A stretch of DNA of 64,000 bases from Methylobacterium sp. 2A (GTDB lineage Bacteria; Pseudomonadota; Alphaproteobacteria; Rhizobiales; Beijerinckiaceae), in the NCBI RefSeq assembly GCF_009806555.1, contig NZ_VUOK01000062.1, positions 62,001 through 126,000 of the forward strand, read 5' to 3'. The notes under the pieces were generated by a model. It ran no database searches. It was not told the origin of the DNA and saw only the letters and a program-made list of their open reading frames with translations. A program made the translations under genes and the position numbers. The first letter of the stretch is position 1. Every line of letters begins with the position of its first letter. This document shows positions 1 to 64,000 of this stretch, piece by piece.

Positions 1-253
1 CGCCACGGCGACCACGATCGCCAGCGCGGTGGCGCAGCAGGGGGCGGCCACGCAGGAGATCGTCCGCAACGTCGCCCAGGCGGCGGCCGGAACCAGCGCC
101 GTCACGGCCAACATCACGGAGGTGGCCGGCGCGGCCGACGCGACCGGCGCGGCGGCCGGACAGGTGCTGCGCGCGGCCTCCGAGATGGCCGAGCAGGCGG
201 CCCGGCTCGGGAGCGAGGTCGAGCATTTTCTGGCGACCGTTCGGGCGGCCTGA
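1..253 (+). CDS. methyl-accepting chemotaxis protein, C-terminal end (partial)
   Basis: This is the last 83 or so codons of a chemoreceptor whose start lies left of the window. The reading frame is open from the first bases to TGA at 251-253. The visible residues ([20 protein letters not shown], then Ala-rich heptads ending EHFLATVRAA) are the returning arm of the cytoplasmic signalling coiled coil that relays ligand state to CheA/CheW. No C-terminal CheR-docking pentapeptide is present. The segment closely matches the end of the other receptor gene here (C-terminus at 2920), which lies in the opposite orientation. The stop is only 9 bp from the stop of the convergent jetB-like gene. Confidence 0.9.
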   Translation, partial: ATATTIASAVAQQGAATQEIVRNVAQAAAGTSAVTANITEVAGAADATGAAAGQVLRAASEMAEQAARLGSEVEHFLATVRAA

Positions 254-262
254 TCGGTCCGG

Positions 263-889
263 TCAGGCCTCCCCGGCCTCCGACCACGCCCGCAGGCGCT
301 CCAGCCACGCGTCGGAGGCCAGCACCACCACGCCGGGCAGCAGCGCGAGCGGCGTTACCCGCTCGACCCGGTCGCGCTCGCCGAGCCGCAGGCCGCCGCG
401 CCGCGCGTAGAGCCGCAGGATGTCGGCGAGCCGGCCCTCCTCGGGGGGCTCGTTGCGGGCGACCGTCCGGATTTTTTCCACGATCTCGTCGGTGGTGCAT
501 TCGACGATCCCGTCCGTGCCGACGCGGTGGTCGCGCAGGCCCTCCTCGTAGAGGAGCCGCAGCGCCAGCAGCACCAGGGTCTCGTCCTTGCGCAGGCGCT
601 CCGACATGATGTCGTGCCGCGGCGCGTCCGCGGCGGGGCTCAGCGAGACCATCTGGTCGCGGTGCGACACCGTCAGCGCGTAGCCCAGGCAGGCGAAGTA
701 ATCGGTGAAGAACGGCGCGTAGTGCCGGGCGAGCTCGTAGGAGCGGCCGATATTCGGTGTGTCGGCATAGATCACCTGCCCCTTCAGCAGGACCTGGAGG
801 GCGCGGCTGAGCTCTTCGGCGTCCGGCGCCCGGGCCCCGGGGGGCGCGGGCTCGTCGCCGTCGATGATGGCGCGGAAACCTTCAAGCAC
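263..889 (-). CDS. jetB: JetB-like (DUF4194) KITE subunit of a Wadjet/MksE-type SMC complex
   Basis: A 208-residue protein resembling the DUF4194/JetB family, the MukE/MksE-like winged-helix subunit that dimerises on the kleisin of Wadjet anti-plasmid complexes. Family-like features are the aromatic-rich YELARHYAPFFTDYFACLGY stretch (about residues 50-70), a following beta-strand region, and the conserved LRKDETLVLLALRLLYEE helix (about 100-117). The ATG overlaps the end of the upstream jetA-like gene by 8 bp, so translation is probably coupled. Known Wadjet operons continue with jetC (SMC ATPase) and jetD (TOPRIM nuclease). Here the next gene is a convergent chemoreceptor 9 bp away, so the pair is an orphan as far as the window shows. 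Family call is from motif memory; a plain MksE homologue is the alternative. Confidence 0.75.
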   Translation of the reverse strand: MLEGFRAIIDGDEPAPPGARAPDAEELSRALQVLLKGQVIYADTPNIGRSYELARHYAPFFTDYFACLGYALTVSHRDQMVSLSPAADAPRHDIMSERLRKDETLVLLALRLLYEEGLRDHRVGTDGIVECTTDEIVEKIRTVARNEPPEEGRLADILRLYARRGGLRLGERDRVERVTPLALLPGVVVLASDAWLERLRAWSEAGEA

Positions 890-2252
890 GGGGGCGCCGC
901 TCCAGCAGGAAATCCGGGCAGTCGAGCCAGCCGTTGGCGACGCGCTCAGGCAGGCGGGTGACGGCGTAGCGTTCGCCGAGCTTGGCGTCGAACAGCACGT
1001 CGATCTCGCGCAGACGCTGGAACACGATGAAGTCGTCGACGCCCGCGATCGTGATTTCCGACCCGCGCAGCCGCACCGCCTTGCCGAGGCGGGCCTCCAC
1101 GAAGGCCGTCATGCTCTCCGGCGTCACGGTGGTGCGGCGGCGGAACTCCGCCTTGGCGGCCGCGAAGGCGTCGACCACGGGATCGTCCTCGATGTCGGGC
1201 AGGGGTTCCATGTCGATCGCCGCCTTGCGCGCCCGCGGCATCTGGAGATGCGCGTGGCCGATCGGCGGGCGCAGCAGCGCGACATCGGTCGGCACGTCGG
1301 GGGCGATCTCGGAGCCGCCGACCGCGCGCAGCATCGCGGCGGCGCGCTCGACGCCGCCGGGATCCGGCCGGTCCATGACATGCAGGGCGGCGGCAATCCG
1401 GCGTTCCAGCCGCGCCACCACCGCATCGACCGCGTCGAGATGGTTGTCGAGCCCCTCGAACACCGTGAGGATCTGGGCGAGGTCGGCCCGCACCGCCCGC
1501 TGCGCGGCGTCGAGATCGGGGCTGCGGCCCTCGCGGATCAGGCCCTCGGCCAGCGCCCGAACCGTGAGGGCGTCGCGCAGGGCCCGGCCGGCCTCGCGGA
1601 CCACGCTGGCGCGGAAGCGGAACGGGTTGAAGCGCGTGTGCAGCGTCCGGTAGTCGCTGATCAGGTGGCGCTCGACGAAATCCTCGAAGAACAGCCGGAA
1701 GGTCTTGGCCCGGTCGGGCTCGCGCAGGATGCGCTCCTCGACCTTGCGCATGCCGGCGGCGAGGCCGCGCACATGCGCCAGGAAGGCGGCCGACGCCCGG
1801 GCTGCGTTGGCCAGGGCCTCGGAGCGGCTGCCGGGATCCGACAGGGCGCTCTCCAGCCCGCCCAGCACCTCCAGCACGGCGCCGCCGTAGGAGCGGGTCT
1901 CGCCCCGTTCGAGACGGGACAGTTCCTCGAGGAGGAGCCGCGCCTCGGGGTCGAACTCCACCACCGGCACGTAGCGCTCGCGGCGCTCGATCAGCCAGCC
2001 GGTGTCGAGCAGGCGGCGGTAGAGGGCGGTGCGGCGCTCCGTGGGATCGGCCGAGATCGGCTCGTCGCCGCTGACCTCGGGATCGCTCCAGCCCGCCGCG
2101 AAGTCGCCGATCTCGGCCAAAAGTTCGGCCTTGCGCACCGGCTCGGCCCCGAGGACGCGCCGGTGCAGGTGCAGCAGCAGGGCCGCGTTGAAGCCGCGGC
2201 TCGGGGAGGCCAGCGGCTTGAACAGCTCGTCGGGCAGCTGCGCGAACAGCAT
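882..2252 (-). CDS. jetA: JetA-like kleisin of a Wadjet/MksF-type SMC complex
   Basis: A 456-residue protein beginning MLFAQLPDELFKPLASPSRG, the pattern of Wadjet JetA proteins (an 'ipe.fF.lLAs' N-terminus), followed by a winged-helix segment with the typical LLDTGWLIERRERYVPVVEF motif near residues 85-105. The middle is long alpha-helix, as expected of a MukF/MksF-type kleisin that bridges SMC heads. The C-terminus is a small mixed domain. I chose ATG 2252 because everything upstream in the frame is antisense to other genes and the family motif starts here. It overlaps jetB by 8 bp and follows the FKBP gene by 35 bp on the same strand. No SMC (jetC) partner is visible. Confidence 0.75.
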   Translation of the reverse strand: MLFAQLPDELFKPLASPSRGFNAALLLHLHRRVLGAEPVRKAELLAEIGDFAAGWSDPEVSGDEPISADPTERRTALYRRLLDTGWLIERRERYVPVVEFDPEARLLLEELSRLERGETRSYGGAVLEVLGGLESALSDPGSRSEALANAARASAAFLAHVRGLAAGMRKVEERILREPDRAKTFRLFFEDFVERHLISDYRTLHTRFNPFRFRASVVREAGRALRDALTVRALAEGLIREGRSPDLDAAQRAVRADLAQILTVFEGLDNHLDAVDAVVARLERRIAAALHVMDRPDPGGVERAAAMLRAVGGSEIAPDVPTDVALLRPPIGHAHLQMPRARKAAIDMEPLPDIEDDPVVDAFAAAKAEFRRRTTVTPESMTAFVEARLGKAVRLRGSEITIAGVDDFIVFQRLREIDVLFDAKLGERYAVTRLPERVANGWLDCPDFLLERRPRA

Positions 2253-2287
2253 GTTTTGGGGACTTTCGCCGTCGCGCAGCCGTGACC

Positions 2288-2716
2288 TTACTTCGCGCCG
2301 AGGAGTTCGACGTCGAAGATCAGTGTGGCGTTCGGCGGGATGACGCCGCCGGCGCCCCGGGCGCCGTAGCCGAGCTGCGGCGGGATGATCAGGGTGCGCT
2401 TGCCGCCCACCTTCATGGTGGCGACGCCCTCGTCCCAGCCCTTGATCACCTGGCCGGCGCCGAGGGGGAACGAGAACGGCTGGTTGCGGTCGCGGGAGGA
2501 GTCGAACTTCTTGCCCTTCTTGCCGCCCTCGTCGAGCCAGCCGGTATACTGGACGGTGACCTGCTGACCGGCCTTGGGCTCCGGCCCGGTCCCGACGACC
2601 TCGTCCTGATACTTCAGCCCGGAGGGCAGCGTGACGGTCTCGGCAGTGGCGGCAGTGCTGGCGGCAGTGCTCATGGCGATCAACGCGGCTCCGGCGATGA
2701 GGGACAGGCGAGGCAT
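2288..2716 (-). CDS. exported FKBP-type peptidyl-prolyl cis-trans isomerase
   Basis: A 142-residue periplasmic prolyl isomerase. Residues 1-25 form a signal peptide (hydrophobic core, then Ala-rich TAATA). The rest is a single FKBP domain: [18 protein letters not shown], the [16 protein letters not shown] motif, the [15 protein letters not shown] loop and [15 protein letters not shown] at the C-terminus, which together line the proline-binding pocket. It would catalyse cis-trans proline isomerisation during folding of exported proteins. The single-domain length matches the small FKBP class rather than the dimeric FkpA class. It lies 35 bp upstream of the jetA-like gene on the same strand and could share its transcript; a functional link is not evident. 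Confidence 0.93.
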
Positions 2717-2919
2717 GGTTTCTCCCCGAAACCGGCGCCGTGCGCGCCGGCCGTCGCGCGCCTTCTAGCGATTCGGGCCGCGGCAGGCCAGGGAGGCCGC
2801 CGGAGATCCGGTCGAAGGATCGGAGCCGCTCCCGTCGCGCCGCCCTCGGCCACAGCTTCGAGCCCCTCCGGGGGCGCTCCGCACCGACCGGCAGCCGGGT
2901 CGATGCGGAGCGCTCGGGC

Positions 2920-5016
2920 TCAAGCCGCCTGGAGGCCGGCGAGGAAGCGCTCGACCTCGGTCGAGAGATAGTCGGATTGACGCGACAGCACGGACGCGTC
3001 GCCGAGCACATGCTCCGCCGCCCGCCCGGTTTCCTCGGCCGCACCCGCCACGCCGGCGATATTGTCGGTGACCTCCGCGGTGCCCTGCGCCGCCTGGCCG
3101 ACGTTGCGAACGATCTCCTGGGTCGCGGCGCCCTGCTCCTCGACCGCCGCGGCGATCGTGGCCGCCACCCCGTTGATCTCCTGGATCCGCGCCGTGATCG
3201 CGCCGATCGCCGACACCGCCTGCCCCGTGGAGGTCTGCACCCGGGCGATCTGATCGGCGATCTCCTGTGTGGCCCTGGCGGTCTGCTCGGCCAAAGCCTT
3301 CACCTCGCTCGCCACCACCGCGAAGCCGCGGCCCGCCGCGCCGGCGCGCGCCGCCTCGATGGTGGCGTTGAGCGCCAGCAGGTTCGTCTGGCCCGCGATG
3401 GTCGAGATCAGGCCGACCACGTCGCCGATCCGCGCCACCGCGCCGCTCAGCTCCTGCACCAGCGACGCGGTCTGGTCCGCCTCGGAGGCGGCCGCCTTCG
3501 CGAGTTCCGCCGACCCCTGCACCTGCCGGCCGATCTCCAGCACGGAGGTCCCCAGCTCCTCCGCGGCGGCCGCCACGGTGCTGACGTTGCCGGCCGCCTG
3601 TTCGGCCGCGGCCGCGACGGTGGTCGACCGGGCGGCAGTCTGGCCCGCCGTGGTCGTCATGCTCTGCGCGGTCACCTGCAGCTTGGAGGCCGAGCCCGAA
3701 ACCTGCCCGATAATGTCGCCGACGGCGGCCTTGAAGGCGTCGGCCAGCTGGCGCATCCCGGTCCGCCGCTGGTCTTCGGCGGCGTGCCGCGCCGCCTCCG
3801 CCTCCGCCTCCAGGGTCCTGGTGCGGATCAGGTTCTCCTTGAACACCTGGACGGCGGACACGATCGGGCTGAACTCGTTCCGGTAGGCGCGCACCGGCAC
3901 CTCGACCGCCGTGTCGCCCGCCGCCAGGCGCCGCATGGTCGTCGAGATCGTCCGGATGGGTCGCAGCACCCCGCCGAACAGGCAGAGCAGTCCGAGGGCC
4001 ACGAGAAGCGTCACGGCGAGCAGGGCGGCGGCGTTCCGGATGAGGGTCGCCTGGGCCTCGGAGGCCAGGGTCTCGGCACGCGCCACCATCGCGTCGAGGG
4101 ACGCGTAGGCGAGGTCGACGATCGTCATCTGATCGACGGAGTTGCGCCGCCGGAGTTCCTGGAACGTGTAGGGCAAGGCCGTCCGCTGGCTCAGCGCATC
4201 GAAGACCGCTCGGGCCATCCGAATGGGTTCGTCGTCGAAGTTGCTGGCCTTGGCTTTCAGGAAGGCGGCCCCCACGGGACCCGAGACGCCGGAGGCGGCC
4301 TCGGTGGTGGCCGTCCAGGCGGTCTGAACCCGGGCACGCTCCTCGGCGGCCGCGACGATCTCGGGCAGGGACCATGTGGTCCCGGCCGCGAGGGAGGTCT
4401 GCACCCGCAGGGCGACGTTCCCGATCGCGATCCGGGTCGCCCAGGCCGCGCGCTTGAGCGCGAGGTAGCGCTGCAGCACCGCGTCTGCGCGCGGGATGGC
4501 GGCCTCCACGGCGTCCATCGTGCCGGTCAGCGCGTCGAGCAGATCCTGGAAGGCCGCCAAGGTGGCGGGAAGGAGCTTCGGATCACGCTGCGCCTTCGAC
4601 ACGCGCAAGGCTTCGTCGATCCTGGGGCGGAGGGCCTGCATGGCCTCCTGCGCGGCGTTCAACCGGCCGAGCGTCGCCGACACGCTCGGCACGTCCAGGG
4701 CGCCCAGAAGGTCGCGGGCCGTTCGGAAACTCGCGCGCATCGCCTCCCGGCTCGTCGCGATCCCGGAGAGGATGTCGGGTTCCGCAGCGCCTTCCCCGCC
4801 GAGGGCCAGGGCTGCGCCCCGCTCGAGGCGCAGCGGCAGGATGGTCTTCAGCAGAGCCCGGCTCGCTTGCGCCAGCGTGACGGCTTCCGTCGCTTCGCGG
4901 GCCTGCATGCGCGCCTCGACCAGGGAACCCGTCGTATGAGCCAGCAACATCAGTGCCATCGCGAATATTGCCGCGCACATGGTCGCACGGATCGACAATT
5001 TTCCAAGCACGTTCAT
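2920..5016 (-). CDS. methyl-accepting chemotaxis protein
   Basis: A 698-residue transmembrane chemoreceptor. One membrane segment sits near residues 8-28, followed by a roughly 300-residue helical periplasmic sensor region. A second membrane segment lies at about 327-348, then a HAMP linker ([25 protein letters not shown]). The rest is the cytoplasmic signalling coiled coil. Its hairpin tip contains [19 protein letters not shown], the region that contacts CheA and CheW. The C-terminus ([11 protein letters not shown]) has no CheR-tethering pentapeptide. The sensor ligand cannot be predicted. The gene is monocistronic, preceded by about 280 bp of non-coding DNA. Its last about 70 codons resemble those of the receptor at the left edge. 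Confidence 0.95.
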
Positions 5017-5298
5017 AACATCATTCCCAGTACGTCAATCGTCGATTGCCTTCTTCCGCCAGATTGGTACGGAATACAGGCACTTCCACGTCACAAGGCG
5101 CGGCGTTCCCATCGCACACCGGCGAGGACCTTCCGTTCACGCGTCGCCCGCGATCGCATGGCGGCGGATCGGGGCCGCAGCGCGCGGATCGCAGGTGGCA
5201 TCGGGGGTGGCCGGTCTCGCCCGAGGATCGTCGAGCCGGGATGGCGCAGACCGCCCGGAACCGGTCTGCGACGCGGGGGCCGCCCACGGGACACGGCC

Positions 5299-6735
5299 TC
5301 AGAATGTCACCACGGACTTCACGCCGAACACGACCACGTCGGGCTTGGGGTCCGGACTCCCGCGCCGGGTGATGTATTGGATGTTGGGCCGGACGACGAT
5401 GTCGTCGGCCACGTCGATGCTGTAGAACGCCTCGAGGAAACGCTCCTGCGTCGGCATCCGCCGCGACGTCTTGGCGAAGATGCCGTCCAGGGCGACGGCA
5501 TGGACCAATCTGGGATTGGGCCGCGTCTGGCCGACGCCGAAACCGATCCAGTCGTTCGGGCGTCCTTGGCAGATGCCCTTGTAGATGAAGCCGGACGTCA
5601 CCTGCTGCGAATAGGCGGCCGTGGCCTCCTCGCTCGCGACCGCCCGCAGGAAGGCCGAGACGGTCCGCTTCGGGTTGGCGGGCTCGGGACGGTACACCTC
5701 CTGAACGCCGACGAAGTAGAGGCCGTGGCGATCGTCCTGATAGAGCGGACGCCCCTTGTACAGGGCCATCGGCAGTCGCGCCTCGTTCAGAACCACGTCG
5801 AAGCCGCCGCTGGTCTCGTACCAGCCGCCGAGCTTGTAGCTCCCCGCGTACCCGTCAGGCCCGAATTTCGGGAACCAGCCGGCCTCCGAGAGGATAAGGG
5901 CGCCGATTCCCTGGCTGACGTCGAAACTGAAGCCGTCGAGCAGATTGGCGGGATTGATCTGGTAGGCGCCGACTTGGAGATAGGCCGTGTCCGGAGTCCC
6001 GACGCGCAGGCGCGTGGCCCATTGGCTCACCGGGAACTGGAAAATGTAGGCTCCAGCGATCTTTCCAGCCACCGCGCCACACAGGGCATTCAGCTGGAAT
6101 TCGCAGGCGAAGGCCGCAAAATCGTCGCTCGTCGGCATACGGCCGATCTTCAGATCGACCCACGGGCCGAACCTCTGATCATACCAGAACTGGCTCAGTC
6201 TCCAGATCCGACCGCGGCCATAAATTTCCTCCACGCTCGTCTGGGTACCGAGCTTGGCATCGAGCGTCACGTCGCGACCGTGCCTCTGGCTGAGCGTGAC
6301 GGTCGCGGAGGCGCCTTCCAGACCGAGCATGCGCTCGAAGTCGAAGATGCCCCGCACCGCGAACTGCCCCGCACCGCGCACGAGGGGCCCCCGGGCGCCG
6401 CCGGCGACATTGGTCGCCGCCTCGTACACGTAATCGAGGTTCAGCAGGACGCCGCGCTCCCACAGCAGATCGCGCAAGCCCCCCATGGATCCGAGAACGC
6501 CGAAATGCGGCGTGAGGTTCTGCGTGTCGGCGGAACCGGCCGCGGGGCGGGTCTCGGGAGCGGGCGACGAGGGCCGGACCAGCGGCGGACGCTCCGGCGC
6601 AGTCGGACTCGGCAGGTTCGGGGGAGCATCAGTCCCGGCAGCTTGAAATGGCTGCGCGGCACCACGCGTTGCCGGCATCACAAGCGAACCGGCGAGCACG
6701 AGCCCGGAGAAAACAGAAATGCATTTTCTCAACAT
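5299..6735 (-). CDS. OprB-type carbohydrate-selective outer-membrane porin
   Basis: A 478-residue outer-membrane protein. Residues 1-27 are a signal peptide. Residues 28-70 form a Pro/Ala/Ser-rich linker, a common feature of OprB porins in this order. From about residue 75 the sequence matches the OprB family: LWERGVLLNLDYVYEAATNV, alternating beta strands with short turns, FAAFACEFQLNALCG in the middle, QEVYRPEP, and a C-terminal strand ending in Phe (VKSVVTF), the usual BAM-recognition signature. It probably forms a 16-stranded channel for sugars or other small solutes. The gene is monocistronic and its promoter must lie in the AT-rich region to the right. Substrate is unknown. Confidence 0.88.
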   Translation of the reverse strand: MLRKCISVFSGLVLAGSLVMPATRGAAQPFQAAGTDAPPNLPSPTAPERPPLVRPSSPAPETRPAAGSADTQNLTPHFGVLGSMGGLRDLLWERGVLLNLDYVYEAATNVAGGARGPLVRGAGQFAVRGIFDFERMLGLEGASATVTLSQRHGRDVTLDAKLGTQTSVEEIYGRGRIWRLSQFWYDQRFGPWVDLKIGRMPTSDDFAAFACEFQLNALCGAVAGKIAGAYIFQFPVSQWATRLRVGTPDTAYLQVGAYQINPANLLDGFSFDVSQGIGALILSEAGWFPKFGPDGYAGSYKLGGWYETSGGFDVVLNEARLPMALYKGRPLYQDDRHGLYFVGVQEVYRPEPANPKRTVSAFLRAVASEEATAAYSQQVTSGFIYKGICQGRPNDWIGFGVGQTRPNPRLVHAVALDGIFAKTSRRMPTQERFLEAFYSIDVADDIVVRPNIQYITRRGSPDPKPDVVVFGVKSVVTF

Positions 6736-7162
6736 GACGCTGTTTCAGACACCAGAAATTTTTGTCCTTCACCTGAGATAATTCTTATTTTTTCCTGAAG
6801 CGCAAGTATATTTTATTATTTCTTTAGGAACATAATTGTTGTTGTAACCCTAAACTACATATATAATCTCTAAATGTATCACCGATTACGCAAAAATAAT
6901 CTATACGGCTATAACTTTATCGTCTATATTGAATATCTATTCCGAGTGCAGAGCGCACGAAGACGCACTCATTCCGAGAATATTTGAAGCATTCCAAAGT
7001 ATCGATCGATAAGCCGGCAAAAATAGCGTCCGCCCCTCCCCGAAAGGGCGCGCCGGCGTCGCCTCAGGTGATTCGCAGAATCGCAAGCGCCCAGGATCGC
7101 TCAGCGGAGCCTGCGACAGCGGTAGTCCGGCGAAGGCGCATCCGCGGCCCGCGTGCCCGGTC
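6736..7162. promoter_or_regulatory. AT-rich non-coding leader between coaBC and the porin gene
   Basis: About 430 bp without a credible gene. From 6770 to about 6985 the base composition falls to roughly one third GC, against about 70% around it, with long A/T runs (for example 6785-6797 and 6808-6825) and several in-frame stops on both strands. Being directly upstream of the porin start on the minus strand, it most likely holds the porin promoter and upstream activator or nucleoid-protein sites. Positions about 7020-7162 return to normal composition and run up to the coaBC stop. No tRNA or hairpin terminator was recognised. Confidence 0.6.
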
Positions 7163-8383
7163 TCAGCCGGCCAGCCTCGCGGCCAGACATGAAACCAGCC
7201 GCCGGGCGACCTCGTCCTTGCCGAGGCGCGGCCAGGATTCCACCGCGCCGTCCCGCTGGATCAGGTGGACCGCATTCTCGAACCCGCCCATGACCGCGCC
7301 TTCCGCCGAGACGTCGTTGGCGACGATCAGGTCGCAGCCCTTGCGGGCGAGCTTGGCGCGGGCATGGTCCAGCACCGTATCGGTCTCCGCCGCGAAGCCG
7401 ACCACCAGGGCCGGGCGCCCCGTGGACCGGCGGGCGATCGTGGCGAGGATGTCGGGGTTCTCGGCGAGCGCCAGCGGGGCCGGGCCGGTACCGTCCTTCT
7501 TGATCTTCTTGGCGCCGGCCTCATGCTCGGGGCGCCAATCCGCCACCGCTGCGGCGAAGATCGCGATATCGGCCGGAAGCGCCGCCTCGACCGCCGCCAG
7601 CATCTCCCGGGCGGTCTCCACCCGGATGACGGTGACGCCCGGCGGATCCGGGATCGATACCGGCCCGGAGACCAGCGTCACGGCGGCGCCGGCCTGCGCG
7701 GCGGCCTGCGCGATGGCGTGGCCCTGGCGGCCGGAGGAGCGGTTGGCGATGTAGCGGACCGGATCGATCGGCTCGTGGGTCGGGCCGGAGGTCACGAGCA
7801 CGTGCCGGCCCGCGAGGGGCCGATCGACGCCGATGCCCAGCATCCGCTCCAGGGCGTCGGCGATCTCGTGGGGCTCGGCCATGCGGCCGGGGCCGGTCTC
7901 GGGCTCGGCCATCCGGCCGGCATTGGGGCCGACGATGTGGACGCCGTCGCCCGCCAGGGTCGCGCGGTTGCGGCGGGTCGCCGGATGCGCCCACATCCGC
8001 ACGTTCATGGCCGGGGCGATCAGGATCGGCAGGGCCGTGGCCAGCAGGATGGTGGTGGCGAGGTCGGCCGCGTGGCCGCCCGCCATCCGGGCCATCAGAT
8101 TGGCGGTGGCGGGCGCCACCACCACGGCGTCGGCCTGCCGGGCGAGCTTGATGTGGCCGATCTCGGCTTCGCTGGCGCGGTCGAACAGGTCGGTATGGGC
8201 GCGCTCGCCGGCGAGCGCGGCGGCGGCGAGCGGCGTGACGAATTCCTGCGCCCCCGCGGTCAGGACCGGGCAGACGCTGGCGCCCCGCTCGCGCAGGCGC
8301 CGGATCAGGTCGAGGGCCTTGTAGGCCGCGATGCCCCCGCCGATGACGAGGAGAACACGGCGGCCGGCGAGGGTCTCATTCAT
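7163..8383 (-). CDS. coaBC: bifunctional phosphopantothenoylcysteine decarboxylase / phosphopantothenate-cysteine ligase
   Basis: A 406-residue CoaBC (Dfp) protein making 4'-phosphopantetheine for coenzyme A. The N-terminal flavoprotein domain (about 1-185) has the FMN-binding start VLLVIGGGIAAYKA, the active-site HIKLARQADAVVVAPATANL with its His, and APAMNVRMW with the substrate-binding Asn. The C-terminal ligase domain (about 190-406) has VTSGPTHEPIDPVRYIANRSSG, AAAVADWRP and KKIKK. The decarboxylase loop that carries a catalytic Cys in E. coli (Cys158) reads GPNAGRMAEPETGPGRMAEP here, putting Glu160 at that place. The loop looks like a short internal duplication of GRMAEP. The gene is followed by the prenyltransferase gene on the same strand but with a separate leader. 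Confidence 0.95.
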   Translation of the reverse strand: MNETLAGRRVLLVIGGGIAAYKALDLIRRLRERGASVCPVLTAGAQEFVTPLAAAALAGERAHTDLFDRASEAEIGHIKLARQADAVVVAPATANLMARMAGGHAADLATTILLATALPILIAPAMNVRMWAHPATRRNRATLAGDGVHIVGPNAGRMAEPETGPGRMAEPHEIADALERMLGIGVDRPLAGRHVLVTSGPTHEPIDPVRYIANRSSGRQGHAIAQAAAQAGAAVTLVSGPVSIPDPPGVTVIRVETAREMLAAVEAALPADIAIFAAAVADWRPEHEAGAKKIKKDGTGPAPLALAENPDILATIARRSTGRPALVVGFAAETDTVLDHARAKLARKGCDLIVANDVSAEGAVMGGFENAVHLIQRDGAVESWPRLGKDEVARRLVSCLAARLAG

Positions 8384-8427
8384 AGAGGAAACCCTCTGCG
8401 CGGCTCGGCGTGCGCGTCAAGCGCCGC

Positions 8428-9156
8428 TCAGGCCGCCGCCGGAACCGCCGCCGTCTTCAGGCCGCCGAACCGGCGGTCCCGGCGCTGGAACTCCGCCATG
8501 GCCCCGGCGAGGTCCTCGGGACCGAAATCGGGCCACATCCGCTCGGTGAAGTGCAGCTCGGCATAGGCCGCCTCCCAGAGCAGGAAGTCGGACAGGCGCT
8601 GCTCGCCCCCGGTGCGGATCAGCAGGTCGACCTCCACGGGCGAGCCGTGCATCGGGCCCGCCACCAGCGCCCCGAAATCCTCGCGCGTCACGGCCGCCTC
8701 ACTCTGGAGGCGCTGCGCCGCCGCGATGATCGCGTCGCGGGCTGAATAATCGACGCAGATCCGCAGGTGCAGGCGCGTCCCCGCCTCGGTGGCGGCCTCG
8801 GCGGCCGCGATCGCCTCCGGGATGCCCGCCGGAAGCCGGTCGCGGCGGCCCACGACGCTGAGCCGCGTGCCGGTGCGGGCGAGACGCTGGGTCTCGTTGC
8901 GCAGGTAGGAGCGCAGGAGCCGCATCAGCCCGCCGACCTCCTCGGCCGGGCGCTGCCAGTTGTCGGCCGAGAAGGCGTAGAGGGTCAGCGTGCCGATGCC
9001 GAGATCCGGGCAGGCCTCGGCGGTCCGCCGGATCGCCTCGACGCCGCGGTGATGCCCGGCGAGCCGGGGCAGGCCGCGCTGCGTCGCCCAGCGCCCGTTG
9101 CCGTCCATGATGATCGCGGCGTGCAGGGCCTTCGGCGCCGCCTCACTTTGCATCAT
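8428..9156 (-). CDS. uppS: cis-prenyltransferase (undecaprenyl diphosphate synthase family)
   Basis: A 242-residue enzyme that condenses isopentenyl diphosphate onto an allylic diphosphate in Z geometry; the family product is the C55 carrier lipid for cell-wall synthesis. Motifs are AAIIMDGNGRWA (catalytic Asp), GHHRGVEAIRR, LYAFSADNWQRP, LIRTGGEQRLSDFLLWEAAY and ELHFTERMWPDF. ATG 9156 was chosen because a GGGAG ribosome site lies six bases upstream and the motif-bearing region starts 15 residues later. Usual family positions are altered: YSAR in place of YGGR and SDF in place of SNF. It is not beside cdsA/dxr/frr, so it may be a second, specialised copy rather than the housekeeping enzyme. 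Confidence 0.9.
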   Translation of the reverse strand: MMQSEAAPKALHAAIIMDGNGRWATQRGLPRLAGHHRGVEAIRRTAEACPDLGIGTLTLYAFSADNWQRPAEEVGGLMRLLRSYLRNETQRLARTGTRLSVVGRRDRLPAGIPEAIAAAEAATEAGTRLHLRICVDYSARDAIIAAAQRLQSEAAVTREDFGALVAGPMHGSPVEVDLLIRTGGEQRLSDFLLWEAAYAELHFTERMWPDFGPEDLAGAMAEFQRRDRRFGGLKTAAVPAAA

Positions 9157-9230
9157 AAAGTCTCCCGGCCAGAGCGTATCGGTGAAGTTTAACGGAGCGG
9201 CATTAACAGTCTTGGAATGCTTTAACGGTC

Positions 9231-9620
9231 TCACGCCGGTTTGGTGGCCGGATCGAGGCCATGCCGGCCCGATTCCGGCCCGGTTTCGGCGGCCTCCGCG
9301 GCGTCGCGGACGACCTGCTCCAGGACGCCGAGATAGCCGATGAAGCGCTGGCGGCCGCTCGCGGTCAGGCGGCACACCGTCTGCGGGCGGTTCTGCGCGA
9401 ACCCCTTCTGGAGGGTGACGAAATCGGCCTCGCTCAGCACCGCGAGATGGCGGCTGAGATTGCCGTCGGTCAGGCCGCACAGGCGCTTCAGATCCGGGAA
9501 GGGCAACCCCTTGGGATGGGCCACCAGGGAGGTCAGCACGGAGAGCCGCGCCCGCTCGTGGATGATCCGGTCCAGCCCCTCGTAGGAGAAGCGGCCATCG
9601 CCGCGATCAGAGGCCGTCAT
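9231..9620 (-). CDS. winged-helix transcriptional regulator (HTH_34 type)
   Basis: A 129-residue DNA-binding protein. Residues 15-95 form one winged helix: IIHERARLSVLTSLVAHPKG, then FPDLKRLCGLTDGNLSRHLAVL as helix-turn-helix, and a wing with LTASGRQRFIGYL. This is the small ArsR/MarR-like HTH_34 family, which is typically encoded with an integral-membrane partner. Here that partner lies immediately upstream and overlaps by 14 bp, so the two are one operon with coupled translation. A likely target is the palindrome at 10253-10267 in front of the operon, giving autorepression. No metal or ligand-binding Cys cluster is present. Effector unknown. Confidence 0.85.
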   Translation of the reverse strand: MTASDRGDGRFSYEGLDRIIHERARLSVLTSLVAHPKGLPFPDLKRLCGLTDGNLSRHLAVLSEADFVTLQKGFAQNRPQTVCRLTASGRQRFIGYLGVLEQVVRDAAEAAETGPESGRHGLDPATKPA

Positions 9621-10224
9621 CGCAGGCCCGGGCGCCGTGGTGAAGGATCGCAGCCAGCCAGGTCTGACCGACCAGGAAGGGCAGGCCCATGGCCCAGGGT
9701 GAGAGGAGGCGCGTCTCCGCCGAGAGGGCCAGCACGCCGAGCCCGGCGAGCAGATACCACGCCCCCACGCCCTGAACGCCCCGCGGCAGGATGCGCGCCG
9801 AGGCGAACAGGCCGAGGCCGACCAGAACCTGCCAGAGGCCCGGCAGCATCCAGACCTCCTCGGGCGCGAACCGGGCGATCACCAGAGCGAGGCAGGCCCC
9901 CGCGCCGGCCGCCGGCAGGAAGACCTCGATGGCGTTCCATACCATGGCGTCGGCGAGGCCGGAATGCAGGCGGCGCGTCCGCCGCACCGCTTCGATCCCG
10001 ATCATCGCGAAGGCCGCCAGCGCGGCCGCGACCCAGAGTCCGAAGAACAGACCGGTCCGGACCGCCGGATCGCCGAGCCACAGGGCCTGTCCGGCCGCGC
10101 AGGCCAGGGCGAGGCCGCCGGTGGCGGCGATCGTCGCCGCCCCCACGCCGCGAAACGTCGTGTCCCGGGCGATCTGCGAACGGATCGCCACGATGTCGGC
10201 CAAGGCCTTGTCCAGGTCCTGCAT
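9607..10224 (-). CDS. integral membrane protein paired with HTH_34 regulator
   Basis: A 205-residue hydrophobic protein of unknown biochemical function. After a short cytoplasmic N-terminus (MQDLDKALADIVAIRSQIAR) it shows about six membrane segments, including AATIAATGGLALACAAG, GLFFGLWVAAALAAFAMIG, VFLPAAGAGACLALVIA, VLVGLGLFASARIL and YLLAGLGVLALSA. ATG 10224 is preferred because a GAGG lies just upstream; an in-frame ATG at 10248 has no ribosome site and sits nearer the operator. The gene overlaps the following regulator gene. Such membrane protein/HTH_34 pairs recur in Gram-negative bacteria, but their role is not established. Confidence 0.75.
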   Translation of the reverse strand: MQDLDKALADIVAIRSQIARDTTFRGVGAATIAATGGLALACAAGQALWLGDPAVRTGLFFGLWVAAALAAFAMIGIEAVRRTRRLHSGLADAMVWNAIEVFLPAAGAGACLALVIARFAPEEVWMLPGLWQVLVGLGLFASARILPRGVQGVGAWYLLAGLGVLALSAETRLLSPWAMGLPFLVGQTWLAAILHHGARACDDGL

Positions 10225-10252
10225 CCGCCTCACGCCCCGGGGCTGCATCGTG

Positions 10253-10267
10253 CTTTGCGTTGCAAAG
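10253..10267. promoter_or_regulatory. palindromic operator candidate of the membrane protein/HTH_34 operon
   Basis: A perfect inverted repeat, CTTTGC-GTT-GCAAAG, lies 29 bp upstream of the chosen start of the membrane-protein gene. Its 6-3-6 geometry suits a dimeric winged-helix regulator such as the one encoded by the second gene of this operon. Function is inferred from position and symmetry. Confidence 0.55.
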
Positions 10268-10523
10268 TAACGGCCCTTTCAGTCCGTCGCAAGCCAATTC
10301 GCCCGGCTCTTCAGCAGGTTCTCCAGACATGAGACCGGCGCATCCAGCCTGAAATGACGCGAAGACTACCTAAAGGTGGTATTCCAATAATTATCGCCCG
10401 CGATAGTGGCGGCATCACCAGAGCCGGACGGAGCCTCCGGCCGACGGTCCGATGGGCGCGACGCGGCAAATCTCCCGGCGCGACAGGGTTTCTCGCGGCG
10501 ACCCACAGGCCCATATTGCGGTC

Positions 10524-13268
<2,745 letters not shown>

Positions 13269-13282
13269 GCGCCGCCGGTGCT

Positions 13283-13495
13283 TCACGCGGCCTCGTGGTC
13301 CCGGCGATACAAGGCGGCGACCTCGCCGGCATCGACGATCGCCTGCGCGATCCGGACGACGAGGACGTTGCAGGCCTCGTCATAAGCCTGCGGATTCGCC
13401 TGAACGGCCGATTCGACGATGGCCCCCGCCTGCTCGCGCACGATCTCGCGGGCGGTGCGCAGCGCGTCGGCATAGGGCTCGAACGGTCGGGGCAT
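13283..13495 (-). CDS. small hypothetical protein
   Basis: A 70-residue protein, MPRPFEPYADALRTAREIVR onward, predicted to be one long helix followed by a second (ANPQAYDEACNVLVVRIAQA). I do not recognise the family. ATG 13495 was chosen because a GGGAG site stands seven bases upstream, whereas the longer frame to 13630 lacks one. It faces uvrB tail to tail, with 14 bp between stops, and diverges from the ankyrin gene. No signal peptide or membrane segment is visible. Confidence 0.6.
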   Translation of the reverse strand: MPRPFEPYADALRTAREIVREQAGAIVESAVQANPQAYDEACNVLVVRIAQAIVDAGEVAALYRRDHEAA

Positions 13496-13633
13496 CGTTA
13501 CACTCCCGAGATGCCGGGTCTTCCGGCATCGGTAGGGGCCTGGAACGAGCGTCGCGCCAAAACTGTTCCCGCGAACGCCCAACCGCGGTACCGCATCGGC
13601 ACGGATCAGATCCGGTTTTGAGACGAGCACCCG

Positions 13634-14167
13634 ATGGCCTCAGACACGAACGCGCCCCCCACCCTCGACGACGACACCCTGGCCTTTGCCGCCAAGGTCT
13701 TCCAGTACGCCCGGATGGGCCACGCGGAGGAATTGGCCGACCTGTTCGGGCAGGGTTTGCCGGCGAACCTGCGCAACGACAAGGGCGACAGCCTGCTCAT
13801 GCTCGCCGCCTATAACGGTCAGGCCGAGGCGGCCCGGGTGATCCTGGAAGCCGGCGGCGACCCGGAACTCGCCAACGATCGCGGACAGACGCCTTTGGCC
13901 GGCGCGGCCTTCAAGAACGACCTCGCGATGGCGCGGCTGCTGCTCCAGCACGGGGCCGCGGTGGACGGGACCGGCAACGGCACCCGCACCGCCCTGATGA
14001 CCGCCGCGATGTTCGACCGGACCGAGATGGTCGAGCTCCTGCTCCAGCACGGGGCCGACCCGGACCGGCGCGACGCCTCCGGCCAGACCGCCGCCGACAT
14101 GGCAAGGGCGATGGGCGCGCAGGCGACGCCGGGGCAGCTCGATGGGGCGGGGCGGCCGTCGCCGTGA
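13634..14167 (+). CDS. ankyrin-repeat protein
   Basis: A 177-residue protein composed mostly of ankyrin repeats between about residues 35 and 150. Diagnostic stretches are KGDSLLMLAAYNGQAEAARV, RGQTPLAGAAFKNDLAMARL, TRTALMTAAMFDRTEMVELL and LLQHGADPDRRDASGQTAAD. There is no signal peptide, so it should act in the cytoplasm as a protein-binding scaffold. The partner is unknown. It stands alone; its stop is two bases from the stop of the convergent antitoxin gene. Small ankyrin proteins of this size are common in Rhizobiales. Confidence 0.88.
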   Translation: MASDTNAPPTLDDDTLAFAAKVFQYARMGHAEELADLFGQGLPANLRNDKGDSLLMLAAYNGQAEAARVILEAGGDPELANDRGQTPLAGAAFKNDLAMARLLLQHGAAVDGTGNGTRTALMTAAMFDRTEMVELLLQHGADPDRRDASGQTAADMARAMGAQATPGQLDGAGRPSP

Positions 14168-14169
14168 GG

Positions 14170-14487
14170 TCAGCCGTGCTCGGCCGCTGCATCGTCTGAC
14201 GGCATCACGGTCAGCGTGAGGCCGAGCGCCGACATCACACGCTGCACGGTATCGAAGCTCGGGTTTCCGGCCGGGGAGAGGGCCTTGTAGAGGCTCTCGC
14301 GGCCGAGGCCGCTCGCCTCGGCCACCGTCGCCATGCTTCGGGCCCGGGCCACATCGCCGAGGGCCCTGCGGAAGGCGGCAGGGTCGTTCTCCTCCAGGGC
14401 TGCCGACAGATAGGCAGCCGCATCCTTCGGCGAGCGAAGGTGACGCGCGACATCGAAGGGCCGCGTCTGGATGGTGGATCCGGCCAT
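14170..14487 (-). CDS. HigA-like antitoxin (putative addiction-module antidote)
   Basis: A 105-residue DNA-binding antitoxin. The sequence FDVARHLRSPKDAAAYLSAALEENDPAAF followed by the helix-turn-helix MATVAEASGLGRESLYKALS and NPSFDTVQRVMSALGLTL is the characteristic pattern of the addiction-module antidote family partnered with RelE/ParE-type toxins. It should bind and neutralise the toxin encoded just upstream and repress the operon through its HTH. ATG 14487 is chosen because the family begins a few residues before FDVARHL and a GAGG lies upstream. Toxin-first order is typical of HigBA. The gap to the toxin gene is 11 bp. Confidence 0.9.
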   Translation of the reverse strand: MAGSTIQTRPFDVARHLRSPKDAAAYLSAALEENDPAAFRRALGDVARARSMATVAEASGLGRESLYKALSPAGNPSFDTVQRVMSALGLTLTVMPSDDAAAEHG

Positions 14488-14498
14488 GTGCAACCTCC

Positions 14499-14807
14499 TC
14501 ACAGCGTCTGCGCGAGTTCGCGGGCGCGTGCGATGTCCTGGGCCTGCGTACTCTTGCCTCCGCCGCACAGCAGGATCACGATCGTGCCGTCAGCGCGCCG
14601 GGCGAAATAGAGCCGGTAGCCGGGACCGGTGTCGATCTTCATCTCGCTGATCCCACCGCCGACAGGTGCCACCCGACCCGGATTGCCCTCTTGAAACCGG
14701 ACGATCCGCCGGAGGATCCTGGCTCGGCCGACCCGGTCGCGCAGATGATCGATCCATCGCTCGAACTCCGCCGTGGTCACGATCTGCGGCACGCGACGGT
14801 ATCCCAT
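14499..14807 (-). CDS. RelE/ParE-superfamily toxin (HigB-like)
   Basis: A 102-residue toxin of the 'addiction module killer protein' family, small basic proteins related to RelE mRNA interferases. Visible family features are FERWIDHLRDRVGRARILRRI, RFQEGNPGRVAPVGGGISEMK, then GPGYRLYFARRADGTIVILLCGG and a final KSTQAQDIARARELA helix. Toxin folding and the paired downstream antitoxin make the role clear, though the cleavage target is not known. ATG 14807 is preferred over TTG 14816 because the latter falls inside the operator palindrome. No ribosome site is seen, which would keep toxin output low. Confidence 0.88.
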   Translation of the reverse strand: MGYRRVPQIVTTAEFERWIDHLRDRVGRARILRRIVRFQEGNPGRVAPVGGGISEMKIDTGPGYRLYFARRADGTIVILLCGGGKSTQAQDIARARELAQTL

Positions 14808-14809
14808 AA

Positions 14810-14824
14810 GATACAAACTGTATC
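14810..14824. promoter_or_regulatory. palindromic operator of the HigBA-like module
   Basis: A perfect 6-3-6 inverted repeat, GATACA-AAC-TGTATC, ends three bases before the toxin ATG. Toxin-antitoxin operons are usually autorepressed by the antitoxin (or complex) binding such a repeat over the promoter or start. The position here would also block translation initiation signals. Function is inferred. Confidence 0.7.
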
Positions 14825-14900
14825 AAGACACCGGACGCCGCCGTGGACTTTGATCGGTCCCGAGACCGAGCAGCCGCACGAACCAGGGAGATGAAACGCC

Positions 14901-16667
14901 GTGTCTCACGCCATCCGTAAGGAAACGAGACGATCTTTCGCTTGCTTGGCGCTGATCGCGGCGCCGTACGCGGCCTTCGCCTCGGAAACCCCCTGGCCGG
15001 CCTTCGGCCACGACCCCAGCAACCGCAATTTTTCCGGGCTGACCCAGATCGACCGTAGCAACGTCGCCCGTCTGCGCCCCGCCTGGATGTTCCAGACCGG
15101 CATCACCGGCTACTTCCAGGCCCAGCCCGTCATGGTGGACGGGACGCTCTACCTCTCCACCACGCAGAACAACGTCGCGGCCCTCGACGCGAAGACCGGC
15201 ACGCCGCTCTGGACCTACACGCACACGCCGCGCACGGAAAAGATCTTCGGGCCGCCCTCGAATCGCGGGGTCGCGGTGTCCGGCGGCCTCGTCTTCGAGG
15301 CGACCATGGATGGGCGCCTGATCGCGCTCGACGCCAAGACCGGTCGGATCGTCTGGGACAGGGAGGCGGTCCGCCCGGAGGAGGGCGAGACCGAGACCGC
15401 CTCGGGACTGGCGGCGACGCTCGGCGGCAAGCCGGTGCAGGGATCGAGCCGGCTCGGCTTCAAGATGCCGCCGCTGGTGGCGGACGGGCTGGTGATCGTC
15501 GGCGTCACCGGTGCGGGCTACGGCCTCCATATCGCGGACGCGCATGGCGGCCTCGACGGCGGCGCGGTGGTCGGGATCGAGGGCGGCTACGGAAGGCGCG
15601 GCTGGCTCGCGGCCTACGACGCGAAGACCGGCGCCGAGCGCTGGCGCTGGTACGTCACGCCGTCGGAGGGCTGGGAGGGCGGTTTTGTCGAAAAGACCGC
15701 CGACGGCACGCCGCTCCACCGGGACATCGCCGCCGAGAAGGCGGCCGCACCCGCCAATCGCGGCGCGTGGCGGGTCGGCGGCGGGTCGCTCTGGATGACG
15801 CCGGCCTACGACGCGGATCTCGGCCTGATCTTCCTCGGCACCGGCAACCCGGCGCCGCAGAATTTCGGCCTCTCGCGGCCGGGCGACAACCTCTACACGA
15901 TGAGCCTCGTGGCGCTGGACGTGAAGACCGGCGCGCTGCGCTGGTTTTATCAGCAGGTGCCGCATGACGAGTGGGGCTACGACGTCGCCGCGCCGCCCTT
16001 CCTGCTCGACATGCCGGGCGGCGCCAAGGCGGTGGCCTCGGCGAGCAAGACCGGCTGGATCTACGTCCACGACCGCGCGACGGGAAAACTCCTCGAACGC
16101 TCGGCGCCGCTCCTCGACCAGAAGAATCTGTTTTCCCCGCCGACGCCGCAGGGCACGGTGGTCGCGCCCGGCCCCCTCGGTGCGGTGTCGTGGCCGCCCA
16201 CCGCCTATGACGGGCACCTCGCCTACGTCCAGGTCCGCCACGGGGCCACGACCTACACGGTGAAGACCGTGCCGGCCGCCGCGGGCCGGCCGGAGATCCG
16301 CTACACCGAGACCAGCGAGGCGAAGGGCGAGCCCGCCTTCAGCACGCTCACCGCGGTCGATCTCGACGGAGGCGGCAGGATCGCCTGGTCGGTCCGCGCG
16401 GCGAGCCGGCTCTCCGGCGGCACGCTGGCGACCGCGGGCGGGCTCGTCTTCTCCGGCGAGGCGGACGGCCATCTCGACGCCCACGATGCAAGCGACGGCC
16501 GGGTGCTCTGGCGCTTCCAATGCGGCGCCGGCATCAGCGGGCCGGCCATGACGTACGCGCTGGACGGCAAGCAGTACGTGGCGGTGGCCGCGGGCGGCGC
16601 GTCCTACACGAAGGCATCGGGCTTCGGCACCGGCGACGCATTGCTGGTCTTCACGCTGCCCGATTGA
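14901..16667 (+). CDS. PQQ-dehydrogenase-like eight-bladed beta-propeller protein, exported
   Basis: A 588-residue quinoprotein-family protein with a signal peptide (about 1-28, ending AFAS). Propeller W-motifs recur (LDAKTGTPLWTY, LDAKTGRIVWD, YDAKTGAERWRW, LDVKTGALRWFY), and the GTGNP motif is at 313-317. It belongs with periplasmic PQQ alcohol dehydrogenases. Two positions differ from methanol dehydrogenases by my alignment: the conserved GAE metal-ligand motif reads GAG (Gly206), and DEWDYD, whose second Asp is the catalytic base, reads DEWGYD (Gly359), while the following Asp361 is kept. It may therefore be a divergent enzyme or a non-catalytic relative. No cytochrome or PQQ gene is adjacent. 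Confidence 0.8.
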   Translation: MSHAIRKETRRSFACLALIAAPYAAFASETPWPAFGHDPSNRNFSGLTQIDRSNVARLRPAWMFQTGITGYFQAQPVMVDGTLYLSTTQNNVAALDAKTGTPLWTYTHTPRTEKIFGPPSNRGVAVSGGLVFEATMDGRLIALDAKTGRIVWDREAVRPEEGETETASGLAATLGGKPVQGSSRLGFKMPPLVADGLVIVGVTGAGYGLHIADAHGGLDGGAVVGIEGGYGRRGWLAAYDAKTGAERWRWYVTPSEGWEGGFVEKTADGTPLHRDIAAEKAAAPANRGAWRVGGGSLWMTPAYDADLGLIFLGTGNPAPQNFGLSRPGDNLYTMSLVALDVKTGALRWFYQQVPHDEWGYDVAAPPFLLDMPGGAKAVASASKTGWIYVHDRATGKLLERSAPLLDQKNLFSPPTPQGTVVAPGPLGAVSWPPTAYDGHLAYVQVRHGATTYTVKTVPAAAGRPEIRYTETSEAKGEPAFSTLTAVDLDGGGRIAWSVRAASRLSGGTLATAGGLVFSGEADGHLDAHDASDGRVLWRFQCGAGISGPAMTYALDGKQYVAVAAGGASYTKASGFGTGDALLVFTLPD

Positions 16668-16723
16668 CCGTGGCCGAGCTTGACGGGAAGGGTTCCAGCC
16701 GGTGGCGGGGGCTCTTCGGGACG

Positions 16724-17155
16724 ATGACAGACGTGCAGAGCACGGAAGGCGGGGTTGCCGGTTCCCAGCCGACGGATCGCGGACCGCCGGTGATCCGCAC
16801 CATCGCGATGCCGGCCGACACCAACCCGGCCGGCGACATCTTCGGCGGCTGGCTGATGGCGCAGATGGATCTCGCCGCCGGCAACGTCGCGGCCCGGCGG
16901 GCGCGGGGGCGCTGCGCCACCATCGCGGTCGACGCCATCACCTTCCACCACCCAGTCTTCGTCGGCGACGAGGTCAGTCTCTACGCGTGGCTCGTGAAGG
17001 TCGGCCGCTCGTCCCTGCGCATCCAGGTCGAGGTCTGGCGGCGCGAGCGGGCGAGCGAGGCGACCATGAAGGTGACGGAGGCGACCTTCACCTTCGTGGC
17101 GATCGGCGAGGACCGCCGCCCGCGGCCGGTACCGCCGGAGGTGAGCGGCATCTGA
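16724..17155 (+). CDS. acyl-CoA thioesterase, YciA type hotdog fold
   Basis: A 143-residue single hotdog-domain protein that hydrolyses acyl-CoA to free acid and CoA. The family signature is clear: IRTIAMPADTNPAGDIFGGWLMAQMD (catalytic Asn/Asp region around residues 25-50), then VDAITFHHPVFVGDEVSLYAW and VTEATFTFVAI. Such proteins form hexamers in the cytoplasm. ATG 16724 is chosen since the conserved domain begins about 22 residues later. The frame remains open further left with a possible GTG at 16672, five bases past the end of the quinoprotein gene. Same strand as the quinoprotein, so co-transcription is possible. Substrate chain length cannot be inferred. Confidence 0.9.
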   Translation: MTDVQSTEGGVAGSQPTDRGPPVIRTIAMPADTNPAGDIFGGWLMAQMDLAAGNVAARRARGRCATIAVDAITFHHPVFVGDEVSLYAWLVKVGRSSLRIQVEVWRRERASEATMKVTEATFTFVAIGEDRRPRPVPPEVSGI

Positions 17156-17366
17156 GCCGGATCGCCGGCGATGCAAATCCGCCTTTGCCCCGCCTGAGAG
17201 ATTCAGACCGCGGAGTCGATTGCGGCATTCCCGTTGAGGTCCGCGGATCGCCGCCTAACAAGTTGGCCCGGATCGCGCATGGTGACGGTCGATCTGGCTT
17301 TCGCAGCGGTGCCGGTCCGAGGCGCGCGTGGCTGGCGGCCGCACGTCCAGGGATTGGAACCACACG

Positions 17367-18500
17367 ATGGCGCAGCGGTCGGGACACGACTTCAAGTTCG
17401 GCATCGAAGAAGAGTTCTTCCTGGCCAGCGCCCGCTCGCGGAGCGCGCCGCGCATGTCGATCCAGGGGTTTCACGACGCGGCCAAACGCCTGGGTTCGGT
17501 GGAGCGGGAACTCCTCGAGAATGAGGTGGAGATCTGCTCGAAGCCGACGGAAAGCGTCGACGCGGCACGGGCGGCGCTCGGCGATCTGCGCGACAAGCTC
17601 CAGGCGACCGCCCGCGCGCACGGTCTCAAGCTGTTCGCCGCCGGCACGCACCCCACCGCCGTCTGGTCGATCCAGAAGGAGACGGACAAACCGCGCTATC
17701 GCGGCATGATGGACGACCTTCAGATCACCGGGCGTCGCTCCGTGGTCGCCGGCATGCACGTGCATGTCGAGGTGCCGCATCCCGAGAAACGGGTCGACAT
17801 CATGCGGCGGATCTACCCGTTCCTGCCGCTGCTGCTCGCCCTCTCGACGTCCTCGCCGTTCTACGATCGCCGTCGCACAGGCCTCCACGGCTACCGGTTG
17901 CGGGCCTACGCCGAGTTGCCGCGCACCGGCCTCCCGGAGCTGTTCAATGACGACGGCGATTACGGCCGGTATGTCCGGGTCATGACCGCGGCCGGCGCCG
18001 TGCCCGATCCGACGTACTTCTGGTGGCACATCCGCCCCTCGATCCGATACCCGACCCTGGAGCTGCGCGTCGCCGACAGCTGCACGCGGCTCGACGACAC
18101 CCTGACCGTCGCCCAGCTCTACCGCTGCCTCGTCCGCCTGCTCGACCGGCGGCCGGACATCCATGCCGGCCTGACCGGCGCCTCACGGGGGTTCGTGATG
18201 GAGAACCTGTGGCGGGCCGAGCGCGACGGCACGGCCGCTTCGCTGATCGATGAGGCGACCGAGCGCGCCGTTCCCGTAACCGACGCCCTGGACGCATTGC
18301 TCGACCTGATCGCCGAGGACGCGTCCGCTTTGGGCTGCACGGCGCAGGTGGCGCACGCCAAGGTGATCGCGCGAAAAGGCTCCAGTGCAGCAGGCCAGCT
18401 CGCGGCCTACACCGGCGCCCTGGACGGCGGTGCCAGCGAGGGCGTGGCGTTGAAGGCGGTCATCGATTGGCTCGCACGGGAGACGGCGCCCGTGACCTGA
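17367..18500 (+). CDS. carboxylate-amine ligase, YbdK / glutamate-cysteine ligase type 2 family
   Basis: A 377-residue ATP-grasp-like ligase of the GCS2 family. Key features are FKFGIEEEFFLASARS at the N-terminus (the metal-binding Glu cluster), ELLENEVEICSKPTES, VVAGMHVHVEVPHPEKRVDI (His/Glu metal site), and HIRPSIRYPTLELRVADSCTRLDD near residues 220-245. E. coli YbdK has weak glutamate-cysteine ligase activity; the true substrate of most members is not known. ATG 17367 fits the family N-terminus, while a longer frame from 17328 is not supported. The gene is preceded by about 210 bp of non-coding DNA with no recognisable site. Confidence 0.92.
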   Translation: MAQRSGHDFKFGIEEEFFLASARSRSAPRMSIQGFHDAAKRLGSVERELLENEVEICSKPTESVDAARAALGDLRDKLQATARAHGLKLFAAGTHPTAVWSIQKETDKPRYRGMMDDLQITGRRSVVAGMHVHVEVPHPEKRVDIMRRIYPFLPLLLALSTSSPFYDRRRTGLHGYRLRAYAELPRTGLPELFNDDGDYGRYVRVMTAAGAVPDPTYFWWHIRPSIRYPTLELRVADSCTRLDDTLTVAQLYRCLVRLLDRRPDIHAGLTGASRGFVMENLWRAERDGTAASLIDEATERAVPVTDALDALLDLIAEDASALGCTAQVAHAKVIARKGSSAAGQLAAYTGALDGGASEGVALKAVIDWLARETAPVT

Positions 18501-18603
18501 CCGACCGAGCAAGGGCGGTGGAACGGGTCGAGACAGGGCTGCAGCCGTCGCGCTTCGCCGCATCTGCGATGACGGCGGGTTACACACGGGCGCCGGCTCC
18601 CCC

Positions 18604-19929
18604 TCAATCCGCAGCGAGGGCGTAGCGCGTCCGCAGGCGCAGGCCGAACACCGCCATCATGAACATGCAGCAGGTGGCGTTGTTGCCGTTCCACAGCACC
18701 GTCTCGAACGAGGCCGAGACCAGCCCGAGGAACCAGAGGCGCAGGAACAGCATCGTCTCCGCGTCGAGCCGGCCGCCGCCGGCCACGCGCTGCAGGTCGC
18801 GCACCGGCGCCAGCACGAAGGCCACCACGGTCAGCACGAGGAACGGCAGGCCGCCGATCAGCGCCGTGTCGAGATAGGCGTTGTGGGCGTGGTCAACGGT
18901 GTTGACCCAGGTCAGTTCCTCCGAGCCGGCATACATGGTCCGCTCGGTCATCCAGAAGGCGCCGATCCCCCAGCCGCGCCAGGGGCGGATCAGGATGTTG
19001 TCGATGGCGAATTGCCAGATCTCGCTGCGGCCCGTGAAGGTCGCGTCGGTCAGCAGCGCCCCGACAGCCTCCTGGATCGGCGGCACCAGCACGGAGCCGA
19101 TGGAGATCAGCGAGAACCCGGCCACCGGACCGAGGAGCAGCAGGCCGCGGGCGAACCCACCTTTCAGCACCTGGCAGAGGCCCGTCACGGCGAGGATCAC
19201 CGGCAGCAGCAGGATCGCGGTCTTGGAGCCGCTCGCCAGCAGGAACCCCGCCGCCAGGAGCACGATCGCCCAGCCGAGCACCCGGCTGGCGGCGGTGGCG
19301 ACGTAGAGGCCCACGATCACCAGGATCACCATGGCGGCCCCGGCCTCGTTCTTCTGCGGAAAAATCCCGCGCCAGAGGCCCGGATGACTCGGGTCGGAAT
19401 TGACGTCGAAGGCCGAGTGGATGGCGAGACTCGGCACGAAGGCGACCGCCAGATAGGAGGAGAGCACGATCACCAGGGCCGCCCCGGCGAGGCTCAGCGC
19501 CAGCTGCCGCGGGGAGCGGGCGACGATCAGCACCCCCGCCGAGAGCATCGCGGCGATCCCGAACAGCGCCAGCCGGCGCAGCGACAGGCTCGGCTCGATC
19601 GAGAGCAGCGTCGTCAGGCCGAGCCAGACGGCGCAGAGCAGGAGCGGCCGGGTCATCAGCGGCTGGAGGTGCCGGATTCCGATCCGGCGGATCGCCAGCG
19701 CCATGGCGGTGCCGGCGGCGAGGAACAGCACCTGGGTCAGCAGGCTCCCGTCCTCGGAGGCCGCCAGGATCGACCGGTCGGACAGGTCCTTCAGCCAGAC
19801 ATGGTTCCAGAGCAGGACGAAGACCGCCCCGTTGAGGAGCACGCGCACCGCATCCGGCACGTCGCGGCCCGCGAGGCCGCGCTGCCGTCCGTCAGCCGGG
19901 ATGCCGATCGCCGCGTCCGCAGAAGCCAT
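18604..19929 (-). CDS. O-antigen ligase-like polytopic membrane protein
   Basis: A 441-residue protein with about ten to twelve membrane segments and a long periplasmic loop (about 285-340), containing FTGRSEIWQFAIDNILIRPW followed by DHAHNAYLDTALIGGL. The H-N-x-Y/L motif after the loop and the glycine-rich RPWRGWGIGAFW are typical of the Wzy_C/O-antigen ligase family, which transfer or polymerise lipid-linked glycans at the periplasmic face. ATG 19929 was selected since a GGTGGA precedes it and the upstream frame has no alternative family sequence. It stands alone without other glycan genes, so it could equally be a ligase for exopolysaccharide or protein glycans. Confidence 0.85.
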   Translation of the reverse strand: MASADAAIGIPADGRQRGLAGRDVPDAVRVLLNGAVFVLLWNHVWLKDLSDRSILAASEDGSLLTQVLFLAAGTAMALAIRRIGIRHLQPLMTRPLLLCAVWLGLTTLLSIEPSLSLRRLALFGIAAMLSAGVLIVARSPRQLALSLAGAALVIVLSSYLAVAFVPSLAIHSAFDVNSDPSHPGLWRGIFPQKNEAGAAMVILVIVGLYVATAASRVLGWAIVLLAAGFLLASGSKTAILLLPVILAVTGLCQVLKGGFARGLLLLGPVAGFSLISIGSVLVPPIQEAVGALLTDATFTGRSEIWQFAIDNILIRPWRGWGIGAFWMTERTMYAGSEELTWVNTVDHAHNAYLDTALIGGLPFLVLTVVAFVLAPVRDLQRVAGGGRLDAETMLFLRLWFLGLVSASFETVLWNGNNATCCMFMMAVFGLRLRTRYALAAD

Positions 19930-19997
19930 GTCGTGTTCCACCGCCGAGCCTGCGACCCGCGCGGTTCCGGCAGAGCGCCCGGGTGATCCCACCCATT

Positions 19998-20115
19998 CCC
20001 CTCATCCTGAGGTGACCGCGTCAGCGGGCCTCGAAGGAGGGCTCAAGGGATCGCAGTGGTTGCTGGAGGTCTCCTTCGAGGCCTCCGCTGCGCTCCGGCA
20101 CCTCAGGATGAGGGG
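19998..20115. repeat. intergenic palindromic repeat element
   Basis: An approximately 118-bp imperfect palindrome in the gap between the ligase-like and esterase genes. Outer arms of 17 bp are perfect: CCCCTCATCCTGAGGTG at 19998-20014 and its complement at 20099-20115. Inner arms of 13 bp (GGCCTCGAAGGAG at 20027-20039 and complement at 20071-20083) are also perfect. The CTCATCCTGAGG/CCTCGAAGGAG pattern is a well-known dispersed repeat in Rhizobiales genomes. It can fold into a long hairpin and may act as a transcript end or be a non-autonomous repeat. Confidence 0.85.
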
Positions 20116-20258
20116 ATTGGGTTGGACGCTCCTCGCTCCCGTCGTGAGCCGCGTGGTCAGCCGCATCCTCATCTTAGCTGCGCCTGTGCTCCGGGCGACG
20201 GCAAATCAAAAGTTGCGCCCAGCGATCGCGCGATAACCTTGACGAAGGGCTGCTTGCC

Positions 20259-21161
20259 TCAGCGCCGCATCGTGTACTGCGAGCGGCCGGCCGATTGGCG
20301 CATCAGGAAGGACGCCATCTCGGCGAGTTCCGGCGCCTTGGAGCGGAAGGTCACCGACAGGGCGAGCAGCGTGTCCTTGTGGTCGAGGCCCGGATAGATC
20401 CGCTCCTGCACCGGCACGTGCTCGGCGCGCAGCCTTGCGGCGAGGCTCACCGTGTGCCGGGGCTTCACCACCGTGTCGGCATCGCCGGTCGCCAGGAAGG
20501 CGGGGGGCGAAAGCGGACCCACGAAGCGCCCCGGCTGGGTCGCCGCCTGATCGGGCGCCTTGCCGAACACCTTGATCGTCGTATCCTGATCGAGCGGCAG
20601 GAAGTCGTAGGGGCCGGACAGGCCGGCCACCGCCTTGATCACCTTGGGATCGACGCCGGCCGCCGTCACGTAGCGCGGGTCGAGGGCGAGCATCACGGCG
20701 TTGTAGGCGCCGGCGGAATGGCCGGCCAGCACGATCCGGCGCGGGTCGCCGCCATAAGCCGCGATGTTGTCGCGCACCCAGGCGAGCGCCGCCGCCCCGT
20801 CTTCGAGGAAGCCCGGGAACGCCGTCTCCGGGTAGAGCCGGTAATCCGGCAGCACGGTGACGAAGCCCTGCGCGGCGAGCGCGTGGCCGACGAAGGCGTA
20901 ATCGTCCTTCGCGCCGCTCTGCCAGGACCCGCCGTAGAAGAACACCAGCACCGGGGCGTTCTCGGCGCCCGCCGTGGGAACGTAGACGTCGAGGCGCCGC
21001 CGGGAGCCCTCGCCGAAGGGCTCGTCCTTCGCGGCGAGGCGCCCGCCGGGATCGCGCGGGCCGATCGCGTCGAACAGGGCCAGCGGCGAGGCCGCGCTGA
21101 AGCCGAAAGCGGCGAGCCCGAGGCAGAGGAGGCTCGCCAGCGCGGTGAGGAGTCGTGTCAT
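20259..21161 (-). CDS. exported alpha/beta-hydrolase (esterase, carboxylesterase/BD-FAE-like)
   Basis: A 300-residue esterase-type hydrolase with an N-terminal signal peptide or membrane anchor (LLTALASLLCLGLAAFGFSA). Oxyanion-hole motif FFYGGSWQSG (around 75-85) replaces the classical HGG. The nucleophile elbow GHSAGAYN puts Ser at 149. The acid Asp is in ATGDADTVV, and the His probably in GLDHKDTLL. It probably hydrolyses short-chain esters outside the cytoplasm. The true start is ATG 21161; the longer frame upstream runs antisense through other sequence. It is followed by the repeat element and lies 83 bp downstream of the transglycosylase stop on the same strand. Confidence 0.88.
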   Translation of the reverse strand: MTRLLTALASLLCLGLAAFGFSAASPLALFDAIGPRDPGGRLAAKDEPFGEGSRRRLDVYVPTAGAENAPVLVFFYGGSWQSGAKDDYAFVGHALAAQGFVTVLPDYRLYPETAFPGFLEDGAAALAWVRDNIAAYGGDPRRIVLAGHSAGAYNAVMLALDPRYVTAAGVDPKVIKAVAGLSGPYDFLPLDQDTTIKVFGKAPDQAATQPGRFVGPLSPPAFLATGDADTVVKPRHTVSLAARLRAEHVPVQERIYPGLDHKDTLLALSVTFRSKAPELAEMASFLMRQSAGRSQYTMRR

Positions 21162-21244
21162 ATCCCGTCCGGTTGTCGCGATCGGCGCATACGGCACCGT
21201 TCTCGGGGCGGATTGATGACGGCGGCGCGGCAGAGCGCGAAAAA

Positions 21245-22204
21245 TCAGGTCCGCAGCACGATGCAGGCACCGCCGACCTTCCGGATGCGGCCGCACAGGT
21301 CGTCGGCGGCCTGCCGGCTCTGGGCCGGGATGCGGATCCGGTAGAAGGCCCGGGTGCCGCGGTTGCGCAGGCGCGTCCCGATGATCATCGGCCGCACCTC
21401 GCCGATCACCCCCGCATAGGCGCTGCGCGCCCGGTTGAAGCTCTGGAGCGCCAGCGACTTGGAGAAATTGCCGGCGAGCTGGATGCCCCAGGGCGCGGCC
21501 GGGCCCTCGTTCGGTCCCAGGGCGAAGCGGTCGCCGCGGGACGGGATGCGCAGGCTGGCGGTGACCTGAAGGCAGGTCTGCGGCGGCGCCGGCTTGGTCT
21601 CCCCCTTGGTTTCCCCCTTGGTTTCCCCCTTGGCCTCTTTTTCCTTGCCGTCCTTCGCGTCCGGCTTCGCGGGCGCGCCGCCCTCCGGGTACTCGATCGA
21701 CTTGGCGGGGCCGGTGCGCCAATCCTCGGCGGGGACGCCCGTGATGGCGGCCACGTAGGCGCGGGTCTCCTCGGGCAGGCCGCCATCGCCCGCGAGCCAC
21801 TTGCTCACCCGCCCCGCGCCGCCGTTATAGGCCGCCGCCGCGAGGCCGAGATTGCCGAACTGGTTCTTCAGGTCCGCCAGCAGATGGGCGGCGTGCGGGA
21901 TCGCCTGCTCGGGGTCGAACGGGTCGAGGAGCCCGCGCTCCCGGGCGGTCCCGGGCATGAACTGCGCGACGCCCTGCGCGCCCGCGGGGCTCACGACGCC
22001 GACGCGAAAACTGCTCTCGCGCCAGATCAGGCGCGTCAGGAACGGAATGGGCAGGTTTCGGGCCTTGGCGGACGCATCGATCAGGCGGCAGAGGGCCTGT
22101 TCCACGGTCTCGGTCGCCCCCTCGGACGGGACGGCCATGGCCGGACGCGCCGCGACGAGCAGGAGGGTGAGGAGCGCGGCACGGCGCAGGCGTGAGCTGT
22201 TCAC
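21245..22204 (-). CDS. lytic transglycosylase (SLT domain), periplasmic
   Basis: A 319-residue peptidoglycan lytic transglycosylase, cleaving between MurNAc and GlcNAc. From GTG 22204 it starts with a signal peptide ending PAMA. The SLT domain (about 45-160) has the catalytic Glu in LIWRESSFRVGVVSPAGAQG, then VAQFMPGTARERGL, and AAYNGGAGRV. A charged linker with three GET-K repeats (KGETKGETKGETK) follows, encoded by a 12-bp tandem repeat. The C-terminal about 80 residues resemble an SPOR-like domain (AGNFSKSLALQSFNRARSAY, then an Arg-Ile-Pro strand), expected to bind septal glycan. No ATG suits the start, hence GTG. Confidence 0.88.
   Translation of the reverse strand: MNSSRLRRAALLTLLLVAARPAMAVPSEGATETVEQALCRLIDASAKARNLPIPFLTRLIWRESSFRVGVVSPAGAQGVAQFMPGTARERGLLDPFDPEQAIPHAAHLLADLKNQFGNLGLAAAAYNGGAGRVSKWLAGDGGLPEETRAYVAAITGVPAEDWRTGPAKSIEYPEGGAPAKPDAKDGKEKEAKGETKGETKGETKPAPPQTCLQVTASLRIPSRGDRFALGPNEGPAAPWGIQLAGNFSKSLALQSFNRARSAYAGVIGEVRPMIIGTRLRNRGTRAFYRIRIPAQSRQAADDLCGRIRKVGGACIVLRT
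21593..21637. repeat. 12-bp tandem repeat inside the transglycosylase gene
   Basis: About three and a half copies of a 12-bp unit (CTTGGTTTCCCC on the + strand) lie within the coding region and produce the GETK repeats of the linker. The unit length is a multiple of three, so copy-number change would lengthen or shorten the linker without frameshift. Confidence 0.85.
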
Positions 22205-22453
22205 ACCGGCGTTGTAGCGATCTTCGGTTGCGGATCCATTGATCCCGGTTGCCGCACGAGGCTCGGACAGGTGGTCCAGTCGGGCTGCTGGCGCGATTTG
22301 TTCTTGTGCCGGGTCCCGGATCAGGTTCCTCTGACGCTCCACCTGTCCGCGAATGGGCTGGTTCCGGATAAGACGGCCCCCTTCCCGGGCGCATGCAGCG
22401 CCAGCAGAATGCGTCCCGGGACCCAGCACGAAAAGCGCCGCGCAGCGGCACCG

Positions 22454-23845
22454 TCACGTCGCCGCACCGTCCGCCGCCCATTCCGGCGCGTCGTCCCCGA
22501 GGCAGCGCGCCGCCCGCGACCAGCGCATCGGGATGCCGACCATCGCCACCGGCGGCCGCAGCCGCCGGGCCGGTCCCCACGACGTCGCCTCGATCTCGGG
22601 GGCGAGATCCTCCGGCACGCCGGCCGGGCAGGGGGGCTCGGGCTCCGGGGGACCGGCCTCGACCAGCAGCGCCGCCGTGCGCGCGAGGGAGAGCCGCGCG
22701 CCGCCGCCGGCTCCGTCCGCGAGCCGGCGCGCCAGCAGCCGCAGGACCGCCGCCGCCATCATGTAGCCGGTGGCGTGGTCGAGGGCCTGGACGGGCAGCG
22801 GCACCGGCTTTTCGGCCTGCCGCCAGTCCTGACCCGCCTGCGCGATGCCGGTGCTCATCTGCACGAGGCTGTCGAAGCCGCGCCGTCCGGCCCAGGGTCC
22901 GGTCCAGCCATAGGCGTCGAGGCAGACCTCGACGAGGCCGGGCGCCAGGGCGCGCCGGGCCTGCGCGCCGTATCCGAGCCCGTCCAGCGCCCCGGGCCGA
23001 TAGCCGTGGACCAGCACGTCCGCCGCGGCGAGAAGCCGCTCGAAGGTCGCCCGGTCGGCGTCGCGGCGCAGGTCGAGCCGGGCGCAGGTCTTGCCGAGGG
23101 TCATCTCCGGCTCGATGGCGGCCTCGTTCCAGTCGGGCGGGTCGATCCGCAGCACATCCGCCCCGAAGGCCGCGAGGAAGCGCGTCGCCACCGGCCCGGC
23201 GATCACCCGCGTCAGGTCGAGCACGCGCAGGCCGGCGAGCGGTCGCCCGGGCCGGGGTGCCCAAAGGGATTCAGATTGCGATCCCGACCGGTCGCCGCTC
23301 GGATCGACCTGGACCGGCGGCTCGGCCGCCACCGCACGTCCCTGCGGATGCACCGCCCATTCGGCGAGCCCGCGCATCTCGGCCGCGCAGCCGCCCGCGG
23401 CCAGGATCGCTTCCTCCAGCTCGGCTTTGGTCCAGCCCGACACGGCGCGCGCCATGCCGGCGCGATCGACCTGCGGGCCGAGCACGCGCTCGGCCGCCGC
23501 CCGGTGATGCGGCGCGTTGGTGTGAAGGCGGATCCATCCGTCCCGGGTCTCGTAATCGCCCGCAACCGGGTCCCAGGGATCCGGCACGCGCCAGCCCTCG
23601 GGCCGCAGCGATGTCGCGAACCAGAACGACGCGAGCCGCCGGTCCACGGTGACGGGACCCGTCCACCCCGCGACTTCAGCCAGCGCCAGTGCGGCGGCCC
23701 CGACCGAACCGGCCGCGAGGTCGCTCACCGCGAAGGCGGAGGGCAGGGCGCCCGTCCCTGTGACACGCAGAGCATCCAGGGCGCCGGACGGCCCGTCGAG
23801 CGCCCGCCAGATCCGGGCAGCGAAAGCGTGGGCACCGGCCGTCAT
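22454..23845 (-). CDS. class III (CaiB/BaiF-type) CoA transferase
   Basis: A 463-residue family III CoA transferase, moving CoA between carboxylic acids through an aspartyl-CoA intermediate. The main domain has LAGLRVLDLTRVIAGPVATR, FLAAFGADVLRIDPP, ADVLVHGYRPGAL and the catalytic Asp in GRRGFDSLVQMSTGIAQ. A preceding N-terminal segment of about 200 residues resembles a second, incomplete CoA-transferase half (WIRLHTNAPHHRAAAERVLG), making the protein longer than the usual 380-400. Substrates cannot be deduced. It diverges from the ABC ATPase operon with 91 bp between starts. Confidence 0.88.
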   Translation of the reverse strand: MTAGAHAFAARIWRALDGPSGALDALRVTGTGALPSAFAVSDLAAGSVGAAALALAEVAGWTGPVTVDRRLASFWFATSLRPEGWRVPDPWDPVAGDYETRDGWIRLHTNAPHHRAAAERVLGPQVDRAGMARAVSGWTKAELEEAILAAGGCAAEMRGLAEWAVHPQGRAVAAEPPVQVDPSGDRSGSQSESLWAPRPGRPLAGLRVLDLTRVIAGPVATRFLAAFGADVLRIDPPDWNEAAIEPEMTLGKTCARLDLRRDADRATFERLLAAADVLVHGYRPGALDGLGYGAQARRALAPGLVEVCLDAYGWTGPWAGRRGFDSLVQMSTGIAQAGQDWRQAEKPVPLPVQALDHATGYMMAAAVLRLLARRLADGAGGGARLSLARTAALLVEAGPPEPEPPCPAGVPEDLAPEIEATSWGPARRLRPPVAMVGIPMRWSRAARCLGDDAPEWAADGAAT

Positions 23846-23936
23846 CGCGATCTCCCCTGCGGTCCCCGGAGCCGGGCGGACCTTCGTGGCTGCAGGATAG
23901 ACTATGGCCGCCGGCCCGGCGCGCTATAAGGGCCGC

Positions 23937-25574
<1,638 letters not shown>

Positions 25575-25576
25575 CC

Positions 25577-26797
25577 GTGCCGCGCGCCCTGCTCATCGTC
25601 CTCGATTCCGTCGGCATCGGCGGGGCGCCGGATGCCGAAGCCTACGGCGATGCCGGCTCCGACACGCTCGGGCACATCGCGGAAGCCTGCGCGGCGGGCC
25701 GCGGCGACCGGGATGGCCTGCGCGCCGGCCCCTTGCGCCTGCCGCACCTCGCATCCCTCGGGCTCGGGCTGGCGGCCGCCGGCGCCTCGGGCCGGATCCC
25801 GCCCGGCCTCGCGCCCGCGGGCGAGCCGGACGGGGCCTACGGCCATGCCGTGGAGACGGCCGCCGGCAAGGACACGCCGTCGGGCCATTGGGAGATCACC
25901 GGCCTGCCCCTGTCGCAGCCCTGGGGCCACTTCCCCGAGACGCGGCCGACCTTCCCACCCGAACTCACGCAGGCCCTGATCGCCGAGGGCGGCCTGACCG
26001 GCATCCTGGGCGACCGGCACGCGTCGGGCGTCGCCATCATCGACGACCTTGGTCCCGAGCACGTCCGGACGGGTAAGCCGATCTGCTACACCTCGGCCGA
26101 CAGCGTCTTCCAGATCGCCGCCCACGAGGAAGCGTTCGGGCTGGAGCGGCTCTACGACCTCTGCCGCGTGGCGCGGCGCCTGTGCGATCCCTACCGGGTC
26201 TGCCGGGTGATCGCCCGGCCCTTCGTGGGCTCGGCGGAGGCGGGGTTCCGCCGCACCGGCAACCGCAAGGATTTCGCGGTCGAGCCCCCCGGCCGCACCC
26301 TGCTCGACCGGGCCGAGGCGGCAAGCCGCAGCATCGTGAGCGTCGGCAAGATCGGCGACATCTTCGCCCACCGGGCCACCGGCCGCGAGATCAAGCCGGG
26401 GCCGAACGCGGCCTGCCTCACGGCCGGGCTCGACGCCCTCAAGAACCTGCCCGATGGCGGCCTGATCTTCGTCAACCTCGTGGATTTCGACACCGAATAC
26501 GGCCACCGAAGGGACGTGCCGGGCTACGCCGCCGAACTCGAAGCCTTCGACGCGCGGGTTCCCGAGATCCGGGCGGCGCTCCGGCCGGGCGACCTCGCGC
26601 TCATCACCGCCGATCACGGCAACGACCCGACCTGGACCGGGACCGACCATACCCGCGAGCAGGTGCCGGTCCTGGCCTTCGGCCCCGGAATGGCGGGGCG
26701 CGCCATCGGCCGGCGGGACAGTTTTGCGGATATCGGCGCCACCTTGGCGGCCCATCTCGGCCTGCCCTGGGACGGCGCCGGACGACCCTTCCTGTAG
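25577..26797 (+). CDS. deoB: phosphopentomutase
   Basis: A 406-residue DeoB, a metalloenzyme interconverting ribose/deoxyribose 1- and 5-phosphates in nucleoside salvage. It begins with GTG ([20 protein letters not shown]), where the Asp binds metal. The cap domain includes [12 protein letters not shown], and the C-terminal metal site shows [14 protein letters not shown] and [20 protein letters not shown]. Length is standard. It starts two bases after the ABC ATPase stop, so the pair is translationally coupled. No deoA, deoC or nucleoside kinase gene is beside it. Confidence 0.96.
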
Positions 26798-26805
26798 GAG
26801 GACAT

Positions 26806-26997
26806 ATGCGGGACGACGACGACCGGCCGCGCAGGGCCGTGTCCCACGAGATCGGGCAGCCGCTGGATACGCTCTCGCTTTCGGACCTCGACGCGCGGAT
26901 CGCGCTGCTGCGGGCCGAAATCACCCGGATTGAGGCGGCACGGGCGGCCAAGCAGGCGGCGCAGGGGGCGGCCGACGCCTTCTTCAAGCGGGGCTGA
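26806..26997 (+). CDS. DUF1192 small protein
   Basis: A 63-residue protein of the alphaproteobacterial DUF1192 family. The pattern is IGQPLDTLSLSDLDARIALLRAEITRIEAA, a short hydrophilic N-terminus followed by a predicted coiled-coil helix, with an AFFKRG end. An excellent AGGAGG ribosome site precedes the ATG by five bases. The function of the family is unknown. It is the third gene of the ABC ATPase-deoB operon (gap 8 bp) and precedes the kinase gene by three bases. Confidence 0.88.
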   Translation: MRDDDDRPRRAVSHEIGQPLDTLSLSDLDARIALLRAEITRIEAARAAKQAAQGAADAFFKRG

Positions 26998-27000
26998 GGC

Positions 27001-28287
27001 TTGGACCGGACCGAAACGCTGGCCGCCCTGCGGCGCGGCGACCTCGCCGGCGCACGCGAGCTGCGCCTGCCCGACGGGCTCACCGAGGTACCCCCGGAGG
27101 TCTTCGCGCTCGCCGACACGCTGGAGGTTCTGGATCTCGGCCGGGGCAGCCTGACCGACCTGCCGGCCGATCTCGGGCGGCTGCGCAACCTGCGGGTGCT
27201 GTTCGCCTCGGGCAACCCGTTCCCGCGCCTGCCGCCGGTGCTGGGCGACTGCCCGAGCTTGAGCCAGCTCGGCTTCCGCGGCTGCGGCATTGAGGCGGTG
27301 CCGGCGGAGTCGCTGCCGCGCGACCTGCGCTGGCTGACGCTGACCGACAACCGGATCGAGACCCTGCCGGCGGCCCTCGGGGAGCGGCCGCTGCTGCAAA
27401 AACTGATGCTGGCCGGCAACCGGATCGCGGCCCTGCCCGACAGCCTGTCGGCGGCCGGCAACCTCGAACTGATCCGGCTCGCCTGCAACCGCCTCGACGC
27501 GCTGCCGCCCTGGCTGACGCGCCTGCCGCGCCTCGCCTGGACCGCCTATGCGGGCAATCCTGCCGAGCCGGCGACGGAGCCGGCCCCGGCGGCGCGGGTG
27601 CCCTGGGCCGAACTGGAGGTCGGCGACCTGCTCGGGGAGGGGGCCTCGGGCCGGGTCCACCGGGCGGTCTGGCGCGGGCAGGCCGTGGCGCTGAAGCTGT
27701 TCAAGGGCGCGATGACGAGCGACGGCCTGCCGGCGCGCGAGATGGAGGCCTGCCTCGCCGCCGGCACGCATCCGGCGCTGACCGGGGCGGTCGGCCGGCT
27801 CGACGGCCACCCCGAGAGTGCGGAGGGTCTCCTGCTCCGGCTCCTGCCGCCGCACTGGACCGTGCTCGCCGGCCCGCCGAGCCTCGCGAGCTGCAGCCGC
27901 GACGTCTACGACCCGGATCTCCGGCTCGATCCGGCGCGGACCTTGCGGATCGCGCGATCCGTGGCGGAGGCGGCAGCTCACCTGCACGGGCGCGGCCTGA
28001 TCCACGGCGATCTCTACGCCCACAACACGCTCTGGGATGCCGAGACCGGCGCGGCCGTGCTCAGCGATTTCGGGGCCGCCTCGGCGCTGCCGGACGGGCC
28101 GGAAGGCGCGGCGCTGGCGCGGATCGAGGCGCGGGCCTTCGGGACCCTGCTCGGTGAACTCCTCGACCGCTGCGATGCGCCGTCCGTGGAGCTGCGGTCG
28201 CTGGAGCAGGCCTGCACGCAGCCCGACCCGATCCGGCGGCCGGTCCTGACGGAGGTGGTCGCCGCGCTGGGGCAGATGACGGCCTGA
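27001..28287 (+). CDS. leucine-rich-repeat protein kinase
   Basis: A 428-residue fusion. Residues 1-190 carry about seven leucine-rich repeats (LEVLDLGRGSLTDLPADLG, LRWLTLTDNRIETLPAALG, LQKLMLAGNRIAALPDSLS). Residues 200-428 form a eukaryotic-type protein kinase domain with a glycine loop GEGASG (about 213-218), ATP-binding Lys232 in VALKLFK, catalytic loop HGDLYAHN (Asp337, Asn342) and DFG at 356-358. The HRD motif is HGD, as in several bacterial kinases. No membrane segment, so cytoplasmic. The start is TTG at 27001, three bases after the DUF1192 stop. It should phosphorylate Ser/Thr on protein partners selected by the repeats; the substrate is unknown. Confidence 0.87.
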   Translation: MDRTETLAALRRGDLAGARELRLPDGLTEVPPEVFALADTLEVLDLGRGSLTDLPADLGRLRNLRVLFASGNPFPRLPPVLGDCPSLSQLGFRGCGIEAVPAESLPRDLRWLTLTDNRIETLPAALGERPLLQKLMLAGNRIAALPDSLSAAGNLELIRLACNRLDALPPWLTRLPRLAWTAYAGNPAEPATEPAPAARVPWAELEVGDLLGEGASGRVHRAVWRGQAVALKLFKGAMTSDGLPAREMEACLAAGTHPALTGAVGRLDGHPESAEGLLLRLLPPHWTVLAGPPSLASCSRDVYDPDLRLDPARTLRIARSVAEAAAHLHGRGLIHGDLYAHNTLWDAETGAAVLSDFGAASALPDGPEGAALARIEARAFGTLLGELLDRCDAPSVELRSLEQACTQPDPIRRPVLTEVVAALGQMTA

Positions 28288-28316
28288 GTCCAGCCACCGT
28301 CACCGCCTTGCTCATC

Positions 28317-28916
28317 TCAATCCGGGATGTCGGCCTGCCGGCGCGCCACCACGGCGAAGAGGTCGCCGAGGGCAGCGAGGCTCGCGGCCTGGAGCTGGGC
28401 GGCGGGCACCACGGACCCGTCAGGCCCCGGCAGGTCCCGCGTCGCCGTGGTCGAGGCCACGACGGTCGGCCGGAAGCCGAGATTGAAGGCGCTGCGGGCG
28501 GTGGAATTCACGCACATATGCGTCATGAAACCCGCCAGGACGACGTCCTTCACGCGAGCCGCCTCCAGCCGCGCCTGGAGGTCGGTGCCCAAGAAGGAGC
28601 TCGGATAGGCCTTGGTGATCACCGGCTCCTCGCCCTGCGGCGCCACCTCGGGGCTGATCTGGCCGATCGGCGCGGTCACGTCGTAGGGCGAGCCCGGCCC
28701 GGCATCGTGGCGGATGTGGAAGACCGGGATCCCGGCCTGCCGCGCCCGGACCAGCAGATCCGCCGCCTCGCGGATCGCGGGCTCGACCCCGTCGAGGCGC
28801 ATGATTCCCGCGCGGTAGGTCTGCTGCAGGTCGATGAGCACGAGCGCCGAGCCCTTCAGGGGGGCGGGCTCCCGGCTGAGGCCAGAGAGGCCGCGCAGGG
28901 TTGCGAGTTCGGACAT
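28317..28916 (-). CDS. isochorismatase-family cysteine hydrolase
   Basis: A 199-residue cysteine hydrolase with the expected triad: Asp in ALVLIDLQQTY, Lys in EEPVITKAYPSSF, and Cys in GFMTHMCVNSTARSAF. The cis-peptide region sits just before the cysteine. Family members hydrolyse isochorismate, nicotinamide, biuret or similar amides, and the sequence alone does not decide which. ATG 28916 is supported by a GGGAGA site about seven bases upstream, while the longer frame to 29000 lacks family sequence. It is convergent with the LRR-kinase operon and lies next to, but separate from, the flagellar block. Confidence 0.9.
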   Translation of the reverse strand: MSELATLRGLSGLSREPAPLKGSALVLIDLQQTYRAGIMRLDGVEPAIREAADLLVRARQAGIPVFHIRHDAGPGSPYDVTAPIGQISPEVAPQGEEPVITKAYPSSFLGTDLQARLEAARVKDVVLAGFMTHMCVNSTARSAFNLGFRPTVVASTTATRDLPGPDGSVVPAAQLQAASLAALGDLFAVVARRQADIPD

Positions 28917-29044
28917 CCGGCGTCTCCCAGGGCGCCGCTCGGGAATGGCGGCATCTGTGTTTGCGCCCGATTCTACACCGCGCCGACAAATCGGCACCAC
29001 CGGTCAAAGGTGTACCGCGAGCCCGGTCGGCGGAGCGCTTCGCC

Positions 29045-29917
29045 CTACCGCCCCGGCGCTCCCGGATCGATCGCCGGCAGCTCGTTCGCCGGCAGACCCG
29101 CGCCGGCCTGAGCCTGCGCGCCGGCCGTGCCGCGGGCGCGGTTGGCGAGCGCCACCGTCAGGCGCTCGGCCGCCTCGGGCTGCATCACCGCCAGCACCTC
29201 GGCCATCTTGCGCGGGTTCATGGCCAGCACGATCGGCACCAGAACGTCATGGCCGAGCCTATCGAACACCCGGGCCGCGTCCTTGGGCTTCATCGCCTCG
29301 TACATCGTGACGATGTTCTTCAGCCCCTGCTTCTCGGCCTCCTCCTTCGCCTTGGCGACCGACTCGACCTTGTCCTCGGCCTTCTTGAGGTCGCCGAGCC
29401 CGGTCTCGAGCTTCCGCTCGGCCTCGCCCAGCATCTTTTCGCGCAGATCCAATTCGTCGCTCTTCTGGCGCAGGGCGTCCCGCCGGGCGCCGAGCTTTTC
29501 GAGGAGCACGCGCTCGGTCGGCGAGCCCGACCCTTGCGCGGCGGGCGGCGCCTCCGGGGGTTTCTCGGGAGACTTCTCGGACAGAGCCTCGGCAGGCGCA
29601 GCCTTGTCCTCCTTGGCGCCCACCGATCCCGTGGTGACGGGGTCGGGGACGTCGAAGCCGGTGCGGGCCCGGGCCACCGCCCGTCCGAATTCCGGCAGCG
29701 CGCCGCTTTCCGGCAGTCCGGCCTGCAGCAGGCTGAGCAGCTTGAGCACGAGGAGCCCGCCGGCCGCGATGGCCACGGCGTCGACGAGGCGCAGCCGGAT
29801 CGGCCGCGCCGGCTTGGGGGTGGGGGGCGCACTGCGCCGCGCCATGGCGGCGCGGCGCAGCTTCTCCTCAGGATCCGGCTTCGGGGGCGGGATCTTCGGG
29901 GCCTTGACTCCGGTCAC
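29045..29917 (-). CDS. motE: MotE-like flagellar motility protein
   Basis: A 290-residue protein with one membrane segment near residues 45-66 (LVDAVAIAAGGLLVLKLLSLL). A Pro/Ala/Glu-rich periplasmic stretch follows, then a coiled coil at about 135-195 (LDLREKMLGEAERKLETGLG). The C-terminal domain is MgtE-N-like (YEAMKPKDAARVFDRLGHDV, then AMNPRKMAEVLAVMQPEAAE). This matches MotE, a periplasmic chaperone for the stator-stabilising MotC in rhizobia. Placement downstream of fliL-fliM agrees. Its start overlaps the DUF6468 gene by four bases, indicating coupling. Confidence 0.88.
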   Translation of the reverse strand: MTGVKAPKIPPPKPDPEEKLRRAAMARRSAPPTPKPARPIRLRLVDAVAIAAGGLLVLKLLSLLQAGLPESGALPEFGRAVARARTGFDVPDPVTTGSVGAKEDKAAPAEALSEKSPEKPPEAPPAAQGSGSPTERVLLEKLGARRDALRQKSDELDLREKMLGEAERKLETGLGDLKKAEDKVESVAKAKEEAEKQGLKNIVTMYEAMKPKDAARVFDRLGHDVLVPIVLAMNPRKMAEVLAVMQPEAAERLTVALANRARGTAGAQAQAGAGLPANELPAIDPGAPGR

Positions 29918-30411
29918 GCGGCGCGCGCCCGGACGCGGGCCAGCGCGCGCTCGCTCATGGCGAGCGCGGCCGCGGCGGCGGCCCCGAGGCGCTCCCCGTT
30001 CGGGCTCACGGGCTCGGGCCGGAACGGCGCCGGCTCCGGTGCCGCCGGTGCGACGGGCGCCGGCTCCTGCCGGGCCGGCACGGCACGCATCTGCGCCACG
30101 ATCGCGCCGATCCGGGCCACCACCGTCTCGCCGGCCTCAACCTGCTCGGTCAGTTCGGCGGCGCGGGCGCTCGCCGCCTCCAGGCGGGCGTTGAGGGTGC
30201 GATCGGATTCATCGATCGCGGCGCGCAGGCCCGCGATGGCCCGCTCGGCGGTGCCGGTGGCGACCATCAGATCGCCGATCGTCTGGCGGAGCGCCGCCTC
30301 GTCGCCCTTGAGCTGGCCGATCCGGCGCGACAGCCGCAGGGAGGAGACGATGGTGGCCGCCAGCAGGACCGCCACCAGGATGTCGGCGGCGAGGGTGACG
30401 AAGAGACTCAT
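29914..30411 (-). CDS. DUF6468 flagellar-operon protein
   Basis: A 165-residue protein with an N-terminal membrane anchor (VTLAADILVAVLLAATIVSS) and a long coiled coil (LSRRIGQLKGDEAALRQTIG, then AIAGLRAAIDESDRTLNARL). A Pro/Glu-rich C-terminal tail follows. It corresponds to the DUF6468 family found between fliM and motE in Rhizobiales and Caulobacter relatives. Function is not characterised; the cytoplasmic coiled coil suggests an interaction role at the flagellar base. Gap to fliM is 19 bp and overlap with motE is four bases. Confidence 0.8.
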   Translation of the reverse strand: MSLFVTLAADILVAVLLAATIVSSLRLSRRIGQLKGDEAALRQTIGDLMVATGTAERAIAGLRAAIDESDRTLNARLEAASARAAELTEQVEAGETVVARIGAIVAQMRAVPARQEPAPVAPAAPEPAPFRPEPVSPNGERLGAAAAAALAMSERALARVRARAA

Positions 30412-30430
30412 GACGCGACCCTCATCGGCC

Positions 30431-31645
30431 CTAACTGTCCGAACGGTTGTTCATCGAGGCCTCGTAGGCCTGGATCGTCGTGCGCGAGCGGCGCAGCGGA
30501 CGGGTGACCTGCACGGCGATGTGGCCGTCGACCCGGCCCATCCGCCCCTGCGTCAGCGCCCAGTCGCCGCAGCGCACGGTGATGAGGTCCGACGGCTTGG
30601 CGTCGAACATCAGCGTCTCGCCGACCTTGAGGCTCATGACCTGCTTCAGGGGCAGCATCATCTCGTGCAGCACCGCCTCCATGGTCACGTCGGCCTGCCA
30701 GATCTCCGTGGCGAGGTGGCCCTCCCAGACCTGGTCGCGGCCGAGCTTCTCGCCCATGAAGCTCTGGGTGAGCAGTTCCCGGATCGGCTCGATCGTCGCG
30801 TAGGGGAACAGGATCTGCAGCATGCCGCCGCGCCCGTCGACGTCGAGGCGCAGGCTGATCAGGATCGCGGCGTTGCCCGGCCGCGTGATGGTGGCGAAGC
30901 GCGGGTTGGTCTCGATCCGGTCGATGCCGAAGGTCACGGGCGAGAGGGGCTGGAACGACAGCTCCAGATCGCCCAGCACGATCTCCACGAGGCGGCGCAC
31001 CAGCGTCATCTCGATGGCGGTGAACGGCCGCCCGTCGAGGCGGCTCGACGTGCCGCCGCGCTTGCCGCCGAGCAGCAGGTCGAAGGTCGCGTAGGCGAGG
31101 TTGGAATCGACCGTGACGAGGCCGGAATTTTCCCATTGCTCGGCCCGGAACACGCCGAGCAGGGTCGGCAGCGGGATCGCGTTCAGATAGTCGCCGAAGC
31201 GCACCGAGGTGATGTTGTCGAGGGTCACCTCGACGTTGTCCTGGAACAGGTTGCGCAGGGAGGTCGACAGCAACCGGATCATCCGGTCGAAGACGATCTC
31301 CAGCATCGGCAGGCGTTCGTACTGGACGACGCCCGAATCGACGATAGCCTGCACACCCCCGGCCCCTGAGGCCGAGAGCTCGCGCATGGAGAAGCCGAGG
31401 ACGCTGTCGATCTCGTCCTGGTTGAGCACCCGGTCGTTGCCGGCGAGTTCGGGGAGATTGTCGCTCTCCCCGTCCTCGATCATCGTCGCCCATTCGGCAG
31501 CGACGTCGCCTGCGTTGCGCGTGGTCCCCTGTTCGGCGAGGGCCGCGCCCCATTCCTCGGCGAGCGAGGAATCGCCGCCCTCGGCCCCCTGCTCCAGCAG
31601 GGCCGCCGACCAATCGTCCTCCGGGAGTTCGTCCTCGGGATCCAT
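30431..31645 (-). CDS. fliM: flagellar motor switch protein FliM
   Basis: A 404-residue C-ring subunit that binds CheY-P and sets rotation. The CheY-binding motif LNQDEIDSVLGF normally at the extreme N-terminus begins at residue 74 here. The middle domain (YERLPMLEIVFDRMIRLLST, TSVRFGDYLNAIPLP, WENSGLVTVDSNLAY) interacts with FliG, and a SPOA domain near the C-terminus (LMFDAKPSDLITVRCGDWAL) contacts FliN. The first 70 residues are an acidic extension containing three similar motifs centred on Trp12, Trp32 and Trp52, spaced by exactly 20 residues. It is the second gene of the fliL operon, 37 bp after fliL. Confidence 0.96.
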   Translation of the reverse strand: MDPEDELPEDDWSAALLEQGAEGGDSSLAEEWGAALAEQGTTRNAGDVAAEWATMIEDGESDNLPELAGNDRVLNQDEIDSVLGFSMRELSASGAGGVQAIVDSGVVQYERLPMLEIVFDRMIRLLSTSLRNLFQDNVEVTLDNITSVRFGDYLNAIPLPTLLGVFRAEQWENSGLVTVDSNLAYATFDLLLGGKRGGTSSRLDGRPFTAIEMTLVRRLVEIVLGDLELSFQPLSPVTFGIDRIETNPRFATITRPGNAAILISLRLDVDGRGGMLQILFPYATIEPIRELLTQSFMGEKLGRDQVWEGHLATEIWQADVTMEAVLHEMMLPLKQVMSLKVGETLMFDAKPSDLITVRCGDWALTQGRMGRVDGHIAVQVTRPLRRSRTTIQAYEASMNNRSDS

Positions 31646-31682
31646 CAGACGCGCGCCGAAACGGTGACGGGAAGGGGGCGGG

Positions 31683-32243
31683 TCACTGGACGATCACATC
31701 CTTGAACAGCACGGCCTCGACCCGGACCGGATAGAGGGCGATGTTGACGCGGCGCAGCAGTTCCTCGCGCAGCCGGAACAGGCCCAGCGAGCTGGTGAGG
31801 TCGCTCGGGCGCAGCTCGCGCATGTAGACCTGCAGCGCATCCTCGACGCGCGGCATCAGAGGCTTCACCTCCTCCTCGACCTTGGCATCCTTCAGTTCGA
31901 GGGCGAGCCGCACCTTGGCGTATTTGGTCTTGTCCTGCGGCAGGTCGGGGCTGAGGTTCAGCAGCATCTCGCGGACGTCGACGAAGACCACGGGCCTCTT
32001 GCCGTCCGGACCGGTGGCGGCGTCGCCATGGGCGCCCCCGTGGCCGCCGCCATGCCCACCCGCGGAGGCCTCGGCGCCGTCGCCGTGGCCGCCACGCCCC
32101 ATCAGCAGGAACGCACCGCCGCCGCCAGCGAGCGCCAGGACCGCGACGGCCACGATGATCATGAGCTTCTTCTTGCCCTTCGGGGCGCTGTCGGCTCCGG
32201 CCTCGCCCTCCTCGGCAGAGGCCTTCTTGGGCTTCTTGGCCAT
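31683..32243 (-). CDS. fliL: flagellar basal-body-associated protein FliL
   Basis: A 186-residue single-pass inner-membrane protein that rings the stator and supports torque. The cytoplasmic tail is Lys-rich (KKPKKASAEEGEAG). One membrane segment (LMIIVAVAVLALAGGGGAFLLM) spans about residues 27-48. A Gly/His-rich spacer (GHGGGHGGAHGD) precedes the periplasmic FliL domain (about 85-186), which contains VDVREMLLNLSPD, KYAKVRLALELKD and a C-terminal ALYPVRVEAVLFKDVIVQ. It leads the leftward flagellar operon. A perfect CtrA-type box lies 62 bp upstream. Confidence 0.94.
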   Translation of the reverse strand: MAKKPKKASAEEGEAGADSAPKGKKKLMIIVAVAVLALAGGGGAFLLMGRGGHGDGAEASAGGHGGGHGGAHGDAATGPDGKRPVVFVDVREMLLNLSPDLPQDKTKYAKVRLALELKDAKVEEEVKPLMPRVEDALQVYMRELRPSDLTSSLGLFRLREELLRRVNIALYPVRVEAVLFKDVIVQ

Positions 32244-32258
32244 GGAATAATGCTCTCT

Positions 32259-32272
32259 CGCGGATATCCGCG
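32259..32272. promoter_or_regulatory. 14-bp palindrome in the fliL leader
   Basis: CGCGGATATCCGCG is a perfect palindrome 16 bp upstream of the fliL start. It could be a regulator site or form a short leader hairpin near the ribosome-binding region. No known regulator is assigned. Confidence 0.35.
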
Positions 32273-32304
32273 CTCGGGTACGCCCCGATATCGAAGCATC
32301 ACGG

Positions 32305-32319
32305 TTAACGTGCCGTTAA
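32305..32319. promoter_or_regulatory. CtrA-type box in the fliL/flgF divergent region
   Basis: TTAA-CGTGCCG-TTAA matches the full CtrA consensus TTAA-N7-TTAA exactly. It lies 62 bp upstream of fliL and 178 bp upstream of flgF. CtrA is the alphaproteobacterial cell-cycle regulator that activates class II flagellar operons, including fliL in Caulobacter. Direct control here is inferred from the match and context. Confidence 0.75.
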
Positions 32320-32434
32320 GCGGGCAATTCCTGCCGGGCCATGTTTGCCGCAACGCAGTCACGGCCCCCGGGAAGGGCAAACGGATCCCTCGCCAAACCA
32401 TTCAGATTTATAACGAAATCCGCCCCGGCACCGC

Positions 32435-32450
32435 TGGCACGGCGCATGCT
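32435..32450 (+). promoter_or_regulatory. sigma-54-like -24/-12 promoter candidate for flgF
   Basis: TGGCACG-GCGC-ATGCT matches the sigma-54 pattern TGGCACG-N4-TTGCW with one mismatch (A for the first T of the -12 element). It ends 46 bp before the flgF ATG, suitable for a transcript start about 12 bp further on. Hook and rod operons of Caulobacter are sigma-54 dependent. Use of sigma-54 for flagella in this organism is inferred. Confidence 0.5.
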
Positions 32451-32496
32451 GAACGGATCGTTGCCGCCACCGCGGCGGCGAGTCCCAGAGTTCACG

Positions 32497-33237
32497 ATGC
32501 AGAATGCCCTCTTCATCGGCGTGTCGAGCCAAGTGGCGCTCCAGCGCGAGCTGGACGTGATCGCCAACAACATGGCGAACGTCTCGACCAACGGGTTCAA
32601 GTCCCGCAGCAGCCGCTTCCAGGAATACCTGATGCCGGTGGCGAGCGCGGATTCCTTCGCCCGTCCGGACCGGAAGCTCTCCTACGTCATCGACCAGGGC
32701 ACCACCCTCGACCTCGGCCAGGGCCCGATCGAGCAGACCGGCAACCCGCTCAACGTCGCCGTCAAGGGCTCGGCCTTCATCGCCGTGCAGACGCCCCAGG
32801 GCGAGCGCTACACCCGCAACGGCGCCTTCGAGATCAATCCGCAGGGCACGCTGGTGACCAGCGACGGCTATCCCGTGGCGGGCGACGGCGGCCCGATCAC
32901 CATCAACGCGCAGGAAACCGGGCTCGCCATCGGCAGCGACGGCACGGTCTCGACCAATCTCGGCATCCGCGGCCGGATCAAGCTCGTGACCTTCGCCAAC
33001 CCGCAGGGGCTCACCAACGAGGGCGGCAACCTCTACGCGACGCAGGAGGCCGGCAGCCCGGCCGGTTTCGAGGGACGCCTGGAATCCGGGGCGCTGGAGC
33101 GCTCCAACGTCCGCCCGGTGATCGAGATGACCCGGCTGATGGACGTGAACCGCACCTACACCATGGTGTCGAGCATGATCTCGCGCCTCGACGAATTGCG
33201 GGGCTCGGCGATCAGCCGCCTCGCCAACGTCGCGTAA
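32497..33237 (+). CDS. flgF: flagellar basal-body proximal rod protein FlgF
   Basis: A 246-residue rod protein. It begins MQNALFIGVSSQVALQRELD and continues with the rod/hook signature VIANNMANVSTNGFKSRSSR. The central region resembles FlgG (GSAFIAVQTPQGERYTRNGA, LVTSDGYPVAGDGGP). The C-terminal helix (IEMTRLMDVNRTYTMVSSMI) completes the D0 coiled coil. It is exported by the flagellar type III system without a cleaved signal. ATG 32497 was chosen to match the family start. It heads the rightward operon flgF-flgG-flgA-flgH; the gap to flgG is 13 bp. Confidence 0.95.
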   Translation: MQNALFIGVSSQVALQRELDVIANNMANVSTNGFKSRSSRFQEYLMPVASADSFARPDRKLSYVIDQGTTLDLGQGPIEQTGNPLNVAVKGSAFIAVQTPQGERYTRNGAFEINPQGTLVTSDGYPVAGDGGPITINAQETGLAIGSDGTVSTNLGIRGRIKLVTFANPQGLTNEGGNLYATQEAGSPAGFEGRLESGALERSNVRPVIEMTRLMDVNRTYTMVSSMISRLDELRGSAISRLANVA

Positions 33238-33250
33238 GGGGGCTTGAGCG

Positions 33251-34042
33251 ATGCGCGCCCTCTACTCAGCCGCCACCGGCATGGCGGCCCAGGAACTGAA
33301 CGTTCAGGTCATCTCCAACAACATCGCGAACCTGCGCACCACCGGCTACAAGCGCCAGCAGGTGCATTTCCAGGATCTGCTCTACCAGAACCTGCGCCGA
33401 GCCGGATCCTCGACCTCCGAGCAGAACACGCAGCTCCCCGCGGGGCTGGCGATCGGCTCGGGCGTGAAGACGACCTCCACCGCCCGGGTGATGTCGCAGG
33501 GCACGCTCACCTCGACCGAGAAGGATTACGACGTCGCCATCCGCGGCGAGGGCTTCTTCCGGGTGACGATGCCGGACGGGCGCACCGCCTACACGCGGGA
33601 CGGCTCCTTCGACCTCTCGGCCTCGGGCCAGCTCGTCACCCGCGACGGCTACCTGCTCGATCCGGCGATCACCGTGCCGCAGACCGCGACCTCGGTGACG
33701 ATCAGCGCCACCGGCGCCGTGCAGGCGACGCTGCCGGGCCAGACCGCGCCGCAGGCGCTCGGCCAGTTCCAGCTCTCGCGCTTCATCAACAAGGTCGGCC
33801 TCGAATCGATCGGCGACAACCTGTTCGTGGAGACCGCCGCCTCCGGCCCGGCGATCAGCGCGCTGCCGGGGTCGGAGGGCTTCGGCAACCTCCAGCAGAG
33901 CTACCTGGAGGAGGCCAACGTGAACGCCGTCACCGAGATCTCGTCGCTGATCGCGGCGCAGCGCGCCTACGAGATGAACTCGAAGGTCGTCACCGCCGCC
34001 GACCAGATGCTCTCCACCGCCTCGCAGATGTTCCGCAGCTAA
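33251..34042 (+). CDS. flgG: flagellar basal-body distal rod protein FlgG
   Basis: A 263-residue rod protein, close to the usual 260. The N-terminus MRALYSAATGMAAQELNVQV followed by ISNNIANLRTTGYKRQQVHF is the rod-class signature. The GEGFFRVTMPDGRTAYTRDG and LVTRDGYLLDP segments form the central domain, and LEEANVNAVTEISSLIAAQR with YEMNSKVV at the end is characteristic of FlgG. It forms the distal rod that crosses the peptidoglycan. The gap to flgA is 23 bp. Confidence 0.97.
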   Translation: MRALYSAATGMAAQELNVQVISNNIANLRTTGYKRQQVHFQDLLYQNLRRAGSSTSEQNTQLPAGLAIGSGVKTTSTARVMSQGTLTSTEKDYDVAIRGEGFFRVTMPDGRTAYTRDGSFDLSASGQLVTRDGYLLDPAITVPQTATSVTISATGAVQATLPGQTAPQALGQFQLSRFINKVGLESIGDNLFVETAASGPAISALPGSEGFGNLQQSYLEEANVNAVTEISSLIAAQRAYEMNSKVVTAADQMLSTASQMFRS

Positions 34043-34065
34043 GCGCGCCGCTGAGATTTCCGACG

Positions 34066-35214
34066 ATGTATGCCGGCCTGCCCCAAAATTCCGCCTCCGT
34101 GGACTCCGCCTTCGAGACCTCCGTCCTGCCGCTCGTCAGCACGGCGGCGGACGAGAGCGACCTCAGCCCGATCGTCCGCCGGCCCCGGCCGCGGGTGGCG
34201 CCGCTCGGCATGGCCGTGCTGCTCCGGACGCTGCTGGCCGTGCTGGCCTTCGCGACGCTCGGGGCGCTGGCGATCCCCGCCATGGCGCGGGCGGACGGCC
34301 TGCGCCTGCGCGGCGACGTGACCGCCCGCGGGGACATCCTGACCCTCGCCGACCTCGTGGAGGGGGCGCCGGCCGGCCTCGCCGGGCGGCCGCTGTTCCG
34401 TTCGCCGGCCCTGGGCGCCACCGGGACGATCCAGAGCCGCCGGATCGTCGAGGCCGCCGCAGCCCTCGGCCTGACCGGCCTGGAGACCGGTGGCCGGATG
34501 CAGATCGCCGTCCAGCGCGCCGCCCGCCGCATCGGGCCGCCGGAGATCGAGGCCGCGCTCAAGCGCGGGCTGGAGACCGGCTACGGCCTCGCCCCGGCCA
34601 ATGTGTCGATCCGGTTCGACGGCGAGGGCCCGACCCTGCTGGCGCCGGCCGATCTTGCGGGACAGGCCGCGGCCCTCGACCTGACCTACGATGCGCGCTC
34701 CCGCCGGGTCGCGGGCCTCGTCAGCATCGGCGAGCGGCAGGCCTCGCTGCGCGTCTCCGGAATCGTTCTCGAGATGCGCGACGTGGCGGTGCTCACCCGG
34801 TCCCTCGACCGCGGCGAGACGATGAAGGAGGGCGATTTCGCCCTGGAACGCCGGCCGCGCGAAACCGTCCCGTCGGACGCGCAGGCGAGCGCCGGCGCCG
34901 TCGGCGAGGTCGCCCAGCACGCGCTGGCGGCCGGCACGGTGCTCCGGATCAGCGACACCGCCCCGCCCGAGCTCGTAGTCCGGGGCGAGAGCGTGACCAT
35001 CGTGTACGAGACGCCGAGCATCAGCCTCGCGATGCGCGGCCTCGCCAACCAGGGCGGCCGCCTCGGCGCCGTGGTCAACGTCGTCAACACCGCCTCCCAG
35101 AAGGTCCTTCAGGCGACCGTGGTCGGCCCCGGCCGGGTTTCGGTCGGCCCCAGCCCCGCGCCCCTGCAGCAGGCCTCCGCGACCCCGATCCAGGCGACCG
35201 CGTCCTTGCGCTGA
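34066..35214 (+). CDS. flgA: flagellar P-ring assembly chaperone FlgA
   Basis: A 382-residue FlgA homologue, exported to the periplasm to assist P-ring (FlgI) polymerisation. An unusually long N-terminal cytoplasmic stretch (about 47 residues) precedes a hydrophobic segment (VLLRTLLAVLAFATLGALAI). Then come the FlgA N-domain (LRLRGDVTARGDILTLADLV) and the C-terminal SAF-type domain (VAVLTRSLDRGETMKEGDFA, EVAQHALAAGTVLRISDTAP, VVRGESVTIVYETPSISLAM). A shorter start at ATG 34210 would give an ordinary signal peptide and is a real alternative. flgI, its usual partner, is not in the window. Confidence 0.9.
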   Translation: MYAGLPQNSASVDSAFETSVLPLVSTAADESDLSPIVRRPRPRVAPLGMAVLLRTLLAVLAFATLGALAIPAMARADGLRLRGDVTARGDILTLADLVEGAPAGLAGRPLFRSPALGATGTIQSRRIVEAAAALGLTGLETGGRMQIAVQRAARRIGPPEIEAALKRGLETGYGLAPANVSIRFDGEGPTLLAPADLAGQAAALDLTYDARSRRVAGLVSIGERQASLRVSGIVLEMRDVAVLTRSLDRGETMKEGDFALERRPRETVPSDAQASAGAVGEVAQHALAAGTVLRISDTAPPELVVRGESVTIVYETPSISLAMRGLANQGGRLGAVVNVVNTASQKVLQATVVGPGRVSVGPSPAPLQQASATPIQATASLR

Positions 35215-35235
35215 TCGCCCGTTCCGCACGCGTTC

Positions 35236-35997
35236 ATGAGTACCCCGATGGCCCCTCGCACCGCCTTCAAGCCCCTCGCCGCCGCGCTGATCGCCGGTGC
35301 GCTCGGCGCCTGCAACACCGCGGACCGGCTCTCGCAGGTCGGCGCGACCCCGGCCCTGTCGGCGATCGAGGACCCGACCACGCAGCCCGGCTACAAACCG
35401 GTGCGGATGCCGATGCCCGACGTGCAGCCGGTCTCCTACGCGCCGAACTCGCTCTGGCGCACCGGCTCGCGCGCCTTCTTCAAGGACCAGCGCGCCGCCC
35501 GGCTCGGCGACATCCTGACCGTGAAGGTCAACGTCACCGATCAGGCCAACATCAGCAACGAAACGAAGCGGAGCCGCGCCAACACCGAGAGCTTCGGCCT
35601 GCCGAACGCCCTGGGGCTGGAGAACAACGCGGTCGGCAAGTCCTTCGGCGTCGGCAGCACGGCTTTGCTCTCCGCCACCTCGGCGACCGCCAACGACGGG
35701 GCCGGCTCCGTCCAGCGGGCCGAGACCGTGACGACGAACGTCGCCGCGGTGGTCACCCAGGTGTTGCCCAACGGCAACCTCGTGGTCGAGGGCAAGCAGG
35801 AGATCCGGGTGAATTTCGAGATCCGCGAGATGGTGGTGGCCGGCGTGGTCCGGCCGGAGGACATCGAGTCGGACAACACCATCGACTCGGCCAAGATCGC
35901 CCAGGCCCGCATCGCCTATGGCGGCCGCGGCCAGATCACCGACGTACAGCAGCCGCGCTACGGCCAGCAGATCGTGGATATTTTGCTGCCGTTCTGA
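35236..35997 (+). CDS. flgH: flagellar L-ring lipoprotein FlgH
   Basis: A 253-residue outer-membrane ring protein. The signal peptide ends in the lipobox LGAC with Cys26 as the acylation site. The mature part shows SLWRTGSRAFFKDQRAARLG, DILTVKVNVTDQANISNETK, VVTQVLPNGNLVVEGKQEIR and the family C-terminus YGGRGQITDVQQPRYGQQIV. It forms the L-ring bushing for the rod. It is the last gene of the flgF operon and converges on the TetR gene with 25 bp between stops. In many relatives further flagellar genes follow; here foreign-looking genes do. Confidence 0.96.
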   Translation: MSTPMAPRTAFKPLAAALIAGALGACNTADRLSQVGATPALSAIEDPTTQPGYKPVRMPMPDVQPVSYAPNSLWRTGSRAFFKDQRAARLGDILTVKVNVTDQANISNETKRSRANTESFGLPNALGLENNAVGKSFGVGSTALLSATSATANDGAGSVQRAETVTTNVAAVVTQVLPNGNLVVEGKQEIRVNFEIREMVVAGVVRPEDIESDNTIDSAKIAQARIAYGGRGQITDVQQPRYGQQIVDILLPF

Positions 35998-36022
35998 GGG
36001 GCCTCCGTCGGCATGATCGCCG

Positions 36023-36628
36023 TCATATCGGATCCGGTGTCGTCGGTCCGAGAAGGGTCAGGGCCGGGGGAATCAGAGCGAGCAGGCGCTCCCGCGGAAC
36101 CCCATCGCGGGCCTGAACCGACAATCCGTGCAGCAGGGCGGCGTAATGGTCGCCCAATGCTGCCGCGTCGGAACTGGATGGCAACTCACCCTCGGTGACC
36201 GCGCGCTCCAGGCGCTCGACAATCGACGCCGTGCGCAGCCGGCGACGCTCAGCCAGCCAATCGGCCACCGCGTCGTTCTCGGCAGCGCAATTGGTCGCTG
36301 CCGCAACGACCATGCACCCCTTCGGGCCATCGCCGCGCGTGTAAAGTTCAACAGCTTCACGCAGCAGGCGCTCGATCGCTTGCCGAGCCGTCAGTTCCTC
36401 AGCGAGCGCACGGGTCGCGAAGCCGCCGGCGCCGGCCTCATAATGCTCCACGGCTTCGCGGAAGAGCGCCACCTTCGAACCGAACGCCGCGTAGATCCGA
36501 GCCGACGCGATGCCGAGCGCGTTCACGAGGTCTGCCATGGACGTCCCCTCGTAGCCGCGCGTCCAGAACGCCCGCTGAGCCCTTACGAGAGCCACATTCC
36601 GATCGAATTCCCGTGGCCGACCCGCCAT
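36023..36628 (-). CDS. TetR-family repressor
   Basis: A 201-residue regulator. The N-terminal helix-turn-helix (FDRNVALVRAQRAFWTRGYE, TSMADLVNALGIASARIYAA, FGSKVALFREAVEHY) is standard TetR. The C-terminal domain contains GPKGCMVVAAATNCAAEN, typical of the YcdC/AcrR-like group with TetR_C_16-style dimer helices. ATG 36628 (MAGRPREFD) matches the family start. It is divergent from the isomerase-like gene, with a 46-bp palindrome between them, so it most likely represses both itself and the three-gene operon. The ligand is unknown. Confidence 0.92.
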   Translation of the reverse strand: MAGRPREFDRNVALVRAQRAFWTRGYEGTSMADLVNALGIASARIYAAFGSKVALFREAVEHYEAGAGGFATRALAEELTARQAIERLLREAVELYTRGDGPKGCMVVAAATNCAAENDAVADWLAERRRLRTASIVERLERAVTEGELPSSSDAAALGDHYAALLHGLSVQARDGVPRERLLALIPPALTLLGPTTPDPI

Positions 36629-36679
36629 CGCTCCACCAATTTTTTTCCGATCGACAAACAACATGCTTGACGGACTGAG

Positions 36680-36725
36680 ATAGGCGGACCATTCTTTGTT
36701 GATCAACAAACAATGGTCCGCCTAT
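36680..36725. promoter_or_regulatory. 46-bp near-perfect palindrome, TetR operator candidate
   Basis: The whole interval reads the same on both strands except for one C/C pair at 36694 and 36711. The core is TTTGTTGATCAACAAA (36695-36710), flanked by 14-bp perfect arms (ATAGGCGGACCATT and complement). The right end includes the ATG (36724) of the downstream operon. A related half, GATCGACAAACAACATG, is at 36649-36665, nearer the TetR start. Placement makes it the operator of the divergent TetR protein; it could also form a cruciform. Confidence 0.8.
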
Positions 36726-37779
36726 GCGAACGATCAAGGGTCCGAGCCTCCACCTCGCGCAGTTCAGCGACGCGCAACCGCCATTCAACAGCCTCGGGTC
36801 GCTGGCCGCATGGGCATCCGAGCGCGGCTTCAAAGCGCTGCAGATCCCCGCTTGGGACGCGCGCCTGCTCGATCTGCGAACAGCCGCGGAGAGCCGCGAT
36901 TACTGCGACGAAATCACCGGCGTCGTCGCACAACATGGCCTCGCGATCAGCGAGCTGACCACGCACATTCTCGGTCAACTGGTGGCTGTCCACCCGGCCT
37001 ACGACGCGCTCTGCGATGCCTTCGCGCCGGAGGCCGTCCACGGAAACAGCGCTGCGCGCACCGCGTGGGCTCTCGATCAGATCCAATTGGCTGCCCGGGC
37101 CTCCCGCCGGCTGGGATTGACCGAGATGGGCACCTTCTCGGGATCGTTCGCGTGGCCCTACGTCTTCCCGTTCCCGCAACGTCCCGAAGGTCTCGTCACG
37201 GCAGCGTTCGACGAATTAGCTAGGCGATGGCGGCCCATCCTGGATGTCTGCGACGAGCAGGACGTCAATCTCTGCTACGAGATCCATCCGAGTGAGGATC
37301 TGCATGACGGCGTGACCTTCGAGATGCTGCTCGACCGTGTCGGCGGCCATCCCCGCTGCGGGATCCTCTTCGATCCCAGTCATCTCGTCCTGCAGCAGCT
37401 CAAATACCTCGATTTCCTCGACATCTATCGCGAGCGAATCCGCATGTTCCATGTGAAGGATGCGGAGTTCATTCCAACCGGCCGCCAGGGAATCTACGGC
37501 GGCTATCAATCCTGGGCGAACAGGGCCGGACGATTCCGATCGCTCGGCGACGGACAGGTCGACTTCAAGGGCATCTTCTCGAAGCTCACGCAGTACGGCT
37601 TCGGCGGTTGGGCGACCCTCGAATGGGAATGCTGCCTGAAGAATCAGGACGATGGTGCGCGTGAAGGCGCGGACTTCATCCAGGACCACATCATCCGGGT
37701 CACCGACAGGATCTTCGATGACTTTGCGGGCACCCCGCTCGACCCGGCTGGCGTGAACACGCTGCTCGGCATCGCCTGA
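36724..37779 (+). CDS. sugar phosphate isomerase/epimerase-like TIM-barrel protein
   Basis: A 351-residue protein of the xylose-isomerase-like/AP-endonuclease-2 superfamily. Motifs consistent with a metal-binding TIM barrel are FKALQIPAWDARLLD, TEMGTFSGSFAWPYVFPF, VNLCYEIHPSEDLHDG (Glu and His), CGILFDPSHLVLQQL, RMFHVKDAEFIP and a last strand GGWATLEWECCLKNQDDG. It probably isomerises, epimerises or dehydrates a sugar or polyol derivative. The ATG lies inside the palindromic operator, so bound repressor would block initiation. It is the first gene of a TetR-controlled operon with two hydrolases. Confidence 0.88.
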   Translation: MRTIKGPSLHLAQFSDAQPPFNSLGSLAAWASERGFKALQIPAWDARLLDLRTAAESRDYCDEITGVVAQHGLAISELTTHILGQLVAVHPAYDALCDAFAPEAVHGNSAARTAWALDQIQLAARASRRLGLTEMGTFSGSFAWPYVFPFPQRPEGLVTAAFDELARRWRPILDVCDEQDVNLCYEIHPSEDLHDGVTFEMLLDRVGGHPRCGILFDPSHLVLQQLKYLDFLDIYRERIRMFHVKDAEFIPTGRQGIYGGYQSWANRAGRFRSLGDGQVDFKGIFSKLTQYGFGGWATLEWECCLKNQDDGAREGADFIQDHIIRVTDRIFDDFAGTPLDPAGVNTLLGIA

Positions 37780-37797
37780 TCAGGGAGGATCTTCGAC

Positions 37798-38664
37798 ATG
37801 AAAACAGAGTTACAGGCGGAATCCGCGCAGCATTGCTATATTCGCATTGACGATGCGCGCTTGCATTGTGCCATCCTGGGCGACGGGCGGCCGGTTCTGC
37901 TGATCCCCGGGTGGCCACAGACTTGGTATGCGTGGCGCCATATCATGCAGGTTCTCGCGGCGAACGGCTTCGAGGCCATAGCGGTCGATCCGGTCGGCAC
38001 CGGCTCTTCGAGCCGTCCGGATGCCGGCTACGACACAGGTGCGGCCGCTTCGAAGCTCCATCGGCTGATGCAGGCGCTCGGGCATGAACGCTATCAGGTT
38101 GTCGGTCACGATGTCGGCATGTGGGTGGGCTATGCCCTCGCGAGCGACTATCCGGACGCCGTGAGCCGTCTCGCCTTGACCGAAGCGGTCATTCCCGGTC
38201 TTGCTTCAGCGCCGACGATCTTTGCGTCCCCGGCCGAAAACATCTTCCTCTGGCATTTCATGTTCAACCAAGTTCGTGACCTGCCGGAATTCTTGATCGC
38301 TGGACGGGAAAAAGGATACTTGGAGTTCATTTTCGATAATTGGGCCCACCGCCGTGACCGCGTGGCCGTTGACGTGTATGTTCAAGCCTATGCCAGCCCC
38401 GGCGGAATTCGGTCGGGGCTCTCCTACTACCGCGCGATTCCCGAGACGATTCGACAGAATGTCGAGCGCGCAAAACGGCCATTAAGCATGCCAGTTCTTG
38501 CGCTTGGCGCCGATTGTGCCACGGCGGACGCCCCGATGTCGACGCTTGGTCCACACGCGGCCGACTTGCGCGGCGGCATCATCGCTGATTGTGGACATTT
38601 CATCATGGAAGAATGCTCGAATGAATTCTGTACAGAACTTCTGCCGTTCCTGAGGGAGGCTTAG
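37798..38664 (+). CDS. alpha/beta hydrolase, epoxide hydrolase/haloalkane dehalogenase-like
   Basis: A 288-residue alpha/beta hydrolase. The nucleophile elbow is GHDVGMW with Asp105 as nucleophile, a feature of epoxide hydrolases and haloalkane or fluoroacetate dehalogenases, in contrast to Ser esterases. The oxyanion region is LLIPGWPQTWYAWRHI (the common HGxP is PGWP), and the catalytic His267 is in ADCGHFIMEEC. A cap domain lies at about 130-205. It begins 18 bp after the isomerase-like gene with a GGAGG upstream. Composition is more AT-rich than the flanks (for example about 38320-38345). Substrate is unknown. Confidence 0.88.
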   Translation: MKTELQAESAQHCYIRIDDARLHCAILGDGRPVLLIPGWPQTWYAWRHIMQVLAANGFEAIAVDPVGTGSSSRPDAGYDTGAAASKLHRLMQALGHERYQVVGHDVGMWVGYALASDYPDAVSRLALTEAVIPGLASAPTIFASPAENIFLWHFMFNQVRDLPEFLIAGREKGYLEFIFDNWAHRRDRVAVDVYVQAYASPGGIRSGLSYYRAIPETIRQNVERAKRPLSMPVLALGADCATADAPMSTLGPHAADLRGGIIADCGHFIMEECSNEFCTELLPFLREA

Positions 38665-38671
38665 GCTTACG

Positions 38672-39619
38672 ATGGCGCTCGATCCAGACATCGCCGCATT
38701 TCTGGCGCGGGATACAGGCGCCGCACCCGACTCGCTGGCCGAACTGCGCGCTCAGACCGAGGCTTCGCTCGTCGCGCTGCAAGCGGCGCCCGAAGCCGTC
38801 GCGCGCGTCCGCGACTTCCGCCCGGGCGACACGGCGATGGCGTCTCCTGTCCCGATCCGTGCCTACTGGCCCGTCGATGGGGACGAAGCCATGGCGGCCA
38901 TCGTTTTCGCCCATGGGGGCGGGTGGTGCCTCGGCTCGCTGGCCGCCTATGATGCGCCGTGCCGCGCCCTGACGAACGCGACCGGCTGCGTCGTCTTCGC
39001 GATCGATTACCGTCTCGCGCCGGAACATCCGTTCCCGGCGCCGCTGGACGATGTCTATGCGGCCTTGTGCTGGGTGGCCGAGCACGCCGCCGAACTGGCC
39101 ATCGATCCGAACCGCATCGTCGTGGCAGGGGACAGCGCCGGCGGCAACCTTGCCGCCGCTACGACGCTCGTGGCGCGAGACCGCCGAGCCCCCAGGATCG
39201 CCCATCAGATCTTGATCTACCCCGCACTCAATATTGATTTTGGCACGCCATCCTATCAGCAATTCATGGAAGGCTATTATCTGACGCTTGACATCATGCG
39301 ACTCTGCTGGACGACATATCTTGGCAGCCTCGACGATGGCGCACCCGACTATGCCGTTCCCGGGCGGGCCGCGACGCACCAGCTACCACCCGCTACAATT
39401 CTCGTATGCGAATTCGATCCGCTTCGTTCCGAAGGATCCGATTATGCACGCAAACTCGAACGATCCGGCGTCGCAACACGATTGATATTACTCGAAGGAA
39501 TGGTGCACGCCTGTATTCACATGACAGGCCTGACCGCGGCAGCCAAACAGATCTTCACGCTTATCAGCACCGAGCTGCGAAAATCTCCCCAGCTCAGCCT
39601 CGACGCGGCGTCGCATTGA
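38672..39619 (+). CDS. alpha/beta hydrolase, hormone-sensitive lipase family
   Basis: A 315-residue HSL-type esterase. It shows the HGGG oxyanion motif in FAHGGGWCLGSLAAYD, the nucleophile elbow GDSAGG with Ser155, an acid Asp in EFDPLRSEGSDYARKL, and His in GMVHACIHMTG. The VVFAIDYRLAPEHPFPAPLD stretch is diagnostic of the family. No signal peptide, so cytoplasmic. It starts seven bases after the previous gene and completes the TetR-regulated operon, which would combine an Asp-type hydrolase, a Ser esterase and a sugar-isomerase-like enzyme in breakdown of an esterified compound. Confidence 0.92.
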   Translation: MALDPDIAAFLARDTGAAPDSLAELRAQTEASLVALQAAPEAVARVRDFRPGDTAMASPVPIRAYWPVDGDEAMAAIVFAHGGGWCLGSLAAYDAPCRALTNATGCVVFAIDYRLAPEHPFPAPLDDVYAALCWVAEHAAELAIDPNRIVVAGDSAGGNLAAATTLVARDRRAPRIAHQILIYPALNIDFGTPSYQQFMEGYYLTLDIMRLCWTTYLGSLDDGAPDYAVPGRAATHQLPPATILVCEFDPLRSEGSDYARKLERSGVATRLILLEGMVHACIHMTGLTAAAKQIFTLISTELRKSPQLSLDAASH

Positions 39620-39629
39620 GCGCCGCTCG

Positions 39630-40934
39630 CTATCCCGCCTCCTCCGGGTCCGGCCCGCGCGTGACGTCGAGGCCGGAGCCGGCGCCCACGGGCGGCCCGA
39701 CCTTCACCGGCGCCCCGGTGCGGGCGGCCTCGTAGATCGCCTCCATCAACACCTGATCCTGCAATCCCTCCTCGCCGGGGGTGCGCGGGCGCAGGTTCTC
39801 CTGAACGCACCGGGAGAAGTGGTCCATCTCCAGGGCGAACTGGTTCTTCGGGCTGAGGATCTTCTCGTCCCGGGCCGCATTCTTGCCGTCCCGGTGGCCC
39901 ACGAACAGCCGCTGGCCCTGATAGGCGAAGGCGTTCTGCAGATCGATCGAGGCGTTGCTGGTGTGAAGCGTCAGGCTGCGCGCCTCGTAGACGCCGTAGC
40001 TCGACTGGCACTGCGCGATCACCCCCGAGGGGAAGCGCATGGTAAAATTCACCGTCTCCTCGACCTCGCGGTACTTCGGATCGTCGGGCGGCGAATGGAT
40101 CTGCGCCTGGATCTGGTCCGGCTCCTCGCCCAGCACCGCACGGGTCGTGTTGAGGCAGTAGAGCCCGATATCCGGCAGCGAGCCGCCGCCCGACAGCGCC
40201 TTGCGCAGGCGCCACTGCTCCGGCAGGCCGGTGGTCTGTCCGTTGAAGGCCTGGATCAGCTTCGGCTTGCCGAACTCGCCGGTGCGGGCGAGCTTGATGA
40301 CCGCGCGGTTGTGCGGCTCGTACTGGCAGCGATAGGCGATCATCAGCTTGACGTTGGCCTTGGCGCAGGCCGCGATCATGTCGCGGCATTCCTGCGACGA
40401 GACCGCCATCGGCTTCTCGCAGAGCACCTGCTTGCCGGCGGCCGCGGCCGCCACGACGTTGTCGCGATGGACGCCGTTCGGCGTCACCACGTAGACCGCG
40501 TGGACATCCGGATTGGCCTCGAGCCGATCCCATTCGTCGTAGCCGTAGACTGCGTCATCCGGCAGGCCGTACTGGCGGGCCACGAGCTTGGCCTTGTCGG
40601 GGGAGCCCGACATCACCGCGGCGAGCCGCGAGCGCTTGGCCTCGCCGAAGGCGGGAAGAATCTCGTCGAGGCTCAGCCGCCCGAGGCCGACGACGCAGTA
40701 GCCGACGCGCTGGCCGGGGGGCTGCGGCGCGGGGGTCGGCGCCGGCGGACGGTCGCCCGAGCCGCGCCAGTTCGGGAACATCACCCGGCCGCCCTGGACC
40801 GCGCCGGTATCGGCCGGGACCGAGGGCGCCGGCGGAGCCGCCTGGGCGCCGTTGCCGCCGATCGCCGCGCCCGCCAGGGCGCTGCCCGCGGCCAGGAGGG
40901 TGCGTCGAGAGAGCCGTGTGTCGTCGTCCGCCAT
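39630..40934 (-). CDS. Tat-exported Gfo/Idh/MocA-family oxidoreductase
   Basis: A 434-residue NAD(P)-dependent oxidoreductase similar to glucose-fructose oxidoreductase. The N-terminus has a twin-arginine signal (LSRRTLLAAGSALAGAAIGG), a Pro-rich linker, then the Rossmann fold (VGYCVVGLGRLSLDEILPAF) and the cofactor/active-site motif VLCEKPMAV. The C-terminal alpha/beta domain includes GGGSLPDIGLYCLNTTRAVL with the usual Asp and Tyr. Tat export suggests the cofactor is bound before transport, as in periplasmic GFOR. ATG 40934 was chosen because it directly precedes the Tat motif. It is convergent with the TetR-regulated island. Confidence 0.93.
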   Translation of the reverse strand: MADDDTRLSRRTLLAAGSALAGAAIGGNGAQAAPPAPSVPADTGAVQGGRVMFPNWRGSGDRPPAPTPAPQPPGQRVGYCVVGLGRLSLDEILPAFGEAKRSRLAAVMSGSPDKAKLVARQYGLPDDAVYGYDEWDRLEANPDVHAVYVVTPNGVHRDNVVAAAAAGKQVLCEKPMAVSSQECRDMIAACAKANVKLMIAYRCQYEPHNRAVIKLARTGEFGKPKLIQAFNGQTTGLPEQWRLRKALSGGGSLPDIGLYCLNTTRAVLGEEPDQIQAQIHSPPDDPKYREVEETVNFTMRFPSGVIAQCQSSYGVYEARSLTLHTSNASIDLQNAFAYQGQRLFVGHRDGKNAARDEKILSPKNQFALEMDHFSRCVQENLRPRTPGEEGLQDQVLMEAIYEAARTGAPVKVGPPVGAGSGLDVTRGPDPEEAG

Positions 40935-41071
40935 GGGCCTCGCCGTATCGCTGGTCGGAGGGGCGGCGCCGGGGCGCCGGGGAGGGGGCGGATACCGCCA
41001 TGGGCGGATCCGTCCGTTCGGAGAACGCCACCAGGCTTCAGGCTGTTTCCCGCGGCGCGCGGACGCGCCGG

Positions 41072-41866
41072 TCACGCCGGGGGCGGAGGATCCGGAGCCT
41101 CGACATTGCCGCGGCGCTGCAGCTGGAGGGCGACGAACCAGCACAGGCACGCCCAGGCGGCGCCGATGCACCAGCCGGCCAGCACGTCGCTCGGCCAATG
41201 GACGCCGAGATAGATCCGGCTGAGCCCGACGAGCAGCGTCACGCTCACGCCGAGCCCGATCAGGAGGGCCTTCGCGCGGCGGTTCTGCTCCACCCGCGCC
41301 ACCAGGGTGGCCAGCGTCAGGTAAGCGATGGCCGACATGGTCGCGTGGCCGCTGGGGAAGCTCGCGGTGAACACCTCCATGCCGTGCGGGACGAGGTCCG
41401 GCCGCGGCCGGTTGTAGAACAGCTTCAAGACCGTCGAGACCAACTCGCCGCTGCCCACCGCGGCGAGCACGTAGAGGCCGATCCGCCGCCGCCCGGCGGC
41501 CGCCAGATAGGCTGCCACCGCGCAGGTCAGGAACAGCACCGTGAAGACGCTGCCGAGACCGGTGATGTCGCGCATCGTCTCTTCGAGCCAGGGCGGCCCG
41601 ATCGGGTCGGAGAGATCGGCGGGGTTGCGCAGAGCCAGCAGGATCCGGCGGTCGAGGGCGGCGGTCGAGCCCTCGCCGACCTCGTGGGCGAGGAAGAAGA
41701 AGCCGTAGCCCAGGATGCTGAGGCCGAGGAGCGCCACGAGGGGCCCGACCTCGTTGAGGCGCAGCCGCAGCCAGAATGCCGTGGCGGGCTCGATCAGGCG
41801 GCTGTGCCGCAGGGTGCCGGGGACCTTCACGGCGCGGTCTCCGGATGTCGCATCAGGCATTCTCAC
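41072..41866 (-). CDS. PAP2-family membrane phosphatase
   Basis: A 264-residue membrane phosphatase with about six membrane segments. All three acid-phosphatase motifs are visible: KLFYNRPRP (KX6RP), FPSGHATMS (PSGH) and SRIYLGVHWPSD (SRX5HX3D). Such enzymes dephosphorylate lipid phosphates such as phosphatidate or undecaprenyl diphosphate at the periplasmic face. Start could be GTG 41866 or ATG 41860; both overlap the end of the 2'-5' RNA ligase gene, which suggests coupling. Substrate is undetermined. Confidence 0.93.
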   Translation of the reverse strand: MRMPDATSGDRAVKVPGTLRHSRLIEPATAFWLRLRLNEVGPLVALLGLSILGYGFFFLAHEVGEGSTAALDRRILLALRNPADLSDPIGPPWLEETMRDITGLGSVFTVLFLTCAVAAYLAAAGRRRIGLYVLAAVGSGELVSTVLKLFYNRPRPDLVPHGMEVFTASFPSGHATMSAIAYLTLATLVARVEQNRRAKALLIGLGVSVTLLVGLSRIYLGVHWPSDVLAGWCIGAAWACLCWFVALQLQRRGNVEAPDPPPPA

Positions 41867-42371
41867 CGAAAGGCAGGCGGGCCAGTTCCTCCCACGGCCC
41901 CCCGAGATACCGCCACAGCAGCGTCGCCGGGGCGGTGAAGCGGAACGGCGCGAAGCCGGCCTGGAGATCGGCGTGCAGCGCCCGCGCCGTCGCGGGATCG
42001 ACCTTGTTCTGCACCGTCACGTGCGGACGCCAGCCCTGCCGGTCCTGCGCGGTGAGGTGCGGGCCGAATTCCTTCGCGAGCCGGCTGCGGAAACCCGACA
42101 GCGCCTCGGATTCGAGCGCGTAGGCGACGCCGCGGCCGGTGAAGCGGACGCCCGTCACGGCGACCTCCGGGGGCGGGAGCGTCCGGGCGAGGGCGGTAAT
42201 GGCCTCGATGACACCGCGCTCCCGATCCCCCGGCAGGTGGTGGAACAGCGTCGCGTGGGCCGGGATGACGTTCAGCGCCTCGGGAAAGAACCGGCGGCGC
42301 TCGCCGTCGAAGCGCGCGAAGGTCGGCTCGTCGAAGGCCAGCGTCAGGATCAGGGGGGCCGCGTCTTGCAT
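41853..42371 (-). CDS. 2'-5' RNA ligase family (2H phosphoesterase) protein
   Basis: A 172-residue protein of the 2H superfamily. Two His motifs are present, HATLFHH around residue 39 and HVTVQNK around residue 122, in the order expected for 2'-5' RNA ligase or cyclic phosphodiesterase. It likely acts on 2',3'-cyclic or 2'-5' phosphodiester bonds in RNA; the biological role of bacterial members is unclear. It overlaps the PAP2 gene downstream and follows the radical SAM gene by 25 bp, all on one strand. Confidence 0.88.
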   Translation of the reverse strand: MQDAAPLILTLAFDEPTFARFDGERRRFFPEALNVIPAHATLFHHLPGDRERGVIEAITALARTLPPPEVAVTGVRFTGRGVAYALESEALSGFRSRLAKEFGPHLTAQDRQGWRPHVTVQNKVDPATARALHADLQAGFAPFRFTAPATLLWRYLGGPWEELARLPFGENA

Positions 42372-42396
42372 CGGGCCGAGATGGCGCCCGCGAGCC

Positions 42397-43506
42397 TCAG
42401 GTCCAGTACAGCACCCGCGCCGCCGGCAGGTCCCGGGCGAGACAGGCGGTGAGATGCTGGCGCATCGCCTGCATCAGCGGCTTCGGGAACACATGCTTCA
42501 CCGAGCCGAACTTGGTGCGCTTCTCCACGCGCTCGGCCTCGTCGAGGGGCAGGTTCGAGCCCGGATACCAGCCGCGCAGCACCGCCTTCGAGCCGGGGGT
42601 GAAGCGGTGGGTGATGAGCTCCGCGGTGAGGTCGAGATCCGGCACGCCGGCGAGCGCGTCGGCGGCGTCGCGGATCAGCCCGGCATAGGCCGCCTCCCAA
42701 TCCGGAACCGGCAGGATCGGCGCGATGGTCAGGCCCACGGGGTAGCCCGCCCGCGCCATCTGGCCCAAAGCCGAGAGCCGCGCATCGAGGGTGTCGGTGC
42801 CGCCCTCGTAGCGGGCGGCCGGCCGGGCATTGACCGAGAAACGGATGCGCGTGCGCCGGTTGTGGGGCAGATCGAGGAGCGGCGCGACGGCGGCGAATTT
42901 CGTGGTGAAGCGCAACTGCACCGGCGCATCCCAGGCCCCGAAATGCCGGATCGCCGCCGAGAGCGAACCGGTGAGGTGCTCGATGCCGAGCGGATCGGTG
43001 TAGCACGAGGCCTCGAAGGTGGTGCCCTCCTGCGCCCGCTCGGCCGAGGCCGAGGTCACGGCGCCGCGCCCCGCATAGGCGTCGAGATTGCCCAGGATCG
43101 CGTCGAGATTGGCGTAGGCGCGCGTCACCGGCGGCCCCTGCAGCGAGCCCGCGAGGTAGCAGTACTGACAATGGGCCGGGCAGCCCTCGGCGAGGTCGAA
43201 GCGCCAGTCGGCGGAGGGCGGGATCGGCTGGAGCCGCAGCTTGGTCGGCGGCGCCACCGTCAGCGCGAGGGTCGCCTTGGCGGCCGCGTAGGCGCGGCGC
43301 GGGTCCGGCTCGCGCGGGCTCGGCAGGCGGTTGGCCGACAGGCGCTCGACGGCCAAGCCCAGCGCTTCGGCACGTGCCAGCATCGCCCGGCCGTGGGCGT
43401 GCTCCAGCGCCGCCGGCGTCACCAGCACCCGGCGCGGGCGCCACAGGCGGGCCGGGCGTGGCGCTTCGACGGGCTCTTCGAGGGCCAGGACGGAGGAGGG
43501 CGGCAT
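42397..43506 (-). CDS. spore photoproduct lyase-family radical SAM protein
   Basis: A 369-residue radical S-adenosylmethionine enzyme. The cluster motif is CPAHCQYC (Cys109, Cys113, Cys116), spacing CX3CX2C. The sequence WRFDLAEGCPAHCQYCYLAG and the later FEASCYTDPLGIEHLTGS resemble bacterial SPL. Cys168 sits where the hydrogen-donating Cys141 of B. subtilis SplB is expected by my alignment. SPL repairs the thymine spore photoproduct, but this host is not a spore former; the alphaproteobacterial family may repair the same lesion in dry cells or act on another substrate. First of three same-strand genes. Confidence 0.88.
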   Translation of the reverse strand: MPPSSVLALEEPVEAPRPARLWRPRRVLVTPAALEHAHGRAMLARAEALGLAVERLSANRLPSPREPDPRRAYAAAKATLALTVAPPTKLRLQPIPPSADWRFDLAEGCPAHCQYCYLAGSLQGPPVTRAYANLDAILGNLDAYAGRGAVTSASAERAQEGTTFEASCYTDPLGIEHLTGSLSAAIRHFGAWDAPVQLRFTTKFAAVAPLLDLPHNRRTRIRFSVNARPAARYEGGTDTLDARLSALGQMARAGYPVGLTIAPILPVPDWEAAYAGLIRDAADALAGVPDLDLTAELITHRFTPGSKAVLRGWYPGSNLPLDEAERVEKRTKFGSVKHVFPKPLMQAMRQHLTACLARDLPAARVLYWT

Positions 43507-43579
43507 CCCAGTCGAACGCGCGGCTGCACGCGGCGGGTCCGGCCTAGTCGCCCGGTCGCGGTGCGGCTAAAGCACCGCC

Positions 43580-44542
43580 ATGTCTGCAGGCAGGGAGAGC
43601 GTTCATGTCGGCCGCGACGGCTGGTTGTTTCTCATCGGGGGCACCAACCGGGTCCTGGACCGCTACCGGGGCGGCCTGCGGCACTGGCTCCTGCTGCGGA
43701 GCTGGGCGCGGCTGATCCGGGCCCGCGCCCGGCGCGCGGAAAGCCTCGGCATCCGCTGCCTCCACGTGATCGTGCCGGAGAAGCTGTCGGTCTACGACGA
43801 CCGGACCGACGGCCTGCGCTACGATCCGGCCGGGGCCTCGACCCGCCGTCTCGCCCGGCTTCTCGCGCGCCATCCCGCCTATCTCGATCTGCTCGCTCCG
43901 CTCCGGGCCGCCCGGAACGGGCCGGTGCCGCTCTACCTGCGCACCGACACCCACTGGACCGCGCAGGGCTGCCTGCTGGCCTATCGCGAGATCATGCGGG
44001 TGCTCGGAGCGATCCCGCCCGCCGATATCGGCGCACGCCCGAAGATCGTCTCGGACGAGTTGATGGATCTCGGCGAGAAACTCCGCGAGCGGCCCCGGGA
44101 GCGCATCGAGCGCTTCGGGCTGCAGCGCGACTCACGCCGGGTCGAGACCGGTCCGCTGCTCGCCGCCTACGAGACAGCGGGGCGCGACCGGGAGGTGCAT
44201 GTCGGCGCGCATGTCGTCTACCGGAACGACGCGTCCACCGCCGATCCGCGCCGGCTCGTCCTGTTCGGCGATTCCTGCGCGCATTTCGACCCGTTCATGC
44301 TGACCGGGCTCCTCGCCGAAAGTTTTTGCGAGGTTCACTTCGTCTGGTCGTCGGGCCTGGACTGGCCCTATATCGAGCGCGTGCGCCCCGACATTCTGCT
44401 CTTCGAAGTGGCCGAGCGGTTCCTGGCGCGTCTGCCGAAGGACGATTTCGACGTCACGGTCGCGGGCCAGCGCGGGACCGGCGGGCGCCTCGCGCAGATC
44501 CGGCGGGACGGCCTGAAACCGCGGGTGGGCGCCGATCAGTAG
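43580..44542 (+). CDS. AlgX/AlgJ-like SGNH-type acetyltransferase-fold protein
   Basis: A 320-residue protein resembling the SGNH domain of alginate O-acetylation proteins AlgJ/AlgX. It opens with HVGRDGWLFLIGGTNRVLDR, typical of the family, followed by a DXH motif (YLRTDTHWT, Asp123 and His125) and a GDS block (LFGDSC, Ser232). No signal peptide is evident, unusual for a periplasmic acetylation protein. Many such stand-alone genes occur beside polysaccharide genes; here no such gene is close. It diverges from the SPL-like gene and converges with the small membrane protein gene, overlapping it by seven bases. Confidence 0.82.
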   Translation: MSAGRESVHVGRDGWLFLIGGTNRVLDRYRGGLRHWLLLRSWARLIRARARRAESLGIRCLHVIVPEKLSVYDDRTDGLRYDPAGASTRRLARLLARHPAYLDLLAPLRAARNGPVPLYLRTDTHWTAQGCLLAYREIMRVLGAIPPADIGARPKIVSDELMDLGEKLRERPRERIERFGLQRDSRRVETGPLLAAYETAGRDREVHVGAHVVYRNDASTADPRRLVLFGDSCAHFDPFMLTGLLAESFCEVHFVWSSGLDWPYIERVRPDILLFEVAERFLARLPKDDFDVTVAGQRGTGGRLAQIRRDGLKPRVGADQ

Positions 44543-44760
44543 ATCGCCGTGTCCAGGCGGGCGAAATCGTTGATGCCGGCCGCCTGATACTTGGCGAAGG
44601 ATTCCGGTGCGCAGGCGATCCCGATCATGAGGACGAGGAGGGTGGCGAGGCAGGCCAGCGTCGCCGTGACCACGTCCGCGTGGCGTCTCAGAGCGTGGAT
44701 CACCAAGCATCCGAACGTGAACAGGGCCGCCTCGGCGACGGGCACCAGCGCGAACGACAT
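44536..44760 (-). CDS. small integral membrane protein
   Basis: A 74-residue hydrophobic protein with two membrane segments (FALVPVAEAALFTFGCLVIH and VTATLACLATLLVLMIGIA). A strong GGAGG ribosome site lies just upstream of ATG 44760, so the shorter start is preferred to one six codons further out. The family is not recognised. A perfect 7-1-7 palindrome is about 70 bp upstream of the start. Its stop overlaps that of the AlgX-like gene on the other strand. Confidence 0.65.
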   Translation of the reverse strand: MSFALVPVAEAALFTFGCLVIHALRRHADVVTATLACLATLLVLMIGIACAPESFAKYQAAGINDFARLDTAIY

Positions 44761-44830
44761 CACTCCACCTCCATACATGCGTCACGCGACCGGTCCGGCC
44801 GCGACTGGGTCGGGGAGGAATGCCGGATTT

Positions 44831-44845
44831 TGTTGCACTGCAACA
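44831..44845. promoter_or_regulatory. palindrome upstream of the small membrane protein
   Basis: TGTTGCA-C-TGCAACA is a perfect 7-1-7 inverted repeat in the 229-bp gap between the small membrane protein and the glutathione transferase gene, located like a repressor site. The same gap holds a short hairpin (CGCAAG-CCTGC-CTTGCG) a few bases further right and two copies of TCGCGGGCTGGC. The regulator is unknown. Confidence 0.45.
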
Positions 44846-44989
44846 GAAGGGCGCGCGCAAGCCTGCCTTGCGCAGAAATCGCGGGCTGGCGGGAACGCGT
44901 CGCGCGCCGCGTGAAACGCGCCCGGCGCCTTCCCGCGAACGCCGCGAGACCCATCTGATCGCGGGATCGCGGGCTGGCAGGATACGACG

Positions 44990-45967
44990 ATGGGCCTTCT
45001 GGTAGACGGCGTCTGGCGCGACCAATGGTACGACACCGCCTCCACGGGCGGCCGTTTCGAGCGGCAGGCCTCAGCTTTCCGCAACTGGGTCACGGCCGAT
45101 GGATCGCCGGGGCCTTCGGGGGAGGGCGGCTTTCCCGCCACGCCGGGCCGCTACCACCTCTACGTCTCGCTGGCCTGCCCCTGGGCCCACCGCACCCTGA
45201 TCGGCCGCGCGCTGAAGGGGCTGGAGGACGCGATCGGCGTCTCGGTGGTCGATCCGCATATGGGCGCGGAGGGCTGGGTGTTCGGCGACACGCCGGGCGC
45301 GACGCCCGACCCGATCCACGGCGCCCGGCGCCTGTACGAGGTCTATCTGGCGGCGGAGCCGACCTATACCGGCCGCGTGACGGTGCCGGTGCTCTGGGAC
45401 CGGCAGCGCGCCACCATCGTGTCGAACGAATCCGCCGAGATCCTGCGGATGCTGAACGGCGCCTTCGGGGGCATCGGGCCCGATCTCTATCCGGAGGATC
45501 TGCGTCCCGAGATCGACGCGCTGAACGCCCGCATCTACGACCGGGTGAACAACGGCGTGTACAAGGCGGGTTTCGCCACCGCGCAGGCGGCCTACGCGGA
45601 CGCCTTCGAGGCCCTGTTCGCGGAACTCGACGCGCTGGAAGCACGCCTCGACCGCGGCCGCTATCTCTGCGGCGCCCGGCTGACCGAGGCGGATATCCGC
45701 CTGTTCACCACACTGGTGCGGTTCGATGCGGTCTATGTCGGCCACTTCAAGTGCAACAGGCGCCGGATCGCGGACTATCCCAACCTGTCGAACTACCTGC
45801 GCGACCTCTACGCGCTCCCGGGCGTCGCGCCGACCGTGAACCTCACGCATATCAAGCGGCACTATTACGAGAGCCACCCGACCATCAATCCGACCGGGAT
45901 CGTGCCGCTCGGGCCGGAACTCGACTTGTCCGCGCCCAACGACCGGGCCCTGCGATTCGCGGCATAA
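44990..45967 (+). CDS. Xi-class glutathione transferase (glutathionyl-hydroquinone reductase)
   Basis: A 325-residue enzyme of the YqjG/PcpF class, which reduces glutathionyl-(hydro)quinones with glutathione. The catalytic Cys63 is in the CPWA motif (SLACPWAHRTLIGRAL). Other family features are TVPVLWDRQRATIVSNESAE, the helical domain RPEIDALNARIYDRVNNGVY with KAGFATAQAAYADA, and a C-terminus with FKCNRRRIADYPNLSNYLRD and HYYESHPTINPTGIVPLGP. Cytoplasmic homodimer in known members. Single gene; no quinone-degradation genes nearby. Confidence 0.94.
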   Translation: MGLLVDGVWRDQWYDTASTGGRFERQASAFRNWVTADGSPGPSGEGGFPATPGRYHLYVSLACPWAHRTLIGRALKGLEDAIGVSVVDPHMGAEGWVFGDTPGATPDPIHGARRLYEVYLAAEPTYTGRVTVPVLWDRQRATIVSNESAEILRMLNGAFGGIGPDLYPEDLRPEIDALNARIYDRVNNGVYKAGFATAQAAYADAFEALFAELDALEARLDRGRYLCGARLTEADIRLFTTLVRFDAVYVGHFKCNRRRIADYPNLSNYLRDLYALPGVAPTVNLTHIKRHYYESHPTINPTGIVPLGPELDLSAPNDRALRFAA

Positions 45968-46075
45968 CTCGGCGTGCCCGTCCGGCGGCCCGACGGCTGT
46001 CCGCGCCGCCGTGGCCCTCGACGTCCGCCCTGCGGAGCCTAGTTCGGCCTGCAACCGGAGGACGCCCGACACGCC

Positions 46076-46543
46076 ATGACGACCCGCCTGCGCCTTGCCC
46101 TGTTCTGCGCCCTCGTCAGCCTGCCCGCAGCCGCGCACGCCCAGGCGGCGCTGCGGCTGGAGGGGACCTGCGAGAAACTCGTCATCGGCACGCAGGATCT
46201 GAGCGCCGCCTGCAGCCCGGTCCTGACCAACGCGGTCAGCCGCAACCGCACGCGCTTCGATTTCACCACCTCGGACGGCCAGAGTCTCAGCTTCAGCGGC
46301 AACGGTGCCCAGCAGGAGGCCACCGAGGAGACCGATCCGCTGCAGCCGATCAACGTCGTGACCCTCGGCCAGGACGCCGCCCCGACGCTGGCGATCGGCG
46401 CCTGCCGGTTCTCCACGCCGGAACCGGGGCGCACGGCGATCACCTGCGAGGCGCGCGCGGCCGACGGGCGCGCCTTCGCGGGGACCTTCGTGACGGCCGC
46501 CAAAGCCGCCGCCGGCGCGCCGGCCGCCCCGCCGGCGCGCTGA
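46076..46543 (+). CDS. hypothetical exported protein
   Basis: A 155-residue protein with a clear signal peptide (LRLALFCALVSLPAAAHAQA). The mature part is beta-rich with Cys residues that could form disulfides (EGTCEKLVIGTQDLSAACSP, IGACRFSTPEPGRTAITCEA) and ends in an Ala/Pro-rich tail. I do not recognise the family. Periplasmic location is inferred from the signal peptide. It is followed by the nested hairpin in front of the thioredoxin-TPR gene. Confidence 0.7.
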   Translation: MTTRLRLALFCALVSLPAAAHAQAALRLEGTCEKLVIGTQDLSAACSPVLTNAVSRNRTRFDFTTSDGQSLSFSGNGAQQEATEETDPLQPINVVTLGQDAAPTLAIGACRFSTPEPGRTAITCEARAADGRAFAGTFVTAAKAAAGAPAAPPAR

Positions 46544-46573
46544 GCAGGGTAACCCGATCCGGGCTGGTCAGAC

Positions 46574-46622
46574 GGCTTCGGAAGCCCCATTTAAGGGGCT
46601 CCAGCAAAAAAGTTCCGAAGCC
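46574..46622. promoter_or_regulatory. nested inverted repeat in the thioredoxin-TPR gene leader
   Basis: Outer 10-bp perfect arms GGCTTCGGAA (46574-46583) and TTCCGAAGCC (46613-46622) enclose an inner hairpin AGCCCC-ATTTAA-GGGGCT (46583-46600). The structure ends six bases before the next ATG (46629). It may end the upstream transcript or form a leader RNA fold that affects translation. There is an A-run (46605-46610) in place of a ribosome site. Confidence 0.5.
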
Positions 46623-46628
46623 AGACCG

Positions 46629-47543
46629 ATGCTCAACGACACCCTCGCCGGAGGCACGCCGCCGGCCAGCGACACCGGCGCCCTGATCAAGGACACGACC
46701 ACCGCGAGCTTCCGTCAGGATGTGCTCGCCGAGTCGATGAACCGGCCCGTTCTGGTCGATTTCTGGGCGCCCTGGTGCGGACCCTGCAAACAGCTCACGC
46801 CGGTGCTGGAGAAGGTCGTCAAGGAGGCCGCGGGCGCGGTCGTCCTAGTGAAGATGAACATCGACGAGCACCCCTCGATCGCGGGTCAGCTCGGCATCCA
46901 GTCGATCCCGGCGGTGATCGTCTTCCAGAAGGGCCAGCCGGTCGACGGCTTCATGGGCGCGGTGCCGGAGAGCCAGATCAAGGAGCTGATCGGGCGGGTG
47001 GCCGGGCCGGTCCAGGATCCGGTCGAGGCCGCGCTCGCGGATGCGGCGGCCCTGATCGAGGAGGGCGACCTCGCGGGCGCCTCCGAGATCTACGCGGCGG
47101 TTCTGGAGCAGCAGCCCGACAACGTCCCGGCGCTGGCGGGGCTCGCCAAGATGCAGCTCGATGCCGGCGAGGTCGAGAACGCCAAGCGCGTGCTGGCGAT
47201 GGTTCCGGAGGCGAAGGCCAATGACCCGGCGCTCGCCGGCATCCGGGCCGCCCTGGAACTCGCCGAGCAGGCCGCCTCGCTCGGTGATCTCGCGGGCCTG
47301 CAGCGGGCGGTCGAGGCCGATCCGGATGCCCATCAGGCGCGGTTCGACCTCGCTTTGGCCCTGGCGGCGCGGGGCGAGCGCGGTCAGGCGGTCGATCACC
47401 TGATCGAGCTGCGCAAGCGCGACAAGGACTGGAACGACGACGGGGCGCGCAAGCAGCTCCTGCAATTCTTCGAAGCCTGGGGCGTGATGGATCCCGACAC
47501 GATCCGCGGGCGACGCAAGCTCTCGGCGCTTCTGTTCTCGTGA
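46629..47543 (+). CDS. thioredoxin-TPR co-chaperone (CnoX/YbbN-like)
   Basis: A 304-residue fusion of a thioredoxin domain (about 20-130) and TPR repeats (about 140-290). The redox motif is WCGPCK with Cys50 and Cys53, unlike E. coli YbbN, which lacks a functional CXXC. The TPR part has LIEEGDLAGASEIYAAVLEQ, VPALAGLAKMQLDAGEVENA and the end QLLQFFEAWGVMDPDTIRGR with the C-terminal RRKLSALLFS typical of the family. It probably protects client proteins from oxidation and hands them to chaperones. It leads a run with the LON-domain and Trm112 genes. Confidence 0.93.
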   Translation: MLNDTLAGGTPPASDTGALIKDTTTASFRQDVLAESMNRPVLVDFWAPWCGPCKQLTPVLEKVVKEAAGAVVLVKMNIDEHPSIAGQLGIQSIPAVIVFQKGQPVDGFMGAVPESQIKELIGRVAGPVQDPVEAALADAAALIEEGDLAGASEIYAAVLEQQPDNVPALAGLAKMQLDAGEVENAKRVLAMVPEAKANDPALAGIRAALELAEQAASLGDLAGLQRAVEADPDAHQARFDLALALAARGERGQAVDHLIELRKRDKDWNDDGARKQLLQFFEAWGVMDPDTIRGRRKLSALLFS

Positions 47544-47592
47544 GGCGCCGGCTCGCGCTCCGGCCCACCCGTCCGCCCCTCTGGGAGGCGCC

Positions 47593-48258
47593 ATGAGCAC
47601 CCATGCGAGCTACAAGGGCCCGGCGGACTGCCCCGCGGTGATCCCGGTCTTTCCCCTCTCGGGTGCGCTGCTGCTGCCGCGGGGACAGATGCCGCTGAAC
47701 ATCTTCGAGCCCCGCTACCTGGCGATGGTCGACGACGCGATGCGGACCGACCGGATCATCGGGATGATCCAGCCCGATCCGGAGAATGCGGGCGGCCTGA
47801 ACCCGAAGCTCTACCGTGTCGGCTGCGCCGGCCGGATCACGCAATATGCCGAGACCGGCGACGGGCGCTACCTGATCTCGCTCACCGGGATCAGCCGCTT
47901 CCGGGTCGAGAGCGAGCTGGCCTCCGCCAGCCTCTACCGGCGCTGCCATGTCTCGTACGACGCCTTCGCGGTGGACTTCGCGCCCCGGGCGGGCGAGGAG
48001 CATGTCGACCGTGCGGGCGTGCTGAAGGCGCTCCGCGACTTCGTGGAGTCGAACGACCTCAAGGTGGATTGGGCGGGGATCGACGAGGCGCCCGACGAGG
48101 CGCTGGTCAACGCCCTCTGCATGATGAGCCCGTTCGGCGTCCGCGAGAAGCAGGCGATGCTGGAGGCCCCGGACCTGAAGACCCGGGCGGAGATCCTGAT
48201 CGCGGTCACCCAGATGGAACTGGTTCGCGGCGCAGGCCCCGAATCGACGATGCAGTAG
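47593..48258 (+). CDS. LON substrate-binding-domain protein
   Basis: A 221-residue stand-alone LON N-domain protein without ATPase or protease parts. The start (AVIPVFPLSGALLLPRGQMP, NIFEPRYLAMVDDAM) and IGMIQPDPENAGGLNPKLY, CAGRITQYAETGDGRYLISL match the family. It is thought to bind proteins or ligands; function is unproven. The consistent arrangement thioredoxin-TPR, LON-domain, Trm112 in Rhizobiales suggests a conserved operon. Gap to the Trm112 gene is 12 bp. Confidence 0.92.
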   Translation: MSTHASYKGPADCPAVIPVFPLSGALLLPRGQMPLNIFEPRYLAMVDDAMRTDRIIGMIQPDPENAGGLNPKLYRVGCAGRITQYAETGDGRYLISLTGISRFRVESELASASLYRRCHVSYDAFAVDFAPRAGEEHVDRAGVLKALRDFVESNDLKVDWAGIDEAPDEALVNALCMMSPFGVREKQAMLEAPDLKTRAEILIAVTQMELVRGAGPESTMQ

Positions 48259-48270
48259 GTTTCAGGCACG

Positions 48271-48477
48271 ATGAGCAACGAGCTGACAGCCCCCGTCGAG
48301 GCGACCCGCGTCGACCCGAAGCTCCTGGAGATCCTGGTCTGTCCGCTGACCAAGGGCACTCTGGAATACGATTCCGCCCGCCAGGAACTGATCAGCCGTT
48401 CCGCCAAGCTCGCCTACCCGATCCGCGACGGCATCCCGATCATGCTGCCGGAGGAGGCGCGGCCGCTGGTGGATTGA
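48271..48477 (+). CDS. Trm112-family protein
   Basis: A 68-residue protein of the Trm112/YcaR family: [20 protein letters not shown], then [20 protein letters not shown] and EEARPL. Eukaryotic Trm112 activates tRNA and rRNA methyltransferases; bacterial members are presumed to act as partner or zinc-ribbon-like proteins, though only one Cys remains here, so zinc binding is unlikely. It is last in its operon. Confidence 0.92.
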
Positions 48478-49050
48478 GGGCGGGGCGCTCGCGGGGGAGA
48501 ACGCGCGGCTCGCCCCTTCTTCCCTCCTGCGCAGAAGCTTGCGGCTTCACACATCGCCCACTGCGCTAACGAGAGCCCCGGGAAAACCCCTCTCCCCGCG
48601 TGCGGGGAGAGGGCTCCGGCGACCTTGTCGTCGCCGGAGCGAGGCGGCAGCCGAAGGTGAGGGGGCTTGAACGAAGGAGTCTCTTCCGGAATCGCCCCCT
48701 CACCGCCGCTCCGGCTTCGCCTCTCGCTTCCCGCACGGACGACGAGGTCCGTGCGGGCCTCTCCCCGCGTGCGGGGAGAGGGGAGATCCGCGGCTCGGGT
48801 ACACCTCGACGCTCAGGTCCGATCAACCGCCTGAGCACAAGCAACGCTCTGCGCTCCCGCAGGATACGGCCAAGCATCGGGTCGCCGCGGGTCGACTATC
48901 GGATCCAGCTCCGCTATAAGATCTGATCTCGCCGGACATCCTCACCGGCCATAGTCTTGCCGCGCCGCGCGTTCAGCGTCGAGTCATCCTCGATCGACGA
49001 TTCTGCGGGCCGTCCTGTGCGGCACCCGCATCGCTGAAAGACGACCCTGC
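48478..49050. repeat. non-coding region with composite palindromic repeat element
   Basis: About 570 bp without a gene. Two identical perfect hairpins, CCTCTCCCCGC-GT-GCGGGGAGAGG, lie at 48589-48612 and 48758-48781. Between them is a larger imperfect inverted repeat around 48638-48670 and 48691-48731 (GGTGAGGGGG and complement), plus a hairpin CCCGCACGGAC-GACGA-GGTCCGTGCGGG at about 48731-48757. The pattern belongs to short dispersed intergenic repeats of Rhizobiales. The rest (48478-48580 and 48790-49050) shows no clear feature beyond the promoter presumably serving the next gene. Confidence 0.8.
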
Positions 49051-49440
49051 ATGATCAAATCCCTCGCCCTCGCGGCCCTCGCCACCGGCCTGTCCCTGCC
49101 GATCCATGCTCCCGCCTCCGCGGAGCCCGATGCGCATAACGGCACGTGGTCGGTGGAACTGGTGACCGAGAGCGGCCTGTGCAACGCGCGCTACAGCTAC
49201 GCGCTCGCCATCCGGGAGGGACAGGTTCAGCTCGTGTCGGGCAGCGCGGGAGCCCGGGTGAACGGCCATGTCGGCGCCGACGGCACCGTCGGGCTCACCG
49301 TGAGCAACGGTACGGCGAGCGGCACCGGGACGGGCCGGCTTCAGGCCGGAACCGGCGCCGGCACCTGGAGGGTCTCGTCGCTCTGCTCCGGCCACTGGAC
49401 CGCGCGGCGCAGCGACACCCGCACCGCGCAGGCCGAATAG
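49051..49440 (+). CDS. hypothetical exported protein
   Basis: A 129-residue protein with a signal peptide (IKSLALAALATGLSLPIHAPASA). The mature part starts NGTWSVELVTESGLCNARYS, continues with Gly/Thr-rich strands (VGLTVSNGTASGTGTGRLQA), and has a second Cys in VSSLCSGHWTARR, so one disulfide is possible. The layout resembles a small lipocalin-like or avidin-like barrel, but no family is recognised. Single gene; it converges on the SpoIIAA-like gene with five bases between stops. Confidence 0.7.
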   Translation: MIKSLALAALATGLSLPIHAPASAEPDAHNGTWSVELVTESGLCNARYSYALAIREGQVQLVSGSAGARVNGHVGADGTVGLTVSNGTASGTGTGRLQAGTGAGTWRVSSLCSGHWTARRSDTRTAQAE

Positions 49441-49445
49441 CCCGC

Positions 49446-49808
49446 TCAGGCCGCCGCGGCGAGCCAGCTGCGCGCCTCGTCGAGGCGGGCGCGCTCGAAC
49501 ACCTTGATCTGCGTCGGCGAGACGAAGTTGAAGGTCTCGGCCAAAGCCTTCAGCCAGGGCGCGTCCGTGACCAGGGCGACGTGGCTCACGCTCTTCATCA
49601 TCGAGAAGCCGAAGCGCGGGTCCTTGAAGAAGGCCGCCGGCTCCATGCCCTCGAAGGTGCGGATGTCCTCGAGCAGCTTGATCTTGCCGCCCTTGTCGAG
49701 GTCGGCCTTCATGGCGGTCATCGCCGCGTTCATCTCCTCGTCGGTGATCTTCCCGTCGACCACGATCTCGGCGACATTCGAATCCGGCGTCTTGGTGTAG
49801 GTCAGCAC
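49446..49808 (-). CDS. SpoIIAA-like (STAS-fold) protein
   Basis: A 120-residue protein of the SpoIIAA-like family (PF11964 type). It shows the alternating strand-helix pattern LTYTKTPDSNVAEIVVDGKI, TDEEMNAAMTAMKADLDKGG, IKLLEDIRTFEGMEPAAFFK and VALVTDAPWLKALAETFNFV, ending in a helix with VFERARLDEARSWL. These cytoplasmic proteins are distant STAS relatives with unclear roles, perhaps lipid or ligand binding. No anti-sigma partner is adjacent. Confidence 0.87.
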   Translation of the reverse strand: MLTYTKTPDSNVAEIVVDGKITDEEMNAAMTAMKADLDKGGKIKLLEDIRTFEGMEPAAFFKDPRFGFSMMKSVSHVALVTDAPWLKALAETFNFVSPTQIKVFERARLDEARSWLAAAA

Positions 49809-49886
49809 TGATCGCTCCTCCGGGAACCGCCCGCGCCCCTGAGCCGGTCTCCGGCCCGGGATCCGCGGCCCGTGTAGACGAGTCTC

Positions 49887-52079
49887 CTACAAAAAGCTCT
49901 GCGGGTCGACATCGATCGCGACCCGGACATTGCCGCGCACCTTCGGCCCCCGGACGAGCCAGGCCCGCAGGTAGCCCTGGAGATCGACGTTGCGCTCGGT
50001 CTTCACCAGCAGCCGGAAGCGGTAGCGCCCCCGCACCAGGGCGAGCGGCGCCTCGGCGGGTCCCAGCACCATCACGCCCTCCGGCGGATCCGCCGCGCGG
50101 GCGAGCGCCTGCCCATGCGCCTCCGCGACCGCGCGGTCGCTCGCCGAGACGATCAGCGCGGCGAGCCGCCCGAAGGGCGGCAGACCGGCCGCCTCGCGGG
50201 CCTGGATCTCCTCCTGATAGAACCGCTCGGCATCCCCCGATAACAAGGCGGCGATCACCGGATGGTCCGGCTGGTAGGTCTGGACCAGCGCCCGCCCCGG
50301 CTTCTCGCCGCGCCCGGCCCGGCCGGTGACCTGCTGGAGCAGCTGGAAGGTGCGCTCCGCGGCCCGAGGGTCGCCCGAGGTCAGGCCGATATCGGCGTCG
50401 AGCACGCCGACCAGCGTCAGGAACGGGAAGTTGTGGCCCTTGGCCACGAGCTGCGTACCGATCACGACGTCGCACTCGCCGGCCGCCACGGCGTCGAGCT
50501 CCTGCCGCAGGCGCTCGGCGCCCCCGGGGAAGTCGCTCGACAGCACGACGATGCGCCGGCCCGGAAACACCTCGGCCGCCTCCTCGGCGATCCGCTCGAC
50601 GCCGGGGCCGCAGGCGGTGAGGTTGTCGAAGGTGCCGCACTCGGTGCAGGCCTCCGGCCGCCGCTCGGCGTAGCCGCATTGGTGGCAGACGAGCGCCCGG
50701 CGGAAGCGGTGCTCCACGAGCCAGGTCGAGCAGTTCTTGCACTGATAGCGGTGGCCGCAGGCCCGGCACAGGGTCAGCGGCGCGTAGCCCCGGCGGTTGA
50801 GGAACAATAGCGCCTGCTCGCCGCGCTCCAGCGTATGCTTGACCGCGTTGACCAGCGGCGGGCTGAGGAAGCGCCCGCGCTCGGGCTGGTCCCGGCGCAT
50901 GTCGATCGCCGCGATATCGGGCATCTGCCGGCCGCCGAAGCGCTCGGGCAGGAGCACGTGCCGGTAGCGGCCGCGCGCCGCATTCACCCGCGTCTCGATG
51001 GCGGGCGTCGCCGAGGTCAGCACCACCGGGCAGCCTTCGAGGCGCCCGCGCACCACCGCCATGTCGCGAGCATGGTAGTGGACGCCGTCCTCCTGCTTGT
51101 AGGCGGTCTCGTGCTCCTCATCGACCACGATCAGGCCGAGCCGCGCGAAGGGCAGGAACAGGGCCGAGCGGGCGCCGACCACCACCAAAGCCTCGCCCTC
51201 GGCGACCGCGGCCCGCAGCCGCTCGCGCCGTTTGCCACCGATCCCGGAATGCCACGCCGCCGGCCGCACCCCGAACCGCGCCGCGAACCGGTCGAGGAAC
51301 TGCGCCGTGAGCGCGATCTCGGGCATCAGGATCAGCGCCTGGAGCCCCGCCCGGATGCAGGCCGCCACCGCCTCGAAATAGACCTCGGTCTTGCCTGAAC
51401 CGGTGACGCCCTCCAGCAGGACCGGCCGCAGGTCGGCGGGCGCGGCGTCGGCGGGTGGCCGGTGCCAGGGGAAGCCCGTCAGGAGTTCATCGACCGCCTC
51501 GCCCTGCGCGGGGGAGAGCGGCGTCCGCGGGAAGTCGGGATCGGGACGCGGGGCGACCGGCTCGGGCTCGACCGCCACGGTCTCCAGGGCGCCGTCGTCG
51601 ATGAGCCCATCGACCACCGAGAGGGAGACGCCGGCCTCCTTGGCAAGCGCGCTCTTGCCGCGCAGGGCGCCGTCGGCGGCCACCGCCAGGACCTTGGTGC
51701 GGGCGGCGGTCGGCCGGGACGGGGGCTTGTCGGTGATGCGCACCGCGACCCGGATCGTCTCGGCGGCGTTGGCCTCGTCGGGCAGGCGCAGCACCATGGC
51801 GAGCGCCGAGCCCTTGGGCGCCAGGGTGTAGCGGGCGATCCAGTCGACGAGGCTGCGCAGCGGCTCCGACAGGGGCGGGTAGGGCAGGCGGCCCGTCACC
51901 GGCCGCAGATTCGAGCCGCCGGCGGTCTCGGCGAGGCTCCAGACGACGCCGACGATCTCGCGCGGGCCCAGCGGCACCTGGACGACGTCGCCCAGGGCGA
52001 GGTCGAGCCCCGCCGGCACCACGTAGCTGTAGGGCGTGTCCAGGGCGAGCGGGATCAGGATCTCGGCGACAGAGGGCAT
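49887..52079 (-). CDS. priA: primosomal protein N' (replication restart helicase)
   Basis: A 730-residue PriA, the 3'-5' helicase that reloads the replisome at stalled forks. The N-terminal DNA-binding domain begins PSVAEILIPLALDTPYSYVV. Helicase motifs include Walker [10 protein letters not shown] (near residue 230), VVDEEHE and VVIGTQLVAKGHNFPFLTLV. Zinc-binding Cys pairs follow the pattern CRACGHRYQCKNC and CHQCGYAERRPEACTECG. The QVTGRAGRGEKPGRALVQT motif VI is intact. Same strand as the upstream MFS gene, 42 bp apart. Confidence 0.96.
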   Translation of the reverse strand: MPSVAEILIPLALDTPYSYVVPAGLDLALGDVVQVPLGPREIVGVVWSLAETAGGSNLRPVTGRLPYPPLSEPLRSLVDWIARYTLAPKGSALAMVLRLPDEANAAETIRVAVRITDKPPSRPTAARTKVLAVAADGALRGKSALAKEAGVSLSVVDGLIDDGALETVAVEPEPVAPRPDPDFPRTPLSPAQGEAVDELLTGFPWHRPPADAAPADLRPVLLEGVTGSGKTEVYFEAVAACIRAGLQALILMPEIALTAQFLDRFAARFGVRPAAWHSGIGGKRRERLRAAVAEGEALVVVGARSALFLPFARLGLIVVDEEHETAYKQEDGVHYHARDMAVVRGRLEGCPVVLTSATPAIETRVNAARGRYRHVLLPERFGGRQMPDIAAIDMRRDQPERGRFLSPPLVNAVKHTLERGEQALLFLNRRGYAPLTLCRACGHRYQCKNCSTWLVEHRFRRALVCHQCGYAERRPEACTECGTFDNLTACGPGVERIAEEAAEVFPGRRIVVLSSDFPGGAERLRQELDAVAAGECDVVIGTQLVAKGHNFPFLTLVGVLDADIGLTSGDPRAAERTFQLLQQVTGRAGRGEKPGRALVQTYQPDHPVIAALLSGDAERFYQEEIQAREAAGLPPFGRLAALIVSASDRAVAEAHGQALARAADPPEGVMVLGPAEAPLALVRGRYRFRLLVKTERNVDLQGYLRAWLVRGPKVRGNVRVAIDVDPQSFL

Positions 52080-52121
52080 GCGGGCTTTCGGGCGGCTCCG
52101 TTCCGGGTCCGTACCACAGCT

Positions 52122-53288
52122 TCAGCGCGTCCGCAGGCCGGGCACCAGGGGCAGGGCGGCGAGGCTCAGGCCCGCCATCGCCCAGAAGGCCGCCCGACCG
52201 AAGGCGCCGTAGAGCAGGCCCGAGGCCAGCGTCGCGAGCACGCCGGACAGGCCGAGGCCGAGCGTCCCGTAGAGGGCGAGCGCGGTGGCACGCCGCTCCG
52301 GGGGCGTCGTCTCCTCGATCAGGCCGAGGCAGGCGAGGTGCAGGAGCGCGAAGCTCAAGCCGTGCAGCGCCTCGACGGCGGCGAGGGCCGGCACCACGAC
52401 GGTGGAAGTGAGTGCCGCCCAGCGGAGCGCTCCCGCACAGGCCGCCACGGCGATGCCGGCCGGGAGCCCGATCCGCGCCAGGAGGGGCGGCCCAAGGAGC
52501 AGGAAGACGAGGATTTCGGCCGCCACCGAGACCGACCAGAGCAGGCCGGCGGTGCCCGCCGGGATCCCGGCGGAGCGCCACAGGATCATCGCGAACCCGT
52601 CATGCAGGGCGTGTGCGCCGATCACCAGGGCGGCAGCCAGCACCGTGCGGCGGAAGCGCGGCAGCGCCACGAGATCTGCGAATCCCCGCCCGGGCGGTTC
52701 GACGGCCGCCGCCTTCGCCCGGTTGGCCGGCAGGGCGAGGGATGCGGCGGAGGCGGCGAGAAACAGGGCACCGCTGGCCCACAGCGCCGCGGAGAGGCCG
52801 AGGGCCGCGATCAGCCAGCCCGCCGCCACGGTCGCCGCGATGAAGGCCGCCGAGCCGGCGGCGCGGACCCAGCCATACTGGAAGGCCGCCCCGCCGCGGG
52901 CGGCCGCCAGCGCCAGCGCGTCGGCGAGCGGGGCGGGGGCGGCCGTCCCCGCCGCGTAGAGCAGGCCCGGCCCGATCAGCTGCGCGAACCCGGCGCCGGG
53001 CAGGTGGGCCAGGACGGCAAAGCCCGCTACGGCGAGGCTCGCCGCCAGGATCGGGCGGGCCGCCTGCCGCCGGTCGGACCAGGATCCGGCCAGCGGGCCG
53101 ATGACGAGGCGCAGGGCGCCCGCCGCGGCGAGCAGGATTCCGATCTCGCCGGGGTCGAGGCCGCGGGCCGCCAGGAAGCCGGGCAGGATCGGCGAAAGGA
53201 CGCCGTAAGCCCCGTAGAGCGTGCCGTAGAGGACGAGGAAGCGAACCAGGCCGCTCCTCCACCCCGCGCTGGTCGTTTCCGCCCCCAT
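52122..53288 (-). CDS. MFS transporter (PPP/YcaD-like)
   Basis: A 388-residue major facilitator with 12 predicted membrane segments. The MFS_1_like pattern is seen in RFLVLYGTLYGAYGVLSPIL, ARGLDPGEIGILLAAAGALR and the loop 2-3 motif GSWSDRRQAARPIL. The second half repeats with ALHGLSFALLHLACLGLIEE, which resembles HcaT-like phenylpropionate transporters. It ends ALPLVPGLRTR. Substrate unknown. It sits upstream of priA on the same strand without evident functional link. Confidence 0.9.
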   Translation of the reverse strand: MGAETTSAGWRSGLVRFLVLYGTLYGAYGVLSPILPGFLAARGLDPGEIGILLAAAGALRLVIGPLAGSWSDRRQAARPILAASLAVAGFAVLAHLPGAGFAQLIGPGLLYAAGTAAPAPLADALALAAARGGAAFQYGWVRAAGSAAFIAATVAAGWLIAALGLSAALWASGALFLAASAASLALPANRAKAAAVEPPGRGFADLVALPRFRRTVLAAALVIGAHALHDGFAMILWRSAGIPAGTAGLLWSVSVAAEILVFLLLGPPLLARIGLPAGIAVAACAGALRWAALTSTVVVPALAAVEALHGLSFALLHLACLGLIEETTPPERRATALALYGTLGLGLSGVLATLASGLLYGAFGRAAFWAMAGLSLAALPLVPGLRTR

Positions 53289-53341
53289 CGGCGGAGCGTA
53301 GCACCGGTGCGTGGCCCGGCGTCAGGGCCGGGGCGAAGGCG

Positions 53342-53599
53342 TCAGCAGGCGCGGCGGACGGCGTAACGGTAGCGGCGCCCCGTCTCGTCCAGCAATTCGC
53401 TGTCCGGCCCCTCCTGCCAGACGACCTCGTCGTCCGGCCCGGTGGCATTGGTCAGGGTCGCGCCGCGGACGATGTCGAGGTTCAGGCCGAAGCCGTAGCT
53501 GACGGCCGTCGCCTCCGTGATGGCGGAGGCGATGTCGGCCTCATCGGGCAGGCAGGCGAACAGGACGCCGTCGGAAATGGCCAGGGTGTAGGTTTGCAC
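53342..53599 (-). CDS. small hypothetical protein
   Basis: An 85-residue acidic protein from GTG 53599 (VQTYTLAISDGVLFACLPDE), with a GGAG ribosome site eight bases upstream. An extended frame to 53707 looks non-coding. It has alternating short strands and a helix (DIASAITEATAVSYGFGLNL); the family is unknown. No membrane segment. It lies between the MFS and esterase genes on the same strand. Confidence 0.6.
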   Translation of the reverse strand: MQTYTLAISDGVLFACLPDEADIASAITEATAVSYGFGLNLDIVRGATLTNATGPDDEVVWQEGPDSELLDETGRRYRYAVRRAC

Positions 53600-53737
53600 G
53601 AATGGGCTCCAGCGGATTCCAGGGCATGGACCAGCATGCGAGCGCCCGAACCTAGGCACCGCGACCGGGATGTGAACCCTCCCGATCGCGATGCTGCATT
53701 GCACCATTTCGTGAGGACCGTGCCGGGCTCGCGGCCG

Positions 53738-54850
53738 TCAGCGCTCCAGATGAGCGTCGAAGAACCGGGCCATCTCGCCGAACGCCTCCTTGGTCTCAGG
53801 CGCGTCCGGCGTCATCAGGTATTGGGCGTGCGACATCCCCTCGAACACCTGCAGGGAGGCCTCGATCCCGGCGGCGCGCAGCTTGCGGTGGGTGCGCACC
53901 GTGTTCGACAGGAACAGGTCGCGGGTACCCGTGATCAGGAGCGCAGGCGGCAGGCCTGAGAAGTCGCCGTTGATCGGCGAGAGCTGCGGGTCCTTCAGGT
54001 CGCGGCCGTTGGCGTAGAGCCTGGCGGCCGGCGTGAGGTAGCCGGAATAGCTGACGAGGACGTTGTCGATCCATTCGTTGGTCCGGTAGCTGTCGCCGGT
54101 CTCGGTCATGTCGGCCCAGGGCGTGCCGAGGCCGATGGCGGCCGGCAGCGCCAGCCCCTCGGCCTTGGCGCGCAGCATCAGAGCCAGGGTCATGCCGCCG
54201 CCGGTCGAGGTGCCGAACACCGCCATGTTCTGCGGCTTCTGCATGGTCTGCATGGCGCGCCAGACCGCCGTCGCGTCGTCCATGGCGGCGGGGTAGGGGG
54301 CATCGGGCGGCATCCGGTAATCCACGGAGATGATCCTGAAGCCGCCGAGGCCGGCCATCAGGATCGCCTCAAGCGTGCCGGCCTCGCCGGGATTGTAGAC
54401 GTAGCCGCCGCCGTGGATGTGCAGGAGCAGCCGGTTGCGGTTGGCCTCGGGGATCTGCCGGGGCTGGATCACGAAGGCCTTCACGCCGCCGATCACCGCA
54501 GCCTCGCTGGTGACGCCGAGTTTTTCGCGCAAAGCGGGGAGGGCGGCGGTCCCGGCGGCGGCGAGCTTGTCGACCAGCGCCTTCCAGGCCGCGGCATCCG
54601 GCGGGTTCGCATTCCAGGCCGGCGCGCGGTAGGGCGCCGCCACGGCCGTGCGGAATTGCGGGCTCACCGTGTCCGGCACCGGCACGACCTTGGCCGGGAC
54701 GGTCCGCGGACCCGGCGCGGCATTGGCCGCCCCGATCTCGGCCTCCAGCTGCGCGAAGGGGCGCTCGGCCCCCGCCGCGGGCGCGGCCTGCCCGAAGGCC
54801 GCTTGGGTGCCACAGGCGATCAACAGCAGCGCGGACAGGCTCAGGCGCAT
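53738..54850 (-). CDS. exported alpha/beta-hydrolase, HSL/acetyl esterase family
   Basis: A 370-residue esterase with a signal peptide (LSLSALLLIACGTQAAFGQA). The family motif HGGG occurs in LLLHIHGGGYVYNPGEAGTL; the nucleophile elbow is GTSTGGG, with Thr-Ser-Thr replacing the usual Asp-Ser-Ala. Acid and His lie in ITGTRDLFLSNTVRTHRKLR and GMSHAQYLMTP. IISVDYRMPPDAPYPAAMDD supports the HSL class. The protein should act in the periplasm on carboxylic esters. Single gene. Confidence 0.9.
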   Translation of the reverse strand: MRLSLSALLLIACGTQAAFGQAAPAAGAERPFAQLEAEIGAANAAPGPRTVPAKVVPVPDTVSPQFRTAVAAPYRAPAWNANPPDAAAWKALVDKLAAAGTAALPALREKLGVTSEAAVIGGVKAFVIQPRQIPEANRNRLLLHIHGGGYVYNPGEAGTLEAILMAGLGGFRIISVDYRMPPDAPYPAAMDDATAVWRAMQTMQKPQNMAVFGTSTGGGMTLALMLRAKAEGLALPAAIGLGTPWADMTETGDSYRTNEWIDNVLVSYSGYLTPAARLYANGRDLKDPQLSPINGDFSGLPPALLITGTRDLFLSNTVRTHRKLRAAGIEASLQVFEGMSHAQYLMTPDAPETKEAFGEMARFFDAHLER

Positions 54851-54976
54851 CTCGGTTCCTCATGCGGCAGTCCGGTCTGCGAACCCCGTCTCGGCGGGGG
54901 CGGACTGCGCGTGCACAGCAGATATCGGAGGGATCGGGCTCGGCCAGCGCCGCGAATGACGTTCGCGACCGCGCGT

Positions 54977-56272
54977 TCAGGCGTCGAGGCGCGGGAGCGT
55001 GGCCGGCGTTTGCGGCTCGACCACGAGGGTCGCCGGCACCGTGTCGTCGCCCGCCAAAGCGTCGGCGATCGCCTCCGGCGCGATGGGGGCCTCGGCGGCA
55101 GGTCCCGCGGGCTCCGGCGTGATCCGAGCGGTCTCGCCGCGCGGCCCGGTCTCGGCGGCGGCAGCGTGCTCGTCGGCGACCCCCGCGACGGAATCCGGGG
55201 CGATCAGGCCGATCGCGGCCGCGTGCTCGGCCATGGCGACGCTGTCGGCGGCGAGCACGAGGCTGGACCCGGCCCGGGCGACGGCGCCCGCCAGGCGCAC
55301 GATCTCCTCGATCCGCGCGGCATTGCGGGACACGTTGCGGATGTAGACCGCCAGCACCCGCCCGGGATTCTCCTCCACGATCTGCGCGTAGACCTCCGGA
55401 TCGTGCTGGCCGCTGTCGCCGATCAGCACGAAGGGCAGGTCCCGGTAGAGGGCGAGCATGTGCCGGATCAGCGCCTGCTTGTGGTCGGTCGCCCGGCGCG
55501 GCAGCGGGTGCGTCCAGGAGAGGCCCCATTCCCGCAGGAACAGCACCGGCCCCGCCGGGATGCCGTGCCGCTGGAAGAACTCCGACAGCATCTCGTAGAG
55601 GCCCCAGGGGGCGCGGGAGACATAGAGCATCGGGTTGCCCTCCGCGCCGCCCGCGCCCGCGTGCAGGGCGCGGTACAGGGCGGCGACGCCCGGGAAGGCG
55701 ACGCGGCTCTCGGCATCCTCCACGAAGAGCCGCCAGAGCATCTTCAGCTTGTTGGCGACGCCGGTGCGCATCACCGTGTCGTCGATGTCGCTGACCACGA
55801 CGCAGCGGCAATCGTCGGGCGGGATGAACACCGCACCCTCGGCCGGGATCGGCGGATCGCTTTCGAGGACCAGCTCGACCGGATGCCACCCCCCCGGGTC
55901 GGCGGGCGGGTCGTGCGGGTGCAGGTGCACGCGGAAATAGCCGTCCCGGTCGGTCTCGACCCGCACCGCATCGCCGCCGAACCGGGCGGCGATGCAGGCC
56001 CCAGCGACCGTCCGCCGGGCTACGCGGCGACGCAGGTCGCGCCACTGCGCCCGCAGGGAGTCCGGATCCTCGCCGGGAATGCCGGGGGATTGGCGAAAGA
56101 CCCGGCCGATCAGGAAGATCGCCTCCCGCGAGCCGTAGCCGCGATAAGGCTCGACCACGAGTCCGCCGCGGCCCTTGCCGCCATGCCCCTGCGCCCGGCG
56201 GACGGGCCGGACGAGGACCCGAAGCGCCTTGCCGGCGCCCCGGCGCACGCGGGAGGCCACCCGGATCGCCAC
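54977..56272 (-). CDS. App1-type phosphatidate phosphatase-domain protein (DUF2183)
   Basis: A 431-residue protein of the App1/DUF2183 family, HAD-type phosphatases that in yeast hydrolyse phosphatidate. The catalytic motif is VVSDIDDTVMRTG near residue 160, followed by YVSRAPWGLYEMLSEFFQRH and ALYRDLPFVLIGDSGQHDPE with the conserved Gly-Asp-Ser. The N-terminal part (VEPYRGYGSREAIFLIGRVF) is also typical. The C-terminal about 90 residues are an Ala/Pro/Glu-rich low-complexity tail. No signal peptide. Located 11 bp downstream of the DUF3775 gene on the same strand. Confidence 0.9.
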   Translation of the reverse strand: MAIRVASRVRRGAGKALRVLVRPVRRAQGHGGKGRGGLVVEPYRGYGSREAIFLIGRVFRQSPGIPGEDPDSLRAQWRDLRRRVARRTVAGACIAARFGGDAVRVETDRDGYFRVHLHPHDPPADPGGWHPVELVLESDPPIPAEGAVFIPPDDCRCVVVSDIDDTVMRTGVANKLKMLWRLFVEDAESRVAFPGVAALYRALHAGAGGAEGNPMLYVSRAPWGLYEMLSEFFQRHGIPAGPVLFLREWGLSWTHPLPRRATDHKQALIRHMLALYRDLPFVLIGDSGQHDPEVYAQIVEENPGRVLAVYIRNVSRNAARIEEIVRLAGAVARAGSSLVLAADSVAMAEHAAAIGLIAPDSVAGVADEHAAAAETGPRGETARITPEPAGPAAEAPIAPEAIADALAGDDTVPATLVVEPQTPATLPRLDA

Positions 56273-56283
56273 GGCGGCGGCGA

Positions 56284-56682
56284 TCAGGCCTGCGGGAGCT
56301 CGGGGCTCAGCCCCAGGGCGTCCAGGCCTTCTTCCAGGAGGTCCCCGGCATCGGGCGAGCCCAGCAGTTCCTTCACGGCGCCGTCGCCGGCCGCCTCGCG
56401 CTCCCGGGCGAAGCGGACCGCCTCACCCCATTCCTCCGGCTCCATGTCGCCGCGCCCGATATAGAGCAGGGCCAGCAGCTCCGCGCGGGCATCGTCGTCG
56501 AGCCCGGCGATCATGCCGCGGACCTCGTCCTCCGTGGCGTCGTCGGTGCCGGAGATCAGTACGTCGGTGGAGCCGTCATCGATCGGGTTGGAGCCCGAAT
56601 CCGGATCGGTGTTCCCCTCCTTCACCTCGATGGCCCGCAGCCGCATGACGATGTCGGTGACGGTTTCGACGGCGATATCCAT
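56284..56682 (-). CDS. DUF3775 protein
   Basis: A 132-residue acidic protein of the DUF3775 family, typical of alphaproteobacteria. It starts MDIAVETVTDIVMRLRAIEV, has an acidic loop (DDGSTDVLISGTDDATEDEV), then the conserved MIAGLDDDARAELLALLYIG RGDMEPEEWGEA pattern and a C-terminal helix. Function unknown; probably cytoplasmic. ATG 56682 matches the family start; the frame extends upstream without family sequence. It precedes the App1-type gene and probably shares its transcript. Confidence 0.86.
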   Translation of the reverse strand: MDIAVETVTDIVMRLRAIEVKEGNTDPDSGSNPIDDGSTDVLISGTDDATEDEVRGMIAGLDDDARAELLALLYIGRGDMEPEEWGEAVRFAREREAAGDGAVKELLGSPDAGDLLEEGLDALGLSPELPQA

Positions 56683-56874
56683 GCGCTGCTCTCCAAACGC
56701 TGAGACGGTCGGCCCCGCTGGGCCCTCAAGCCGCGACAACGGGCGAGCGGGCGCCGGGTTCGCCCCATCCCCACCGAACGGTGCATGCGTGGTCGGCGCC
56801 CCTTCCCGGCCGGGTGGTCGTGGGCTAGAGCCAGCGAGATTTCCCCGACGACCGGATCAAAACTGGCGATTGAC

Positions 56875-58449
56875 GTGGTTTCTCAGAAGACTGCCCGCAT
56901 ATCGCCCGCCGATACCGTCGATCCCCGAGCTCATGATTGCAGGTCCCGGCGCGCGGCCGCGCTGCTTCCGGCCCTCTGCGGCCTCGGCATCCTGGCCGCC
57001 TCCGCCCTGGTGGCACCGGATCGGGGGGCGGCGCGGTCCGCGGGCTTCGAGGGCAGCGCGCCGAGCTGCTACGTGACCGGCGGCGGGGGCCTGGAAATCT
57101 GCCGCGACGGCTCGGAGGCCGAGGGCGTGCTGATCGCGCCGGCGCCCTGCGCCTTCGTGCGCGGCGTGCAGATCCTGAAGCTCCCGCGCACCGAGGCGCC
57201 CGGGCCGCTCCAGGCCGTGTTCCAGGGCCAGACCCCGGTCGCGTCCCGCCGCGAGGAGCCCTGCCCCGAGCGCCGCGCCACCGACAGCCGGGACGGCGGG
57301 TCGCTGCGCACGGGCCGCACCTTCGAGGCTCTGGTCACGACGCTGCCGCCCTCGGCCGACCGGTTCTGGGTGGACCTGCCGGAGGAACGCACCCGGTCCC
57401 GCGGCTGGTCCGAGCCGACGCCCTCGGCCGAGGGGATCGGCCCGCGCGATCCGATCGCGATCGCCGGCCGCGACTGGGCCGGCGAGGCCTACAGCTACGT
57501 CTTCCTGCTCGGGCAGGAGCGGGTGGGCGTGGCCGCCGCCCAGGACGACGCGCCGCCGCGCCGTCGGCGCGGGCGTCGGCGGACCGAGCCGGACGAGACC
57601 GGGCAGGGGCCGGCCGATGTCCGGCGCCGGGTCCAGATCGAGGCCCGCACCCTGGACTTCCAGAGCTTCGAGATCCGCACCCGCACCGCCGACGGCTACG
57701 GGCTGACCTGGACGCCGTTCCAGGCCGGCACCGGCCGCGGGCGGAGCGACCCGCCCAATCCCGCGCCGGTGATCGACGCGGCCGGCAAGCCGGTGGCCTC
57801 CGCCTGCACGGCCCCGGCCTTCGAGACGCACGGGCTCGCCGGCTCGATCAGCATCGTCGATCGCACCTATCACTACGTCTACACGGACGTGCTGCCGGAG
57901 GATTGCGGCCTCGCCCCCGAGAAGCGGCGCACCGCGCTCTACCTGCGCACCGCGCAGGACCTCTCCGGCCCGAAGGTCTGGTCGGTGGCGAAGAAGCTCG
58001 CCGGCCCCCTGCCGCCGGGGAGCCTCGTGCGGGTGGCGCGCGCCAAGGGGATGCAGCGCTGGGCGGTGTCCTATACCTGCCAGCGGCCGGCCAACGCGCC
58101 GGGCGGCCCGGTGGCTGATATCTGCCTGCAATACACCGCCGACATGAACCTCGACGGGATCGGTGCCCTCAAGCTCTACGCCGACCCGGTGGAGGCGGGC
58201 CGCTCGCCGGCCTATCTCGGCCTGCGCTCGGGGGGCGACGGCAGCGGCCGCTTCGACCGGAGCGCCCATTTCTGGATGACGGACGCGGAAGGAAACCTCG
58301 ACACGCCCGCGATCTACCCCAACAAGGCCGGCTTCCTGACCTGGCTCGACCGGCTCGCCCCGACCGCCTCCGGCCGCGACACGTCGAGCCTCTACGGCCG
58401 GCCGGTCTACTGGGCGACGTGGACGGTCCGGCGGATCGGCGCGCAATAA
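56875..58449 (+). CDS. hypothetical exported protein with Arg-rich insert
   Basis: About 524 residues from GTG 56875; an in-frame ATG at 56785 is also possible and the true start is uncertain. A signal-peptide-like stretch (RRAAALLPALCGLGILAASA) begins about 25 residues in, so the protein is probably exported. Four or more Cys residues (APSCYVTGGGGLEIC, CPERR, SACTAPAF, EDCGLAP) could form disulfides. A basic insert (PPRRRRGRRRTEPDE) lies near the middle. The remainder looks beta-rich. I do not recognise the family. It lies 60 bp upstream of the CNNM/CorC-like gene on the same strand. Confidence 0.7.
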   Translation: MVSQKTARISPADTVDPRAHDCRSRRAAALLPALCGLGILAASALVAPDRGAARSAGFEGSAPSCYVTGGGGLEICRDGSEAEGVLIAPAPCAFVRGVQILKLPRTEAPGPLQAVFQGQTPVASRREEPCPERRATDSRDGGSLRTGRTFEALVTTLPPSADRFWVDLPEERTRSRGWSEPTPSAEGIGPRDPIAIAGRDWAGEAYSYVFLLGQERVGVAAAQDDAPPRRRRGRRRTEPDETGQGPADVRRRVQIEARTLDFQSFEIRTRTADGYGLTWTPFQAGTGRGRSDPPNPAPVIDAAGKPVASACTAPAFETHGLAGSISIVDRTYHYVYTDVLPEDCGLAPEKRRTALYLRTAQDLSGPKVWSVAKKLAGPLPPGSLVRVARAKGMQRWAVSYTCQRPANAPGGPVADICLQYTADMNLDGIGALKLYADPVEAGRSPAYLGLRSGGDGSGRFDRSAHFWMTDAEGNLDTPAIYPNKAGFLTWLDRLAPTASGRDTSSLYGRPVYWATWTVRRIGAQ

Positions 58450-58509
58450 ACCGCGCGAGCCGCTATATGGGCGGCCGACTCGCCGTTGTGGGCTGGCCTG
58501 ACGGAACCG

Positions 58510-59832
58510 ATGGACACCGAAATCGACCTGTGGTTCGCCGCGAGCATCGTGGTGATCTCGCTCCTGCTCTCGGCCTTCTTCGCGGGGGCCGAGACCGCCT
58601 TCACGGCCGCATCCCGGGCGCGGATGCACACGCTGGAGCAGGCGGGCGATCCGCGGGCGGCGATCGTCAACCGCATCCTGGCGATCCGCGAGCGCTTCAT
58701 CGGCGCCATGCTGATCGGCTACAACATCGTGGCGATCGGCGCCTCGGCCTTCACCACCAGCGTGCTGACGGCTTTGTTCGGCAAGAGCGGCGTGATCTAC
58801 GCCACGATCGGCATGTCGGTGCTGGTCATCGTCTTCGCCGAGGTGCTGCCGAAGACGCTCGCCATCTCCAAGCCCGACCAGACCGCGCTGATCACGGCCC
58901 GGCCGGTCGCCTTCGCGGTGGCGCTGATGGGGCCGCTGGCCATCGCCATCGAGCAGGTGGTGCGGCTGATGCTGAAGCCGTTCGGCGTGACGATCGGCGA
59001 GCACCAGTCGATCCTCACCGCCGCCGAGGAATTGCGCGGGCAGGTGGCGCTGATGCACCGGGAGGGCGGGGTCGCCAAGGCCGAGCGCGACATGCTGGGC
59101 GGCCTCCTCGACCTGTCGGAGCTGACCGTCTCCGACGTGATGGTCCACCGAACCAAGATGCGCGCGATCGACGCCGACCAGCCCTCCGAGGACATCGTGC
59201 GGGCGGTGCTGTCCTCGCCCTACACGCGGATGCCCCTGTGGCGGGGGACGCCGGAGAACATCATCGGGGTGCTCCACGCCAAGGACCTGCTGCGGGCGCT
59301 CGATGCCGCGGGGGGCGACGCCTCGGGCCTCAAGGTCGAGGCGCTGGCGCTGGAGACGTGGTTCGTGCCGGGCACGACGTCGCTGCGCGCCCAGCTCAAG
59401 GCGTTCCTGACCAAGAAGACCCACTTCGCCCTGGTGGTCGACGAGTACGGCGAGGTGATGGGGCTGGTGACCCTGGAGGACATCCTGGAGGAGATCGTCG
59501 GCGAGATCGCCGACGAGCACGACGTCGCGGTCTCCGGGGTGCGGCCGCAGGGGGATGGCTCGGTCAATGTCGATGGCGGCGTGCCGATCCGCGACCTCAA
59601 CCGGGCGATGGACTGGAACCTGCCCGACGAGGAGGCCACCACCATCGCGGGCCTCGTGATCCACGAGGCCCGGACCATCCCCGACCAGGGAACGGCCTTC
59701 AATTTCCACGGCTTCCGCTTCCAGGTGCTGCGCAAGGCCAAGAACCGGATCACCACCTTGCGCATCACGCCGCTGACCGCGACCGGGGTGCAGGCGAGCG
59801 GCCAGATCGAGGGGCCGCGCAGCGCGGTGTGA
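58510..59832 (+). CDS. CNNM/CorC-HlyC-type CBS-domain membrane protein
   Basis: A 440-residue protein with an N-terminal DUF21/CNNM membrane domain of about four segments (LLSAFFAGAETAFTAASRAR, IGYNIVAIGASAFTTSVLTA, VFAEVLPKTLAISKP). A CBS pair follows (VSDVMVHRTKMRAIDADQPS, and HFALVVDEYGEVMGLVTLED with ILEEIVGEIADEHD), then a C-terminal CorC_HlyC domain (GTAFNFHGFRFQVLRKAKNR). The family is linked to magnesium or cobalt homeostasis and, under older names, hemolysin. ATG 58510 is the preferred start. Confidence 0.93.
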   Translation: MDTEIDLWFAASIVVISLLLSAFFAGAETAFTAASRARMHTLEQAGDPRAAIVNRILAIRERFIGAMLIGYNIVAIGASAFTTSVLTALFGKSGVIYATIGMSVLVIVFAEVLPKTLAISKPDQTALITARPVAFAVALMGPLAIAIEQVVRLMLKPFGVTIGEHQSILTAAEELRGQVALMHREGGVAKAERDMLGGLLDLSELTVSDVMVHRTKMRAIDADQPSEDIVRAVLSSPYTRMPLWRGTPENIIGVLHAKDLLRALDAAGGDASGLKVEALALETWFVPGTTSLRAQLKAFLTKKTHFALVVDEYGEVMGLVTLEDILEEIVGEIADEHDVAVSGVRPQGDGSVNVDGGVPIRDLNRAMDWNLPDEEATTIAGLVIHEARTIPDQGTAFNFHGFRFQVLRKAKNRITTLRITPLTATGVQASGQIEGPRSAV

Positions 59833-59845
59833 GGGCACCGCCGCA

Positions 59846-61084
59846 TCAGACCTGCGGCGGGCGGCCCTCCCTGAAGGATAGGGCGAGCGCCGCAAGGCCG
59901 AACAGGCCGCCGAGCGCGCAGGTACCGGACCAGCCGACCAGGACCCAGGCGAGGCCCGAGAGGCTCGACCCCAGCGCCGCTCCGATGAAGAACAGGCCGG
60001 TAAACAGCCCGTTCAGGCGTCCACGGGCCTCCGGCCGCAGCATGTTGATCGCCCGCCGGCCGAGCGCCTGATCGGCGATGACGCCCAGGTCGAGGATCAC
60101 GGCCGCCAGCGCCATCACGGAGAGTGCGACCACCCCCGGTATGTCGCCGGCGGTTCCCGCCCCGCCGATCGCCGCCAGCGCCATGGCGGCAACGACGCCC
60201 AGATGCGCGAGGATCGTGGCGGGCCGCGTCTGCCCCCGGTCGCCGGCGCGGCCCGCGATCGGCGCGATCACGGCGCCCGCCGCGCCGGTCAGGGCGAAGA
60301 CCGCGATGCCTGTCTGGCCGAGGCCGAAGGGCGGCAGCGCGAGCCGCAGGGCCACCGAGGTCCAGAAGATCCCGAAGGCCGCCATGCAGAGCCCCTGATA
60401 CGCGGCGCGGCGCCGGAGCACCAGTTCATCCTTAAGGAGCACGAACAAGGACGCGATCAGGCCGGAATAGGAGACGGTCTGGGACGGCCGACGCTCCGGC
60501 ACGACCCGGACAATGACGATCGTGAGCAATCCGACGAGGCCCGCGAGGACCCCGTAGAACCAGCGCCATCCGGCATACTCGGCGATGACGCTCGCGCTCG
60601 GCCGGGACAGCAGAATTCCGAGCATCAGGCCGGTCATGACGTTGCCGACGACGCGCCCGCGCTCGGCTTCCGGCGCGAGGCTGGCGGCGACCGGCACGAG
60701 CATCTGGATCGCGCTGGCCGTCAGCCCGATCAGGAACGATGCGAGCAGAAAAAGCGGCGCCGAGGGCGCCATGGCGGCCGCGAGGAGCGCCAGTGTACCG
60801 GCGGTGAGCGTGCGCCGGATCAGCCGTCGGTTCTCGATGAGGTCCGCCAGTGGCACGAGAAAGAACAACCCGCTCGCGTAGCCCAGCAGCGTGACCGTGG
60901 TGACGAGGCCGGTCCCCGCCGCGTCGAGGCCAAGCGATGGCCCGATCACGCCGGCGAGCGGTTGCGACGCGAACAGGCTCAGGACAATGACGCCGGCCGC
61001 TATCGCGAGCATCAGGACGATGCGATTCGAGATCGCTGGTGTGTCCTGCGTGTCAATCGATTGAAGACGAGCCGATGCACTCAC
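59846..61084 (-). CDS. MFS transporter (DHA1 type)
   Basis: A 412-residue major facilitator with about 12 membrane segments. The loop 2-3 motif is VPLADLIENRRLIRRTLTAG; other family stretches are GLTASAIQMLVPVAASLAPE, RGRVVGNVMTGLMLGILLSR and LGRRAINMLRPEARGRLNGL. The family includes drug and arabinose exporters such as YnfM-type. The start is GTG 61084, as no ATG stands before the first membrane segment (VLMLAIAAGVIVLSLFASQP). It diverges from the LysR gene, which likely controls it. Substrate unknown. Confidence 0.9.
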   Translation of the reverse strand: MSASARLQSIDTQDTPAISNRIVLMLAIAAGVIVLSLFASQPLAGVIGPSLGLDAAGTGLVTTVTLLGYASGLFFLVPLADLIENRRLIRRTLTAGTLALLAAAMAPSAPLFLLASFLIGLTASAIQMLVPVAASLAPEAERGRVVGNVMTGLMLGILLSRPSASVIAEYAGWRWFYGVLAGLVGLLTIVIVRVVPERRPSQTVSYSGLIASLFVLLKDELVLRRRAAYQGLCMAAFGIFWTSVALRLALPPFGLGQTGIAVFALTGAAGAVIAPIAGRAGDRGQTRPATILAHLGVVAAMALAAIGGAGTAGDIPGVVALSVMALAAVILDLGVIADQALGRRAINMLRPEARGRLNGLFTGLFFIGAALGSSLSGLAWVLVGWSGTCALGGLFGLAALALSFREGRPPQV

Positions 61085-61105
61085 GGAAACCTGCCGGATC
61101 TGATC

Positions 61106-61119
61106 TTGATGATCATCAA
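61106..61119. promoter_or_regulatory. palindrome between the MFS and LysR genes
   Basis: TTGATGATCATCAA is a perfect 14-bp palindrome in the 107-bp gap between the divergent MFS and LysR genes. Position and symmetry fit a LysR-type binding site controlling the transporter and the regulator itself. Inference only. Confidence 0.6.
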
Positions 61120-61191
61120 ATCTTAGGGCTTGATTTTTTGGATGACAATAAACTTGGCTCAAGATAGACTCTTGCGAAATGCGTGAGACTG

Positions 61192-62091
61192 ATGTCGAGC
61201 CTGGAACGCTACCGAGCCTTTGTCGAAATCGTCGATCGCGGCAGCCTGACGGCTGCCGCCCGGCATCTCGGCGTGTCACTGCAGTCGGTGAGCCGCGCGC
61301 TCTCGGGATTGGAGAGCGACCTCGGGGTCGAACTGGTCCGTCGCACCACCCGCCGTCTGCAGCCGACCGCGGCGGGCCTCGCGTTTCAGGCCCGTATCAA
61401 AGCGGCGCTGACCGAGATTGAACGCGCCTGCGCGGAGATTGGAAGCGAGAGTGAGCGCATTGCCGGCACGTTGCGGGTCGGCGCCCCCGTCCTGTTCGCG
61501 CCCCGTTATGTCGTTCCGGCCTGCGTGACGTTTCTCGAACGGCACGCGGGCCTGGAGATCGAGCTGGTCCTGTCGGATGCGCGGGCCAACCTCGTCGACG
61601 ACCGGCTCGATCTCGCGATTCGGATCGGTGATCCCGGTCCGCCCCAGCTCAAAATTCGCCATCTCGCGCAACTGCGCCGCGTGATGGTCGCCGCGCCCGA
61701 ATACCTCGCACGCCATGGCGTCCCACAGCGACCGGAGGATCTCGCCGGTCACGTCTGCGTCGTCCGCACCTTCGGACCCGAAGGCGATTCGTGGCCGGTT
61801 ATGATCGATGGCCGTCCCGCACACGTGCCTGTGCGCGGGACCCTGCGCTGCAACGACGCCACCGCGGCGAACACGGCCGTCGCAGCCGGCGCCGGCCTCG
61901 GCCTCGCACCGCTCTGGCAGATCCAGGGGGATCTCAATCGGGGTCGCCTGACGATCGTTCTCGCGGAGTTCGAACCCCCGCCGATCCCGGTTCAGGCCGT
62001 GTGGCTCGGAGCGACGGGGACACCGCCACGCACGCGCCTGTTCGTGGAGGCGCTGGCGCTCCATTTGGCGTCGGAGGGCTTGCGGACCTGA
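61192..62091 (+). CDS. LysR-family transcriptional regulator
   Basis: A 299-residue LysR regulator. The N-terminal winged helix (MSSLERYRAFVEIVDRGSLT, AAARHLGVSLQSVSRALSGL, GVELVRRTTRRLQPTAAG) is of the CrgA-like kind that lacks a strict HTH variation, followed by the substrate-binding domain (LRVGAPVLFAPRYVVPACVT, RLDLAIRIGDPGPPQLKIRH, VAAGAGLGLAPLWQIQGD). ATG 61192 fits the family start better than the in-frame GTG 61183. Divergent from the MFS gene with a palindrome between; effector unknown. Confidence 0.93.
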   Translation: MSSLERYRAFVEIVDRGSLTAAARHLGVSLQSVSRALSGLESDLGVELVRRTTRRLQPTAAGLAFQARIKAALTEIERACAEIGSESERIAGTLRVGAPVLFAPRYVVPACVTFLERHAGLEIELVLSDARANLVDDRLDLAIRIGDPGPPQLKIRHLAQLRRVMVAAPEYLARHGVPQRPEDLAGHVCVVRTFGPEGDSWPVMIDGRPAHVPVRGTLRCNDATAANTAVAAGAGLGLAPLWQIQGDLNRGRLTIVLAEFEPPPIPVQAVWLGATGTPPRTRLFVEALALHLASEGLRT

Positions 62092-62099
62092 TCAGGATT

Positions 62100-62117
62100 C
62101 GGCCTCTCGAAAGGCCG
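62100..62117. terminator. hairpin between convergent LysR and aminotransferase genes
   Basis: CGGCCT-CTCGAA-AGGCCG forms a six-bp GC-rich stem with a six-base loop, located in the 34-bp gap between two convergent genes. No long T run follows on either strand, so terminator function is tentative but the position suits both transcripts. Confidence 0.4.
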
Positions 62118-62125
62118 ATCGCAGG

Positions 62126-63514
62126 CTAGCCGGGCATCGCTTCCAGACCCTCGGCGCGGATCCAGTCGCGGGTCCGGTCGAGCGCCCGGCCGAGGCGGTC
62201 GAACAGGGCGTCGATCTCGTCCGGCGCGATGATCAGCGGCGGGCAGACGGCCAGGCGGTCGCCGGCGAGCGCCCGCACGATCAGGCCCTCTCCTTGCGCG
62301 AAGGCGACGCAGCGGGCGGCCACGCCCTTCTTCGGGTCGTATTGCCGCTTGCTCGCCTTGTCGGCGACGATCTCCAACCCGCCGATCAGCCCGATGCCGT
62401 GGGCCTCGCCCACGATGTCATGGTCGGCCAGCGCCGAGAGCCGCCGCTGGAAGTGCGGCGCCTTCTCCGCCGCGCCCTCGATGATCCGGTCGCGCCGGTA
62501 GATCTCGATCGTCTTCAGCGCCACCGCGGCCGCCACCGGGTGGCCGGAATAGGTGGTGCCGTGGCCGAAGGTGCCGAGCTTCTCGCTCTGGCTCACCATC
62601 GCGTCGTAGAGCGGCGCGTCGATGCTCACGCCGCCGAGCGGCATGTAGGCGGAGGTGAGCGCCTTGGCGAAGGAGATCGAGTCCGGCCGGATGCCCAGCG
62701 CCTCACTGCCGAACCACGTGCCGCAGCGGCCGAAGCCGCAGATCACCTCGTCGGCGATGAAACGCACGTCGTATTTCGCCAGCACGGCCTGGATCGCAGC
62801 GAAGTAACCGCGCGGCGGCACGATCGCGCCGCCCGCGCCCATCACCGGCTCGGCGATGAAGGCCGCCACCGTCTCGGGCCCCTCGCGCAGGATCGTCTCC
62901 TCCAGCTCGGCGGCGAGCCGGGCCGAATAGGATTCCTCGCTCTCCCCCGGCTCGGCACCCCGGTAATGGTGGGCGGCGGAGACGTGCAGAAAGCCCGGCA
63001 GCGGCAAGTCCCAATCGGCATGGTTCGCCGTCAGCCCGGTCATCGAGGCGCTCGCCACCGTGACGCCGTGATAGCCCTTCTGCCGGGCGATGATTTTTTT
63101 CTTGTTCGGTCGGCCGAGGGCGTTGTTGTAGTACCACGTCAGCTTGACCTGCGTATCGTTGGCCTCCGACCCGGAAGACGTAAAAAAGATCTTCGAAGTC
63201 GGGGCCGGCATCAGCTCCTTGAGCGTCTCGGCGAGCTCGATCCCCGGATCGTGGCTGCGGCCGGAGAACAGGTGGGTGAAGGGCAGGCGCGCCATCTGTG
63301 CCCGCGCCGCCTCGACCAACTCATCGTTCGAATAGCCGAGCGCCGTGCACCACAGGCCCGACATGCCCTCGATGTAGGATCGCCCCTCCGTGTCGTAGAC
63401 GTGGACGCCCTGGCCGCGCTCCAGGACCAGCGGGCCCGTCTGCCGGTGCGTCGACAGGTTGGTGTAGGGATGAAGCAGGGTTTCGACGTCGCGGGTCGCG
63501 AGATTCGAGAGCAT
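62126..63514 (-). CDS. class III aminotransferase (omega-amino acid type)
   Basis: A 462-residue PLP-dependent transaminase. The N-terminus (HPYTNLSTHRQTGPLVLERG) and YIEGMSGLWCTALGYSNDEL are typical of the omega-aminotransferase group acting on beta-alanine, putrescine, GABA or aromatic amines. The cofactor region includes FTSSGSEANDTQVKL and FIADEVICGFGRCGTWFG. The Schiff-base Lys is in SFAKALTSAYMPLGG. It transfers amino groups to a keto acid such as pyruvate. Exact amine not determined. Single gene, convergent with the LysR gene. Confidence 0.94.
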   Translation of the reverse strand: MLSNLATRDVETLLHPYTNLSTHRQTGPLVLERGQGVHVYDTEGRSYIEGMSGLWCTALGYSNDELVEAARAQMARLPFTHLFSGRSHDPGIELAETLKELMPAPTSKIFFTSSGSEANDTQVKLTWYYNNALGRPNKKKIIARQKGYHGVTVASASMTGLTANHADWDLPLPGFLHVSAAHHYRGAEPGESEESYSARLAAELEETILREGPETVAAFIAEPVMGAGGAIVPPRGYFAAIQAVLAKYDVRFIADEVICGFGRCGTWFGSEALGIRPDSISFAKALTSAYMPLGGVSIDAPLYDAMVSQSEKLGTFGHGTTYSGHPVAAAVALKTIEIYRRDRIIEGAAEKAPHFQRRLSALADHDIVGEAHGIGLIGGLEIVADKASKRQYDPKKGVAARCVAFAQGEGLIVRALAGDRLAVCPPLIIAPDEIDALFDRLGRALDRTRDWIRAEGLEAMPG

Positions 63515-63634
63515 CGGCGGCAGGTCCTCGTGCCGAAGGGATCCGCCACACTACCGACCCGATGCACCGGCAGGTAGCCCAACGGACCCGCCTCCGGCCG
63601 TTGTCGGATGCATGCCGGACGCGCTGTATACCCG

Positions 63635-64000
63635 ATGCTCAGCCCCGAAGCCTTCGTCGCCCAGCCCGCTCCCGGCCGCGCCTGCGGCGCCTGCACGCTC
63701 TGCTGCAAGGTCTACGACGTGCCGGCGGTCGAGAGCGTGGCCGGCCAATGGTGCCGGCACACGCGGGCCGGGCAGGGCTGCGCGATCCACGCCACCCGCC
63801 CCGACCATTGCCGCGCCTTCCACTGCCTGTGGATGACGGAGAGCTGGCTCGGGCCGGAATGGAAACCCGATCGTGCCAAGATGGTGCTCGCCCTGGATCC
63901 GCTCACCCGCAACATGAACGTGCAGGTCGATCCCGGACAGGCGAATGCGTGGCGGCGCGAGCCCTATTACGGGCAGCTCAAGCGCTGGGCCGCGGCCTCG
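63635..64000 (+). CDS. Cys-rich protein with YkgJ-like zinc/iron-chelating motif (partial)
   Basis: The frame opens at ATG 63635 and continues past the right edge, so it is cut at 122 codons. The translation begins MLSPEAFVAQPAPGRACGAC and contains TLCCKVYDVP, QWCRHTRAGQGCAIHATRP and DHCRAFHCLWMTESWLGPEW. The Cys pattern CX2CX2CC followed by CXH, C and CX4C is like the YkgJ/zinc- or iron-chelating domain family, and similar short proteins are widespread in Rhizobiales. Cytoplasmic, function unknown. The opposite-strand readings here are shadows. Confidence 0.75.
   Translation, partial: MLSPEAFVAQPAPGRACGACTLCCKVYDVPAVESVAGQWCRHTRAGQGCAIHATRPDHCRAFHCLWMTESWLGPEWKPDRAKMVLALDPLTRNMNVQVDPGQANAWRREPYYGQLKRWAAAS

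What the first reader, a model, noticed from the sequence alone, without database searches (positions are those of the whole stretch)
263..2252. Orphan Wadjet-like jetA-jetB pair without jetC and jetD
Two overlapping genes look like the kleisin (JetA) and KITE (JetB, DUF4194) subunits of a Wadjet/MksBEF-type SMC complex. In known systems jetC (SMC ATPase) and jetD (TOPRIM nuclease) follow directly. Here jetB ends 9 bp from a convergent chemoreceptor gene, so the ATPase and nuclease are absent from this locus. The pair may be a remnant, may work with a distant SMC, or may be a kleisin-KITE module with a new role. The FKBP gene upstream might be part of the unit.
Basis: partly seen in the sequence, partly recalled or inferred. 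Interest (0 to 1): 0.72.

Follow-up and report, generated by a model that had tools for sequence, protein, structure and literature searches.

The report
Nuclease-free Wadjet complex in Methylobacterium
Most Methylobacterium genomes examined, including this one, carry a complete Wadjet DNA motor without its DNA-cutting subunit and seem to have lost the usual chromosome-folding SMC complex, so a former anti-plasmid weapon may have taken over chromosome folding.

Summary
The two genes are real: window 882-2252 (-) is JetA and 263-889 (-) is JetB. The pair is not an orphan. jetC, an intact 1,145-aa SMC ATPase, lies just outside the window, beyond an opposite-strand chemoreceptor. jetD was not found in any of 111 genus genomes. 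JetA and JetC occur in the same 91 of 111 genomes and are under purifying selection; in 15 of 91 they lie apart.

The surprise: the 20 genomes lacking JetABC mostly carry Smc-ScpAB (ScpA 17 of 20; SMC hinge 15 of 20). JetABC carriers do not (ScpA 1 of 91, probably a contaminant). At the ancestral dsbA-smc-atpI site, smc is cleanly gone in this genome (189-bp gap) and in nine other loci; it is present in JetABC-minus genomes and in outgroups.

Best reading: a Wadjet that lost its nuclease replaced Smc-ScpAB as the chromosomal condensin, in parallel to MukBEF. Sequence evidence only; the scpAB site was not located here, and it is essentially one evolutionary switch.

The parts
882..2252 (-). jetA: kleisin subunit (456 aa)
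   Evidence: PF18982 E 2.3e-66; PADLOC JetA1 731 bits; the best PDB matches of a low-confidence model are chains of Wadjet and MukBEF structures
263..889 (-). jetB: KITE subunit (208 aa, GTG start, overlaps jetA by 8 bp)
   Evidence: PF13835 E 1.9e-19; PADLOC JetB1 379 bits; the best PDB matches of the model are chains of Wadjet JetABC and MukE-MukF structures
1..253 (+). 3' end of a chemoreceptor gene (C65:60547-62253) inserted between jetB and jetC; it hides jetC, which lies outside the window at C65:56966-60403, minus strand (L002:4966-8403)
2288..2716 (-). FKBP-type peptidyl-prolyl isomerase, upstream neighbour; not a conserved part of the complex
   Evidence: PF00254 E 3e-38; directly upstream of jetA in 11 of 20 same-genus loci

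Best explanation
jetA, jetB and the nearby jetC encode a complete type I Wadjet SMC motor (kleisin, KITE, SMC ATPase) that has lost its nuclease JetD. It has taken over chromosome folding and segregation from Smc-ScpAB in most of the genus Methylobacterium. Shown by sequence: three intact subunits here, JetD not detectable genus-wide, purifying selection, perfect co-occurrence of JetA and JetC, near-complementary distribution with ScpA and SMC, and a clean absence of smc from its ancestral site in this genome. Inferred: that JetABC loads on the chromosome, extrudes loops, and acts as the sole condensin, with no cleavage at the end of extrusion because JetD is absent.
For: Identity and intactness; Walker A, signature and Walker B motifs all found in 52 of 55 jetC loci. 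JetD: 0 of 111 by PF09983. With a profile of six alphaproteobacterial JetDs the best genus hit is E 3.6e-4 in a 42-aa frame. A JetD HMM finds JetD in the Microvirga, Erythrobacter and Azospirillum loci and in no other of 40 loci. Conservation: JetA and JetC in the same 91 of 111 genomes; median dN/dS 0.24-0.33. JetA and JetC distances correlate, also for genomes where the genes lie on different contigs or far apart (rho 0.80 for 111 pairs, 0.90 for all 231). Replacement: ScpA in 17 of 20 JetABC-minus against 1 of 91 JetABC-plus genomes. SMC_hinge over the curated cut-off in 13 genomes, all JetABC-minus; two more JetABC-minus genomes fall just under it (E 0.0033) with SMC-sized frames; no JetABC-plus genome has a match below E 0.017. 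smc sits at dsbA-smc-atpI in 11 of 11 JetABC-minus loci read. smc is missing there in the window's genome, in M. bullatum on the same record as JetABC, and in eight further named loci whose JetABC status was not tested. No SMC match at E <= 1e-5 on the 2.83-Mb M. bullatum record. [quoted passage not shown]
Against: No experiment. The switch is probably one event on one branch, so 91 against 20 genomes are not independent cases. The SMC_hinge and ScpA profiles score this genus weakly and miss some JetABC-minus genomes (5 and 3 of 20), so absence by profile alone is not proof; ScpB was not tested genus-wide. The scpAB site was not located in any JetABC-plus genome; in the window's genome serS-surE was found without the argS-nagZ-scpAB-tat block beside it. 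G004 and G032 show neither system. One JetABC-plus genome (G023) has SMC and ScpA, though its SMC is only 35-47% identical (best segments) to Hyphomicrobiales SMCs, away from atpI, in an assembly with 4% contamination. A few jet genes are broken: G047 jetA in two frames, G066 jetC with one stop, G103 jetC near its N-terminus.
Confidence: 0.74

Rival explanations
1. JetABC is still a defence or plasmid-control complex. It restricts plasmids by extrusion or sequestration alone, or with an unrelated nuclease encoded elsewhere. The loss of smc is a separate event.
For: The closest relatives are type I Wadjet proteins. Two JetD-less relatives lie on plasmids. A non-homologous nuclease cannot be excluded by homology searches.
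Against: JetA occurs in 91 of 111 genus genomes (a single match in 89 of them), always with JetC. In the order sample of 397, only 7 genomes outside the genus have JetA over the cut-off, and 6 of those have JetD. The genes downstream of jetC differ between the five clades inspected, so no linked replacement effector is apparent. Presence is near-complementary to Smc-ScpAB.
Confidence: 0.13
2. Decaying remnant of a Wadjet locus that lost jetD and is drifting.
For: jetD is gone; the operon is interrupted by a chemoreceptor here, and jetA and jetC lie apart in 15 of 91 genomes; a few copies are broken.
Against: The genes read are mostly intact with dN/dS well under 1. Neither JetA nor JetC was found without the other in 111 genomes, even where they are far apart.
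Confidence: 0.03
3. JetABC is an accessory condensin beside a very divergent SMC-ScpAB, or beside another undetected complex, that does the housekeeping work.
For: Profile sensitivity for SMC_hinge and ScpA in this genus is modest, and the scpAB site was not located in a JetABC-plus genome.
Against: smc is physically absent from its ancestral site in ten loci, two of which (window genome, M. bullatum) are shown to carry JetABC. There is no SMC match on a 2.83-Mb M. bullatum record by tblastn with a JetABC-minus SMC. JetC is the only strong AAA_29 match with an SMC-sized frame in this genome; the only longer frame proved to be an SbcCD-like locus. AAA_29 is weak on canonical SMC (17 bits), so this speaks mainly against a second MukB/JetC-like protein.
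Confidence: 0.1

Closest known systems
Wadjet type I (JetABCD / EptABCD / MksBEFG)
   Same: JetA, JetB and JetC families, gene order A-B-C, ATPase motifs
   Different: No JetD detected genus-wide; in 91 of 111 genomes of one genus instead of sporadic; often interrupted or split
P. aeruginosa-type MksBEF without the nuclease
   Same: Kleisin-KITE-SMC complex without JetD; review PMC10586767 (passages) reports a role in chromosome organisation and likely origin by JetD loss
   Different: Here the proteins match JetA, JetB and JetC (type I Wadjet), and JetB matches Pfam MksE only below its cut-off. MksBEF in P. aeruginosa coexists with SMC (start of abstract of PMC7485682 in the listing); here SMC is missing
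MukBEF of enterobacteria
   Same: A Wadjet-like kleisin-KITE-SMC complex present where Smc-ScpAB has been lost (PMC10586767, passages)
   Different: A different sequence family and an independent lineage (Alphaproteobacteria)
JetABC without JetD on Rhizobium leguminosarum TP16 plasmid pRlX5 and on a Salipiger sp. CCB-MM3 plasmid
   Same: Closest relatives found outside the genus: JetA 44%, JetB 49%, JetC 40% for pRlX5; no JetD detected; pRlX5 is sister to the Methylobacterium clade in both trees
   Different: Plasmid-borne, single records

Membership tests
Wadjet type I (JetABCD) | JetA kleisin | tested here: met
   PF18982 E 2.3e-66, JetA1 731 bits
Wadjet type I (JetABCD) | JetB KITE (DUF4194) | tested here: met
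   PF13835 E 1.9e-19, JetB1 379 bits; best model match is a Wadjet JetABC chain
Wadjet type I (JetABCD) | JetC SMC ATPase with Walker A, signature and Walker B | tested here: met
   JetC1 2,051 bits; motifs GPTGAGKS, SGGE, LLDEA in 52 of 55 loci
Wadjet type I (JetABCD) | JetD TOPRIM-type nuclease | tested here: not met
   0 of 111 genomes; only fragments with the alphaproteobacterial profile; none in the Methylobacterium jet loci read
Wadjet type I (JetABCD) | Restriction of circular plasmids by cleavage | not testable with these tools
   needs an experiment
MksBEF / MukBEF | MksE/MukE and MksF/MukF sequence families | tested here: not met
   JetB hits MksE at 22.6 bits, below the 27-bit cut-off; JetA hits only the JetA family
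MksBEF / MukBEF | Kleisin-KITE-SMC complex without an associated nuclease | tested here: met
   No JetD homologue; an unrelated nuclease partner is not excluded
MukBEF-like replacement of Smc-ScpAB | Smc-ScpAB absent from the genome | tested here: inconclusive
   smc gone from its ancestral site in this genome; no ScpA or SMC-hinge match in it; ScpB untested, scpAB site not located
Smc-ScpAB | SMC hinge and ScpA/ScpB partners | tested here: not met
   JetC has no SMC_hinge match at E <= 0.01; no ScpA match in the genome

The most novel reading that the evidence does not exclude
A nuclease-free type I Wadjet, whose nearest relative found sits on a Rhizobium plasmid, displaced Smc-ScpAB after Methylobacterium group C split off. 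It is now the only and probably essential chromosome-folding SMC complex of groups A, B and D, the group of the laboratory species M. extorquens included: a second, independent conversion of a defence-type SMC into a housekeeping condensin, young enough that the old smc site and the parent family are still recognisable.
Probability: 0.58. Interest if true: 0.85.

Novelty: new variant of a known kind. Interest (0 to 1): 0.76.

Why it matters
One review suggests that MukBEF and likely MksBEF arose from Wadjet-like defence complexes, MksBEF by loss of JetD (PMC10586767, passages), but I know of no case where the old and new states are both still visible among close relatives. Here both can be read within one genus: some genomes keep Smc-ScpAB without JetABC, the others have JetABC without detectable SMC. 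If JetABC is their condensin, it makes the defence-to-housekeeping route directly testable in a genus that includes a model laboratory species, and asks how a complex evolved to find small circles became safe and useful on a chromosome. It also warns that defence-finding pipelines may read these genes as an incomplete defence system.

Tried and rejected
Rejected: 'jetC absent'. 'FKBP is part of the unit': next to jetA in only 11 of 20 loci. A longer AAA_29 frame at C67:219721 as a hidden SMC: it is an SbcD-like gene followed by a YhaN/SbcC-like ATPase, named from recall of the sequence. Tat locus on NZ_CP099613.1 as evidence for a missing scpAB: the record is a repABC plasmid, so its tatABC says nothing about the chromosomal site; dropped. 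A Fisher test on 91 against 20 genomes was not run because the genomes share one history.

Led nowhere: solved-structure search with the JetA and JetB sequences (no relevant match). AlphaFold models of JetA (12 sequences, mean pLDDT 63) and JetB (10 sequences, 74) are weak; their best PDB matches are chains of Wadjet and MukBEF/MukE-MukF structures (E 2.7e-7 and 9.8e-8), but with low TM-scores (0.13-0.39 for the top rows). Literature: MksBEF with Methylobacterium 0 papers; Wadjet with Methylobacterium 3 papers, none on this by title and start of abstract; Methylobacterium with chromosome segregation, ScpA and SMC 0 papers; searches listed nothing on it, some of them capped lists. The library holds only open-licence papers. 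From on I read search listings; I read passages only of PMC10586767, PMC10123090, PMC9364378, PMC4255302 and PMC10512200.

Full report
WHAT IS THERE. Window 882-2252 (-) encodes a 456-aa protein matching Pfam JetA (E 2.3e-66) and PADLOC JetA1 (731 bits). Window 263-889 (-), overlapping it by 8 bp, encodes a 208-aa protein matching DUF4194 (E 1.9e-19) and PADLOC JetB1 (379 bits). The stop of jetB is 9 bp from the stop of a convergent chemoreceptor gene. In the genome (G000, contig C65; window base 1 = C65:62001) the chemoreceptor spans C65:60547-62253. Immediately beyond it, on the strand of jetA and jetB, lies jetC (C65:56966-60403, 1,145 aa). jetC matches AAA_29, SbcC_Walker_B and PADLOC JetC1 (2,051 bits), and its only matches among solved structures at E <= 0.001 are three JetC chains. 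The next gene beyond jetC is an unrelated amine-oxidase-like gene on the other strand (named from recall of the sequence). No JetD was found in the genome.

JETD IS MISSING FROM THE GENUS GENOMES SEARCHED. In 111 same-genus genomes, JetD_C (PF09983) gave 0 hits. A profile of six alphaproteobacterial JetDs (A1) gave 23 of 111 genomes with a match at E <= 1. All are fragments; the best is E 3.6e-4 in a 42-aa frame. In an order-wide sample of 397 genomes, JetA was over the cut-off in 15: eight of the genus and seven outside it. Six of the seven have JetD (G145, G160, G186, G354, G455, G467), five of these about 5 kb from JetA on the same contig. The seventh (G280) has only a JetA fragment. An HMM of eight JetDs run over 6,381 frames of 40 loci found JetD (E <= 1) only in the Microvirga, Erythrobacter and Azospirillum plasmid loci. 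The first two were in the HMM; the Azospirillum one was not, and scored E 2.3e-76. The Methylobacterium loci, the Rhizobium leguminosarum plasmid and the Salipiger plasmid had none.

JETABC IS KEPT AS A UNIT. JetA and JetC occur in exactly the same 91 of 111 genomes. jetC lies downstream of jetA on the same strand within 1.5 kb in 28, within 1.5-4 kb in 34 and within 4-16 kb in 14. In 15 the two are apart: 14 on different contigs, some of which may be assembly breaks, and G042 2.5 Mb apart in one contig. JetB was not searched genus-wide; a match lies within 1.5 kb of jetA in 26 of 32 short loci, and in G042 and G021 it lies beside jetC instead. Distances between JetA sequences and between JetC sequences correlate (22 genomes, 231 pairs, rho 0.90; 111 pairs involving one of six genomes where the genes are apart, rho 0.80). 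Median pairwise dN/dS (Nei-Gojobori, no correction for codon bias) is 0.33, 0.32 and 0.24 for JetA, JetB and JetC (51, 23 and 55 sequences). All three ATPase motifs were found in 52 of 55 jetC loci; 60 were tried, five gave no full frame (in three of these jetC lies elsewhere), and some genomes are counted twice. Exceptions: G047 jetA lies in two frames, G066 jetC has one stop, and G103 jetC is broken near its N-terminus.

SMC-SCPAB IS NOT FOUND WHERE JETABC IS PRESENT. ScpA (PF02616) was found in 18 of 111 genomes: 17 of the 20 without JetABC and one of the 91 with it. SMC_hinge was over its curated cut-off in 13 of 111 genomes, all of them among the 20. Two more of the 20 (G050, G051) lie just under it (E 0.0033) in frames of 1,184 and 1,156 aa. 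Among the 91 the best match is E 0.018, in a 488-aa frame with a stop. So 18 of the 20 show SMC or ScpA; G004 and G032 show neither. The one double genome, G023, has an SMC whose best segments are only 35-47% identical to the Hyphomicrobiales SMCs compared, whereas the SMC of JetABC-minus G071 is 52-62% identical to the same set. It is not next to atpI, and its ScpA is not next to nagZ or tatA; the assembly has 4% contamination, so these are most likely foreign contigs. JetC itself has no hinge match at E <= 0.01.

THE ANCESTRAL SITES. In JetABC-minus genomes smc lies between dsbA and atpI in 11 of 11 loci read (of 15 found), and scpAB lies between nagZ and tatA in 7 of 7 read (of 17 found). 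The 3' part of smc is present upstream of atpI at the contig ends of M. aquaticum and M. ajmalii. In eight named loci dsbA runs straight into atpI: Methylobacterium jeotgali, dankookense, gnaphalii, sp. J-030, sp. E-066, sp. C25, MAG RYN_510 and the Beijerinckiaceae MAG M12. Whether these eight carry JetABC was not tested. In many other Hyphomicrobiales (for example Mesorhizobium, Bradyrhizobium) smc is simply not near atpB, so those loci are uninformative. In M. bullatum record NZ_LR743510.1 the same record carries JetABC and the smc-less site, with no SMC match at E <= 1e-5 on its 2.83 Mb. M. aquaticum record NZ_AP014705.1 carries atpB with smc and no JetC match; it is one 1.57-Mb record, not the whole genome. 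In the window's own genome the site was found on contig C67: dam, mutY, DUF721, dsbA, a 189-bp gap, then atpI, atpB, atpE, atpF, with no smc (L308). The dsbA-atpI gap is 167-233 bp in ten smc-less loci and 3,683-3,827 bp in three loci with smc. The corresponding scpAB site was not found in the window's genome: serS-surE is on C17 without the argS-nagZ-scpAB-tat block beside it.

WHO HAS WHICH. Paper PMC9364378 (passages) places group C (M. aquaticum, M. ajmalii, M. nodulans and others) at the root of Methylobacterium, apart from groups A (M. jeotgali), B (M. extorquens) and D (M. bullatum). The named loci fit this: smc in two group C species, no smc in M. jeotgali (A) and M. bullatum (D). That the window's genus is Methylobacterium, that the 20 unnamed JetABC-minus genomes are group C (AtpB of one, G071, is 100% identical to M. 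aquaticum), and that M. extorquens has JetABC are inferences.

ORIGIN. In trees of JetC and of JetA (18 rows each) the Methylobacterium proteins form one clade. Its sister is the JetD-less JetABC of R. leguminosarum plasmid pRlX5 (support 100/99 for JetC, 97/97 for JetA). Next comes a pair of the JetD-less Salipiger plasmid system and JetD-bearing G467. JetD was therefore probably lost before or around entry into Methylobacterium. The tool warns of long branches, the Salipiger-G467 pair among them, so the deeper order is unsure, and transfer from a plasmid is only a possibility.

MECHANISM. Most likely JetABC works as a loop-extruding condensin on the chromosome. [quoted passage not shown] Without JetD the same motor could fold DNA without cutting it. 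Supported by sequence: the parts, their conservation and the loss of the competing system. Inferred: loading on the chromosome, extrusion, and sole responsibility for segregation. Alternatives are a non-cutting plasmid-control role, an unknown effector, or an undetected second condensin.

NOVELTY. The principle (JetD loss giving a chromosome-organising complex; MukBEF replacing Smc-ScpAB) is in print. I found no paper describing it for Methylobacterium or for a type I Wadjet as the apparent only condensin (searches; open-licence library only, some lists capped). It is filed as a new variant of a known kind.

Noticed in passing
L277:3451-9465 (Rhizobium leguminosarum TP16 plasmid pRlX5): Plasmid-borne JetABC without a detectable JetD, sister to the Methylobacterium complex; could be a plasmid's own condensin.
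   Followed up: partly
L278:2964-8423 (Salipiger sp. CCB-MM3 plasmid): Another plasmid JetABC with no JetD detected; placed apart from the Methylobacterium clade, so possibly an independent loss.
   Followed up: partly
L176, L183 (G023 contigs C20 and C4): SMC and ScpA far from the Hyphomicrobiales relatives compared, in an assembly with 4% contamination; probably foreign contigs.
   Followed up: yes
L280, L276 (NZ_LR743510.1): A 2.83-Mb record labelled 'plasmid 1' of M. bullatum carries ATP synthase F0 genes, so it is probably chromosomal.
   Followed up: no
L281, L314 (NZ_CP099613.1): A repABC plasmid of a leaf Methylobacterium carries its own tatABC genes beside a Tad pilus cluster.
   Followed up: no
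L119 (G047 jetA), L100/L054 (G066 jetC), L099/L051 (G103 jetC), L178 (G105 smc): Isolated frame breaks or stops in jetA, jetC or smc; sequencing errors or true lesions not distinguished.
   Followed up: no
window 1-253 and 2920-5016: Chemoreceptor genes flank the jetA-jetB/FKBP block on both sides; a chemoreceptor between jetB and jetC is shared by 9 of 20 fetched same-genus loci.
   Followed up: partly
L300 (G000:C17:1-20000): serS-surE is separated from the argS-nagZ-scpAB-tat block that adjoins it in JetABC-minus loci such as L181 and L182; the tat block was not located in this genome.
   Followed up: partly
L112 (G280:C125): A lone JetA fragment (193-aa frame) with no JetB or JetC match nearby; looks like a true remnant of a Wadjet system.
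   Followed up: no
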